Assembly (NCBI GenBank): GCA_009777935.1 | Contig: WRKU01000014.1 | Location: 1 to 37,392, forward strand | Origin: Coriobacteriia bacterium | GTDB lineage: Bacteria; Actinomycetota; Coriobacteriia; WRKU01 | Length of the DNA: 37,392 bases | Direction: 5' to 3' | Shown here: positions 1-37,392 of the stretch, in pieces | Numbering within the stretch: the stretch's first letter is position 1 | Layout of the letters: each line of letters begins with the position of its first letter | The notes under the pieces: model-generated | Told to the model about the DNA's origin: nothing | The model's database searches: none | The model's input: the letters and a program-made list of their open reading frames with translations, nothing else | Translations under genes and position numbers: made by a program

Positions 1-37
1 GGCATCTGCGACGCACGAGCACGAAATGAGGGCACAC

Positions 38-2177
38 ATGAACGATAACCACACCCTGCGGGGGGGGGGGGTCTCCACTTTCTGAGGTAGAGCCGCCCTC
101 TACTGATGCCACTACCGGCAGCGTTACCGGCACTGATGTGCCAAAAAGCCGCAAGCGTCAAAACACCACCATAGCCATCATAATTGCCCTACTCCTTCTG
201 CTTCTGGGAGCATTTGCCTGGGGCACTATGCAGCGCGCCATCAATCAGTTTGCAAACCTCAACACACCACGCGCCGTCCTTCATGATGAATTCAGGCGTC
301 TTGATGCGGCCGAGTGGCAAAAGAGCGTATGGGTACAGAACTCAGGCAGCTCACCCTTTATTGCACGCATCTCAGCATCTGAATTCATGCAGTGGATTGA
401 AAGTGAAAACTGGGATAGAGGACGCAATATCATAGAAGGTATTCCTTTTGCTGACCCTATTCCGGCAGCTATAGAGACTACCTTAACTCCCACACTTGAT
501 TCAGGCACGTGGGGCGTAGATGGCACCCTTATCGATACCCAAACAGCGTGGTTTAACGTCACCGCCGACATGTGGTCGATAAGAGGCTTGACCGACCCGA
601 CGAGCCTTGCCAATGCAGCTCCTGCCAGAGGACACGCAGCAGATGGCACTCCTTTCAGCCAATACTGGGAGTGGGACTCAGATCACCTCACCTACGCTGA
701 GTGGACAGCACTTCCTCTCTCACAGCGCTCAAACAAGTGGGTACTCGCTGACGATGGCTTTTTCTACTACACCTCTGTTATCAGACCGGATGCCAATACA
801 CTCCCCCTCATGACAGGAGTCTCTGCTGCTTCAGGTTTTGATCCGCTCAAGCATGCGTTTTACTATGCTATCGATATCCAGATGGAGGTCGTCACCCAAG
901 ATGATGTGGGTGCCATGAAAGACGGCCTTGTACCCAGCAGTGGCACCGACGGCGTCCCTTTGCGTGCAGCATCAACACAGGGTAAGGCGATACTTGACAG
1001 TATTAACTGGACGGCACCCATTATCGGAGGCTTGAGCATCAACGGCATCGAAGGTCTCTCAATAACCGTCTCTCAAGGTGAAGTGATCACGCTTGAAGTA
1101 GATGCCGGAGACGACCCTAATCTGACCTACCTGTGGCAGACCACCAACTCACCTTGGAACGATGCTCCGGGCACTAACGATGAGGTCGAATACACCGTGG
1201 ACACCAACATCTCTGGCACCTACGAGTTTAGGGTGCTGGTCTCAAACTCAGGCAACGCACCGGTCGAAAACGACGGACACACGACGGCAAGCGACACGAT
1301 TACCATCACGGTGTTACTCGACCCACTGGCACCGCAGCCTGCCGTGGGCACAACCCCGGTACGCACCAACATACCGAACTCTAACGATCCCAGCTCACCT
1401 TATCGCGTACTCTTTGACGGCATCCCCTTCTGGCGCATTGCCAGCGCAACGCATGAGGGCAAGACCTACTACCTCATCGTGAGCCAGCACATTTACAGCA
1501 CTGGCACACAGTTTAATCCAGCCACCACCGATGGCAATTTCTGGCTCTCGCGCACTAGTGCACCCGGCACCAAATCCAGCCTGATGACGGCGATGGATAA
1601 CTGGTACAATTCTCGAGGTCCGCAGCTTAAGGAAGCTGCCGTGTTCCCTGCCTTTAGTGGCACGATTAACCAGACTACACCGACAAGCTCGACCTTTGGT
1701 ACTGAAGGCACCACGGGTATGACGACGCAGGCAAGTTGGATAGTGGGCAACAACTGGTTTACGGCTAACAGCAATCGCTACATCAACGGCCAGTCTCGTC
1801 CGAGCGCAATACCGGTAGGCACTGCGAGTGCTAACACTCAGCCTCTCACCGGCGGCGGTATCGTAGCCTTCCCCTTATCTGGTACTGAGATTCTGGCGTA
1901 CTTCCCTGATTCACAGGGAACTACTGACGCAACTCGCGTGTCAGCTATCACGAACGACCAGCGCCTTGGTCGTGCGGTCAGTGACCAGCATTGGTGGTCG
2001 CGCACACGGGGTAACGCCGCCACCGGTGCGGGCGGAGTAAACAACTGGGGCCACGCGCAATTCGGGTTCGGCACCCTCAACAACACCGGCGTCTGGAGCG
2101 CGGGTGCGGCCAGCTTAGTCGAGGTTACCAACACCACCATTTCCCTCCGTCCTGCCCTGTGGGTAGTCGCGCCGTAA
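38..2177 (+). CDS. Phase-variable surface protein, copy A (OFF: 12 G)
   Basis: ATG at 38 follows AGGG and opens a frame reading MNDNHTLRGGG, then stops at TGA 83-85. The long frame, which could nominally start at GTG 138, is open upstream through the whole poly-G tract, has no ribosome binding site at 138, and joins the ATG if the run is 11 G. The ON product would be 712 residues: a hydrophilic 35-residue leader ending in KSRKR, one hydrophobic segment (IAIIIALLLLLLGAFAW), a region with a TasA/camelysin-like pattern (WVQNSGSSPFIARI), an Ig-like domain at about 340-430 (LTYLWQTT, GTYEFRVLVSN), and a C-terminal domain of about 260 residues with the DUF6273 signature (WWSRTRG, LRPALWVVAP). There is no LPxTG-like sorting signal, so membrane anchoring or release is likely. 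The function is unknown; cell-surface exposure is inferred. The gene could be a fixed pseudogene or carry a G-count error, but the conserved design in copies B and C argues for phase variation. Confidence 0.8.
60..71 (+). repeat. Poly-G tract of 12, copy A
   Basis: Twelve consecutive G lie between codon 7 (CTG) plus one C and the sequence TCTCC. Eleven G would put the start codon in frame with the 679-codon open frame; 12 puts it in the frame that ends at TGA 83-85. Long G runs are classical slipped-strand mutation sites in other phase-variable genes. The exact count depends on sequencing accuracy. Confidence 0.9.
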
Positions 2178-2211
2178 TGGTGGCCGCAGCCTTTCCGAGC
2201 AAGGCGCTGAC

Positions 2212-2607
2212 ATGACACGTCGTCCACCCAAACGAAGTGACCTGCGCCTCGCGCTCGATGCAAGCAAGTATATCGAGCGCGGGCTGCGCAGCCACTTGAA
2301 GCCAAGCGTAGCGTTTGCCTGTGCCCTCGCTCTCGCTACGCTCGGCTTTGCTACTTTTTTCGCCTGGCATTATATGGCCGATGTTGCACACGAAGAAACA
2401 CCCGCCATCGAAGAGGAGCACCTCGCACCAGACCAAACCCTTATCGTCATACGCATTGAAGGGGATTATGCGGTGTGCGAAACTCCTTCAGGCGAACTCG
2501 TCGACGTTCCTCTCAAAAACCTCCCATCAGATATTGCCGAAGGGGATAGGTTGCGCAGAGTAAACGAAGTCAGCGGCACCTACACCCTCGATACCACCCA
2601 ACCCTAA
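2212..2607 (+). CDS. DUF3006-like single-pass membrane protein
   Basis: A 131-residue protein starting at ATG 2212, with AAGG seven bases upstream. The basic N-terminus (residues 1-30) is followed by one hydrophobic segment at about 32-58. The C-terminal part (LIVIRIEGDYAVCETPSGE, VPLKNLPSDIAEGDRL) matches the pattern of the small DUF3006 domain: an 'R-x-E-G-D-x-A-V' strand, then 'P..LP....EGD'. Its molecular function is not known. It begins 34 bases after the surface-protein stop with no terminator between, so it is probably co-transcribed with copy A and may feel polarity when copy A is OFF. The surface domain would lie outside the cell if the positive-inside rule holds. Copy B has no such companion. 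Confidence 0.7.
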   Translation: MTRRPPKRSDLRLALDASKYIERGLRSHLKPSVAFACALALATLGFATFFAWHYMADVAHEETPAIEEEHLAPDQTLIVIRIEGDYAVCETPSGELVDVPLKNLPSDIAEGDRLRRVNEVSGTYTLDTTQP

Positions 2608-2652
2608 CACCACGAGCCCCGACGCCACACAACCTCCTCAGTAGACACATCG

Positions 2653-2669
2653 TGCTACACTAGCCAACG
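2653..2669 (+). repeat. 17-bp direct repeat, left copy
   Basis: TGCTACACTAGCCAACG occurs here and again exactly at 3874-3890. It contains TACACT, which resembles a -10 element. A related sequence (TGCTACACTGGAAACG) forms the -10 region of surface copy B. No good -35 is visible here, so this may be a decayed promoter of a lost surface gene. Confidence 0.75.
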
Positions 2670-2690
2670 CAGTCGCAAGGCTGTAGGAAT

Positions 2691-2903
2691 GAGTTACGAT
2701 GCACCAAAGCAGAGCGGTTTTCCGCCGCTAACTGGACCCAGCAGTGGCTGCGGTCTCCGGGCACGTCTGCCACTACGGCGGCTCGCGTGAACAACAATGG
2801 GACCGTGTCGGGCAATACTGCCACCCTTGCGTACGGCGTGCGTCCAGACTTACCCGCAAGACCCTTCCAAGCGAAGTGGACTATGCCAGGGAGTGTATGT
2901 TAA
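2691..2903 (+). pseudogene. Relic of a DUF6273 C-terminal domain
   Basis: In the frame of codon 2730 the translation reads NWTQQWLRSPG, then AARVNNNGTVSG, then YGVRPD, and stops at TAA 2901-2903. The order 'W.LRSPG ... aV...G.v.g ... VRPaL' is the C-terminal signature of DUF6273 domains, as in copies A (WWSRTRG ... LRPALW) and B (WWSRSRS ... YVNSSGSV ... LRPALW). No start codon with a ribosome binding site, signal segment or N-terminal domain precedes it, and the terminal VRPAL motif has become VRPDL followed by unrelated residues. It is best read as the remnant of another family member. The left boundary is approximate. It could instead be a silent donor of C-terminal sequence, for which there is no direct evidence. 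Confidence 0.7.
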
Positions 2904-3053
2904 GCAGCATACAGAGAGCAGGTAAGGGAACTCATATCCTTTCGTGTAGTGCCACCTTATATGGCGCCGGCGAAAAAGGGAAACGCACAGGCTCGGGTGG
3001 TCGCTACCCGCATCGCTCGGGCCTTTGCACAAGAGCCGGCAAGACCCTGTACA
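2904..3053. other. Non-coding stretch
   Basis: Between the domain relic and the toxin-antitoxin promoter there is no open frame with a plausible start, no tRNA-like fold and no clear terminator. It may be further decayed sequence of the lost surface gene. Confidence 0.5.
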
Positions 3054-3087
3054 TTGCGCTCAAAAGTCTACCATAGTATACTTATGG
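3054..3087 (+). promoter_or_regulatory. Promoter and palindromic operator of the PIN toxin-antitoxin pair
   Basis: TTGCGC (3054-3059), a 17-base spacer and TATACT (3077-3082) form a good housekeeping-type promoter. An imperfect palindrome, CCATA-GTATAC-TTATGG (3071-3087), covers the -10. Autorepression by the antitoxin through such an overlapping operator is typical of type II toxin-antitoxin systems; its role here is inferred. Confidence 0.6.
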
Positions 3088-3106
3088 CATAGTGAAGGGA
3101 GCTCTC

Positions 3107-3442
3107 ATGAGCACTAACTCGGCGATGTTATCAACAAAAGTTTCGCCTGAAATCCGTGAACGATTCGAAGAGCTTGCCGGCTCATATGGAACCTCCCCGG
3201 CAGCCGCTTTGCGCATGTTGACGTATGCCTTTGTCAAGGCTGAAGGGTTTCCTTATGCGATGAGTGGCCAAAAGGAGACTATAAGGGAGACGTCTGTTGT
3301 GCCGCTGGAAGCGAAAACCTTTTTACCTGCGCTTGAAAAAATGCAAGAATCTATGACAGGCCAAGCAGAAAAGGCAGGACTCGTAGGCGATGAAGACGTG
3401 ATGGCACTTGTGCGAGAGGTCCGCTACAAGGAGACTGCATAG
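3107..3442 (+). CDS. Putative antitoxin, RelB/DinJ-like
   Basis: A 111-residue protein from ATG 3107, preceded by AAGGGAG at 3095-3101; a GTG at 3092 lies before that ribosome binding site and is rejected. The N-terminus (MLSTKVSPEIRERFEELAGSYG, followed by SPAAALRMLTYAFV) has the strand plus two-helix pattern of RelB/DinJ-type ribbon-helix-helix antitoxins. The rest, about 60-111, is probably the flexible toxin-binding tail. Its stop codon overlaps the toxin start (TAGTG), which fixes the pairing. Expected role: bind the PIN toxin and repress the operon at the palindrome over the -10. The family assignment rests on the N-terminal pattern only. Confidence 0.7.
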   Translation: MSTNSAMLSTKVSPEIRERFEELAGSYGTSPAAALRMLTYAFVKAEGFPYAMSGQKETIRETSVVPLEAKTFLPALEKMQESMTGQAEKAGLVGDEDVMALVREVRYKETA

Positions 3443-3858
3443 TGCGCTGCCTCATAGACACCAATGTTTTGGTATCGGCTTTTATGTGGCCGCAAAGCAT
3501 TCCTGCAGAGGCGGTTAAGATTGCGAGTACGGCACCTTTTTCTGCTTATGTTAGTCCATATTCTCTGGCAGAACTTAGGGAAGTTATTGTGCGTAAATGG
3601 CCTGAGAACTTGAGCGATCTTGATGTCTTTATAGAAAGTATCCTGCTTCATATGGTGGTAACCACTCAAACCATCGATTACCTTACCGAACAGATGCCTT
3701 TGCGAGATGTGAACGATATGCCTATTCTGGCAGATGCATTGGGCGAAGGTGTCGATATCATTATTTCAGGGGATAAGGATTTCATCGAGGCAGGACTCTC
3801 TAAGCCGCAGGTTTTGACACCGGCTGAGTTTATCAAGCAGCATTTTTCAAATCCATAG
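3442..3858 (+). CDS. PIN-domain ribonuclease toxin
   Basis: A 138-residue PIN-domain protein of the 'putative toxin component, PIN family' type. Acidic residues expected to bind metal are visible: Asp6 in LIDTNVLVSAF, Glu44 in SLAELREV, Asp92 in RDVNDMPILADAL, and Asp111/Asp113 in IISGDKDF. The start is GTG 3442, which shares a base with the antitoxin stop TAG, indicating translational coupling. PIN toxins are Mg-dependent RNases whose activity is held in check by the cognate antitoxin. The module sits between two surface-protein copies and inside 17-bp direct repeats (2653 and 3874), so it may stabilise this variable region; that is inference. Confidence 0.85.
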   Translation: MRCLIDTNVLVSAFMWPQSIPAEAVKIASTAPFSAYVSPYSLAELREVIVRKWPENLSDLDVFIESILLHMVVTTQTIDYLTEQMPLRDVNDMPILADALGEGVDIIISGDKDFIEAGLSKPQVLTPAEFIKQHFSNP

Positions 3859-3873
3859 TCAACGACTCATATC

Positions 3874-3890
3874 TGCTACACTAGCCAACG
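3874..3890 (+). repeat. 17-bp direct repeat, right copy
   Basis: Exact second copy of the repeat at 2653-2669, 16 bases after the toxin stop. The 1.2-kb interval between the two copies holds the DUF6273 relic and the toxin-antitoxin pair. The 108 bases between this copy and the promoter at 3999 hold no gene that I can support. Confidence 0.75.
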
Positions 3891-3998
3891 TAACCGTTAC
3901 ACACACCATCCGGGCCTTTGCATATTCTGAGTCGAGTACAGACACTGACCAGCATTTTTCCCTGTTGCGAAGGGGGAGGAGCATTTGGTTGTTCGTAT

Positions 3999-4094
3999 TT
4001 GCGAGGAGCTAGCAAAATTTGCTACACTGGAAACGATAGTTACAAGCTAATCAATATAACGAGACATGCGTTTTTTGCATGAAATGAGGGCAAA
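3999..4094 (+). promoter_or_regulatory. Promoter and leader of surface copy B
   Basis: TTGCGA (3999-4004), 18 bases, TACACT (4023-4028). The block from here to the start codon is strongly conserved in copy C (37246-37342), including ACTGGAAACGATAGTTAC just after the -10. A small hairpin, CATGC (4065-4069) with GCATG (4077-4081) around a GTTTTTT loop, precedes GAGGG, the ribosome binding site of ATG 4095. The leader is about 60 nt. Strong conservation in a non-coding stretch suggests shared expression control of the family. Confidence 0.7.
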
Positions 4095-6217
4095 ATGAGC
4101 ACAACTGAGAAAACCACACGGGGGGGGGGTCCCTACTTTCTGAGGTAGCGACTTCTGCTACCGACACCGACGCGCTTCGCAGTCGCAAGCGTCAAAACAC
4201 CACTATAGCCATCATAATCGCACTACTCTTGCTCCTTTTGGGAGCTTTTGCGTGGGGTACGATGCAGCGTGCCATCAATCAGTTTGCGAGCCTGAACACA
4301 CCACGCGCAGTACTTCACGACGAATTCAGACGTCTTGATGCGACTGAGTGGCAAAAGAGAGTATGGGTACAAAACTCAGGCAACTCACCCTTTATCGCAC
4401 GCATATCCGCATCTGAGTTTATGCAATGGATAGAAGCCGAAGACTGGAGTCGTGGTAGAAACATCATAGAGGGTATTCCCTTTGCGAGTCCTATCCCTGA
4501 AGCTATCGAGACGACACTTACTCCTACGCTTGATTCAGACACCTGGGGAGCCGATGGTACTCTTATTGATACGCAAACGGCGTGGTTTGATGTCACCGCC
4601 GACATGTGGTCTATCAGAGGCCTTACTGATGCGACCAGCCTTACCCAAGCAGCTCCTGCCCGAGGACACGCAGCTGATGGTACTCCTTTCAGCGAGTACT
4701 GGGACTGGGACTCAGATCACCTGACCTACACCGAATGGACCGCACTACCTCTTGCGCAGCGCTCAAACAAGTGGGTGTTAGCTGATGATGGCTTTTTCTA
4801 CTACACCTCTGTCATCAGACCTGACAGCAATACACTCCCCTTGATGACCGGCGTGAGCGCTGCCACCGGCTTCGATCCGCTTAAGCACGCTTTTTACTAT
4901 GCCATCGATATCCAGATGGAAGTGGTTACCCAAGATGATGTCAGCGCTATGAAAGACGGCCTTGTTCCCAGCAGTGGCACTGACGGTGTCCCTTTGCGCA
5001 CAGCATCAACGCAGGGTAAGGCGATACTTGATAGCATCACATGGAATACCCCCATCATTGGAGGACTCAATATCAATGGTGTCGAAGGTCTTGAGATAGC
5101 TGTGGTGCCAGGTACGCCAGTCACCCTTGAAGTCGATGCTGGTGGTGACCCTGATCTCACCTACCTGTGGCAGACCACCAACTCTCCATGGAATGACGCT
5201 CCGGGTACTAACGACGAAACAGAATACACGGTAGATACCAACATAGTAGGCACCTTCGAGTTTAGAGTGCTTGTCTCTAACAGTGGCAATACACCCGCAG
5301 AAGACGACGGACACACGACCGTCTCAGATACTATCACTGTAGAAGTAGAGCCATCACCCGTACCCACGCCTGTCACCCCGACGCGCCGTGACTTTGGTCC
5401 AGTTCAGTTTTTTAGAATCGCTGAGCAGACGATTGATGGTGTCACTTATGACTTGTTAGTAACACGCTATGTATACGGCTCCAACCCGACGGCAGCCTGG
5501 GCTTATGTGCGGTTCAATGAAACGAGTCAGGGTAATTTCTGGCTTACCAACGCAGACGGTACCGCCAAATCTACCGTTATTGCTGGCATGGACAGCTGGT
5601 ACAACGGTCTTACGGGAGCTGGCCTTGATTCAGGCACCAACAATCTTAAGTCTCTTGCCGTACAGGCCGACTTCACCGGCAGCAATGCAGGTGCTGGTAG
5701 CACACGCACCTTTGGTACCGAAGGCTTGACGGGTCATCCCACTGTGACAGCACTTGCAGGCACCACGAACGCTGATGTGGCCGCAAACATTGCATTCATG
5801 CAAGATCCGGAAAACTATCCTGAGGCAATCTCGACGCCCTCGAGCAGAGCAGCAGCAAATCCCACTTCATCATCGCCGAGCACGGGTCAAGGTGTTGTCG
5901 CCTTCCCGCTCTCAGGCAAAGAGATACTGAGTTACTTTCCTAACATTGGGACAAATACGTATACGGGAAACGACATACTAGCACCACGAGCGTACGGCGT
6001 TGCTGCTAATCACGCAGGGTCGACGACAGCCCGCAGTTGGTGGTCCCGCTCGCGTAGTAACGAGGCTAATCGGGCGGGTTACGTGAACAGCAGCGGTAGT
6101 GTGCTCAGCTCTTGGGGTCGCTTGAACTACACTGGTGCGTGGGGTGCTCCCGCTGGCGGTACGATTACTGACAACGCTTACGCGCTTCGCCCCGCTCTTT
6201 GGGTGGTCGCGCCGTAA
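4095..6217 (+). CDS. Phase-variable surface protein, copy B (OFF: 10 G)
   Basis: ATG 4095 opens MSTTEKTTRGGG and, with 10 G, stops at TAG 4146-4148. The long frame is open from before the tract to 6217 and joins the ATG at 11 G, giving 707 residues. The only start candidate inside the long frame, TTG 4229, lies within the hydrophobic segment and would destroy it. Layout: leader ending RSRKR, hydrophobic segment (IAIIIALLLLLLGAFAW), TasA/camelysin-like region, Ig-like domain, and a C-terminal DUF6273-type domain from about 5370 on (WWSRSRS, YVNSSGSV, LRPALWVVAP). Up to about 5335 most residues match copy A; beyond that the two diverge, although the last residues are again identical. There is no sorting signal. 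The function is unknown; a variable surface antigen or binding protein is an inference. Confidence 0.8.
4120..4129 (+). repeat. Poly-G tract of 10, copy B
   Basis: Ten G between ACAC and TCCCTAC. Eleven G would connect the ATG at 4095 with the downstream frame. The tract sits at the same codon position relative to the downstream sequence (GGG, Ser, Pro/Leu, Leu, Ser, Glu, Val) as in copy A, although the codons upstream of it differ. Confidence 0.9.
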
Positions 6218-6230
6218 AGCGCATCTGCTT

Positions 6231-6962
6231 CTAAAGCATGCGGCAGGCTACGACGGCAGCACCGAAGCCGTTGTCGATGTTGACGACAGAGATGCCGCTA
6301 GCGCACGAATTGAGCATAGTCAGCAACGGCGCAAGGCCGTCGAAGTGCGCGCCGTAGCCGACGCTCGTTGGCACGGCGATGACCGGTACCTTAACGAGTC
6401 CGGCAACGAGCGAAGGGAGCGCACCCTCCATACCCGCAACCGCAATCACGACCTGCGCTTTTTGAAGCAGATCGGTGTGTTCAAGGACACGGTGTACGCC
6501 GGCGATGCCCACATCGTAGAGCCGCTCGACCTGCGCACCCATCGCTTCGGCACAGAGTGCGGCCTCTTCGGCGACCGGCATGTCGGCGGTGCCCCCGCTG
6601 GCGACTACAACGAGTCCTTGAGCCGCCTCGGCATCGGGCGTATCTGGCGCGGGCACCGTTCCCGATGCCACCGCGATGACGCGCGCCATTTCGTGATAGG
6701 TAGTCGTATGTGTGCTGTCGGCAAGTATGGCTTTTACCGCTTCAAACTGCGCAGGTGTGGCGCGCGTTGCCAGTATGGTGGGCGCGTATTCGGCGAGCTC
6801 ACGTGCAATGTGCGCGACCTGCTCAGGTGTTTTCCCCTGCGCAAAGATAACCTCGGCAAAGCCGCAACGCTGTGCACGATCGAGATCGAGCCGTGTGTGG
6901 ACGCAACCGTCACGGTCTGCAACGGGCAAGGTATGAGGGGTTGGTTTCTCGTGGTTAACCAT
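6231..6962 (-). CDS. larB: LarB, nickel-pincer cofactor biosynthesis carboxylase/hydrolase
   Basis: A 243-residue protein on the minus strand. The C-terminal half has the PurE/AIR-carboxylase-like fold pattern (VVVASGGTADMPVAEEAALCAEAMGA split across the nucleotide-binding loop, VAGMEGALPSLVAGL, PTSVGYGAHFDG), and the N-terminus (RCGFAEVIFAQGKTPEQ) is typical of LarB. Known LarB carboxylates nicotinate adenine dinucleotide and hydrolyses the phosphoanhydride, the first step towards the nickel-pincer nucleotide used by lactate racemase and related enzymes. LarC and LarE are not in the window. ATG 6962 is preceded on its strand by TACAAT (6974-6969) with only six bases between, which suggests a leaderless transcript. 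The upstream in-frame alternative at 7034 would reach into the serS leader and is rejected. The gene converges on surface copy B with a 13-base gap. Confidence 0.9.
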   Translation of the reverse strand: MVNHEKPTPHTLPVADRDGCVHTRLDLDRAQRCGFAEVIFAQGKTPEQVAHIARELAEYAPTILATRATPAQFEAVKAILADSTHTTTYHEMARVIAVASGTVPAPDTPDAEAAQGLVVVASGGTADMPVAEEAALCAEAMGAQVERLYDVGIAGVHRVLEHTDLLQKAQVVIAVAGMEGALPSLVAGLVKVPVIAVPTSVGYGAHFDGLAPLLTMLNSCASGISVVNIDNGFGAAVVACRML

Positions 6963-6968
6963 GCGATT

Positions 6969-7005
6969 ATTGTAGCGTAACACGGTGGCTCGGGTGTTGT
7001 ACAAT
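6969..7005. promoter_or_regulatory. Divergent larB / serS promoter region
   Basis: On the minus strand TACAAT lies at 6974-6969, six bases from the larB ATG. On the plus strand TACAAT lies at 7000-7005, giving serS a leader of about 25 nt. Neither has a convincing -35 hexamer. Confidence 0.5.
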
Positions 7006-7036
7006 GGAACAGACGGTACTAAAGGAGAGCACATCC

Positions 7037-8320
7037 ATGCTTGATGCCAAATACATCCGCGAGAATCCCGACGTCGTCCGCGCGGCGATGAGCGCGCGCG
7101 GCGATTCGTGGGATGTCGATGCGTATCTTGCGGTAGATGCGAAGCGCCGCGCGCTCATCGCTGAGCTTGAGGCGCTGCAGATGGCGCGTAACGAGGCCTC
7201 AAAGCGCATCGGTGCGCTGATGGCGGCGGGCGAGCGCGACGAAGCCGAGGTGGCCAAAGCCGAAGTTGCTGCCGTTAAGGATAAGATTGTTGCTCTCGAA
7301 GACACCACCAAAGCGCTTGATGATGAGGCGCGCGAGCTGCTTGCGACTGCGCCAAATATCACTCATGCGACGGTGCCTGTCGGGACTGACGAGGCTGCCA
7401 ACGAGGAGGTCCGTCGCAACGGCACCCCGCGCACCTTCGACTTCGAGCCGCAGGCACACTGGGACCTTGGCCCTGCACTCGGCATCGTTGATTTTGATCG
7501 TGGCGTGAAGCTCGCCAAATCGAAGTTTGTCGTGCTCGGTGGCGACGGGGCGCGGCTTTCGCGTGCACTCATCAACTTTATGCTTGACGAACACCACAAG
7601 GCTGGCTTTAAGGAATGGTGGCCGCCGACTCTTGCCAACACGACGGCGCTTTATGGCACCGGCCAGCTGCCCAAGTTTGAGGATGACCTCTATAAAGCTG
7701 CAGGCCAAGACCTGTATCTTATCCCGACCGCTGAAGTCGTATTAACTAACTTGCATGCACAAGAGGTGCTCGACGGTGCTGACCTTCCGCTGAAATACTG
7801 TGCATTCAGCCAGTGTTTTCGTGAGGAGGCCGGTGCGGCAGGACGCGACACGCGCGGCATGATACGGGTGCATCAGTTCGACAAGGTCGAGCTCGTTAAG
7901 TTTGCTACACCGGAAACGAGCTACGATGAGCTCGAGTCGATGACGGCACAGGCCGAACACATCCTTGAGCTCTTGGATCTGCCGTATCGCACTATCGTGC
8001 TCTGTACCGGCGACACCGGTTTTTCCGCTGCCAAGACCTACGATATCGAGGTCTGGCTGCCCAGTTATGGCGCCTATAAAGAGATCTCATCGTGCTCGAA
8101 CTGTGAAGACTTTCAGGCGCGACGCGCGTCTATCAAGTATCGTGATTCCGATGCGTTCAAGGGCAGCCGATTCGTACATACGCTCAATGGCTCTGGCCTT
8201 GCCGTAGGACGCACGATAGCGGCCATCATTGAGAACTACCAGAATGCCGACGGCTCTGTTGCGATTCCCGACGTGTTGCGTCCGTACCTTGGCGGACAGG
8301 AGCTCATCAATGTCGCGTAA
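7037..8320 (+). CDS. serS: Seryl-tRNA synthetase
   Basis: A 427-residue class II synthetase that charges tRNA-Ser (and tRNA-Sec if present) with serine in the cytoplasm. ATG 7037 follows AAAGGAG at 7021-7027; an upstream in-frame ATG at 7004 lies at the -10 and is rejected. The N-terminal coiled-coil arm (residues about 30-105) is followed by the catalytic core: motif 2 (FREEAGAAGRDTRGMIRVHQF) and motif 3 (NGSGLAVGRTIAAIIENYQ, split by the ORF context) are intact, as is the TAEV serine-binding segment. Its length is normal for the bacterial family. The next gene starts inside its last codons, so the pair is probably one transcript. Confidence 0.97.
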   Translation: MLDAKYIRENPDVVRAAMSARGDSWDVDAYLAVDAKRRALIAELEALQMARNEASKRIGALMAAGERDEAEVAKAEVAAVKDKIVALEDTTKALDDEARELLATAPNITHATVPVGTDEAANEEVRRNGTPRTFDFEPQAHWDLGPALGIVDFDRGVKLAKSKFVVLGGDGARLSRALINFMLDEHHKAGFKEWWPPTLANTTALYGTGQLPKFEDDLYKAAGQDLYLIPTAEVVLTNLHAQEVLDGADLPLKYCAFSQCFREEAGAAGRDTRGMIRVHQFDKVELVKFATPETSYDELESMTAQAEHILELLDLPYRTIVLCTGDTGFSAAKTYDIEVWLPSYGAYKEISSCSNCEDFQARRASIKYRDSDAFKGSRFVHTLNGSGLAVGRTIAAIIENYQNADGSVAIPDVLRPYLGGQELINVA

Positions 8321-9242
8321 AAAACGGCTGCTTGTGGCGGCAATCAGCCTCGTCATTATTGCGATGGCGGTTGCAGGTGTGTGGCTTTATATCGAGATGA
8401 CCAAGCCCGAACCCGAACCTGCCGAGCAAATCCAACTTCTTTCAGGGGTCGTGCACGAAGCGACCGATGACGTTCTTGACATCATGGCTGACGACGCACA
8501 TCTCTATCGCTTCATTCTCGACCGCGAGACGGTCATCAGCGATCCGGCTGAGGCCGGCCAGATTGTGCCGAACGAGGTGGTTATCGTCGGGTATGTGGGC
8601 GAGCCGGTACGTGTTGATGACGCTCATGAGGACACCGACGTCGATAGCGGGATGCCGCCCGTTGCCCAAACCGTCAGAATCCTTGACGAGCAGATTCCCT
8701 TTATTGTGTCAGGCGTGCTCTCAAATGTGACGTCGGCCAATATTACGATTACCACGCAAGATGCCACACCGACCGATTACGTATTTGTCTATGACACGCG
8801 TACCGAAATTACCGCACCCAATACCCTCGAAGTCCTCGATGAGCTTGCGACGAGTGAGGTTGCTACGGCGACCGATAAGCTTATCGTGGGCACGGTCGTC
8901 GATATCACGTTTTACGGAGTTTATCGCGGTGACAACCACGCAGACTCCCTAGAGATTATCGGTTTGCCGGACGAGGATACCGTCTATTGGCAGACGCTGG
9001 TGCTGGCCTCTGCGCCGACCGACTCGACCCTAACGGGGCGCGCACTTAATGGCGAGATGAGCGCCTATGTGCTCGATGCGAACACGACGATGCCGGAGGG
9101 TTTGCAGGTCAACGATGTGGTGAAGGTCGCACATCATGCGCTCGGCGGGCTTGAAAAGATTACCGTTGCGCTCGAGGTCGAACTCATCAGAACATACACC
9201 CCACAGCATCCAATCGGAGAGCGAGGTACTCATGAGCAGTAA
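8310..9242 (+). CDS. Membrane-anchored extracytoplasmic protein, unknown
   Basis: A 310-residue protein from ATG 8310, overlapping the serS stop by 11 bases and preceded by AGGAG. The N-terminus (MSRKKRLLVAAISLVIIAMAVAGVWLY) is a signal anchor; the rest is acidic, beta-rich and apparently outside the cell. The body seems to hold repeated strand-rich units with similar openings (IQLLSGVVHEATDDVLDI near 42; PFIVSGVLSNVTSANITI near 130), hinting at an internal duplication of a small beta-barrel unit. I do not recognise a family and assign no function. It is sandwiched between serS and purD with overlaps at both ends, so it is co-expressed with housekeeping genes. Confidence 0.8.
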   Translation: MSRKKRLLVAAISLVIIAMAVAGVWLYIEMTKPEPEPAEQIQLLSGVVHEATDDVLDIMADDAHLYRFILDRETVISDPAEAGQIVPNEVVIVGYVGEPVRVDDAHEDTDVDSGMPPVAQTVRILDEQIPFIVSGVLSNVTSANITITTQDATPTDYVFVYDTRTEITAPNTLEVLDELATSEVATATDKLIVGTVVDITFYGVYRGDNHADSLEIIGLPDEDTVYWQTLVLASAPTDSTLTGRALNGEMSAYVLDANTTMPEGLQVNDVVKVAHHALGGLEKITVALEVELIRTYTPQHPIGERGTHEQ

Positions 9243-10527
9243 CGTTCTGGTCATCGGAGCCGGGGGGCGCGAGCATGCTATTGTGCGCTCGTTGAGTATG
9301 TCTCCACATGTAGCGCGCATCGATGTGGCGCCGGGCAACGGGGGTACTGCTGGCGAGCCAAAAACTCGCAACGTCACGCCCGATGTGCTGTCCGATGTCG
9401 AAAGCCCGGCGGCCATTGCCGAGTATGCCGTTGCCCACGATATCGACTTGGTCGTGATTGGTCCTGAGGCACCACTCGTCGCTGGAGTGGCCGATGCGGT
9501 ACGTGCGGTCGGGATTCCGGTATTCGGTCCGGGTGAGAGCGCTGCGCGTCTTGAGGGCTCCAAGAAATTTGCGAAGGACTTTATGGTGCGCCACAATGTG
9601 CCGACGTCTGCCTACTATGTATTCGCATCTGGCCAACGCGACGAAGCGTTTTCCCAGCTTGAGCGCATGGGCGCACCGGTTGTCATCAAAGCCGATGGGC
9701 TTGCTGCCGGTAAGGGCGTGACCGTTGCGACGACACTCGATGAGGCACGCGCGGCGCTTTCCGAGTGCTTCGACGGCCGCTTTGGTGCCGCCGGTGATAC
9801 GGTCGTCATCGAGGAGTGCCTCGTGGGCCCCGAATGTTCGGTGCTGTGCTTTGTCGATGGCGAGACGGTTGTTCCGATGGCACCGTCGCAGGATCACAAG
9901 CGTGTTGGCGAGGGCGATACCGGCCCGAACACCGGCGGTATGGGTGTCTACAGCCCGGTGCCGATGGTCGATGCGGTGACCTACGGCACAATGGTGCGTA
10001 CGATGCAGGAGGTTGCCTCTGCGCTTGCTACCGAGGGCATCGAATATCGCGGTGTGCTCTACGGTGGCTTCATGCTGACATCTGCCGGACCTCAGGTACT
10101 CGAATTTAACGTGCGATTTGGCGACCCGGAGACGCAGGTTCTTTTACCGCGGCTACGCACCGATTTCTTTGAGGCGATGTACGCGTGTGCGACGGGGAAA
10201 CTTGCCGATACGACGCTTGAGTTTAGCGACGACCTCAAGGGCGTTTCGGTCGTTATGGCGAGTGCCGGCTACCCCGGCTCGTACGAGACCGGCGTTTCCA
10301 TCACCGGTATCGATGATGCCGAAGCTATCGAGGGCGTGCAGGTTTTTCATGCCGGTACGACACGCGATGAAGACGGCACGGTGCGTACGGCAGGAGGGCG
10401 CGTGCTCAACGTCACGACACTGGCGCCGAGCTTTGGGCTTGCTATCGAACGAGCTTACGAGGCCGTCGACCGTATCGACTTTGAGGGTGCTTTCTTCCGA
10501 AGAGATATCGGCCAAAAGGCGTTGTAA
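9232..10527 (+). CDS. purD: Phosphoribosylamine-glycine ligase
   Basis: A 431-residue ATP-grasp enzyme making GAR from phosphoribosylamine, glycine and ATP, the second step of purine synthesis. The N-terminal nucleotide-fold opening (VLVIGAGGREHAIV), PGNGGT, the ATP-grasp segment (VIKADGLAAGKGV), DHKRVGEGDTGPNTGGMG and NVRFGDPETQ are all present. ATG 9232 overlaps the upstream stop by 11 bases and has GAGCGAGG in front; the earlier in-frame ATG at 9136 lies inside the previous gene and is rejected. Its length is standard. Confidence 0.96.
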   Translation: MSSNVLVIGAGGREHAIVRSLSMSPHVARIDVAPGNGGTAGEPKTRNVTPDVLSDVESPAAIAEYAVAHDIDLVVIGPEAPLVAGVADAVRAVGIPVFGPGESAARLEGSKKFAKDFMVRHNVPTSAYYVFASGQRDEAFSQLERMGAPVVIKADGLAAGKGVTVATTLDEARAALSECFDGRFGAAGDTVVIEECLVGPECSVLCFVDGETVVPMAPSQDHKRVGEGDTGPNTGGMGVYSPVPMVDAVTYGTMVRTMQEVASALATEGIEYRGVLYGGFMLTSAGPQVLEFNVRFGDPETQVLLPRLRTDFFEAMYACATGKLADTTLEFSDDLKGVSVVMASAGYPGSYETGVSITGIDDAEAIEGVQVFHAGTTRDEDGTVRTAGGRVLNVTTLAPSFGLAIERAYEAVDRIDFEGAFFRRDIGQKAL

Positions 10528-10541
10528 GCAGCGACACTGCC

Positions 10542-10577
10542 CGAGCGCCATCTGAGACATAACGTAACGGGCGCTCG
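10542..10577 (+). terminator. Hairpin after purD, possible terminator
   Basis: CGAGCGCC (10542-10549) can pair with GGCGCTCG (10570-10577) across a 20-base loop. No T run follows, so it is not a canonical rho-independent terminator; it could slow or end transcription from serS-purD. Confidence 0.35.
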
Positions 10578-10634
10578 CTTGGCAACAATCTATCGCGTTC
10601 GGTAACGATACGCCACACGGTGCTCATGCCACGG

Positions 10635-10640
10635 TATAAT
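10635..10640 (+). promoter_or_regulatory. -10 element, likely leaderless start of the radical SAM gene
   Basis: A perfect TATAAT ends eight bases before ATG 10649 with no ribosome binding site between, so transcription would start at or next to the start codon. The -35 region is weak. Confidence 0.6.
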
Positions 10641-10648
10641 GATGGCTT

Positions 10649-12004
10649 ATGATTTCCGAGCGCCTCATCTCTGCCGTTATGACACGTGAGAACAAGCGTC
10701 TCCTCACGCTGACGCCTGCTCCGCGCCCCCATCTGCCGCGCCCTAAATCCGACAAAACATATATGTTATATGTGCACATACCGTTCTGCGAGCGGCTTTG
10801 TCCTTACTGTTCGTTTAACCGCTATCCTTATGACGAACAGCTCGCTACGCGATACTTCAACGACCTGCGTGTCGAAATGCGCCTCGTTGCCGAGCAAGGC
10901 TATCGCTTCGGCTCGCTCTACTTTGGTGGCGGCACGCCCACTATCAACCTGCCGGAACTTTGCGAGACGATTGACCTCGCGCGCGAGCTGTTCGACATCA
11001 AAGAAGTGAGCTGTGAGACAAACCCTAACCATCTCATCGAGCCGGTACTCAACAAACTGGCCGGTCGTGTTAATCGTATGAGCGTGGGTGTCCAGTCGTT
11101 TGACGATGGGTTGCTCCGACAGATGGATCGTCTCGAAAAGTACGGCGATGGTGCAACGATTCTTGAGCGCATCAAAGATGCTAACGACGCGTTCGATGTG
11201 CTCAACGTTGACATGATATTCAACTTCCCCTCGCAGACGGCCGAGATGCTGCGTACCGACTGCAGCACCATAAAAGAGAGTGGTTGCAATCAGGCGACGT
11301 TTTACCCGCTTATGGCCTCGCCGGTCGTCGAGGAACAGCTGGCGAAAACGGTCGGTACGGTAAGCTATGCACGCGAAGCTGCATACTACGATCTCATCTG
11401 CAACGAGCTGGGCGTCACCGGCACCTCCACCCCACACTTCGCGCGCTCGACGGCTTGGACCTTCTCGCGCATCGCCGAAAGCACTTCTGCCCCTAGTGTC
11501 CCCACCCTCGCCGATGCCCCTCATCCGACCGCTCACATGATCGATGAGTACATCATCGACTACGACGAGTACGTCGGCATCGGCTCGGGCGCAATGAGCT
11601 ATCTCGAAGGAAAGCTCCTCGTCAACACCTTTTCGCTCGCCGAATACGGTGAGCGTATCGCGCAAAACCTTCCCGGTGTGACGGCACAGAGTATATTCTC
11701 GCGTAAGGATCTCATGCGCTATCGTTTTCTGATGGACTTTTTCTCCGGTGCGCTCGACCGCACCGCATTCATGCGTGATTTTGGGGTACGTATCGAGGCT
11801 GGCTTGCCTACCGAGATGACGTTTATGCGAAGTATCGGCGCGTTCGAAACCTATGACCGCAGCCGAATTACGCTTTCCCAAAAGGGATACTATCTGCTCG
11901 TTGCGATGATGCGTCAGTTCTTCATCGGTGTCAATAATGTCCGTGATGAAGCGCGCATGGCGCTGAGCAGCGACGAGAAGGAAGTGTTGTTTGGAAGTGG
12001 GTAG
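10649..12004 (+). CDS. Coproporphyrinogen III oxidase-like radical SAM protein (HemN/HutW type)
   Basis: A 451-residue radical SAM protein. The cluster motif C-x3-C-x2-C is at Cys47, Cys51 and Cys54 (PFCERLCPYCSF), followed by FGGGTPT, an SAM-binding segment, and the HemN-type VQSFDDGLLRQMDR and MIFNFPSQT motifs. A C-terminal HemN-like domain follows (about 300-451). Relatives include the oxygen-independent coproporphyrinogen dehydrogenase HemN, the haem chaperone HemW and haem-degrading HutW/ChuW enzymes. The sequence alone does not separate these; the segment STAWTFSRI differs from classical HemN. No other haem gene is nearby; it sits between purD and purE. The start is at a leaderless ATG. 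Confidence 0.8.
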   Translation: MISERLISAVMTRENKRLLTLTPAPRPHLPRPKSDKTYMLYVHIPFCERLCPYCSFNRYPYDEQLATRYFNDLRVEMRLVAEQGYRFGSLYFGGGTPTINLPELCETIDLARELFDIKEVSCETNPNHLIEPVLNKLAGRVNRMSVGVQSFDDGLLRQMDRLEKYGDGATILERIKDANDAFDVLNVDMIFNFPSQTAEMLRTDCSTIKESGCNQATFYPLMASPVVEEQLAKTVGTVSYAREAAYYDLICNELGVTGTSTPHFARSTAWTFSRIAESTSAPSVPTLADAPHPTAHMIDEYIIDYDEYVGIGSGAMSYLEGKLLVNTFSLAEYGERIAQNLPGVTAQSIFSRKDLMRYRFLMDFFSGALDRTAFMRDFGVRIEAGLPTEMTFMRSIGAFETYDRSRITLSQKGYYLLVAMMRQFFIGVNNVRDEARMALSSDEKEVLFGSG

Positions 12005-12045
12005 ATGGGCACGAAAGAGTTGTGCACAGAGAGAGAGGGATACCG

Positions 12046-12504
12046 ATGAGTGGTGCGTTGGTTGAGATTGTCATGGGAAGCAAGAACGACATGTCGGTCA
12101 TGCAAGAATGTGCCGACATGCTTGATGAACTGGGAGTTCCGTACGAGATTATGGTGGCGAGTGCACATCGCAATCCCGACCGTGTGCACGAGTGGGCAAC
12201 AAGTGCAGCTGATCGCGGCGTGAAGGTCATCATTGCGGCGGCCGGCAAGTCCGCACACCTTGGTGGCGTTACGGCAGCGTTCACACCGCTGCCGGTCATT
12301 ACCGTTCCCATTAAGACGAGTGACCTCGGCGGGCTTGATTCGTTACTGTCGATGGTGCAGATGCCGGCCGGTGTTCCGGTTGCATGCGTGGCTATCAACG
12401 GCGCGAAGAACGCAGCGATTCTCGCATGTCAGATTCTTGGCACTTCGATGCCTGAGCACCGCGAACGCATCGTCGAGTTCAAGGCCGAGATGGCTGCGAA
12501 GTAG
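12046..12504 (+). CDS. purE: 5-(carboxyamino)imidazole ribonucleotide mutase
   Basis: A 152-residue class I PurE, moving the carboxyl group of N5-CAIR to C4 to form CAIR in purine synthesis. The motifs VMGSKNDMSVM, VASAHRNPDR and AAAGKSAHLGGV with the His expected for class I are present. ATG 12046 follows GAGAGAGGG; an in-frame GTG 24 bases upstream precedes that site and is rejected. PurK, the usual partner supplying N5-CAIR, is not in the window. Confidence 0.95.
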   Translation: MSGALVEIVMGSKNDMSVMQECADMLDELGVPYEIMVASAHRNPDRVHEWATSAADRGVKVIIAAAGKSAHLGGVTAAFTPLPVITVPIKTSDLGGLDSLLSMVQMPAGVPVACVAINGAKNAAILACQILGTSMPEHRERIVEFKAEMAAK

Positions 12505-12513
12505 GTTACACTC

Positions 12514-14022
12514 TTGTCTGAACTTAGGGAATCTTCACAACGCGGGTTTGGTACTGGTGCCTACCCTGCTCACCTCATGGATTTCTTTCATTGGGGAGCG
12601 TTTGCGTTGCCCGAGGTTTGGGCTATCGCTTATGGTGCGTGGCTCATCTTCCTCGTTGCACTTATTGCAACGTTTATCCCCTATGCGTTGCTTCTGATTA
12701 TTGGTACCGGTGCGTTCGCCTCGTCGGTAGAGGTCATCTTTGGTGTCGCTACCTTAGGCCAAATGCTCAGTGTCATGGTGCGCCTGTGGGCGGGTATCAA
12801 TGCGAATCGTCTCGCATGGAAGCGCGAAGTCAACTATCTCACGCGTACCGGCAGGGCCGGACGCCCTCGCAAAGTTATTGCGCAGTATCTTGCCACACAG
12901 CGTATCTGGAGCACGATAGGGATGGCCGTGATGCTTGTTATCATGGGGGCGACAATCGCCATGGACTACAGCGTCATGCGCGAGGGCGATCAGACACTCG
13001 CATACGGAACGCTTGCCTTCAATCTTGTATGGCTGTTCGCACTCTTTGTCAGTGGATGGTGGATGGCGCGTAAGGGCAGCATGTACTCTGATCCGCTGGC
13101 ATTATTCCGATATCGTGAATTGCGTCCGGCGACGAAGGAAGAGGCTGGTCACCCCTATCTTAAGGCCACCGACACACCGGCTGCGCCTGAGCACGAAAGT
13201 CCCGATATCTATACTTATCCGCTGGTCAATGGCGTGATGTTGCCGGCGCTTGGCTTCAATACGCATAAAATTGAACCGGGTGAGCCGACGCTTGCCGCCG
13301 TTGCTAAAGCTCTCGATGCAGGTTATCGGCTCTTTGACACGGCCTCTATTTACGATAACGAGTATTCGGTTGGGCAAGCAATTGCGCAGGCCGAAATCCC
13401 GCGTGACGAGCTGTTCTTAGCAAGCAAGGTGTGGAACGACCAGCAAGGCTACATCAAGACGATACGCGCATTCGAAAAAACCTGTGCCAATCTGGGCGTA
13501 GACTATCTTGACCTGTATCTCATTCACTGGCCGCGTGCCACGACGCTCAAGTCGACATGGCGGGCACTTGAGCACCTCTATCGTTCCGGTAAGGCACGTG
13601 CCATCGGTGTGTGTAATTTTGAAGAGGAGCACCTCAATCTGCTGCTCGAGTCCGCACGGATTGCCCCGATGGTCAATCAAATCGAAATACATCCGCGTTT
13701 TACGCGCGAAAAACTCATTCTTTACTGTTGGAACAACGGTATTCTCGTGCAGTCATGGATGCCGACGATGGGGGGCGAGGTTGCTAGCATTCCCGAGGTC
13801 ACTAAGGTCGCACGCGCGCATGGTCGGACCGAAGCACAGGTCGCATTGCGCTGGGCGATTCAGCATAATATTGCGGTGCTTGCGCACGGGCTTTCCTCCG
13901 AGCAGATCACAGAACACGCACAAATCTTCGACTTTGTACTAACATCGGAAGAAATGGCTGCTATCGACGAAGCCAATCGTGACGGCCGAGTAGGGCCTGA
14001 CCCTGCCGATTATTCTTGGTAG
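12514..14022 (+). CDS. Membrane domain fused to aldo/keto reductase
   Basis: Up to 502 residues if started at TTG 12514; ATG 12577 (residue 22) is an alternative, and neither has a strong ribosome binding site. Residues about 25-185 form a membrane domain with three to four hydrophobic segments, opening FHWGAFALPEVW and containing AWKREVNYL and TQRIWSTIG. After a linker, residues about 235-502 are a complete aldo/keto reductase: the catalytic tetrad is Asp275 and Tyr280 (FDTASIYDNE), Lys305 (LASKVW) and His338 (YLIHWP), and the fold ends in the usual DGRVGPDP tail. Known family members reduce aldehydes and ketones with NADPH and are soluble, so the membrane fusion is unusual. The membrane domain recurs in the protein at 20841-21449. 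The substrate is unknown. Confidence 0.8.
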   Translation: MSELRESSQRGFGTGAYPAHLMDFFHWGAFALPEVWAIAYGAWLIFLVALIATFIPYALLLIIGTGAFASSVEVIFGVATLGQMLSVMVRLWAGINANRLAWKREVNYLTRTGRAGRPRKVIAQYLATQRIWSTIGMAVMLVIMGATIAMDYSVMREGDQTLAYGTLAFNLVWLFALFVSGWWMARKGSMYSDPLALFRYRELRPATKEEAGHPYLKATDTPAAPEHESPDIYTYPLVNGVMLPALGFNTHKIEPGEPTLAAVAKALDAGYRLFDTASIYDNEYSVGQAIAQAEIPRDELFLASKVWNDQQGYIKTIRAFEKTCANLGVDYLDLYLIHWPRATTLKSTWRALEHLYRSGKARAIGVCNFEEEHLNLLLESARIAPMVNQIEIHPRFTREKLILYCWNNGILVQSWMPTMGGEVASIPEVTKVARAHGRTEAQVALRWAIQHNIAVLAHGLSSEQITEHAQIFDFVLTSEEMAAIDEANRDGRVGPDPADYSW

Positions 14023-14041
14023 CCGTCACACACAACGCGCA

Positions 14042-14917
14042 TTAATATCTTTCGCCGCCGGGACGGAATATAGCGGACAGCTGAGAGCGCAAAAAGTAGC
14101 GCGCATCCTGAAAATCATATTCGCAGGTAATAAGTGTAAGGAACTGTGCCGACGAGGCAAGATTTACCGGTACGGGAGGTGCAGCGCCGGCGATGACGCT
14201 TTGGTCGATTACCATATACTCGCGTGTTTGATTCGGCGTATAGATGAAGATATGCTGATGGAGATCGGCGAACTCGGGATCACGCCAGTAGGGTAGCTCG
14301 CCGAACATCGAGCGATCCTGCATGTGGTGGGCGTAGACACGTGCGTCAAGCTCCTTGAAGTCTGGACTAAGCCCTGCCTCAAGGAAAGGACATCCTCCTG
14401 CAGAGTACTCGCGTTGGAAGTTGTGCCTGAGGTAGAAATCGTTATCATCGGTCTGTGCAACAGGATAGTCAATACGAGTCCCGGGAATGAAAATCCATGC
14501 AATAATTTCGTCATTAATGAGTTGTAGCTCGGCAAAATCAATCCTACGTTCACGTGCTGCTTGGAGCATGGCCTCAGTCTGTCCGATACCATCTTCTGCG
14601 ATAGGCTGCTCGTCGGTGACTGCTTCCGCAAGATCGGTGTATCCCTTGTCGGCTCGGTAGTATTCCCACCAAATCGAAGTGATCTGGTAAAGGGCAAACA
14701 CCACAAGCGCGGCTCCGACGAACACCATGAACCAGCCCATAAATCCGCGTCGGCGCTTTGGTTTCTTTTCCTCCGGTGGCTGAGGTGGCAGGAGAGGTTG
14801 ATAGTGAGGTTGTTGCTGGTAGTAGGGCTGCTCGAATCCGGGTTGCTGAGGTGCACGGTAAGTCGGCTGCTGAGGCTGACCCGGATGGTAAAGCGGCGTG
14901 TTTGGTGGCGGGTACAT
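14042..14917 (-). CDS. Class B sortase, compact form
   Basis: A 291-residue type II membrane protein. A Pro/Gln/Tyr-rich cytoplasmic tail (1-50) and a basic patch KKPKRRR are followed by one membrane helix at about 59-80 and the sortase domain at 110-291. Class B hallmarks are visible: NDEIIAWIFIPGTRIDYPV, YLRHNF, YAHHM with catalytic His197, LITCEY with catalytic Cys265, and DARYFLR with Arg273. The His-to-Cys distance (68 residues) is about 25 shorter than in the well-known S. aureus SrtB (His130, Cys223), so the loop region between the last strands is reduced. ATG 14917 shares a base with the upstream thioesterase stop. No sorting-signal substrate gene was found in the window; the surface proteins here lack one. 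Confidence 0.85.
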   Translation of the reverse strand: MYPPPNTPLYHPGQPQQPTYRAPQQPGFEQPYYQQQPHYQPLLPPQPPEEKKPKRRRGFMGWFMVFVGAALVVFALYQITSIWWEYYRADKGYTDLAEAVTDEQPIAEDGIGQTEAMLQAARERRIDFAELQLINDEIIAWIFIPGTRIDYPVAQTDDNDFYLRHNFQREYSAGGCPFLEAGLSPDFKELDARVYAHHMQDRSMFGELPYWRDPEFADLHQHIFIYTPNQTREYMVIDQSVIAGAAPPVPVNLASSAQFLTLITCEYDFQDARYFLRSQLSAIFRPGGERY

Positions 14918-15435
14918 CAAGCATCACCGATTGTGAGGGTCGCTGGCATGGGGCGTGTATCTGTGCGCATGTCGGTTTCGTCGACCTCAAGGGTATCTGC
15001 ATCGACAATCTTATCAAGCGATGTTTTCAGATAGCGCCCTGTAGCCTCGACGGCAATACTGCCGTCTTCAAGCACGATTTCGCCCGCACCTTCGAATATA
15101 CGGGAGGTGTTGCGTGTAATGCGGCCACGCACGACAACTGGTTTATCGTAGGGAACCGGTTTACGATACTTGCAGGTCAGCTCGATGGTAACGGCCCAGA
15201 TATCGGGTTCATCCATCATAATGGCCCGCCCGACCGTCTCATCGAGCATGGCTGCCGCAATGCCGCCATGCACACGTCCGGGATAGCTCTGATGGGCATC
15301 GTGCACCTCAAAGATACCCACGAGCTCGCCTTGTTCACTCTCATAAAAACGTGCATGTAGACCGGAGTCGTTCTCCTCGCCGCACACAAAACACATGCGG
15401 GTGATATCCTGCGGCTGTGTAAGTTGATACTCCAT
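14917..15435 (-). CDS. PaaI/YbgC-like hotdog thioesterase
   Basis: A 172-residue single-domain hotdog protein. The segments CFVCGEEN (14-21), GRVHGGIAAAMLDETVGRA with the HGG loop and Asp/Glu of PaaI-type thioesterases, and RYLKTS near the end of the fold support the call; a charged tail of about 30 residues follows. Known relatives hydrolyse acyl-CoA thioesters; the substrate cannot be read from sequence. The Cys-x2-Cys near the N-terminus is common in this subgroup. ATG 15435 lies eight bases after TAGGAT on its strand, so it may be leaderless. It is translationally coupled to the sortase downstream, with no obvious functional link. Confidence 0.8.
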   Translation of the reverse strand: MEYQLTQPQDITRMCFVCGEENDSGLHARFYESEQGELVGIFEVHDAHQSYPGRVHGGIAAAMLDETVGRAIMMDEPDIWAVTIELTCKYRKPVPYDKPVVVRGRITRNTSRIFEGAGEIVLEDGSIAVEATGRYLKTSLDKIVDADTLEVDETDMRTDTRPMPATLTIGDA

Positions 15436-15477
15436 ACCAAGTTATCCTAACACATGAATGTTACCTCGTGGACTTAG

Positions 15478-15485
15478 TATATAGT
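15478..15485 (+). promoter_or_regulatory. -10 element, likely leaderless start of rsgA
   Basis: TATATAGT lies six bases before ATG 15492 with no ribosome binding site between. The 56-base gap to the divergent thioesterase gene also holds a short inverted repeat, TAACA (15448-15452) and TGTTA (15459-15463). Confidence 0.5.
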
Positions 15486-15491
15486 TAATAC

Positions 15492-16541
15492 ATGGAAGAA
15501 CCTACACAGAAAACCTATAACTTCGAGCATCTGGGCGATGTTGAACGTCCACGCACGGAGCTCACACACCTCGGGATTGACGGTGCGGAGCCGGCGCGCG
15601 TCGTACGTCTTGATCGAGGTCTACCGCTCGTAGTTAGTGCGAGTGGCACGTACCGTGCTGAGCCGTCGAATGCGCTCGTCAAGCGCATGAAAACTGACGC
15701 ATTGGCACGTGTTGCCGTTGGTGATTGGGTTGCACTCACGCATCCCGACGGACATGATTCGGCGCGCATCGAGGCGATACTGCCACGCACAAGTGCCTTT
15801 ACGCGCAAAGATCCCGGTGAGAACACAACCGAACAGGTCATTCTTGCAAATGTGGACGTTGTCTTTGTTGTGACGGCGCTTGGCGAAGAGCCGGTCAACC
15901 TTGCGCGGCTTGAGCGCAAGCTCGTGCTTGCTTTTGAGAGTGGCGCGCGTCCGATTATTGTGCTGACGAAAAGCGATAGGTGCGACGATTGTGACGCAGA
16001 GGTCGAGCGTGTTCGTGCGATAGCAGGTGAGGTGCCCGTCATTGCAACGAGCACCGTGACAGGCGCGGGTATCGATGAGCTACGTACGATGATTAATCCG
16101 CAGGTCACGGCGGCGATGATCGGGTCATCAGGGGTTGGAAAATCGACGCTCATCAACGCACTTGCCGGTACCGAACAACAGGCAACGGCCGAGGTGCGTG
16201 AGACCGATGACAAAGGGCGCCACACAACGGTAGCACGTGAAATCGTGGCATTGCCCTGCGGCGGTATCTTGATAGATACACCCGGGATGCGTGCGGTTGC
16301 ACTCTGGCACGCTGACCGTGGTCTTGCGATGACCTATCCCGAAATCACTGAGGCGACTGCGCACTGCAAGTTCGGAAACTGCACGCATGAAAGCGAACCG
16401 GGCTGTGGCGTGAAGGCGGCACTCGAAGCCGGAGATATCGATGTCGAGCGATACGCGCGCTATGCCAAGTTATGCGAAGAGCTCGCCGATGTCGCACATA
16501 AGCGCGAAGAGAAGCGTCGGAGAAGCGGAGCAAAACGATGA
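15492..16541 (+). CDS. rsgA: Ribosome small-subunit-dependent GTPase A
   Basis: A 349-residue circularly permuted GTPase that helps late maturation of the 30S subunit. An N-terminal OB-fold region (about 35-110) precedes the GTPase motifs in permuted order: TKSD (159-162), P-loop GSSGVGKST (211-219) and DTPG (262-265). The zinc-binding C-terminal motif follows (Cys292, Cys297, His299, Cys305 in CKFGNCTHESEPGC). All key residues are intact and the length is normal. Its stop overlaps the start of the ABC ATPase gene (ATGA at 16538-16541). Confidence 0.95.
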   Translation: MEEPTQKTYNFEHLGDVERPRTELTHLGIDGAEPARVVRLDRGLPLVVSASGTYRAEPSNALVKRMKTDALARVAVGDWVALTHPDGHDSARIEAILPRTSAFTRKDPGENTTEQVILANVDVVFVVTALGEEPVNLARLERKLVLAFESGARPIIVLTKSDRCDDCDAEVERVRAIAGEVPVIATSTVTGAGIDELRTMINPQVTAAMIGSSGVGKSTLINALAGTEQQATAEVRETDDKGRHTTVAREIVALPCGGILIDTPGMRAVALWHADRGLAMTYPEITEATAHCKFGNCTHESEPGCGVKAALEAGDIDVERYARYAKLCEELADVAHKREEKRRRSGAKR

Positions 16542-17233
16542 CGTCATCCGTGCCGCTCATAAAGCTCAATAATCTTGTGAAGACTTATACAAGTGGCGAG
16601 GTGCCCTTTACCGCACTCCACCACGTCAATCTCACCGTTGAGCGAGGCGAGTTCGTTGGTCTTATCGGAAAGTCGGGCAGTGGAAAGACGACGCTCATTA
16701 ATATGATAGCCGGGCTCGACCACCTTACGAGTGGCGAGATCTTGATAGAAGGAACGCCTATCCATACGTTCAACGAGAATCGGATGGCTATCTGGCGTGG
16801 CAAAGCGATCGGTGTCGTCTTTCAGTTCTTTCAGCTTCTTCCAACCCTAACCGTTATCGAGAACGTGATGTTGCCGATGGATTTTTGCAATGTGCATCGC
16901 AAAGAAGATCGCAGTGAGTTTGCGCTTCATCTTTTGGAGCAGGTTGAGCTTGCCGACCAAGCATACAAGCTGCCGGCAGCACTTTCAGGTGGGCAGCAAC
17001 AGCGAGCGGCCATTGCGCGCTCGCTCGCCAACGATCCCCCACTTATTGTGGCAGACGAGCCGACCGGTAACCTTGACAGCAAGACTGCTGACCAGGTTTT
17101 TTCGGTGTTTGAACGGCAGGTGCAGGCGGGTAAAACGATGGTGATGGTCACCCATGACGGTGATCTTGCCAGCCGAGTCTCGCGTACGCTTCACGTGGTC
17201 GATGGCGAGATTTTTGAGGATACCGCATCTTGA
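16538..17233 (+). CDS. ABC transporter ATP-binding protein, MacB/LolD type
   Basis: A 231-residue ATPase with Walker A GKSGSGKTT (44-52), the Q-loop in VFQFFQLLP, signature LSGGQQQR (149-156) and Walker B LIVADEPTGNLD (169-180). The spacing and LLPTLTVIENVMLP segment fit the MacB/LolD/FtsE group, whose members power FtsX-type permeases that transmit force across the membrane rather than transport small solutes. Its start overlaps the rsgA stop and its end overlaps the permease start at 17230, so the two form one transporter unit. The cargo is unknown. Confidence 0.93.
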   Translation: MTSSVPLIKLNNLVKTYTSGEVPFTALHHVNLTVERGEFVGLIGKSGSGKTTLINMIAGLDHLTSGEILIEGTPIHTFNENRMAIWRGKAIGVVFQFFQLLPTLTVIENVMLPMDFCNVHRKEDRSEFALHLLEQVELADQAYKLPAALSGGQQQRAAIARSLANDPPLIVADEPTGNLDSKTADQVFSVFERQVQAGKTMVMVTHDGDLASRVSRTLHVVDGEIFEDTAS

Positions 17234-19701
17234 GAGGTGTCGTGCGATGGCGTAAGGTTTTGCGCGATTTTGCCAGCAATCCGTCGCGCACGTGGCTTGT
17301 TGTGCTCTCGATTGCCGTCGGCATCTTTGCGTCTGGTGCGATTCTCGGTGCACGACAGGTACTCGTACGCGAGTTTGACCGCGGATTTGCCGATAGTCGC
17401 AAGGCTTCGATTACCTTTGCCGTAAGCGGCGTTGAGCAAGGGCTTATCGATTACATTGCTGCGCGTGACGATGTCATTTCGGCCGAGGGCGAGCTGATGC
17501 GCTATGCGCGCATTCGTACGCTCGGCACCGGCGATGCGACAGATACACCCGGCCCGTGGGAGATGCTCGAAATTCATGCGTTTGACGACTTCAACCGGCA
17601 GGCGAATGTTATTGAGCCCCTTAGTGTACGCGTGTGGCCACCGGGCGAAGGTGAGGTCATCGTCGAGGCTGCAGCGCTCGCGGTCTTTGATCTCGAAATG
17701 GGTGATTATGTTGAAATAGACACGAGCGACCGTATAGCGGCGTTTCGCGTTGCCGGGTTTGCGCACGACATCAACGCAATCCCTACGCGATTTTTTCGTC
17801 AGATAACGGCCTACATCAGTACCGATTCGCTCAAGCTACTCGATATGCCGGACGTGTACAACATCATTAACATACAGGTTGACCCCGAGCTCTCACGCCA
17901 GCAAGCCACGCGGATTGCAAACGATATCAAAACGCGTGTCATTGAGCCGGTTGGCGTGCAGGTCACCTCGACAAGCGTTCCTGATCCGGGTGCTCACTTT
18001 CTCGGTGATATCTTTCGCGCGGTGAGCGCACTTCTTCTGGTGATGGCGCTCATGGCACTTGCGCTTAGTGTCTTTCTCGTCGTAACGACGGTTAGTGCTA
18101 TCTTGATTCAGCATACGCGCCAGATTGGCATCATGAAGGCGATTGGAGCACGGCGTTCACAGATTGCGCGACTCTACTTCGGGCTAGTCTTTCTGTTTGG
18201 TGCCTGCGCGCTGCTCATTGGGTTGCCGACCGGTCTTGCGTTCGGCTACTTTTTTATCGAGTACGCTGGCGGAGTCCTCAACTTTCGCATCATAAGCTAC
18301 ATGTTTCCCGCGTGGGTCTTTGGGGTGCTTGTGGCCATCGGGCTGTTTCTGCCGCTGCTGGCCGCCGCCGTGCCCATCATGAACGGTGTGCGCCGTCCGA
18401 TTGTCGAGGCACTTAATGCGAATGCGCTGCTCCCGAATTTCGGCGGCGGCCTCGTCGATCGTACCCTTGCGCGTATTCGATGGCTCTCACGCCCAGCGGC
18501 TCTTGCCCTGCGGACGACATTCATGCGCAAGGGACGGCTGGCGATGACACTCACGACGCTTGTTCTTGCTGCCGGCGTGGTGATGGCGGTCTTTTCGGCG
18601 CATGCCTCGCTGACACAGACGGTCGACGATATCGGTACGCGCTGGAACTACGACGCTTTCGTTAAGCTTGCTCATCCGGTACCGGCCTCGACGTTGCTTG
18701 CCGAATCGTACGAGGTCACGGGTGTTGTTTCGGCTGAGGTATGGTTCGATGGCTATTCGATTATCAGCCGCCCGGATGGCACGAGGAACGAGTTCTATTT
18801 TTCGATTGGCTTCCCGGCCGATAGCGATGTCGCGCAGTTTGAGTACATGCAAGGTCGCTCGTTCGAGTCGGGTGAAAAGGGTGTTATCCTCAACAACGAG
18901 CTCTTCAATGAGGAGCCATATCTGACGGTTGGTTCGTACGTTGACCTCGAAGTTAATGGGCAGGAGGTACGCCGTAAGGTCATCGGAGTGATGATTGGGG
19001 GCCTCAGCGGGCCCATGATGTACTTTGAGCGCGATGACCTCGCCGAGCTTATGGGTGCACCCGGTTTGGCGACACGTTCATACGTGCGGATGGATAATGC
19101 ACTTGCCGGACCGACGACACGTGGGTTGCTTAGCTTAGGTGAAGTGCGCTATGAAAACACACCCGACACCGAGCGTGCATACAATCAACGTAAAATCGCC
19201 GATGCGCTTGAAGCACGGTTTGATGCAAAGGGCTTTGCCGTTAATAACACCTTGACCTTTATCGAGGACCTCGATGAGGTACGCACGCAGCTGGGGATAC
19301 TCACGACGTTTCTTGTCATTATGGCGAGTGCACTCGCTGCTGTCGGGGTCATCGGGCTGTCGGGATCCATGACGCTGAGTGTTGTTGAATCGACGCGTGA
19401 AATTGGTATCATGCGGGCTATTGGTGCAGGTCATCGTGCGATATTTGGCATCTACATCACGCAAGGAATGGTCGTCGGTACGATAAGCTGGGTGTTTGGC
19501 GCCATTTTGTCGTGGCCGCTCTCAATCGTATTGATTGAGGCACTTATCGCTGCGCTTGGCATGCCGCTTTCGTACCGGTTCAGCTACGGGGGTGTGGCGT
19601 TAACGCTCGTGCTGATGTGGGTAATATCTGTTCTCGGCTCGGTGCTGCCGGCGTGGGCAGCGAGCCAGATCTCTATCCGCGACGCTATTTCATACGAATA
19701 G
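17230..19701 (+). CDS. FtsX/MacB-family ABC permease, two FtsX domains
   Basis: An 823-residue permease. It starts with TTG 17230, which overlaps the ATPase stop; GAGGA nine bases upstream supports this start. Architecture: membrane helix near 18-40, an extracytoplasmic MacB-like domain, a first FtsX domain with three helices at about 255-395 (ending in IGIMKAIGARRSQI and RRPIVEAL), a helix near 445, a second extracytoplasmic domain, and a second FtsX domain at about 690-815 (REIGIMRAIGAGHRAIFG). This ten-helix-like double layout is known for lipoprotein, peptide or antimicrobial-resistance transporters in Gram-positive bacteria; which applies here is not visible. It converges with the minus-strand aldolase gene 20 bases later. 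Confidence 0.9.
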   Translation: MRGVVRWRKVLRDFASNPSRTWLVVLSIAVGIFASGAILGARQVLVREFDRGFADSRKASITFAVSGVEQGLIDYIAARDDVISAEGELMRYARIRTLGTGDATDTPGPWEMLEIHAFDDFNRQANVIEPLSVRVWPPGEGEVIVEAAALAVFDLEMGDYVEIDTSDRIAAFRVAGFAHDINAIPTRFFRQITAYISTDSLKLLDMPDVYNIINIQVDPELSRQQATRIANDIKTRVIEPVGVQVTSTSVPDPGAHFLGDIFRAVSALLLVMALMALALSVFLVVTTVSAILIQHTRQIGIMKAIGARRSQIARLYFGLVFLFGACALLIGLPTGLAFGYFFIEYAGGVLNFRIISYMFPAWVFGVLVAIGLFLPLLAAAVPIMNGVRRPIVEALNANALLPNFGGGLVDRTLARIRWLSRPAALALRTTFMRKGRLAMTLTTLVLAAGVVMAVFSAHASLTQTVDDIGTRWNYDAFVKLAHPVPASTLLAESYEVTGVVSAEVWFDGYSIISRPDGTRNEFYFSIGFPADSDVAQFEYMQGRSFESGEKGVILNNELFNEEPYLTVGSYVDLEVNGQEVRRKVIGVMIGGLSGPMMYFERDDLAELMGAPGLATRSYVRMDNALAGPTTRGLLSLGEVRYENTPDTERAYNQRKIADALEARFDAKGFAVNNTLTFIEDLDEVRTQLGILTTFLVIMASALAAVGVIGLSGSMTLSVVESTREIGIMRAIGAGHRAIFGIYITQGMVVGTISWVFGAILSWPLSIVLIEALIAALGMPLSYRFSYGGVALTLVLMWVISVLGSVLPAWAASQISIRDAISYE

Positions 19702-19721
19702 AGGCTAGGCAGACTTCTGCG

Positions 19722-20801
19722 CTATGAGGCGATGCGGAGTAATTCACCGAGGCGCGTAAGGAAACTTTCGATAAACGCGGGATCGGTATCCCACGAGCAG
19801 ACGAGACGGACCTCGCCTTTCGCTTCGTCGACCACGTAGAAAAAGTAGTCTTTTTGCAGCGGCTCAATGATGCTGGACGGCAGCGTACAGAAGATTTCAT
19901 TACCATCGGGCGTCTGCACAAGTTCGCATTCGTGCTCGCGGAGTCCCTCGGCAAGCCGCGCGGCCATCGCATTGGCGTGACGGGCACATTCGAGCCACTC
20001 AGCTTTGCGATAGAGTGCCGAGAACTGCGCCGCCACATAGCGACTTTTGCTGGCGAGCTGCCCGCACTGCTTGCGAATCCAGAAGCCTGCCTGAGGACGC
20101 GCACTGCCGAACCATACGACAGCTTCGGCACCCATGAGCCCGTTTTTGGTACCGCCAAACGAGAGCGCATCGATACCGGCATCGGCGGTCAGCGCAGTAA
20201 GCGATACACCGAGCGCAGCAGCAGCATTTGCCAAGCGCGCACCGTCGCAGTGTACATACAGGCCATGCTCATGTGCCCACTCACAGAGAAAACGCAGTTC
20301 ATCAGGGGTATAGACGGTGCCCTTCTCGCTCAGATTTGAAACGGAGATAACGCGCGGCTGTACGGCATGTTCGTTGCCGATGTCGGCAATATACGGCTCA
20401 AGGCGTGCGGGGCTGAGCTTGCCGTCGGGCGTATCGATGGGGATAAGCTTCACGTTGCCAATACGTTCGGGTGCACCGGCCTCATCACAGTTGATATGCG
20501 CCGAGCGCGCACAGAGTACGCCCTCCCATGGATTGAGCAGCCCGCTTAATGCGACGACATTTGCGCCCGTGCCGTTGAAGGTGAAGTAGATATCGCACGC
20601 ATCACCGAAGTGTTTTTTGAGGATGTCGATCGCCTCGGCGGTGTAGGGATCGTCACCGTACGCAATAACGTGACCGATGTTGACCTGCGCAAACTCTTCA
20701 AAGACAGCCGGGTGTACCGGCGAGTGGTTATCCGAGCCAAGCGTCTGTATGTGCGTTTGTGTTTGACTATGCGTAGGGTTCGTATGTGTAGAGTTTGACA
20801 T
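19722..20801 (-). CDS. Threonine-aldolase-like PLP enzyme
   Basis: A 359-residue fold-type I PLP enzyme of the low-specificity L-threonine aldolase / beta-eliminating lyase group, expected to cleave threonine or allo-threonine to glycine and acetaldehyde. Seen: SDNHSPVHP near the N-terminus, the Gly-rich phosphate loop FNGTGANV, His102 (stacks on PLP in relatives), HCDGARL with Asp186, and the Schiff-base Lys219 in SFGGTKNG. The first 20 residues (MSNSTHTNPTHSQTQT and on) are an unusual Thr/His/Gln-rich extension. ATG 20801 has AAAGGAT eleven bases upstream. It is the last gene of a minus-strand run with the zinc-ribbon membrane protein. Supplying glycine for purD is possible but only inferred. 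Confidence 0.88.
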   Translation of the reverse strand: MSNSTHTNPTHSQTQTHIQTLGSDNHSPVHPAVFEEFAQVNIGHVIAYGDDPYTAEAIDILKKHFGDACDIYFTFNGTGANVVALSGLLNPWEGVLCARSAHINCDEAGAPERIGNVKLIPIDTPDGKLSPARLEPYIADIGNEHAVQPRVISVSNLSEKGTVYTPDELRFLCEWAHEHGLYVHCDGARLANAAAALGVSLTALTADAGIDALSFGGTKNGLMGAEAVVWFGSARPQAGFWIRKQCGQLASKSRYVAAQFSALYRKAEWLECARHANAMAARLAEGLREHECELVQTPDGNEIFCTLPSSIIEPLQKDYFFYVVDEAKGEVRLVCSWDTDPAFIESFLTRLGELLRIAS

Positions 20802-20840
20802 CTGCTTTGCTATCCTTTCTGCCCAACGACGTACAAGCGA

Positions 20841-21449
20841 TTATGTGAGTGGCTCAAGGAACTCGCCCGGCAAGACCGCCTGCCAATAATAGAGCGCGAC
20901 GCCCAGCAGCAGGATGAAGAGTACGATGCAGATCCAGTACCAGATACGCTCACGACGCATAAAATTCTCAAAGGTGCGTGATGACGTGCCATCGTGATAT
21001 TCGCGTCGCCATGAAAGCCCCCATGCCGTGCGTCCGAACCATGTCATAAGCGCAATCGAGGCCAGCGTGCAGAACACGGTGAGAAAGTACACGCCCATGC
21101 GTGTCCAAAACGGGGTGGCAGCACCGACGCGATAGACGGCAGATTGGATGTTGTTGTCAAGAAACAGCCACAATGGCAATACGACGAGGCCGGCGATGAC
21201 TACTCCGTGGGCAGCACCCCAGATGGGCGGCATGAAGAACGCGCCCCAGTGAAACTTTGGCAGCACCGGAACAGGCTCGTCCTCCGATAGCCACATGATG
21301 CCCTGAACACCTTCACCGGGATGCTCGTCGTTAGGACACGCCGCCTGAGCGGTACGTCGGACGAGTTTGTTGCAGTATACGCAATAGCCAACCGACTCCT
21401 GTGGGCGTTTATGTGCGATGCCGCGTGCAACGCTACCGGTGTCCATCAT
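20841..21449 (-). CDS. Zinc-ribbon membrane protein with HWGAF domain
   Basis: A 202-residue protein (two adjacent ATG codons; AGGAG precedes them). Cys23, Cys26, Cys38 and His43 (CVYC ... CPNDEH) look like a small zinc-binding knuckle. After a linker comes the segment FHWGAFFMPPIWGAAHG, followed by three to four hydrophobic segments, with GLSWRREYHDG and RRERIWYWI between them. The same order (FHWGAF.xP..W, AWKRE, TQRIW) is found in the N-terminal domain of the aldo/keto reductase fusion at 12514, so the two are paralogous in this part. Function unknown. The DUF554 gene ends eight bases upstream. Confidence 0.75.
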   Translation of the reverse strand: MMDTGSVARGIAHKRPQESVGYCVYCNKLVRRTAQAACPNDEHPGEGVQGIMWLSEDEPVPVLPKFHWGAFFMPPIWGAAHGVVIAGLVVLPLWLFLDNNIQSAVYRVGAATPFWTRMGVYFLTVFCTLASIALMTWFGRTAWGLSWRREYHDGTSSRTFENFMRRERIWYWICIVLFILLLGVALYYWQAVLPGEFLEPLT

Positions 21450-21457
21450 GTGCGCTC

Positions 21458-22189
21458 CTATCCCAAGATCCAGCAGACAGCGAGCATTATTGCGATTGCC
21501 GGTAGCATATTACCTATGCGCAAGCGCCTGTCCAGAACGAAGTTTAGCCCGACACCGGCGATAAGTATGCCACCAATAGCCTCAATGCCAACGATAGCAA
21601 GCTCGGGGATGATAGAGCCGACAAAGAATGCCACCAGCGCAATTAATCCCTGTACGACAAGGATTGTCACGGCCGAGAACGCAACGCCGATACCAAGTGA
21701 TGCGCCTAAAAATACCGAGGTTACTCCGTCAAGAAGCGACTTCAGATACAGAGTTTGGGGATTACCGAGGCCGTCCTGAATGGAACCGAGTATCGTCATT
21801 GCGCCCACACAGTAGATAAGCGAGGCGCTGACAAAACCCTTGACGATTGCTCCCTCGTCGATATGGGAGCTAGTGCGAAACCGCCTGGCCAGAGTGGTGC
21901 CGAGATGCTCAAGACGCTTTTCGATATCGATAAGCTCGCCAATAATGGTGCCGATGACAAGCGCACCGATAATAACGATGATGCCGTAAGCAGCAAGGAA
22001 GCTGTTCGCAGCGATGAGCTGCGTGAGCCCATTGAATGCACCAAAAAGTCCGATGACTAAGACGCCGAGCCCGATGGCCTTGATGACCCGCTTGCGAATA
22101 CGCTGTGCGATGACATCACCGGCGCACACGCCAATGACACCGCCAAGTGCAACGGCGAGCGCGTTAACGAGTGTGCCAATACCGGGCAT
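21458..22189 (-). CDS. DUF554 family membrane protein
   Basis: A 243-residue, highly hydrophobic protein with about six to seven membrane helices. The opening GTLVNALAVALGGVIGVCAGDVI, the central GTIIGELIDIEKRLE, and FVSASLIYCVGAMTILGSIQDGL are characteristic of DUF554 (YdfK-type) proteins, whose function is not established. Length is normal. It lies 33 bases after the rhodanese-like lipoprotein gene and eight bases before the zinc-ribbon membrane protein, so it is probably in one transcript with them. No strong ribosome binding site is visible at ATG 22189. Confidence 0.88.
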   Translation of the reverse strand: MPGIGTLVNALAVALGGVIGVCAGDVIAQRIRKRVIKAIGLGVLVIGLFGAFNGLTQLIAANSFLAAYGIIVIIGALVIGTIIGELIDIEKRLEHLGTTLARRFRTSSHIDEGAIVKGFVSASLIYCVGAMTILGSIQDGLGNPQTLYLKSLLDGVTSVFLGASLGIGVAFSAVTILVVQGLIALVAFFVGSIIPELAIVGIEAIGGILIAGVGLNFVLDRRLRIGNMLPAIAIMLAVCWILG

Positions 22190-22222
22190 CAGAGATACGT
22201 CATTTGCATGTCGTGTAAAACG

Positions 22223-22729
22223 CTACTTCACGAGTTTGTAGTCGGCATCGAGCCAAGCTGCGGTGCCACCCGGAAAGCGCCAGATGTTGATATAGGTTGC
22301 ATCGGCTGCATAGATTGCTGCACGCGCACTGCGCCCCTCACCGGTGTAGCCATCGTAGATGACAATCATAGACTCAGGACCTTCTGGCAAGAGCTTAATG
22401 AACGCATTGAGCTGGTCAACATCGGCTTCTTCGTCGGCGGGAATCTCCGCATTAACTGCGTTGGGAAGGTGACCGCTTTTGAACTCATCCTCAGGACGTA
22501 CATCGATGATAATCATGATGTCACCGAGATCGATTCTACTCTTAAGTTCGTGGGCGTCAATGAGCTGATAGCGGCCGAGTGCTAGGCCCTGTGCAGTGGC
22601 GATGGCAGCTGCTTCGATGGGCATCTCGTTACCGTCACGTGATGTTCCCGCCGTTTCTCCACAGCCAGTTAGGGATAACGTAAAAATGCAGGTCAATACT
22701 ACAAATACTACCGCAATTTGCTTCTGCAT
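22223..22729 (-). CDS. Rhodanese-like lipoprotein without the catalytic cysteine
   Basis: A 168-residue lipoprotein. AGGAGGAGC precedes ATG 22729; two earlier in-frame ATGs lack such a site. The signal peptide ends in a lipobox LSLTGC with Cys23. The rhodanese domain (about 55-168) is clear: IIIDVRPEDEFKSGHLPNAVN, then the active-site loop region IVIYDGYTGEGRS and the closing FPGGTAAW. In active rhodaneses a Cys follows the strand at the position held here by Asp126, so sulfur transfer by the usual mechanism is not expected. It may bind anions or act structurally. It leads a minus-strand run of four genes. A promoter GTGGAC-N16-TACACT lies upstream in the divergent gap. Confidence 0.85.
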   Translation of the reverse strand: MQKQIAVVFVVLTCIFTLSLTGCGETAGTSRDGNEMPIEAAAIATAQGLALGRYQLIDAHELKSRIDLGDIMIIIDVRPEDEFKSGHLPNAVNAEIPADEEADVDQLNAFIKLLPEGPESMIVIYDGYTGEGRSARAAIYAADATYINIWRFPGGTAAWLDADYKLVK

Positions 22730-22789
22730 CGCTCCTCCTAGGATGACAAATACCTCTAAAAAGTGTATCATAGATAGAGGGGAGTCCAC

Positions 22790-22822
22790 TTTCTTACCGA
22801 TTTCTTAACAATCTGTTAATCC
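22790..22822 (+). promoter_or_regulatory. Three 11-bp direct repeats, possible response-regulator boxes
   Basis: TTTCTTACCGA, TTTCTTAACAA and TCTGTTAATCC lie end to end in exact 11-base phase in the gap between two divergent genes. OmpR/PhoB-family regulators often bind tandem 11-bp direct repeats on one face of DNA. An OmpR-family regulator is encoded at 24918; a link is only inferred. Confidence 0.45.
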
Positions 22823-22845
22823 CATGGAGTGTTCAGTGCGGCTGA

Positions 22846-22885
22846 TACACTGCAAACGTGAACGAGAAGGAGGGAGTTTGCAGTG
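22846..22885 (+). promoter_or_regulatory. -10 element and 10-bp inverted repeat spanning the start of the transglutaminase-like gene
   Basis: TACACT (22846-22851) is a likely -10. CACTGCAAAC (22848-22857) and GTTTGCAGTG (22876-22885) are a perfect inverted repeat; the first arm overlaps the -10 and the second includes the GTG start codon, with AAGGAGGGA between them. If transcription starts after the first arm this is a DNA operator; if it starts further upstream the RNA could hide the start codon. Confidence 0.55.
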
Positions 22886-24013
22886 GATGAAAAGAGGAAA
22901 TCATCTAAAGGACAAGTGTGGTTTGCCGGTCTGTGTATCTTGGTCTTGATATTCGGTTTGGGGACGTGGGGGCTGAATACGCTACGAAGTACACAGCTGG
23001 ACGATCTTTTGTTATCAAGAACGCAACGTGTCGTGGAGGTTGTGCGTCCGGACCCAACGCCTGCGGGTATTGTTCCGGTCGAAGGACCCGCGTTCGTACC
23101 TGTGACCGTGACGTTTTCGTTTAACGGGGGCACATATAGTATTGCGCCTGAGGTTGCAAACGGCATCTACTATGGGGCAGTTAATGTTCGACGCACGATA
23201 TCGATGCGTGACGCACTGACCAAACAGGAGCAGTATCAGGAGTACTATCGGCGTCTGACGTTTGATCCTGAGATGGATGCAGCGTTGACGAGTGTGCTGA
23301 TTCCGTTACGTGCAATTCGAGATGCGCAGGGTTACGACGATTCGGCGTACGCGGAGTTGATTGTGAAGTATGTACAGTCGATTCCCTACGATACGACACG
23401 TTTAGCAACGGCTACGAGCGAAGAAACTATTGACGGTGATCCTCGCATGCCGGTGCAAGTACTTGTGGAGGGTACGGCCGATTGCGACGAGAAGGTTATG
23501 CTAGCTGCTGCGTTGCTTGGCAAGGAGGGGTTTAGCACCGCTGCGCTCCTTTACGTCGACGAACAGCACATGTCTCTGGGACTTATGAGCGATCGCGTTG
23601 GTTATCGGAATACCGGATATGAGTTTGTCGAAACGACCAGCCCAGCATATATCTCGGAGATACCTGACGAGTTTGTCGGAGGAGTCCAGCTTGTTTCGGA
23701 ACCTATGGTGCTTGTGCTGAGCGAAGGCCCAACGCGTTTCTCTGGGGTGGCGCTTGACCAAATCGCGCATATCATCGGTGCGCGAGATAGCGCACTTGCT
23801 GCGGCAGCGCAGAAGAGGGCGTACGTTGAGTCGACGCCGATGTCACCTGCGGATTTTGAGTGGCATGTGGTTCAGTATGATGCGTGCTTTATCGCCTACA
23901 ATCGTTTGCGCAAAACGGTTGACCCGGAAACCGGTTTGCCGCGTGACGAATATGCCTTTATGGATCGTATTGAAGCAATAAACTGGCTTGCACAGAACAA
24001 TTGGTGGTACTAA
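22883..24013 (+). CDS. Membrane-anchored transglutaminase-like protein
   Basis: A 376-residue protein starting at GTG 22883, with AAGGAGGGA eight bases upstream. One N-terminal helix (about 11-31) anchors it, leaving the rest outside the cell. The transglutaminase-like papain fold is suggested by the catalytic-type Cys201 in GTADCDEKVMLAAALL, His229 in DEQHMSLGL and an acidic third residue in GYEFVETT (Glu247 or Glu250). Such bacterial domains include cysteine proteases and amidases as well as cross-linkers; the reaction cannot be decided here. It is transcribed divergently from the rhodanese-like lipoprotein. Its stop overlaps that of the convergent small regulator by three bases. Confidence 0.75.
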   Translation: MDEKRKSSKGQVWFAGLCILVLIFGLGTWGLNTLRSTQLDDLLLSRTQRVVEVVRPDPTPAGIVPVEGPAFVPVTVTFSFNGGTYSIAPEVANGIYYGAVNVRRTISMRDALTKQEQYQEYYRRLTFDPEMDAALTSVLIPLRAIRDAQGYDDSAYAELIVKYVQSIPYDTTRLATATSEETIDGDPRMPVQVLVEGTADCDEKVMLAAALLGKEGFSTAALLYVDEQHMSLGLMSDRVGYRNTGYEFVETTSPAYISEIPDEFVGGVQLVSEPMVLVLSEGPTRFSGVALDQIAHIIGARDSALAAAAQKRAYVESTPMSPADFEWHVVQYDACFIAYNRLRKTVDPETGLPRDEYAFMDRIEAINWLAQNNWWY

Positions 24014-24234
24014 AGGTCAACGATATTAAGTTGCTTGTCGCCGGATTGAAAGAGCCCATGTCGCAAGCAGTGTGCCACCATTGCATTAATTAAAGCATTG
24101 CGGCTGAGGTTTGACGATTCAGCAAGCAACTCGAGTTTCTCGTGCATCTCGTTGGGCACGCGAATAGAGAAGACACGATGATTGTCTTCACCTCTTAAAG
24201 GTCTTGATTTTAACGTCACCATGAACGGTTCCAT
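24010..24234 (-). CDS. Small ribbon-helix-helix DNA-binding protein
   Basis: A 74-residue protein if started at ATG 24234, which has AAAGGAT ten bases upstream; ATG 24246 would add four residues. The stretch RVFSIRVPNEMHEKLELLAES, followed by NLSRNALINAMVAHCL, has the strand-helix-helix pattern of Arc/MetJ/CopG-type regulators. Its upstream region contains three TGAGAAA repeats, a plausible autoregulatory site. The partner gene of a toxin-antitoxin pair is not apparent: the divergent neighbour at 24409 does not resemble a known toxin. Confidence 0.65.
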   Translation of the reverse strand: MEPFMVTLKSRPLRGEDNHRVFSIRVPNEMHEKLELLAESSNLSRNALINAMVAHCLRHGLFQSGDKQLNIVDL

Positions 24235-24270
24235 AGTCGGCGTCATCCTTTCGGGCCATAGTGAGCTAGG

Positions 24271-24332
24271 TGAGAAACATGTTAATGAGAAACTCATGAA
24301 AAAGATATGTTAAAAGTGCATAGCATGAGAAA
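24271..24332. promoter_or_regulatory. TGAGAAA repeats between the divergent small genes
   Basis: TGAGAAAC occurs at 24271-24278 and 24286-24293 (15 bases apart) and TGAGAAA at 24326-24332. They lie in the 174-base gap between the ribbon-helix-helix gene and the gene at 24409. Short repeated sites are typical targets of such regulators; binding is inferred. No gene is seen in the rest of the gap. Confidence 0.4.
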
Positions 24333-24408
24333 TAACACAGCAACAACACAAACTGGGATACAAAAAGACAGTCTGACATGCAGTTTTACAATAGAGAGGA
24401 GACATGTT

Positions 24409-24834
24409 ATGAATACCACTGACACCTTAAAGGCCTATCTACAACGTATCGAAGGAGTTTACATGGCAATTCTACGTACGCAAGCACACTGTGGTGAACA
24501 GATAGCTACGTCTTTTAATGCGACACAAAGCGGTACTGCCCCACTCGTCAAGCCTCTGCGTACTAGTGCCGATTCACTCAGGTATTTTGCCGATGAACTT
24601 ACCGATGAAGGAGCTCCACCCCAAAGTGAAGAGGTGGTGCAGGCTGTTCTTGAGTTTAGGGCATATCTATTCAATAGTACGATGCCGGCGATGAATGAGC
24701 TAATCGAACGAGCGGAAGCAAACGACGAATACCATAGAAGAGAGATTCTCAGTGACTTTCTTGTGCTGTTGGGCAATCAGCGTATGTCGGCACATGTCGC
24801 AGCGCTTGAGAAACTTTTCGACAAGTACCTCTGA
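24409..24834 (+). CDS. Hypothetical helical protein
   Basis: A 141-residue protein from ATG 24409 with AGAGGAG upstream; the longer frame from ATG 24307 starts before this site and is rejected. It has no signal peptide or membrane segment and is predicted by eye to be almost all helix (TDTLKAYLQRIEGVYMAIL, EEVVQAVLEFRAYLF, VAALEKLFDKYL), suggesting a small cytoplasmic helical bundle. I do not recognise a family. It is divergent from the ribbon-helix-helix regulator and may be under its control. Confidence 0.6.
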   Translation: MNTTDTLKAYLQRIEGVYMAILRTQAHCGEQIATSFNATQSGTAPLVKPLRTSADSLRYFADELTDEGAPPQSEEVVQAVLEFRAYLFNSTMPAMNELIERAEANDEYHRREILSDFLVLLGNQRMSAHVAALEKLFDKYL

Positions 24835-24843
24835 GCATATCAT

Positions 24844-24893
24844 GTAACACTATGTGTCACCGGGTTTGCGAAAGCTCGACTTTTCGCTACACT
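24844..24893 (+). promoter_or_regulatory. Promoter of the two-component system with inverted repeats
   Basis: TTGCGA (24866-24871), 16 bases, TACACT (24888-24893). GCGAAA (24868-24873) and TTTCGC (24882-24887) form an inverted repeat inside the promoter, and GTAACAC/GTGTCAC (24844-24860, one mismatch) lies just upstream. Either could bind a regulator; autoregulation is common for such operons. Confidence 0.55.
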
Positions 24894-24917
24894 TGTGGCA
24901 GAGAGAAGGGGTGTCTT

Positions 24918-25649
24918 ATGTCCGATGATACACGGATACTTCTTGTTGAGGATGAAAAAGTAATTCGTGATGCTGTCGCAGCATATCTGCATCGTGACGG
25001 CTATCAGGTAACTCCTGTCGGCACCGGTACGGCGGCGCTCGAGGCCTTTCACAGCGAAGAGCCGTTCGCACTCGTTGTCTTGGACCTCATGTTGCCCGAA
25101 ATTTCGGGCGAAGAAGTATGTCGAGAAATTCGCAAAACGAGTAGTGTGCCAATTATTATGCTTACGGCAAAGGGTGAGGTCGATCATCGTATCATTGGTC
25201 TTGAACTTGGTGCCGATGATTACCTCACCAAGCCCTTTTCACCGCGCGAGCTCATCGCTCGTATCCATGCACTTCTGCGTCGTTCTCGAGTCGATGGTGG
25301 TATGAAAGATGAGATGATTTCATACGATGGTCTGCAGATTGATGCCGCAGGACATCGTGTCCTCCTCGATGGCAAAGACCTCGATCTTACCGCATCCGAA
25401 TTCAAACTACTCACGATGCTTACGCGCTATCCCGGACGTGTCTACAGTCGCATGGAACTTGTAGAGAAGGTGCTCGGTTATGACTTCGACGGTTATGAGC
25501 GCACCGTCGACAGTCATGTGAAGAACCTGCGCGCTAAATTGGGTGACGATCCGCGGACGCCACGATTCATCCATACGGTTCATGGTGTGGGCTATCGTTT
25601 TGACCCGCCTGAACCACCATCTGAGTCGGAGGCTGAGGTGACAAAGTAG
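24918..25649 (+). CDS. OmpR/PhoB-family response regulator
   Basis: A 243-residue regulator from ATG 24918, with AGAAGGGG upstream; the earlier frame start at 24852 lies before the promoter. The receiver domain (1-120) has the acidic pocket (EDE at 11-13), phospho-acceptor Asp56 in VVLDLMLP, and the conserved Thr/Lys pair in LTAKGE. The winged-helix DNA-binding domain (about 135-235) shows LTASEFKLLTMLTRYPG and RTVDSHVKNLRAKLGD. It acts with the sensor kinase that starts right after its stop codon (TAGATG). Targets are unknown; the 11-bp repeats at 22790 are a candidate. Confidence 0.95.
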   Translation: MSDDTRILLVEDEKVIRDAVAAYLHRDGYQVTPVGTGTAALEAFHSEEPFALVVLDLMLPEISGEEVCREIRKTSSVPIIMLTAKGEVDHRIIGLELGADDYLTKPFSPRELIARIHALLRRSRVDGGMKDEMISYDGLQIDAAGHRVLLDGKDLDLTASEFKLLTMLTRYPGRVYSRMELVEKVLGYDFDGYERTVDSHVKNLRAKLGDDPRTPRFIHTVHGVGYRFDPPEPPSESEAEVTK

Positions 25650-27083
25650 ATGTTTGAACATCTACGTGGAAAATTTGCAACTAAACTTTCAGCGGCATTT
25701 GCACTCATTGCCGTAATAACTGCATTCTTAGTGGTGATTGCGTCGTATCTGGCCTGGACGCACCAATTCAACCATTACGTTCGCCAGAATCTCAACGATA
25801 TCGCTTCATTTGTTTCGACGGTGACTGCCGATGCATATGCTCGACACAATGGGTGGGATTTTTCGCACGACGACATGCTTCTGCACGTTGCGTTCGATGC
25901 TGACATTCGTATTCTAATCATCGATAACGACGGCGAAATCGTTTATGATGACCTTGACCTACGCCAGCGTATGCGAGAAGCTCTTGCTGCTGACGAGGAT
26001 CAAAGCGCATTCATCTTGCTCGACGATACCTCAGCTTCGATCTATGACCTCATCTCTCAACCCATGGAATATGCGCAACAGGTTCCGGTATACGTTAACG
26101 ATGAGGTTGTTGGGCAGGTAATAGTCTACACACTCAACTCGTCGGGCCTGCTTTCCCAGCGTGATCTTGCGTTGCGTTCGGCTTCGTTTTGGACGATGGT
26201 TGGTGCCGGGGTGGCCGCAACCATACTCGCATCCTTTGCCGGGCGTATCTACGCGCAGCTGCTGGTGCGGCCGATTCAACGTATTGCCGATACCGCGCGG
26301 ACATTGCGCAAAGGTACGCCTTCAGCGCGCACAGGACTGTCCGGCGATGATGAGATCGATCAACTTGGTGAGGTATTCGATGCCATGGCCGACTCTATTG
26401 AGGCCGATCGTGAGCTTGAGCGTCGTCTGACAGGTGATGTGGCACACGAACTTCGCACGCCGCTCATGAGCATTCAGGCAACCGTTGAGTGTATTGAAGA
26501 CGGTATCTATGCGGCAGATTACGAGACGCTGGGAATTATTCAAACCGAGGTTCGGCGACTCACGCGACTCACTAACGTGATTCTTGAGCTGTCGCGTCTT
26601 GAGACCGGCTCCCTTCCCTTTTCGATGGAGCGTATCGATTTGGCGACTCCACTCTTATCTGCGGCCGATGCAAGTAGCGCGCTTTTCGAGTCGTTGGAGC
26701 TCTATTTGCAAACGTACGTACGTGATGGTCTGTACGTTGTTGGTGATGCAGAGCGTCTCCAGCAGGCTATTGGAAACCTACTCGGCAACGCAGCACGATA
26801 TACACCTAAAGGCGGAACCGTCACGCTTGCAGCGTACGAGGAAGATAGTTGGATTGTGGTGCAAGTAAGCGACACCGGAATCGGCATCAGCCAAGAGAAT
26901 CTCGAGCACCTCTTCAAGCGATTTTGGCGGGCCGATGCGGCACGCGCACGTGCGACAGGCGGTATCGGTGTCGGCCTTTCGATTACGAAAGAGATTATCG
27001 ATCGGCATAAAGGACATATTGAAATCGAAAGCGAAGAAAACAAGGGCACAACATTTCGCGTTTTCTTACCGAAAAGCCCATAA
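25650..27083 (+). CDS. Sensor histidine kinase
   Basis: A 477-residue membrane kinase. Helices at about 12-34 and 178-199 bracket an extracytoplasmic sensor domain of about 140 residues rich in Asp (HDDMLLH, DNDGEIVYDD). A HAMP domain (200-255) is followed by the H-box with phospho-acceptor His266 (DVAHELRTPL), the N-box (GNLLGNAARYTP), G1 (DTGIGI), the F-box (KRFWRAD) and G2 (GGIGVGLSI), all intact. It phosphorylates the regulator encoded upstream. The signal is unknown; the acidic sensor region would suit cationic ligands or metal ions, but this is speculation. Confidence 0.95.
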   Translation: MFEHLRGKFATKLSAAFALIAVITAFLVVIASYLAWTHQFNHYVRQNLNDIASFVSTVTADAYARHNGWDFSHDDMLLHVAFDADIRILIIDNDGEIVYDDLDLRQRMREALAADEDQSAFILLDDTSASIYDLISQPMEYAQQVPVYVNDEVVGQVIVYTLNSSGLLSQRDLALRSASFWTMVGAGVAATILASFAGRIYAQLLVRPIQRIADTARTLRKGTPSARTGLSGDDEIDQLGEVFDAMADSIEADRELERRLTGDVAHELRTPLMSIQATVECIEDGIYAADYETLGIIQTEVRRLTRLTNVILELSRLETGSLPFSMERIDLATPLLSAADASSALFESLELYLQTYVRDGLYVVGDAERLQQAIGNLLGNAARYTPKGGTVTLAAYEEDSWIVVQVSDTGIGISQENLEHLFKRFWRADAARARATGGIGVGLSITKEIIDRHKGHIEIESEENKGTTFRVFLPKSP

Positions 27084-27137
27084 GTTTCCGCTAGCATAAA
27101 CTTGTTGTGGTGGGGAATATAGCGCGAAAGGGAATAT

Positions 27138-28019
27138 ATGCTTGCACCGGATACCCAGGGTAAGGTCCGTGATATTTACGATGTGGGCGACCGGCTTTTG
27201 TTGGTAGCAACCGATCGTATCAGCGCGTTTGATTTTGTGCTTGCTGACCCGATTCCGTATAAAGGAGAGGTGTTGACGAAGCTCAGCCTCTTCTGGTTTG
27301 ACCTTGTGGCCGACATCGTGCCGAATCATCTGATTTCAACCGACGTTGCCGATTTCCCCGAGGAATTTGCGCCGTATGCAAGCTACCTACGCGGTCGTAC
27401 GATGCTCGTAAATAAGGCTGAGGTCTTTCCTATCGAGTGTATCGTACGTGGGTATCTGACCGGCAGCGGCATCAAGGAGTATAACGCCAAGGGGACGGTA
27501 TGTGGTATTGAACTGCCTGCCGGCCTCACCGAGGCGAGCAAGCTTGAACCCCCCCTCTTTACACCCTCAACGAAAGCTGCACAAGGCGAACACGACGAGA
27601 ACATCAGTTTTGAGCAGACGGTCGACATCATTGGTAAGAAAGATGCCGAGGATCTGAAGCGCATCTCACTTGATCTATACAGCACGGCGCGCGACTATGC
27701 CGCCGGACGAGGCATTATTATCGCCGACACAAAGTTCGAGTTTGGCACGGTCAACGGCGTCACAACGCTCATCGATGAGGTGCTGACGTGCGATTCTTCG
27801 CGCTTCTGGCCGGCCGACAGTTACGAGCCGGGTGTATTGCAGCCCAGCTTCGACAAGCAGATTGTGCGCAACTGGCTTGAGAATGAAAGCGGTTGGGATA
27901 AGACCGGTGAGCCACCGCGCCTGCCGCGTGAAATTATCGAGCTCACGAGTGCGAAGTACATCGAGGCATACGAAAAAATTACCGGAGAGAAGTTCGTGGG
28001 AGAGAGTGACGTTGCATGA
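27138..28019 (+). CDS. purC: SAICAR synthase
   Basis: A 293-residue enzyme joining CAIR and aspartate with ATP in purine synthesis. The opening GKVRDIYDVGDRLLLVATDRISAFD (seen in parts), then LVNKAEVFPIECIVRGYLTGSG, the substrate segment PLFTPSTKAA and GIIIADTKFEFG are all diagnostic. The protein is in the size range of the longer, yeast-like form rather than the short 240-residue one. ATG 27138 is preceded by AAAGGGA. It heads the purine run; its stop overlaps the next start (ATGA). The 54-base gap upstream shows no riboswitch-like structure. Confidence 0.95.
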   Translation: MLAPDTQGKVRDIYDVGDRLLLVATDRISAFDFVLADPIPYKGEVLTKLSLFWFDLVADIVPNHLISTDVADFPEEFAPYASYLRGRTMLVNKAEVFPIECIVRGYLTGSGIKEYNAKGTVCGIELPAGLTEASKLEPPLFTPSTKAAQGEHDENISFEQTVDIIGKKDAEDLKRISLDLYSTARDYAAGRGIIIADTKFEFGTVNGVTTLIDEVLTCDSSRFWPADSYEPGVLQPSFDKQIVRNWLENESGWDKTGEPPRLPREIIELTSAKYIEAYEKITGEKFVGESDVA

Positions 28020-28465
28020 GTCGAAGAAGTCCTTATAACGAGCGCTACCAAAAAGATACGAAGCCGTCCGGCTCGACAAAGCGGTCGGCGGCGAGCGCTA
28101 AACCGAAACGTGATGCTGAGGAAAGTAAGCCTACCTCACGAAGGAACGCGACGAAACGAGCGCACTACTCGGTGCCCGATACGCCTGAGTATCGTCAAGC
28201 GCGCAAACGCTGGTGGATGCTGCTCGGATCGGCCGTTGTCGTGCTCATTGTTTCGCTGGCGATGACCGGTACGCAACTTGCCACTTTTTTACCGATAAGC
28301 GAAGAGGCAGTGCGCTACACAAGTCTCGGGCTGAGCTGGGTTGCACTTGGTCTTATCGGTGCGTCGTGGTGGCTCGATCTCAAGCGAATTAGGCCTATGA
28401 TTAAGGCGCACCAAGCCGAACTTGCCGGTAAGGGTAGCGGGAAGAAAGACACCGAAGACGCATGA
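28016..28465 (+). CDS. Small membrane protein in the purine run, unknown (1)
   Basis: A 149-residue protein with a long, very basic, probably disordered N-terminus (1-60; many Lys, Arg and Ser), followed by two helices at about 66-86 and 101-122 and a charged tail. By position it resembles small actinobacterial membrane proteins with a basic tail, but I recognise no family. ATGA overlaps at both ends (28016-28019 with purC, 28462-28465 with the next gene) make it part of the purine transcript. Both termini are probably cytoplasmic. Confidence 0.75.
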   Translation: MSRRSPYNERYQKDTKPSGSTKRSAASAKPKRDAEESKPTSRRNATKRAHYSVPDTPEYRQARKRWWMLLGSAVVVLIVSLAMTGTQLATFLPISEEAVRYTSLGLSWVALGLIGASWWLDLKRIRPMIKAHQAELAGKGSGKKDTEDA

Positions 28466-28977
28466 AACTGAGCTGGGTATTTTGGGCATTAGCGCTCACC
28501 TACGTCGGTATCATCTTTGCGGCGGGATGGGTCGCAGTTGATTCATTGCGGCCAAAGCGCCGTGCTGATATGCGTGCCGCGTCTGAAGCGGACGGTCGGT
28601 GGCGCGAGCCAATCTACGTCTACACAGTCTACTGCAGCCTCATGGTCATCTTGTGGCTCGTTCAGCAAATTCTTGCATTCATCTATCCTGAAGCCGACCC
28701 CTTTCGATCCACGTTCACTATGGTTGCCGTTACTTGGTCGATGGTGGGCATTTTTGTCATGTTCATCTATCTATTGCGTGTAGTCTTCATCGAAAAGCCG
28801 ACAGAGGAACCACAGGAATCGTCCGTATCGGAGCTGCCACAACCAGCCCCAGAACCACAGCCGGCCTCGACAACACAAGCAACCCCGACAACACAACCAG
28901 CCTCGGAGCCGCAAGCAACCCCGGCACCGCAGGACGCAACACTCCCGTCACGACGCGATCGCAAACGGAGGAAATAA
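28462..28977 (+). CDS. Membrane protein with Pro/Thr/Gln-rich tail, unknown (2)
   Basis: A 171-residue protein with three hydrophobic segments (about 4-26, 49-73 and 82-108), followed by a low-complexity tail of alternating Pro, Thr, Gln, Ala and Glu (115-160) and a basic end (RRDRKRRK). No enzyme motif or family is recognised. The tail is made of short imperfect repeats (QPAPEPQPAS, TTQATPTTQPAS, EPQATPAPQ), so its length may vary between strains. It is translationally coupled to the preceding membrane gene and ends one base before purL. The pair may form a complex. Confidence 0.75.
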   Translation: MKLSWVFWALALTYVGIIFAAGWVAVDSLRPKRRADMRAASEADGRWREPIYVYTVYCSLMVILWLVQQILAFIYPEADPFRSTFTMVAVTWSMVGIFVMFIYLLRVVFIEKPTEEPQESSVSELPQPAPEPQPASTTQATPTTQPASEPQATPAPQDATLPSRRDRKRRK

Positions 28978-28978
28978 G

Positions 28979-31264
28979 ATGACCCCTATCCACGACTTAA
29001 CCGACGAACTCGCACCGGAACTCGCTGTCGAGCTAGGCTTGAAACCCGACGAGTACGAGCGCATAGTTGGGATACTCGGCCGCACGCCGACGAAGGCCGA
29101 GCTGTACATGTACAGCTTGATGTGGTCGGAGCACTGCTCATACAAGAGCTCGCGTAAATACCTGCGCCTCTTTCCGACGTCGGGCCCGCGTGTACTGCAA
29201 GGGCCGGGCGAGAACGCCGGTGTTATCAGTGCCGGTGATGGCTGGGCGATTGCGTTTAAGATGGAGTCGCACAACAGTCCGAGCGCGATTGAACCCTATG
29301 AGGGCGCAGCGACCGGCATCGGCGGCTGCGCGCGCGACATCTTTGCTATGGGTGCGCGGCCAATCGCGCTTGTCGGTAGCATGCGCTTCGGCACGCTCGA
29401 TAGCGCGCATCAGCGCTGGCTCTTCAGAGAGGCGACGGCCGGTATCGATGGCTACAGTCGTGGGCTCGACGTTCCTGTGGTGGCCGGCGAGGTCTACTTT
29501 GAGCAGGCGTACGAGGAAAACTGTCTCATCAATGCTATGACGATTGGCGTGATGCGTGAGGAAAATCTGACGCGCGCGCAAGCGACCGGCGTTGGTAATA
29601 AAGTGGTGCTTATCGGCGCACAGACTGGGCGCGAAGGCGTTGGTGGTGCGAGTGTGTTGGCAAGCCAGGAGTTTAGTGGCGATGACGATGAAACGCCGAA
29701 GACCGTCGTCCCTGCTGGCAATCCCGAAGAAGGCAAGCGCCTCATAAAGACCTGTCTTGAACTGCTGAAACGTGGGCTGCTCGTCGGATTAGGCGATCTT
29801 GGGGCCGCCGGGCTGACGAGCTCGGCCAGCGAGATGGCGAGTCGTGCCGGCACCGGTATCGAGATCGATGTGTCGAAGGTGCCGCAAAAAGAAGATGAGA
29901 TGCAGCCGTTTGAGATTATGGTCAGCGAGACGCAAGAGCGCATGCTGGCCGTTGTCGAACCAGAAAGGCTAGACGAAGTAGTGGCCATCTGCAAGCAAGG
30001 AGGTCTCCTTGCGACAGTTGTTGGTAAGGTGACCGACACGGGTAATTTCGTGGTGTACGCTGGCGATGAGGTGCACGCCGAAATCCCGGCGCTGTCACTT
30101 GCCGAGGACGCGCCTCTCTACGATCCGGCGATGGCAAAACCGGCGTATCTCGATGAGCTGGCGGCGTTCGATACAAGTACGCTCGCCCATCCGACAACGA
30201 CCGAAGCGCTCAGCGAGACACTTCTCACGCTTCTCAAAAGTACGAATATATGCTCGCGCCGCTGGGCGTACAAGCAGGCGGCTTCTCAAGCGCAAACCGA
30301 TGACAGTATCGTCGTGCCGCTGGGCAATGACGCGGCCGTTGTGCGCATCGACGACAACACCAACCGTGCGCTCGCAGTTTCGAGCGACTGCAACGGGCGC
30401 TATGTCTATCTGAACCCGTATCGTGGCGCGCAGATTGCGCTTGCCGAGGCTGCGCGCAACGTGACGTGTGTCGGTGGCGAGCCGGCCGCTGTGACCGACT
30501 GCTTAAACTTCGGCAGCCCCGAAAAGCCCGAGGTCTACTGGACGTTTCACGCGGCGGTAAGCGGTCTGGCCGATGCCTGCACGGCGCTTGATGTGCCGGT
30601 TGTTAGCGGTAACGTCAGCTTCTACAACGAAAGCGCCGGCGTTCCCATCTATCCGACGCCGACGATTGGGCTTGTGGGGTTGCTCGACAGTACCGACGAG
30701 TCGTGCACGATGGCGTTTAAGAACGAGGGCGATGTCATCATTCTTGTGGGTGAGACCGCCGATGAGCTTGGCGGAAGCGAGTATCTGAGCGTCGTTCACG
30801 AGACGGTTGCCGGGGAGATCCCCGCGCTCGATCTCGAACTTGAGCGTGATGTTCAGGCGGTGGTGCGCACACTTATTCGCAAAGACCTCCTTACGAGCGC
30901 ACACGACTGTAGCGAAGGCGGTATCGCCGTCGCACTCGCCGAGAGCGCGATTGCCGGCGGTCTTGGCTGTACCGTTATGCTCGACGATGGCCTTACGCCG
31001 ACGGCCACGTTGTTCAGCGAGACGCAATCGCGCATCGTTGTCACCTGCGTAGCCGACGATGTTGAAAACGTCATTGAGGCGCTGGCAGATGCGCAGGTGC
31101 CGTATAGCGTAATTGGCGAGGTCGGCGGTGATTGTGTGCTCATCGCTGGCACCGCGACCGACACCACAAGCGACACTGCGTCCAACACCCTCATTGACGT
31201 GCCGTTGAGCCGAGGAGCCGCAGCTTGGGGCGATACGCTCGAACAGATTATGCAGGAGGCGTAA
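28979..31264 (+). CDS. purL: FGAM synthase, PurL subunit (small type)
   Basis: A 761-residue PurL of the three-subunit (PurS-PurQ-PurL) type, converting FGAR and glutamine-derived ammonia to FGAM. Seen: MWSEHCSYKSSR, SHNSPSAIEPYEGAATGIGG, the Gly-rich nucleotide segments GLGDLGAAGLTSS and HDCSEGGIAVALAE in the second half. There is no glutaminase domain, so PurQ and PurS are needed, yet neither is in the window; their usual place next to purL is taken by two membrane-protein genes. ATG 28979 has GGAGGAA just upstream. Confidence 0.96.
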   Translation: MTPIHDLTDELAPELAVELGLKPDEYERIVGILGRTPTKAELYMYSLMWSEHCSYKSSRKYLRLFPTSGPRVLQGPGENAGVISAGDGWAIAFKMESHNSPSAIEPYEGAATGIGGCARDIFAMGARPIALVGSMRFGTLDSAHQRWLFREATAGIDGYSRGLDVPVVAGEVYFEQAYEENCLINAMTIGVMREENLTRAQATGVGNKVVLIGAQTGREGVGGASVLASQEFSGDDDETPKTVVPAGNPEEGKRLIKTCLELLKRGLLVGLGDLGAAGLTSSASEMASRAGTGIEIDVSKVPQKEDEMQPFEIMVSETQERMLAVVEPERLDEVVAICKQGGLLATVVGKVTDTGNFVVYAGDEVHAEIPALSLAEDAPLYDPAMAKPAYLDELAAFDTSTLAHPTTTEALSETLLTLLKSTNICSRRWAYKQAASQAQTDDSIVVPLGNDAAVVRIDDNTNRALAVSSDCNGRYVYLNPYRGAQIALAEAARNVTCVGGEPAAVTDCLNFGSPEKPEVYWTFHAAVSGLADACTALDVPVVSGNVSFYNESAGVPIYPTPTIGLVGLLDSTDESCTMAFKNEGDVIILVGETADELGGSEYLSVVHETVAGEIPALDLELERDVQAVVRTLIRKDLLTSAHDCSEGGIAVALAESAIAGGLGCTVMLDDGLTPTATLFSETQSRIVVTCVADDVENVIEALADAQVPYSVIGEVGGDCVLIAGTATDTTSDTASNTLIDVPLSRGAAAWGDTLEQIMQEA

Positions 31265-31271
31265 CGACGCG

Positions 31272-32762
31272 ATGTCCCTCGCAATGCCTAACGCTTGCAC
31301 CGAGCCCGCTCCTCACGCCGATTTTTACGACGAATACGCCGACGATGCTGTACACGACGAATGCGGCGTGTTCGGTGTCTTTGCGCCCGGCGAGGACGTG
31401 GCGCGCTATACCTACTTTGCACTTCAGGCACTCCAACACCGCGGTCAGGAGAGCGCCGGTATGGCGGTTGGTGACGGCACGACGGTCATGTGCGTCAAGA
31501 ATCTGGGGCTGGTGACGCAGGTCTTCGAGGAGACCGACCTCAACACGCTCAAAGGCGACCTCGCTATTGGGCATACGCGCTATCCGTGCAAGGGCGAGGA
31601 GCCGAACTGGTCGAGTGCGCAGCCACATCTTTCGCACATCGGACGGCAACTGGTCGCACTGGCTCATAACGGAAACCTTGTCGAAATCGATGAGTTACGT
31701 GCACGTCTGACCGAGCAAGACATCGAACTCGAAAGCCATTCGAACAGTCAGGCGCTTGCGACCATCATCAGTGCATTTACGCAGAAACATAACCACATTC
31801 GCAACGGTATGGCCGAAACGATGTCGCTCATCGAGGGAGCCTACGCGGTCGTCCTCATGACCGAAGAGGCGCTCTACGCGTTCCGTGACCCACACGGAAT
31901 TCGCCCGCTTGCCATTGGTAAGTTGTCCGATAACGAAGGGCTGGTCGTAGCGAGCGAGACCGCTGCATTCGATATCGTTGGCGCAGAGTATCTGCGCGAT
32001 GTTGAGCCGGGCGAAATCATTAAGATATCGCGTGCAGGACTTGAAAGCATGCAAGGTGCAGAGCCAAAGCGCGACGCTCTGTGCGTGTTCGAGTTTGTGT
32101 ATATTGCGCGCCCCGACAGTGTTTTTTACGGTCGCTCGATCCATGAGGTACGTCATCGCATGGGAGAGATTTTGGCCGCCGAGGCGCCGGTCAAAGCCGA
32201 TCTTATCATGAGCGCACCGGCAAGTGGTACGCCCGCCGCCATTGGATATGCGGCAGGAAGTGGCGTTCTCTACGGCGAAGGGCTGACGAAAAACAACTAC
32301 GTAGGACGTACCTTTATCGAGCCATCTCAGGCGTTACGGCGGCTCGGCGTGCGGCTTAAACTTAACCCGATTCGCTCGAACATCGCAGGTAAACGTGTGG
32401 TGCTCGTCGATGATTCGATTGTGCGCGGCACCACGATGAAAGAGATCGTCAAAATGCTGCGCGATGCCGGCGCGGCCGAGGTTCACGTGCGTATCAGTTC
32501 GCCACCGGTGCTGTGGCCGTGTTTTTATGGTGTTGACACCGACACACGCGAACAGCTTATCGCTGCGTCGCTCTCAGTCAAGGAGATCGATGAGTTTATC
32601 GGTGCCGATTCGCTGGCCTATATTTCAATTGACGGTATGGTCGAGGCGACGGGCCGCAAGCGCGATCAGCTGTGCTGCGCGTGTTTCGATGGCGACTATC
32701 CCGTGCATGTATCCGATGAGGTCAAGAACTCGAAAAAGGGACGTGAGACGTGGAAGAACTAA
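31272..32762 (+). CDS. purF: Amidophosphoribosyltransferase
   Basis: A 496-residue enzyme for the first committed purine step, making phosphoribosylamine from PRPP and glutamine. The catalytic Cys31 lies in HDECGVFGVF after a 30-residue stretch that would be a propeptide, longer than the 11 residues known for B. subtilis PurF. Further signs: LQHRGQESAGMA, the PRPP motif VVLVDDSIVRGTT, and Cys residues in LCVFEFVYIARPDS, WPCFYGVD and CCACFDG matching the iron-sulfur cluster ligands of the B. subtilis type. ATG 31272 is used; ATG at residue 5 is an alternative. It overlaps purM by 13 bases. Confidence 0.96.
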   Translation: MSLAMPNACTEPAPHADFYDEYADDAVHDECGVFGVFAPGEDVARYTYFALQALQHRGQESAGMAVGDGTTVMCVKNLGLVTQVFEETDLNTLKGDLAIGHTRYPCKGEEPNWSSAQPHLSHIGRQLVALAHNGNLVEIDELRARLTEQDIELESHSNSQALATIISAFTQKHNHIRNGMAETMSLIEGAYAVVLMTEEALYAFRDPHGIRPLAIGKLSDNEGLVVASETAAFDIVGAEYLRDVEPGEIIKISRAGLESMQGAEPKRDALCVFEFVYIARPDSVFYGRSIHEVRHRMGEILAAEAPVKADLIMSAPASGTPAAIGYAAGSGVLYGEGLTKNNYVGRTFIEPSQALRRLGVRLKLNPIRSNIAGKRVVLVDDSIVRGTTMKEIVKMLRDAGAAEVHVRISSPPVLWPCFYGVDTDTREQLIAASLSVKEIDEFIGADSLAYISIDGMVEATGRKRDQLCCACFDGDYPVHVSDEVKNSKKGRETWKN

Positions 32763-33769
32763 CGTATAAGGATGCCGGCGTCGACACTGCGGCCGGTGCG
32801 CGAGCCGTCGAAGAGATTCGCGCGGTCGTGCGCTCGACGTACCGGCCCGAAGTCATCGGTGACATCGGCGGTTTCGGCGGGCTGTTCAGCGCGGCGGCGT
32901 TCAAGGACATGGACGATCCCGTCCTTGTAAGCGGCACCGATGGTGTGGGCACGAAACTTGCGCTCGCACAACGTCTCAATATACACGACACCGTTGGCAT
33001 CGATCTCGTAGCGATGTGCGCAAACGATATTCTCGTTACCGGTGCCGAACCACTGTTTTTCCTCGACTACATCGCTATCGGTAAACTCGACGAGAAGATG
33101 GTCGGACGCCTTGTTGGTGGTATTGCCGAAGGCTGCCGACAGGCGGGCTGTGCGCTCATCGGAGGCGAAACGGCCGAACATCCAGGTACGATGGCACCTG
33201 ATGACTACGATCTAAGCGGCTTTTGTGTAGGTGTGGTCGAACGTACAAAGATAATCGACGGCACGCAGGTAGCCGAGGGCGATGTCGTGCTGGGCCTCGC
33301 GTCGAGTGGGCTGCACTCGAACGGATACTCGCTCGTACGTGCTGCTCTAGCACGACAGAACGTGGCGATTGAAGGAGCATTTGGAGAGGCACTCCTAGAG
33401 CCGACACGCATCTATGTGCCGCAGGTACGCGCGCTGTTTGATGCCACAACTAAGGTGCCGCTCAAAGCAATGGCACACATCACCGGTGGCGGTATCACGG
33501 AGAATCTCGATCGCGTGCTCCCGGTGACGCTCGATGCGCGTATCACACGGGGGGCATGGCCGGTGCCGGACGTGATTGAGCAGATTGCTTCATACGCGAA
33601 CTTAAGCGAAGACGAGGCATACAAGACGTTCAACATGGGCATCGGCTTCGCGCTCATCGTGGCGCCTGAAACGGTCGATACCGTGCGCGCGACACTCGCG
33701 CCGCTCGGCGAGGAAGTCTACGAGATGGGGCGTATCGTTGAGGGAACGGGCGCGGTCGTCTATGCTTAA
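32750..33769 (+). CDS. purM: Phosphoribosylformylglycinamidine cyclo-ligase
   Basis: A 339-residue AIR synthetase closing the imidazole ring of FGAM. Visible: YKDAGVDTAAGA, GDIGGFGGLF, SGTDGVGTKLALA, GGETAEHPG and AHITGGGITENLDRVLP. It starts with GTG 32750, 13 bases inside the purF frame, with AAAGGGA upstream. The length is normal. The stop overlaps purN by eight bases, so the three are translationally coupled. Confidence 0.96.
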   Translation: MEELTYKDAGVDTAAGARAVEEIRAVVRSTYRPEVIGDIGGFGGLFSAAAFKDMDDPVLVSGTDGVGTKLALAQRLNIHDTVGIDLVAMCANDILVTGAEPLFFLDYIAIGKLDEKMVGRLVGGIAEGCRQAGCALIGGETAEHPGTMAPDDYDLSGFCVGVVERTKIIDGTQVAEGDVVLGLASSGLHSNGYSLVRAALARQNVAIEGAFGEALLEPTRIYVPQVRALFDATTKVPLKAMAHITGGGITENLDRVLPVTLDARITRGAWPVPDVIEQIASYANLSEDEAYKTFNMGIGFALIVAPETVDTVRATLAPLGEEVYEMGRIVEGTGAVVYA

Positions 33770-34409
33770 GCTCGGTATCCTGATAAGTGGCTCTGGTTCG
33801 AATCTGCAGGCCATTATTGATGCGATTGCAGCTGGAACGCTCGATGCCGAAATCGTGACCGTTATCTCGAATAAGGCCGACGCATACGGTCTGGAGCGCG
33901 CGTGCCATGCCGGCATACGCGCCGTCCATCTCGATCCTGCCGACCCAGCCTATCGTGGCGCCTCCGACTCCTCTACCCCTGCTGACAAAGCTGCCGCAAC
34001 TACCGCCTACAATGCGGCGATCCGAGATGAGCTCACCGTCGTCGGCGCAGACTACGTCGTGATGGCCGGCTACATGAAACTGCTCGGCCTTGAGGTGCTC
34101 GACGCGTATCCTAATCGTGTGCTCAATCTGCACCCAGCGCTGCTGCCGAGCTTTCCCGGCGCCCATGGTATCGATGATGCGCTCGCTTATGGCGTGAAGA
34201 TTACCGGTGTCACCGTGCACTTCGCTGATGCCGAGTTCGACCGCGGCCCCATCATCGCACAGATACCCGTTGAGGTCCGTGAGGACGACACGGCAGACAC
34301 GCTCGCCACACGCATTCATGCGGCAGAGCACACAATTTTGCCAAAAGCCTTACAATGGATAGCAGAAGGTCGCGTGACGGTTGAGGGCCGGCGCGTATAC
34401 ATATCGTAG
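33762..34409 (+). CDS. purN: Phosphoribosylglycinamide formyltransferase
   Basis: A 215-residue folate-dependent GAR transformylase. ILISGSGSNLQAI opens the fold; the catalytic Asn and His are in LNLHPALLPSFPG, and the Asp in FADAEFDRGPII. ATG 33762 overlaps purM; an upstream in-frame start at 33738 has no better ribosome binding site. Oddity: an insert of about 15 residues rich in Ser, Ala, Thr and Asp (near 67-82, GASDSSTPADKAAATT) follows DPAYR; it is probably a surface loop. Confidence 0.95.
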   Translation: MLKLGILISGSGSNLQAIIDAIAAGTLDAEIVTVISNKADAYGLERACHAGIRAVHLDPADPAYRGASDSSTPADKAAATTAYNAAIRDELTVVGADYVVMAGYMKLLGLEVLDAYPNRVLNLHPALLPSFPGAHGIDDALAYGVKITGVTVHFADAEFDRGPIIAQIPVEVREDDTADTLATRIHAAEHTILPKALQWIAEGRVTVEGRRVYIS

Positions 34410-34425
34410 AGTGAAGGGACACACT

Positions 34426-35577
34426 ATGAGGAAGTTTTTGACGCTGACAGTGCTTGCCGCAGTGCTCGTTTTGAGCGCATTCATGTTGGCCGGTTGCGGT
34501 GACAACGACAGTACGAGCGGCGATGAGACGAGAGTAGTCATCGGTTTTGCCGGCCCGCTGACGGGCGACAATGCGCTCTACGGTACGTCGATGCTCGATG
34601 CGGTGCACATCGCTATCGATGAGCTGAACGCTTCAAGTGAGGCGCGCCAGAAAGGCATCGTATTCTCGGTGAGGGCCGAGGATGACGCAGGTGATCCAAA
34701 GCAGGCCGTCAACGTTGCTAACACGCTTGTGGCAGACCAAAACGTTATCGCAGTTGTCGGCCACTTTAATTCGGGTGCGTCGATTCCGGCCTCGGCTGTC
34801 TACGAGGAGTACGACCTCTCAATGGTGACCGTTTCGACCAACCCGCAGCTTACCGATAGTGGTCTGTCGGTTGTGAATCGCATTACCGCGCGCGATGATT
34901 CGCAAGGTCCGTTCGCGGCCGAAATTGCCGACGAAGAGGGCTTTGAGCGCGTCGCTGTTCTCGATGATTCGACCCCGTATGGACAGGGTCTGGCGGCCGA
35001 GTTCGTAAAGGCCTTCGAGGAACTGGGCGGCGAGATTGTCTCCGAGGACCAGATCCAACCTAAGACGGTTGACTTCTCTGCGCTCGTTACGCGTATTGGC
35101 GCTACGAGCCCCGATGCCGTTTACTATGCCGGTGCCCACACCGAAGGTGCGCTTTTTGCTAAGCAGCTGCGTGAGGCCGGTGTCGACATCCCCGTTATCG
35201 GCGGCGAGATGATTTTCACGAGCGACTATATCACGCTCGGTGGTTCCGGTACTGAGGGCGACATCGCCACGGCGCTTGGCTTACCTATCGAGCAACAAGA
35301 ACGTGGCCTCGAGTTTCTTGAGAAGTATCGTGAGCGCTACAACCGCGAGCCGGAGGCCTACGATACCTATGCGTTCGACTCGGCGATGCTTATCGGCCAA
35401 GCCGTGTTTGAAGCGCCTGAGCTGACGCGCGTGGCGGTTGGCCAAGCGATTCGCAACATCACACACAATGGTGTGACCGGTACGATTTCGTTCGACTCGC
35501 GTGGCGATAACACCCAGCAGATTATCTCGGCATATATCGTCCTTGACGGTGCATGGGAGCCGCTGATTCGTCGGTGA
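34426..35577 (+). CDS. Liv-type amino-acid-binding lipoprotein (ABC substrate-binding protein)
   Basis: A 383-residue lipoprotein. ATG 34426 follows GAAGGGA; the signal peptide ends in the lipobox MLAGC with Cys24. The mature part (VVIGFAGPLTGDNALYGTSM, DDAGDPKQAVNVAN, VVGHFNSGASIPAS, TVSTNPQLTDSG) is a periplasmic-binding-protein type 1 fold of the LivJ/LivK/AmiC group that binds branched-chain amino acids or related amides. No permease or ATPase genes (livHMGF) are present around it, so its transporter is encoded elsewhere or it acts as a sensor. Its place between purN and purH suggests a purine-linked ligand, but this is speculative. Confidence 0.9.
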   Translation: MRKFLTLTVLAAVLVLSAFMLAGCGDNDSTSGDETRVVIGFAGPLTGDNALYGTSMLDAVHIAIDELNASSEARQKGIVFSVRAEDDAGDPKQAVNVANTLVADQNVIAVVGHFNSGASIPASAVYEEYDLSMVTVSTNPQLTDSGLSVVNRITARDDSQGPFAAEIADEEGFERVAVLDDSTPYGQGLAAEFVKAFEELGGEIVSEDQIQPKTVDFSALVTRIGATSPDAVYYAGAHTEGALFAKQLREAGVDIPVIGGEMIFTSDYITLGGSGTEGDIATALGLPIEQQERGLEFLEKYRERYNREPEAYDTYAFDSAMLIGQAVFEAPELTRVAVGQAIRNITHNGVTGTISFDSRGDNTQQIISAYIVLDGAWEPLIRR

Positions 35578-35583
35578 CCGACG
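35569..35583 (+). repeat. Inverted repeat over the stop codon of the binding protein
   Basis: CGTCGG and CCGACG flank the stop TGA, a perfect six-base stem with a three-base loop. No T run follows, so it is not a canonical terminator; it may protect the 3' end or trim expression between the two genes. Confidence 0.35.
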
Positions 35584-35664
35584 ACGAGGTAGGCGCCACG
35601 CTGTTATCGCGGGGGCCGAAGCCGGGCGCGTGACGTCCGCCGGAGGAAAGAGAGAGGTGCAGGT

Positions 35665-37242
35665 ATGAGTGAGCCGGCTATCAAGCGGGCGCTGGTTTCC
35701 GTGACCGATAAAACCGGCGTGGTCGAGTTCTGTCGTGCGTTATCTGCTGAGTTCGGCGTGGAGATTGTCAGTACCGGTGGCACGGCGTCGGCGCTGGAGG
35801 CGGGTGGCGTGCCGGTACGTGCTATCGATGACCTGACCGGCTTTCCCGAGATGATGGACGGGCGCGTCAAGACGCTTCACCCGCGCGTGCACGGCGGGTT
35901 GCTTGCACGGCGTGGTGACGAAGCGCATATGGCCGCTGCGGCAGAGCACGGCATCGGTATGATCGACCTTGTGTGCGTGAACCTCTATGCGTTTGAGGAA
36001 ACGGTGGCACGTGAGGACGTGACCGAGGAAGACGCCATCGAGAACATCGACATCGGTGGACCGTCGATGCTACGTAGCGCAGCGAAAAACTTCGAGAGCG
36101 TCACGGTAGTAACACGCCCGGAGCAATACGCGGAAGTGCTCGCCGAGATGCGCATGAACGATGGCGCAACGACACGTGCAACACGCCGGACGTATGCGAC
36201 GGAGGTTTTTGCGGTCACCGCTGCATACGACGGAGCAATCGCTGAATACCTGAGCGACGGTGATATCAAGCAGGTAGCGTTGCAGAAAGTACAAGATTTG
36301 CGCTACGGCGAAAACCCCCACCAGCGCGCGGCCTTCTACCGCCTTGGGAGTGCCGCCGATGTGGTGGGTACTCTCGCCGGAGCCGAGCAGCTGCAGGGCA
36401 AAGAACTTTCCTACAACAATATCCTCGATACCGATGCCGCATGGAGTGCGGTACGCGAGTTTCTCGCGCCGACCTGTGCCATTATCAAGCATACTAACCC
36501 GTGTGGCCTCGCGAGTCGCGACGACGCGAACGGTGGCATCGCCGAAGCATATCGTGTGGCGCACGAGGTCGATTCTATCAGCGCGTTCGGCGGGGTAATG
36601 GCGTTCAACCGCCCCGTTACCGCTGAGCTTGTCGAGGCCATCTTTGCGAACAAGCAGTTTGTCGAGGCTATCATCGCACCTGATGTCGATGCGGCGGCAC
36701 GCGAGTTGCTCACCGAAAAGCCGAACCTGCGTGTGCTTTGCACGGGGGCGGTGCTTTCGGCAGGCGGCGGTTACGAGATGCGCTCGGTTGAAGGAGGCGT
36801 GCTCGTGCAACAGGCCGATGCAGTCGCCACCGATGAAGGTAGCCCCGAGGACCCGGCCGGATTTACCGTGCCGACGAAACGCGCACCGACGCCTGAGGAA
36901 ATGGAACAGTTGCTCTTTGCGTGGCGCGTAGTCAAGAGCGTCAAGAGTAACGCGATTGTGCTTGTGAAAGACTTCTGTACGGTCGGCGTCGGTGCAGGAC
37001 AGATGAATCGCGTCAACAGTGCGCGTATCGCCGTTGAGCAGGCCGGTGCTGCCGCTGCTGATAGTGTCTGTGCGAGCGACGCATTCATGCCGTTTCCCGA
37101 CTCACTTGAGGTGGTGGCAGAGGCCGGTGCCACGGCGGTTATCCAGCCCGGCGGCTCAATCCGCGACGACGAAGTCATTGCCCGTGCCGATGAACTTGGC
37201 GTTGCGATGGTCTTCACCGGACACCGGCACTTCCGGCATTAG
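35665..37242 (+). CDS. purH: Bifunctional AICAR formyltransferase / IMP cyclohydrolase
   Basis: A 525-residue enzyme for the last two steps to IMP. The N-terminal cyclohydrolase part (about 1-200) shows ALVSVTDKTG, STGGTASALE and GRVKTLHPRVHGGLL; the C-terminal transformylase shows LRYGENPHQRAAFY, ELSYNNILD, KHTNPCG, SISAFGG and the closing SDAFMPFPD and GHRHFRH. All are intact. ATG 35665 is preceded by GAGAGAGG. An 87-base gap separates it from the lipoprotein gene. Immediately after its stop comes the promoter of surface copy C, with no terminator between. Confidence 0.97.
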   Translation: MSEPAIKRALVSVTDKTGVVEFCRALSAEFGVEIVSTGGTASALEAGGVPVRAIDDLTGFPEMMDGRVKTLHPRVHGGLLARRGDEAHMAAAAEHGIGMIDLVCVNLYAFEETVAREDVTEEDAIENIDIGGPSMLRSAAKNFESVTVVTRPEQYAEVLAEMRMNDGATTRATRRTYATEVFAVTAAYDGAIAEYLSDGDIKQVALQKVQDLRYGENPHQRAAFYRLGSAADVVGTLAGAEQLQGKELSYNNILDTDAAWSAVREFLAPTCAIIKHTNPCGLASRDDANGGIAEAYRVAHEVDSISAFGGVMAFNRPVTAELVEAIFANKQFVEAIIAPDVDAAARELLTEKPNLRVLCTGAVLSAGGGYEMRSVEGGVLVQQADAVATDEGSPEDPAGFTVPTKRAPTPEEMEQLLFAWRVVKSVKSNAIVLVKDFCTVGVGAGQMNRVNSARIAVEQAGAAAADSVCASDAFMPFPDSLEVVAEAGATAVIQPGGSIRDDEVIARADELGVAMVFTGHRHFRH

Positions 37243-37245
37243 TGT

Positions 37246-37342
37246 TTGCCGAGGGCTGGCGAAATTTGGTAGACTGGAAACGATAGTTACTAAGTAGTCA
37301 ACACGACGGACTATGCGTTTTTTGCATGAAATGAGGGCACAC
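37246..37342 (+). promoter_or_regulatory. Promoter and leader of surface copy C
   Basis: TTGCCG (37246-37251), 18 bases, TAGACT (37270-37275), then a leader nearly identical to that of copy B, including ACTGGAAACGATAGTTAC and the hairpin TATGC (37312-37316) / GCATG (37324-37328) with a GTTTTTT loop. The -35 begins four bases after the purH stop. Confidence 0.65.
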
Positions 37343-37392
37343 ATGAACGATAACCACACCCTGCGGGGGGGGGGGGGCTCCACTTTTTGGGT
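37343..37392 (+). CDS. Phase-variable surface protein, copy C (5' end only, 13 G)
   Basis: ATG 37343 opens the same first codons as copy A (MNDNHTLR), preceded by the same GAAATGAGGG site. The G run is 13. Comparing the sequence after the run with copy A (CTCCACTTT in both), the frame equivalent to the long frame of copy A would be reached with 12 G, so this copy also appears one G away from ON. The gene leaves the window 15 bases after the tract and its C-terminal domain is unseen. The last bases (TTTTTGGGT) differ from the CTGAGGTAG of copies A and B; this may be real or poor sequence at a contig end. Confidence 0.6.
   Translation, partial: MNDNHTLRGGGGSTFW
37365..37377 (+). repeat. Poly-G tract of 13, copy C
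   Basis: Thirteen G between CTGC and CTCCACTT. The tract lies at the same place after the start codon as in copy A, and the 43 bases before it, from GAAATGAGGG on, are identical in the two copies. Confidence 0.85.

Follow-up and report, generated by a model that had tools for sequence, protein, structure and literature searches.

Poly-G contingency loci, in which mononucleotide tracts of 9-13 G switch the reading frame of surface factors, are found in Campylobacter, Helicobacter and Neisseria. The opa genes of Neisseria form many unlinked copies with sequence-variable exposed parts, and a repeat in the leader-coding sequence switches each copy on its own. This repeat is a pentamer within the signal peptide, and the variation of the exposed parts arises by recombination. 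Surface-displayed targets of diversity-generating retroelements (DGRs) in Legionella and Treponema are cited in PMC8144416. In Bifidobacterium breve UCC2003, the sortase-pilus genes bbr_0113 and bbr_1889 have G-tracts whose frame is set by replication slippage and which are annotated in the OFF state; tracts of 11 and 12 G are present side by side, at 37% and 60%, respectively (PMC9187656).

Here, we analysed a stretch of 37,392 nucleotides from a Coriobacteriia bacterium, which we call the window. The genome has 1.1 Mb in 21 contigs and is 86% complete, and ~390 kb around family matches were examined. The G run at the start of gene A, the first gene of the window, is very probably a slipped-strand contingency switch that confers translational on/off phase variation on a large protein that is predicted to be exported.

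Start, tract and reading frame of gene A

The features of genes A and B, the third family leader and the dispersed non-coding element of the window all lie on the forward strand. Gene A has its start codon, ATG, at 38-40 (MNDNHTLR...), with the Shine-Dalgarno (SD) sequence GAGGG at 28-32, 5 nt ahead of it. The poly-G tract, which is the proposed switch, has 12 G and occupies 60-71. In the assembly it is in the OFF state, and the frame opened by the ATG is closed by the TGA at 83-85 after a product of 15 codons. The body of gene A in the ON frame extends over 72-2177 and consists of a transmembrane (TM) segment with a SipW-like signal (~153-230), a BsaA-like, an Ig/PKD-like and a variable C-terminal domain. 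The frame was recomputed for different tract lengths. A tract with n≡2 mod 3 G (11, 14 ...) fuses the ATG to a frame of 712 codons, and the phases n=0 and n=1 mod 3 give a stop after 14-17 codons. The sole start listed for the long frame is GTG 138, from which it has 679 codons, and the same frame extends upstream through the tract. These results bear out the original prediction, which had described an ATG with a ribosome binding site (RBS) that leads into 12 G and a TGA, and a 679-codon frame without a proper start that is open through the tract and joins the ATG at 11 G. The prediction had also called the gene currently OFF, which holds for the consensus assembly and not beyond it.

Translation could in principle start downstream of the tract, at GTG 138 in gene A, and the tract would then belong only to the 5' UTR. 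A plausible signal anchor follows GTG 138. However, this codon has no SD sequence and is not conserved among the paralogues, most of which have no start codon at this place, and the insertions and deletions after the tract are multiples of three. We therefore rejected a start 3' of the tract, which we consider highly improbable. In 15 of 16 copies, the distance between the tract and the RKRQN/TM segment is divisible by 3, with nine different lengths of 57-210 nt; the remaining copy, C8:53107, is missing one base next to the tract. Moreover, ATG, GTG and TTG are all absent between the tract and the TM segment in at least nine copies. Because of these frame-preserving distances and missing start codons, translation must begin at the upstream ATG.

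The window has 14 overlapping matches to G8, compared with 0.45 +/- 0.82 in dinucleotide shuffles. In the 390 kb of the genome, away from contig ends, there are 11 G/C runs of at least 8, all of them of 10-12 bases and none of 8 or 9, and the longest A/T run has 8. Apart from the tracts, the genome is thus almost devoid of long G/C runs. The G runs are far above chance, and they are placed to control expression. At the poly-G loci, a change by one unit toggles between the full frame and an early stop, with no alternative start.

Two further tracts of the gene A type, G10 and G13, are found in the window and go beyond the original prediction. Gene B, a 2.1-kb paralogue, has a -10-like TACACT at 4023-4028 that is conserved in the family leader type, an SD sequence GAGGG at 4086-4090 and a start codon at 4095-4097 (MSTTEKTT...). 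Its tract of 10 G (4120-4129) is OFF, with a stop after 17 codons, and its body in the ON frame extends over 4130-6217. The third family leader has its start codon at 37343-37345 and a tract of 13 G at 37365-37377, and the gene body is lost at the contig end. Between genes A and B, at 3092-3858, there is a pair of small ORFs, a weakly RelB-like one followed by a PIN domain (E 7e-12), which may form a toxin-antitoxin-like module.

The paralogue family and the lengths of its tracts

A protein search with the N-terminal half of gene A gave 26 further matches in the genome. Among these ~26 paralogues, the TM segment is closely preceded by a poly-G tract in about 17 bodies. The copies C1:2-2128, C6, C8:27112, C12 and C13 have no tract and appear to use ordinary starts. 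The family leader is composed of ATGAGGGC-N-ATG, followed by a stretch of 22 or 25 nt, of the MNDNHTLR or the MSTTEKTT type, and by the poly-G. This leader, with its RBS and ATG, is conserved at about 20 family copies, and the leaders can be grouped into a few promoter types. In the paralogue C1:2113, which has no tract, the same RBS and ATG as in gene A lead in frame straight into the TM segment; this copy can be read as a natural control for the start site of the family.

The tract of gene A lies 59 nt from a contig end of a metagenome assembly, and its length of 12 is a consensus count and less certain. Many contigs break at poly-G tracts, and the ends there carry garbled, G/C-rich sequence, which is consistent with two-colour Illumina chemistry. 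Examples from the genome (G000) are window 37378-37392, L081:1-110 and L095:17985-18013, where tract lengths are unreliable. Several garbled ends of this kind are what an origin of the tracts in sequencing or assembly, as two-colour poly-G, would produce. However, eight coding tracts are located 2-24 kb inside contigs, with clean flanks, at a constant position within the gene and on either strand of the contigs, and the same architecture occurs in unrelated genomes. These eight deep tracts on both strands exclude a pure artefact, so that the structure is real and an artefactual origin is left with a negligible probability. The right end of contig C9 overlaps the left end of the window over 137 nt at 92%, and C9 also has 12 G; it may be the continuation of the window, with the end of C17 as a weaker alternative.

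We recognised 21 coding tracts, with lengths of 10 (one), 11 (two), 12 (13), 13 (four) and 16 (one, at a corrupted contig end). Tracts of 10, 11, 12 and 13 G are found in near-identical flanks, between paralogues or contig ends. The start and the end of C7 share 113 nt with zero mismatches, and their sole difference is G11 versus G12. The two ends would represent either two loci or length heterogeneity at one; in either case, the flanks change more slowly than the tract. An alternative explanation is programmed transcriptional slippage or ribosomal frameshifting at the G run, in which the 12-G allele yields a constant, low amount of full-length protein and DNA length is not the switch. A length of 12 G common to most copies is expected of a fixed frameshift signal, but 10, 11 and 13 G also occur in near-identical copies, and one copy is directly in the open phase. 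Furthermore, the tract of the bifidobacterial pilin, the best-studied relative, has been traced to replication slippage (PMC9187656). We consider such slippage or frameshifting unlikely, and switching by tract length the preferred reading.

Thirteen copies, with a recognisable ATG and body, could be tested for their phase. Each has one open phase of 610-858 codons, and the other phases close within 17. In the assembly, 12 of these copies are OFF and a single one, C18:2407 with 11 G, is ON; against an expected 1/3, this gives ~0.04 by hand arithmetic, a value to which no weight is given because the copies are not independent. The single ON copy and the share of tracts with 12 G (13 of 21) count against a switch. 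The concentration at 12 G could reflect low slipperiness, recent homogenisation of the copies or an assembly that picks the mode. The OFF copies could also be decaying pseudogenes or silent donor cassettes, in which the tract is the site of the frame break. The 12 out-of-frame copies would fit this explanation, as would C-termini that look recombined or mutated and the copy at C4:26809, in which two tract flanks are fused. However, the bodies are open over 600-850 codons with no other lesions, where scattered stops are expected of pseudogenes; the frame is preserved before and after the tract, and about 20 copies retain the RBS, the ATG and the leader. Decay or donor function is very unlikely, more so than a programmed frameshift, and a length switch remains our preferred explanation.

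A second class of G-tracts (9-13 G) is located upstream of a TTGCGC-17-TATACT promoter, at L093:6281-6290, L083:218-230, L092:109-121 and L093:8704-8712. These tracts, at promoters of family leaders, may tune transcription. At L084:15810-15821 (G000:C4:26809-26820), the left flank of a promoter-type tract is fused at G12 to the right flank of a coding tract. This copy lacks promoter and ATG, and reflects either a misassembly or the loss of the sequence between two tracts. At L081:6377-6388 (G000:C2), a G12 (C12 on the coding strand) divides the gene of a predicted membrane protein into ORFs of 113 and 365 codons, which is probably a second, unrelated poly-G/C switch.

Encoded proteins and the retroelement signature

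The N-terminal extracellular part of the family proteins matches the BsaA family TIGR04090 weakly, with E-values of 1e-6 to 1e-7 and 27-31 bits, below the curated cut-off of 60. The Ig/PKD-like domain, which follows the BsaA-like part, is the sole recognisable domain in a low-confidence structure model of the full-length protein. The C-terminus is weakly DUF6273-like. The structure model of this part has a pLDDT of 63, and its best PDB matches, many of which are C-type lectins including Mtd, have E>1, with no significant fold match. The C-termini end in ...RPALWVR/VVAP and have no LPXTG, so that these proteins do not class as sortase pilins. Overall, the family proteins resemble SipW-dependent matrix proteins of the BsaA/TasA type. 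A SipW-type signal peptidase, above the TIGR02228 cut-off, is encoded at C8:46066-46530, and its gene adjoins those of an isopeptide-domain protein and two BsaA-like proteins. In the corresponding segments L189:10399-13764 and 13757-15049 (G000:C8), the neighbour is a 1122-aa protein with domains of the FctA/Cna_B/SpaA type beside the two BsaA-like genes. This is likely a core matrix/pilus locus.

The C-termini of genes A and B contain DGR-type variable regions at 1992-2159 (WWSRTRG...LRPAL) and 6038-6199, respectively. In 13 copies of equal length, 19 codons of the form NNC/NNT are hypervariable, with an entropy of 1.48 and 1.54 at codon positions 1 and 2 and 0.77 at position 3, which is 90% C or T. 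This order is reversed in the conserved codons (0.21, 0.09 and 0.88, respectively). Among 66 near-invariant columns a single one is A, and 45 of 51 variable columns contain A. This pattern bears the apparent mark of AAC/AAT template codons that were randomised at adenines, and active mutagenic retrohoming would be its cause. The genome has a DGR-type reverse transcriptase at C10:2395-3546, on the reverse strand, with an LGNQSSQ motif. Its best PDB match is the reverse transcriptase 8ub7 (E 3.7e-23), which we take to be that of the BPP-1 DGR. The adjacent Avd matches the PHROG 'Avd protein of DGR' with an E-value of 1.5e-11 and the NCBIfam model weakly (0.007). A template repeat was found neither by homology in C10:1-12000 nor with an inferred template across the 86%-complete genome. 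The prediction of a DGR in this genome thus rests on the reverse transcriptase, Avd and the signature of the variable regions, without such a repeat.

At 2640-2960 of the window there is a dispersed non-coding element of ~300 bp, with a hypermutated core that is homologous to the DGR variable regions. Twelve full-length copies were found, several of them just downstream of family genes. Each has a promoter-like TGYTACACTAG, the core and a conserved 3' part, in which a hairpin appears to covary. Transitions are as frequent as transversions in the core (668:670), where 16 columns are hypervariable. The 3' part has a ratio of 5:1 and zero hypervariable columns. The distance from ATG to core is not frame-conserved, which rules out the element as a small coding gene, and an Rfam search of the window gave no match. 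The elements are probably linked to the same diversification system, and may serve as template-type RNAs or as an archive of variable regions.

Proposed mechanism, distribution and relation to known systems

The frame arithmetic, the sole start, the conservation across the family and the length differences between copies are established from the sequence itself. Together with the start context, the downstream starts that are missing in most paralogues, the frame-preserving indels after the tract and the paralogue that uses this RBS and ATG without a tract, they support the on/off switch of the original prediction, which did not extend to the gene family or the retroelement signature. In the mechanism that we propose, transcription and the start codon would be constant, and replication slippage would add or remove single G's. 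A single phase out of three would link the ATG to the signal anchor and the extracellular part, and the others would yield a peptide of 14-17 residues. The about 17 paralogues, with their own tract each, would switch independently, so that cells would show different subsets of the family. Frequent slippage at a high rate, and with it phase switching, would be expected from what is established for tracts of G10-G12 in B. breve (PMC9187656). The ON protein would be exported through its SipW-like signal to the surface or matrix, the choice among the copies would be stochastic, and the variable regions at the C-termini would be rewritten by the DGR of the genome. We are evenly divided on whether these parts form a two-layer system of surface variation, in which the DGR would rewrite the C-terminal tips of about 20 SipW-type proteins, the poly-G tracts would pick among about 17 copies, some of them with a second, promoter G-tract, and the hypermutated non-coding copies would be template-like or archive RNAs.

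In the class, 230 of 300 genomes have G runs of at least 10. The pattern AGGA-N4-12-ATG-N6-36-G10 was found in 50 of 400 class genomes; the source genome, with its SD sequence GAGGG, is not among these. Of 48 class loci that were inspected, 33 are frame switches, in which one phase exceeds the others in length by a factor of about three or more. In the assembly, about three quarters of the loci are OFF and about a quarter are ON, and mostly a signal peptide or TM segment comes right after the tract. Were the tracts ordinary in-frame coding sequence, all loci would be ON; a mostly OFF consensus is typical of contingency loci. Further loci with this architecture, among L237-L286, encode prepilin-like (G330, G308, G292) and pilin-like (L239) proteins and sugar transferases (G070 and G138), and another is in G204. 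G009, from the same order and another family, has its own, independent multi-copy family, with tracts of 12-14 G. G008, also of the same order and of another family, has G11, G11 and G12 tracts (L100, L114 and L116, respectively) about 400 bp upstream of BsaA-like genes. Homologues of the gene family in relatives are only distant, N-terminal ones, in G008 and G001. A profile scan of GTDB contigs for tract-bearing homologues gave just two weak, unrelated matches, and neither the leader patterns nor the family profile were found in viral contigs.

Searches of the open-access literature turned up neither a description of phase variation by repeats for Coriobacteriia nor one of poly-G-switched DGR targets. 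The suggestion that the switch may be new therefore stands for the Coriobacteriia as far as this literature goes. It does not stand for the Actinomycetota, in another class of which such switches are established in Bifidobacterium pili (PMC9187656), and the pattern search suggests that similar loci are common across the same class. Poly-G switches are thus already known, and it is a large poly-G family diversified by a DGR that appears to be undescribed in this class. If confirmed, poly-G contingency switching would be a general and apparently unreported strategy for surface proteins in Coriobacteriia, and this organism would combine it with targeted diversification by a retroelement. One could then test whether uncultured bacteria associated with hosts or environments sample a DGR-diversified repertoire singly or a few members at a time, in the manner of antigenic variation in pathogens. 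The finding would also be a warning that automatic annotation will label such genes as pseudogenes or fragments, and that assemblies break at the tracts.

Like the systems with surface-displayed DGR targets in Legionella and Treponema, this genome has a DGR-type reverse transcriptase, Avd and C-terminal hypervariable NNC/NNT codons. However, it has at least 20 target-like copies, mostly switched by poly-G, and hypermutated non-coding copies, and its template repeat was not found. The family shares with the BsaA/TasA-type proteins of TIGR04090 a weak N-terminal profile match, a SipW-like signal and a SipW gene with two BsaA-like neighbours. It differs in being below the cut-off and greatly expanded, with a long cytosolic N-tail that carries the tract and with added Ig/PKD-like and variable domains. 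The mononucleotide frame switch is like that of the poly-G loci of Campylobacter, Helicobacter and Neisseria, in a different phylum and gene family. As in Neisseria opa, a dispersed family has a leader repeat that switches each copy, and variable exposed parts; here, a run of G ahead of the signal anchor replaces the opa repeat, and a retroelement signature takes the place of recombination. The pili of B. breve are likewise from the Actinomycetota, with G10-G12 tracts that separate the translation start or secretion signal from the main part of a surface protein. However, they are encoded by one or two pilus operons per genome and consist of LPXTG pilins, whereas the present family comprises about 17 dispersed, BsaA-like paralogues with no C-terminal sortase motif and with DGR-type variable ends.

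Follow-up and report, generated by a model that had tools for sequence, protein, structure and literature searches.

Long G runs at the starts of surface genes are familiar from the poly-G/C contingency loci of Campylobacter, Neisseria, and Helicobacter (e.g., PMC6321876 and PMC2823697). Such loci are ON at one length class of the tract, occur many times per genome, and have tracts both inside and upstream of genes. Surface proteins are also the targets of the multi-target diversity-generating retroelement (DGR) of Treponema denticola, in which one reverse transcriptase (RT) and one template repeat (TR) serve 2 to 7 dispersed TvpA-like targets, each with a C-terminal variable region (VR) (PMC4891356). 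In one survey, several VRs were found in 28.6% of DGRs and several TRs in some (PMC6642488). The DGR of Bordetella phage BPP-1 has an Avd-like neighbor, and the SipW-dependent matrix proteins (TIGR04090) have an anchor and an N-domain similar to those of the proteins described here. Phase variation controls the production of a surface protein, and a DGR shapes its tip.

The locus that we analyzed seems to bring both together. The window, i.e., the whole stretch of 37,392 nucleotides, is the entire contig 14 of a Coriobacteriia (Actinomycetota) MAG of 1,106,534 bases in 21 contigs that is 86% complete. The seryl-tRNA synthetase of this genome is 62 to 78% identical to those of Coriobacteriia MAGs and isolates, including Atopobium and Olsenella records, and the relatives retrieved belong to that class as well. 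The features shared with contingency loci are the long G run at the gene start, the single ON class, the number of loci, and the position of tracts inside and upstream of genes. Unlike those loci, the tracts here belong to one expanded, anchored family with hypervariable ends. As in T. denticola, there is one RT with dispersed surface-protein targets and C-terminal VRs; unlike that system, there are about 20 genes, poly-G switches at their starts, and 12 template-like RNA cassettes at a distance from the RT rather than one adjoining TR. The RT has an Avd-like neighbor as in BPP-1, but the system is chromosomal and has many targets, and the assembly shows no TR adjacent to the RT. Our literature search, which took in few subscription journals, found no paper describing a DGR combined with phase variation. 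The two mechanisms, poly-G switching and a DGR with several targets, are individually known; as far as we searched, no description exists of one family that is subject to both.

Copy B lies on the plus strand. Its ATG (4095-4097) opens the leader MSTTEKTTR (4095..4119), and a GAGGG at 4086-4090, just 5′ of the ATG on the same strand, is by eye a candidate ribosome-binding site; a promoter scan 5′ of copy B passed no candidate. The leader runs into a plus-strand tract of 10 G (4120..4129) flanked by C4119 and T4130. With the assembled 10 G, the translation is MSTTEKTTRGGGPYFLR, closed by the TAG at 4146..4148 (plus strand). In the +1 frame, reached with 11 G (8 or 14 being equivalent), 695 codons are open, with the coding frame 3′ of the tract spanning 4130..6217 on the plus strand and the stop ending at 6217. 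The first-pass annotation had called copy B OFF at 10 G and ON at 11 G, and direct reading and frame translation confirmed this. Its count of 662 remaining codons starts from the first internal TTG and is replaced here by 695.

Copy A (38..2177, plus strand) has its ATG at 38, the leader MNDNHTL, a 12-G tract at 60-71, a frame at 72-2174, and a stop at 2175-2177. It is likewise ON at 11 G, as had been claimed, and the assembled 12 G is one too many, leaving it OFF. That the leaders of A and B differ also held. The claim that both tract position and ON length agree was right for the ON length only, as the A of the ATG precedes the first G of the tract by 25 nt in copy B and by 22 nt in copy A. 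The ON lengths agree because these distances, one codon apart, are equal modulo 3. A third copy start (37341..37392, plus strand; ATG 37343, leader MNDNHTL) has a 13-G tract at 37365-37377 and is cut by the contig end. These three G runs (60-71, 4120-4129, and 37365-37377), at the same place in one gene family to within that codon, are the only homopolymers of at least 8 in the window. Overlapping 8-G matches numbered 14, compared to 0.45 expected from shuffles; together, the two results imply that the tracts are not due to chance. All G counts are those of a short-read MAG consensus in which tracts at contig ends are noisy, so a count is reliable to the single base only where reads back it.

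Searched against its own genome, copy B gave 36 matches, and the genome holds 42 G runs of at least 8. At least 17 assembled paralogues have a long frame behind a tract of 10 to 15 G at the equivalent place. A further 7 leader-plus-tract starts lie at contig ends, and some may be the other halves of the 17 genes. The switch design had been reported for two paralogues; the design stood, and the number did not, with 17 assembled genes sharing the tract, the ON class, and quick stops. This rules out a two-copy curiosity. There are three kinds of leader: MNDNHTL/MNDNHAM/MSDNHTL, MSTTEKTT/MSTIEKTT, and, at contig ends, MAVDKTL. All assembled genes with a readable leader are open at 8, 11, or 14 G; in the copy at C8:53119, a T changed to G shifts this to 9, 12, or 15, which is the same register. 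In 17 of 17 genes, the two remaining frames reach a stop after 5 and 3 codons. Two unrelated types of sequence follow the tracts (tctccactttctgaggtag and ccatcgcaaaatagcgtag), and the quick stops occur in both, which may amount to a fail-safe OFF state. Tract lengths vary among copies (10, 11, 12, and 13). Among 12 internal tracts with enough upstream sequence, 10 were at ON+1, one was ON (C18:2417), and one, copy B, was at ON−1. The 10 at ON+1 exceed the random-frame expectation, possibly through assembly bias, a preferred length, or near-exclusive expression. Relatives of copy B were absent from the named genome contigs and viral contigs searched, and the leader DNA had no match in the viral contigs searched.

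Tracts also occur outside coding sequence. At least 7 G runs share the flank cagccctttt...gc...ct, followed by G9-13 and then ...TATACT. Two or three of these noncoding tracts precede a coding tract by about 130 to 160 bp (C9:48280 and C9:48408, C9:50703 and C9:50867, and C4:230 and C4:69, with the noncoding tract given first). Of 5 related surface genes in a different family of the same order (G008), 3 (L096, L098, and L099) have 11 to 12 G about 300 bp 5′ of the start. Such upstream tracts may tune transcription.

Behind the coding tracts, the frames are conserved as protein. Over the 282 codons of the N-domain, A and B gave a dN of 0.060, a dS of 0.82, and a dN/dS of 0.07 (Nei-Gojobori); over all 664 aligned codons behind the tract, dN/dS was 0.19. 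This comparison of synonymous and nonsynonymous change showed purifying selection and not neutral erosion, in agreement with the earlier view that decay hardly explains the open frames. Most copies had an N-domain dN/dS versus B of 0.04 to 0.09 at a dS of about 1, and the most divergent computable ones had 0.17 and 0.24. If A and B were dead genes with a frameshift, one would expect them to be out of frame in the assembly, as they and most other copies are. The low ratios of most pairs, the lack of any stop across 600 to 850 codons in 17 genes, and a frame error that is always identical and always at the tract speak against this, and we consider such pseudogene decay scarcely credible. For the family as a whole, the frames are under strong purifying selection, and decay is refuted. 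The repeat is kept as well. Of the glycine codons behind the tracts, 6.1% are GGG, and no other G run there is longer than 5, yet every tract is unbroken G. Tracts that are pure G at a dS of about 1 while GGG is rare elsewhere imply that the DNA repeat itself is kept. Together with the selection on the frames, this implies that protein and DNA repeat are both maintained.

We consider a slipped-strand phase-variation switch to be the best explanation for the tract and, judged from the sequence, hold it with high confidence. As in contingency genes, copy B has a long homopolymer inside the 5′ end of its frame, where length changes other than multiples of 3 switch the frame, and, behind it, a frame under protein selection. 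An assembly artefact, with wrong counts and real tracts that are in frame, draws on the facts that many contigs break at tracts, with noisy ends, and that short reads miscount G runs. A miscount, however, alters the state of a gene and not the existence of a 10- to 13-G tract at one site in 17 genes, and a tract that is always in frame would need no pure GGG; we regard this explanation as very improbable. Neither is it probable, if a little less remote, that RNA polymerase or the ribosome slips on the G run to give a fixed full-length share at every tract length with no heritable switch. Long homopolymers are slippery (PMC3711429), and one length, 12 G, is common to 10 of the 12 internal tracts. 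However, known transcriptional slippage is mostly on A or T runs (PMC3711429), tract lengths differ among copies, at C18:2417 an internal copy stands exactly in frame, and G tracts also lie 5′ of coding regions, where recoding would be senseless. The tract could also serve mainly as a site of recombination through which paralogues exchange leaders and promoters. In copy B, and likewise in C4:15143, an MSTTEKTT leader is followed by a SPLSEV-type tail that in most other copies stands behind MNDNHTL. At C4:26820 (minus strand, L067), the 5′ flank of an upstream tract runs straight into the 3′ flank typical of coding tracts, and there is no start codon. The latter joint could be either poly-G recombination or a chimera. 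Since this reading leaves the quick stops in both other frames and the shared ON class unexplained, we find it unlikely as the chief role, and recombination at the tract may act beside switching.

The switched protein is probably displayed on the cell surface. Copy B has a short tail, one transmembrane segment (RKRQNTTIAIIIALLLLLLGAFAW), a conserved N-domain, an Ig/PKD-like linker, and a C-terminal domain. The N-domain weakly resembles the SipW-dependent matrix proteins of the BsaA family (TIGR04090; E 7e-7) at 29.1 bits, and as the cut-off is 60, we did not assign the family to TIGR04090. A SipW-type signal peptidase is encoded in the genome (TIGR02228, above cut-off). Based on the transmembrane segment, the SipW-like N-domain similarity, and this peptidase, the switched proteins are likely N-terminally anchored, exported, and surface displayed. 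The C-terminal domain of copy B scored 15.2 bits against DUF6273 (PF19789), below the Pfam gathering cut-off of 23.5, and weak DUF6273 matches were seen in 5 of 21 family members (best E 2e-4). A PDB profile search with 21 C-terminal domains returned no match. AlphaFold2 on the C-terminal domain, examined for the C-type-lectin fold of DGR variable domains with an input of 2 sequences, gave a pLDDT of 30.

It is at the C terminus that the family is hypervariable. Copy B ends in a type-1 VR-like stretch, about WWSRSRS...LRPALWVVAP, at 6044..6214 on the plus strand (limits approximate). Ten type-1 ends align gap-free on the framework WWSRSRG..AT.AG.V...G.V.GSWG......W..P.G...T....LRPALW. Their variable codons are NNC or NNT, with positions 1 and 2 hypervariable and the third base fixed. 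Hypervariable columns, defined as having three or more bases, fell at codon positions 1/2/3 in numbers of 22/16/11 in the VR versus 23/14/113 in the N-domain (Fisher p 1e-10). Relative to copy B, the VRs often had a dS of 0.35 to 0.65, compared to about 1 for the N-domain, and close copies had a dN/dS of 0.6 to 1.55. The VRs were recently homogenized and then diversified at amino acid positions. The pattern, read among the VRs and not against a TR, is consistent with that expected from adenine-directed DGR mutagenesis of AAC/AAT codons. As a mutational signature, it makes DGR-type diversification of the switched proteins very likely. A consensus DNA search of the 86%-complete assembly for a type-1 TR, the type of the copy B VR, returned only VRs and partly similar cassettes. 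The gene at C18:16830 (L086) has a variable end without RPALWV, and its frame departs after ...NTGLGLLL; this copy may be broken there.

The sole RT of the genome (C10:2395-3546, minus strand) has the motifs LGNQSSQ and YMDD. It matched phrog_1423 with an E of 2.6e-88, and its best solved-structure relative was 8ub7 (E 3.8e-23; listed as “Reverse transcriptase,” 328 aa), which we take to be the BPP-1 enzyme. The (I/V/L)GxxxSQ motif is a mark of DGR RTs (PMC3521204). Directly upstream, and forming with the RT the unit C10:2395-4094 (L183, minus strand), is a gene that matched phrog_3206, “Avd protein of DGR” (E 1.1e-11), and, below cut-off, NF033474 (E 0.0055). No TR adjoins the RT and Avd genes in the assembly.

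Structured noncoding cassettes are candidate templates. The one between copies A and B (2650..2985, plus strand) has a promoter-like TGCTACACTAG, a template-like core at about 2719-2845, and a structured 3′ part at 2845-2980. The genome has 12 such cassettes, all intergenic and often just 3′ of a target gene and codirectional with it. Their 5′ side is conserved (TGYTACACTAG), and the core ends in GTGCGTCCAG followed by ACTTACCC; at the matching point, two type-2 genes have GTGCGTCCAG followed by CCTTGTGGG or are cut. The difference between ACTTACCC and CCTTGTGGG resembles IMH*/IMH of DGRs. In the cassette RNA fold, 97% of cells were paired, and two-sided changes occurred in 10 pairs, compared to 5.2 when shuffled and at most 5 when slid. 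An RNA model of the 3′ part (R1) matched 1 of 197 genomes, namely, the source genome, and Rfam gave nothing meaningful at the cassette. The core has a coding-like framework in which 14 of 16 hypervariable columns fall at codon positions 1 and 2; in the 110-base 3′ flank, there are 2 such columns. This codon phasing implies that the noncoding cores themselves bear the DGR pattern. The cassettes match C-terminal ends of the second type (C10:1-138 and C6:1-200), not the copy B type. Between type-2 cassettes and the two type-2 VRs, mismatches favored cassette adenines (best pairs p 2e-4), with 5 to 20% mismatches elsewhere. On this evidence, we lean toward the cassettes being template RNAs or relatives thereof, and we lean equally toward an active DGR element with the cassettes as its templates.

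We propose that, in living cells, slipped-strand mispairing on poly-G during replication would change the tract length. At 11 G (or 8 or 14), the short leader would be joined to a 695-codon surface protein, and at other lengths translation would end within 3 to 5 codons; the resulting ON and OFF states would be heritable. The C-terminal end of the switched protein would in turn be varied, as the likely cause, by the single DGR-type RT/Avd of the genome via structured template RNAs. Variation in the family would then act on two levels, the choice of members that are expressed and the binding surface that each presents. In this way, the cell seems capable of altering both its set of displayed proteins and their appearance. 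The fullest form of this model, a two-layer system in which about 20 surface genes, each with its own poly-G switch, share a DGR with a single RT/Avd that uses in trans a template library of about 12 dispersed, stand-alone structured RNA genes, each of them already diversified at about 9 codons, is tentative, and we put it slightly short of an even chance. If true, the bacterium would search binding space by mutation with most candidates hidden, akin to an immune repertoire, and a genome of about 1.1 Mb would give some 50 kb to diversification. It also raises the testable question of whether RNA genes scattered over the genome could act in trans for a single DGR RT.

RTs of other Coriobacteriia (L225-L230) were considered as members of the same system and rejected, as they look like phage DGRs with the TR in cis. 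Among these, the phage-type DGR loci L226-L229 have G runs of 9 to 10 in or near RT or accessory genes, which may be due to chance. Finally, between the cassette and copy B, at window positions 3092-3858, there is a small gene pair encoding a RelB-like protein (weak match) and a PIN-domain protein, possibly a toxin-antitoxin pair.

Follow-up and report, generated by a model that had tools for sequence, protein, structure and literature searches.

Poly-G tracts and DGR-type variable repeats in one family of predicted surface-protein genes of a Coriobacteriia genome

Phase variation by homopolymer tracts occurs in the actinobacterium Gardnerella (PMC11287997). The loci described here are like these poly-G/C contingency loci in that a long G run is found near the starts of (in our case predicted) surface-protein genes, that there are many loci in one genome, and that a change in run length would shift the reading frame. 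They are unlike them in forming one paralogous family, in being nearly all one G away from the readable length (ON), and in having DGR-type hypervariable C-termini. DGRs with several targets are also known already (PMC10743442, PMC10907252, PMC6642488). Up to eight similar targets are given for Treponema denticola and Stenotrophomonas (PMC10743442), and nine DGR loci with 15 targets, 21 repeats and activity in trans for Thiohalocapsa PB-PSB1 (PMC10907252). Several C-terminal repeats, variation at codon positions 1 and 2, and targets far from the reverse transcriptase are shared with these multi-target cellular DGRs, whereas eleven repeats with one reverse transcriptase, a template that was not found, poly-G gated targets and a small genome set the present case apart.

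The predicted proteins have described counterparts as well. In the Faecalibacterium prophages, the variable regions of phage DGR targets map to a DUF6273 C-terminus (PMC11792537), and the tentaclins are DGR targets with DUF6273, which resembles a C-type lectin (PMC10743442). Shared with these targets are a C-terminal variable region in DUF6273 and, in some, Ig-like domains; unlike the phage targets, the present family is bacterial, has a helix and a BsaA-like domain at its N-terminus, and matches DUF6273 only weakly. Expression of BsaA is heterogeneous (PMC7395162). As with the BsaA/TasA-type SipW-dependent matrix proteins, the N-domain resembles TIGR04090 and the genome encodes a SipW-type peptidase; in contrast to them, the family scores below the cut-off, its members are much longer and have an extra C-terminal domain, and there are dozens of copies, gated by a tract and not by a two-component system. 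Poly-G phase variation and multi-target DGRs are each known, and judging from the sequence they appear to be combined here. A literature search, which had most subscription papers outside its scope, did not find poly-G gating of DGR targets (including in the available parts of PMC10053308 and PMC11792537); the Gracilibacterium paper PMC6851277 had no DGR text.

Three poly-G tracts and the family they belong to

The stretch analysed (the window, 37,392 nucleotides) is the complete contig C14 of genome G000, an assembly of 1,106,534 bases in 21 contigs that is 86% complete. The window contains 11 overlapping matches to G9, where 100 shuffles gave 0.11 on average. The initial annotation had described three tracts of 12, 10 and 13 Gs, and these are found as G12 at 60-71 (copy A), G10 at 4120-4129 (copy B) and G13 at 37365-37377 (copy C), all on the plus strand. 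It had also taken copy C for a third poly-G gated gene start after purH, which agrees with our analysis: purH (35665-37242, plus strand; Pfam AICARFT/IMPCHase, E 3.8e-113) lies 5' of copy C as context outside the family, and the ATG of copy C at 37343-37345 opens the peptide MNDNHTLR, with glycines after it. The gene body is beyond the contig end, and several other contigs likewise finish in a leader and tract without a gene body. A 49-nt block with an SD-like GAGG, the ATG and the codons up to the tract (37328-37376, plus strand) is identical to window positions 23-71, so that the reported sharing between contig end and start exists, although its coordinates at the end (37329-37377) were off by one.

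The region upstream of the start was described less accurately. For the supposed leader hairpin, folding is not better than in shuffled sequences (z 0.29 for copy C, 0.09 for copy B), a strict sigma-70 scan detects no promoter at copy C, and the leader is not common to all three copies, since copy A has another leader class upstream, unlike B and C. The 18-nt leader element of copy C (37273-37290, plus strand) has exact matches in the genome only at 4026 (copy B, 4026-4043, plus strand) and at C17:3163. In copy A the ATG at 38 runs to the tract end at 71, and the long frame 3' of the tract (72-2177, plus strand) joins this ATG only at G11. In copy B the segment from the ATG at 4095 to the tract end at 4129 (plus strand) is followed by a long frame at 4130-6217 (plus strand), which encodes a transmembrane/signal helix, a BsaA-like N-domain, a linker and a DUF6273-like C-terminus. 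A weakly RelB-like gene and a PIN-domain gene (3092-3858) adjoin copy B and are likely a toxin-antitoxin pair. On the minus strand at 14042-14920 there is a gene resembling class B sortases (TIGR03064, 134.8 bits, below the cut-off of 153.75).

Across the family the predicted proteins have the same order of parts, a transmembrane or signal helix, a BsaA/SipW-type N-domain, a linker, and a DUF6273-like C-terminus with the variable repeat. All eight proteins scanned match TIGR04090 (BsaA, SipW-dependent matrix protein) with E-values from 3.4e-5 to 8.5e-8 (copy A 2.6e-6), with scores of 23.7 to 32.2 bits that are all under the curated cut-off of 60 bits; by these matches the family members are only distant BsaA relatives and fall outside TIGR04090. 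The SipW-type signal peptidase (C8:46066-46530, 78.5 bits) is above its cut-off of 51.85. DUF6273 (PF19789) gives weak matches in 13 of 19 C-termini (E up to 0.1, best 2.7e-5), copy B scoring 15.1 bits against a cut-off of 23.5, and a PDB profile search with the 19 C-termini found no match. AlphaFold models from two-row alignments had a mean pLDDT of 29.5 (C-terminal) and 38.8 (N-terminal), which made them unusable for fold searches. This predicted build is in keeping with adhesins or surface fibres whose binding tip the retroelement would vary, and whose translation would wait for slippage to the right tract length.

The annotation had expected more copies elsewhere in the genome, and rightly so: there are 42 G/C runs of at least 8, and the N-terminal domain is encoded at no fewer than 23 loci. 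Seventeen of these have a coding tract, placed a few codons past the ATG, and six do not (C1:2, C6:3, C8:27112, C8:39950, C12:29577 and C13:21353); a further N-domain fragment is found at C8:41320. Copy C probably opens one member of this family of at least 23 genes, whose products would be exported surface proteins, with poly-G tracts acting as switches and a DGR as the source of their diversity. Some match to the family is found in 41 of 396 genomes of the class, chiefly to the middle or C-terminal part; among the same 396 genomes the N-terminal part is matched, the own genome aside, only by G001, G008 and weakly G254. In viral contigs neither poly-G starts nor the C-terminal family were found.

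Variable repeats and a DGR-type reverse transcriptase

Repeats with an adenine-specific DGR signature close eleven loci (C1:2, where the contig end cuts inside a similar repeat, is uncounted). An inferred 147-nt template fits all 11 places, with at least 87 of the 97 non-A positions matching and 15-27 of the 50 A's kept; the repeat of copy B (6035-6181, plus strand) matches 87 of 97 and keeps 22 of 50. In the repeat column table (10 loci, without C18:14752) most hypervariable codons read NNC or NNT, with a fixed third base. For the codon comparison, nine of the eleven repeat loci were used, leaving aside C17:1281 (N-domain off the contig) and C18:14752 (altered 3' end). In these nine genes, diversity at codon positions 1, 2 and 3 is.321,.286 and.223 in the repeat,.158,.110 and.444 in the N-domain, and.242,.245 and.521 in between. 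If only codons with at least four residue types are considered, 11 of 20 in the repeat have an unchanging third base, as do one of five in the N-domain and one of 22 between them. Among invariant columns at positions 1 and 2, A makes up 1/44 in the repeat, 72/293 in the N-domain and 52/214 between (repeat against the rest, Fisher P 2e-4; elsewhere in the genes about 25% A). By this comparison the repeats vary almost wholly at the adenines of the inferred template, as is the case in a DGR. Seven of the 17 tract genes, copy A included, have no clear copy of this repeat type. Copy A (window 1-2177), C17:5436 and C13:21368 have another common C-terminal type in which third positions vary too, and which has arisen either by ordinary divergence or from a different repeat of greater age.

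A reverse transcriptase of 381 aa is encoded in an intact frame on contig C10 (L140:2392-3537, minus strand). Its best PDB match is 8ub7 (E 3.6e-23), from a series which we take to be the Bordetella phage BPP-1 DGR enzyme, and it matches the PHROG reverse transcriptase at 1.2e-88. It has the motif LGNQSSQW; an LGNxxSQ-like motif is a DGR hallmark. An Avd-like frame lies 5' of it (PHROG Avd, E 1.4e-11), whose protein scores 16.6 bits against the NCBIfam Avd cut-off of 80 and has no Pfam match. Among the first 23 of 80 IMG/VR relatives, which were examined, 17 stand beside an adenine-specific template/variable pair. On these matches, the predicted enzyme is of DGR type. Assignment as a defence or retron reverse transcriptase was dropped, with NCBIfam matches below the cut-off and broad PADLOC matches, as against the DGR match.

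A template repeat was not found in the 86%-complete assembly by BLAST or pattern searches, nor by script in selected stretches of it, and within 12 kb around the reverse transcriptase there is no template/variable pair. Because of this, our claim is limited to DGR-type repeats and a reverse transcriptase, and does not extend to a complete DGR cassette. The repeats also differ by synonymous T/C changes, so their overwriting has not been recent everywhere, and this synonymous drift, together with the missing template, speaks against frequent current overwriting. It is conceivable, if rather unlikely, that the poly-G phase variation is real while the repeats are the relic of an old DGR, now changing by drift and recombination with the retroelement inactive. 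Such a relic would agree with both of these observations, and also with the distribution of the reverse transcriptase, which has no match in the order's 13 other genomes (own genome only, 1/14). Against it stand the completeness of the assembly, which is only 86%, the intact reverse transcriptase frame next to an Avd-like gene, and the third bases of the hypervariable codons, which are still fixed.

The proposed poly-G gate and the contig ends

Twenty of the runs are coding tracts with a recognisable start, and 19 were classified, leaving out C4:57 with its error-like downstream sequence; the 20 do not include C1:134603, C15:20, C18:16819 and C4:26809, at which no start belonging to the run itself can be recognised. 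With one consensus length per locus, 16 of the 19 are one G above ON, two are ON and one is below. The +1 class consists of thirteen G12 tracts plus three G13 tracts whose junction is altered (C8:53107, copy C and C17:18103); the ON tracts are G11 at C18:2407 and at C7:37 (at a contig end), and the only one that is a base short is the G10 of copy B. If the three classes were equiprobable, at least 16 of 19 in one class would have P 2e-5, a rough guide as the copies are related. The earlier reading of copy C as one G from ON stands, through alignment of its junction with C8:53107: G13 is followed by CTCCACTTTTTGGG in copy C and by CTCCACTTTTTGAG at C8:53107. In both, the T next to the tract is replaced by G, and one G fewer is required for the long frame. 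Copy C was put in the +1 class by this alignment; the automated frame call differed, with only five codons remaining.

Homopolymer run length sets the reading frame at these loci, as it does at contingency loci, and C18:118-2472 is an example of an open ON frame, with 785 residues from stop to stop and the ATG included. The two wrong frames are closed 5 and 3 codons past the tract in 17 of 17 tract genes, and these off-frame stops are present whether the junction is of type SPLSEVEP or PSQNSVEP. Free and unbiased slippage on its own would not give so strong an excess of G12. The pile-up one G from ON could come from a preference for one tract length, from gene conversion, or from a consensus drawn over a mixed population. 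Alternatively, the uniform G12 at one base off the long frame could be the normal state of a programmed frameshift site, with ribosomal or transcriptional slippage yielding the product. This is improbable, as G11 is in frame at C18:2407 and C7:37, copy B has G10, and both wrong frames are shut within five codons.

Runs are also found outside coding frames. Seven lie on promoter-side flanks (C9:48280, C9:109, C4:218, C19:62, C20:14096, C2:118021 and C9:50703), with lengths, sorted by size, of 9, 9, 10, 13, 13, 13 and 13. At C9:48280 the upstream tract is followed by a coding tract at C9:48408, giving two tracts for one gene. A second poly-G tract 5' of some promoters may tune transcription. At C4:26809-26820 a promoter-side flank is fused straight to a coding flank at G12, which may mean that two tracts recombined, or that the sequence is chimeric. 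In G008, of the same order, three distant BsaA-like relatives (L104, L105 and L112) have a conserved G11-G12 run 5' of the start and outside the frame, and because these runs are upstream and non-coding, the upstream tract may predate the coding tract. Outside the family, a G12 at C2:6377-6388 (L057; poly-C on the coding strand) lies between the minus-strand frames 5269-6366 and 6366-6707, which look like two parts of a single membrane-protein gene interrupted by the run, perhaps a further switch.

The annotation had taken the contig end for a break of the assembly at a multi-copy family. This is borne out genome-wide, with 22 of 42 contig ends no more than 250 nt from a run where 0.4 would be expected under random placement. 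Since this multi-copy poly-G family is where the assembly breaks, much of the repertoire will go unseen in short-read genomes from such lineages. The possibility that the end of this contig is an artefactual copy of its start was also raised. It is not simply a repeat of the start, because the leader classes differ (La at copy C, Lc at copy A); a chimeric end is possible all the same, because, of the seven La leaders, that of copy C alone is attached to start type N1.

This lone combination, the clustering of runs at contig ends, and the artefact-like, low-complexity sequence of some of them (C2:7, C8:22 and C12:45984) would also be seen if the contig-end G runs, copy C included, were sequencing or assembly errors with unreliable tract lengths. 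There is little probability of this either. Eleven runs are more than 250 nt from any contig end, and eight of these are coding tracts with a recognisable start (six one too long, one ON, one short); the altered junction of copy C is found again at C8:53107; and the off-frame stops are kept in every one of the tract genes. The mosaic make-up of leaders and starts shows that copies do recombine with one another. Positive selection with gene conversion and no retroelement, for which this recombination could be cited, is a very remote explanation of the C-terminal variability in a genome that encodes a DGR-type reverse transcriptase, since fixed third bases together with the loss of invariant A indicate adenine-directed copying and would not come from selection at the protein level or gene conversion alone.

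A proposed way of making and showing variants

The proposed mechanism has two parts. Slipped-strand mispairing would alter the tract length and so switch translation on or off, and the retroelement would copy a template, mutate its adenines and overwrite the repeats in trans. Silent copies could then vary without cost, and slippage would later bring one of them, or a few, into view as binding tips on surface fibres. We therefore put forward, as a tentative reading with slightly less than even chances, a coat variation in two stages, in which one retroelement mutates the binding tips of a mostly silent library of fibre-like surface proteins and, with the poly-G tracts standing one base off ON, single slippages display one tip or a few per cell.

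If this two-stage reading is true, the making and the showing of variants are uncoupled, and new variants arise in unexpressed genes. Hypermutation by DGRs and phase variation are normally studied apart, and here the marks of both are found in the same genes of a small genome. If the system is active, it would be a natural example of a silent repertoire that mutates and is displayed through a stochastic switch, and it would bear on the number of targets that one bacterial DGR can serve.
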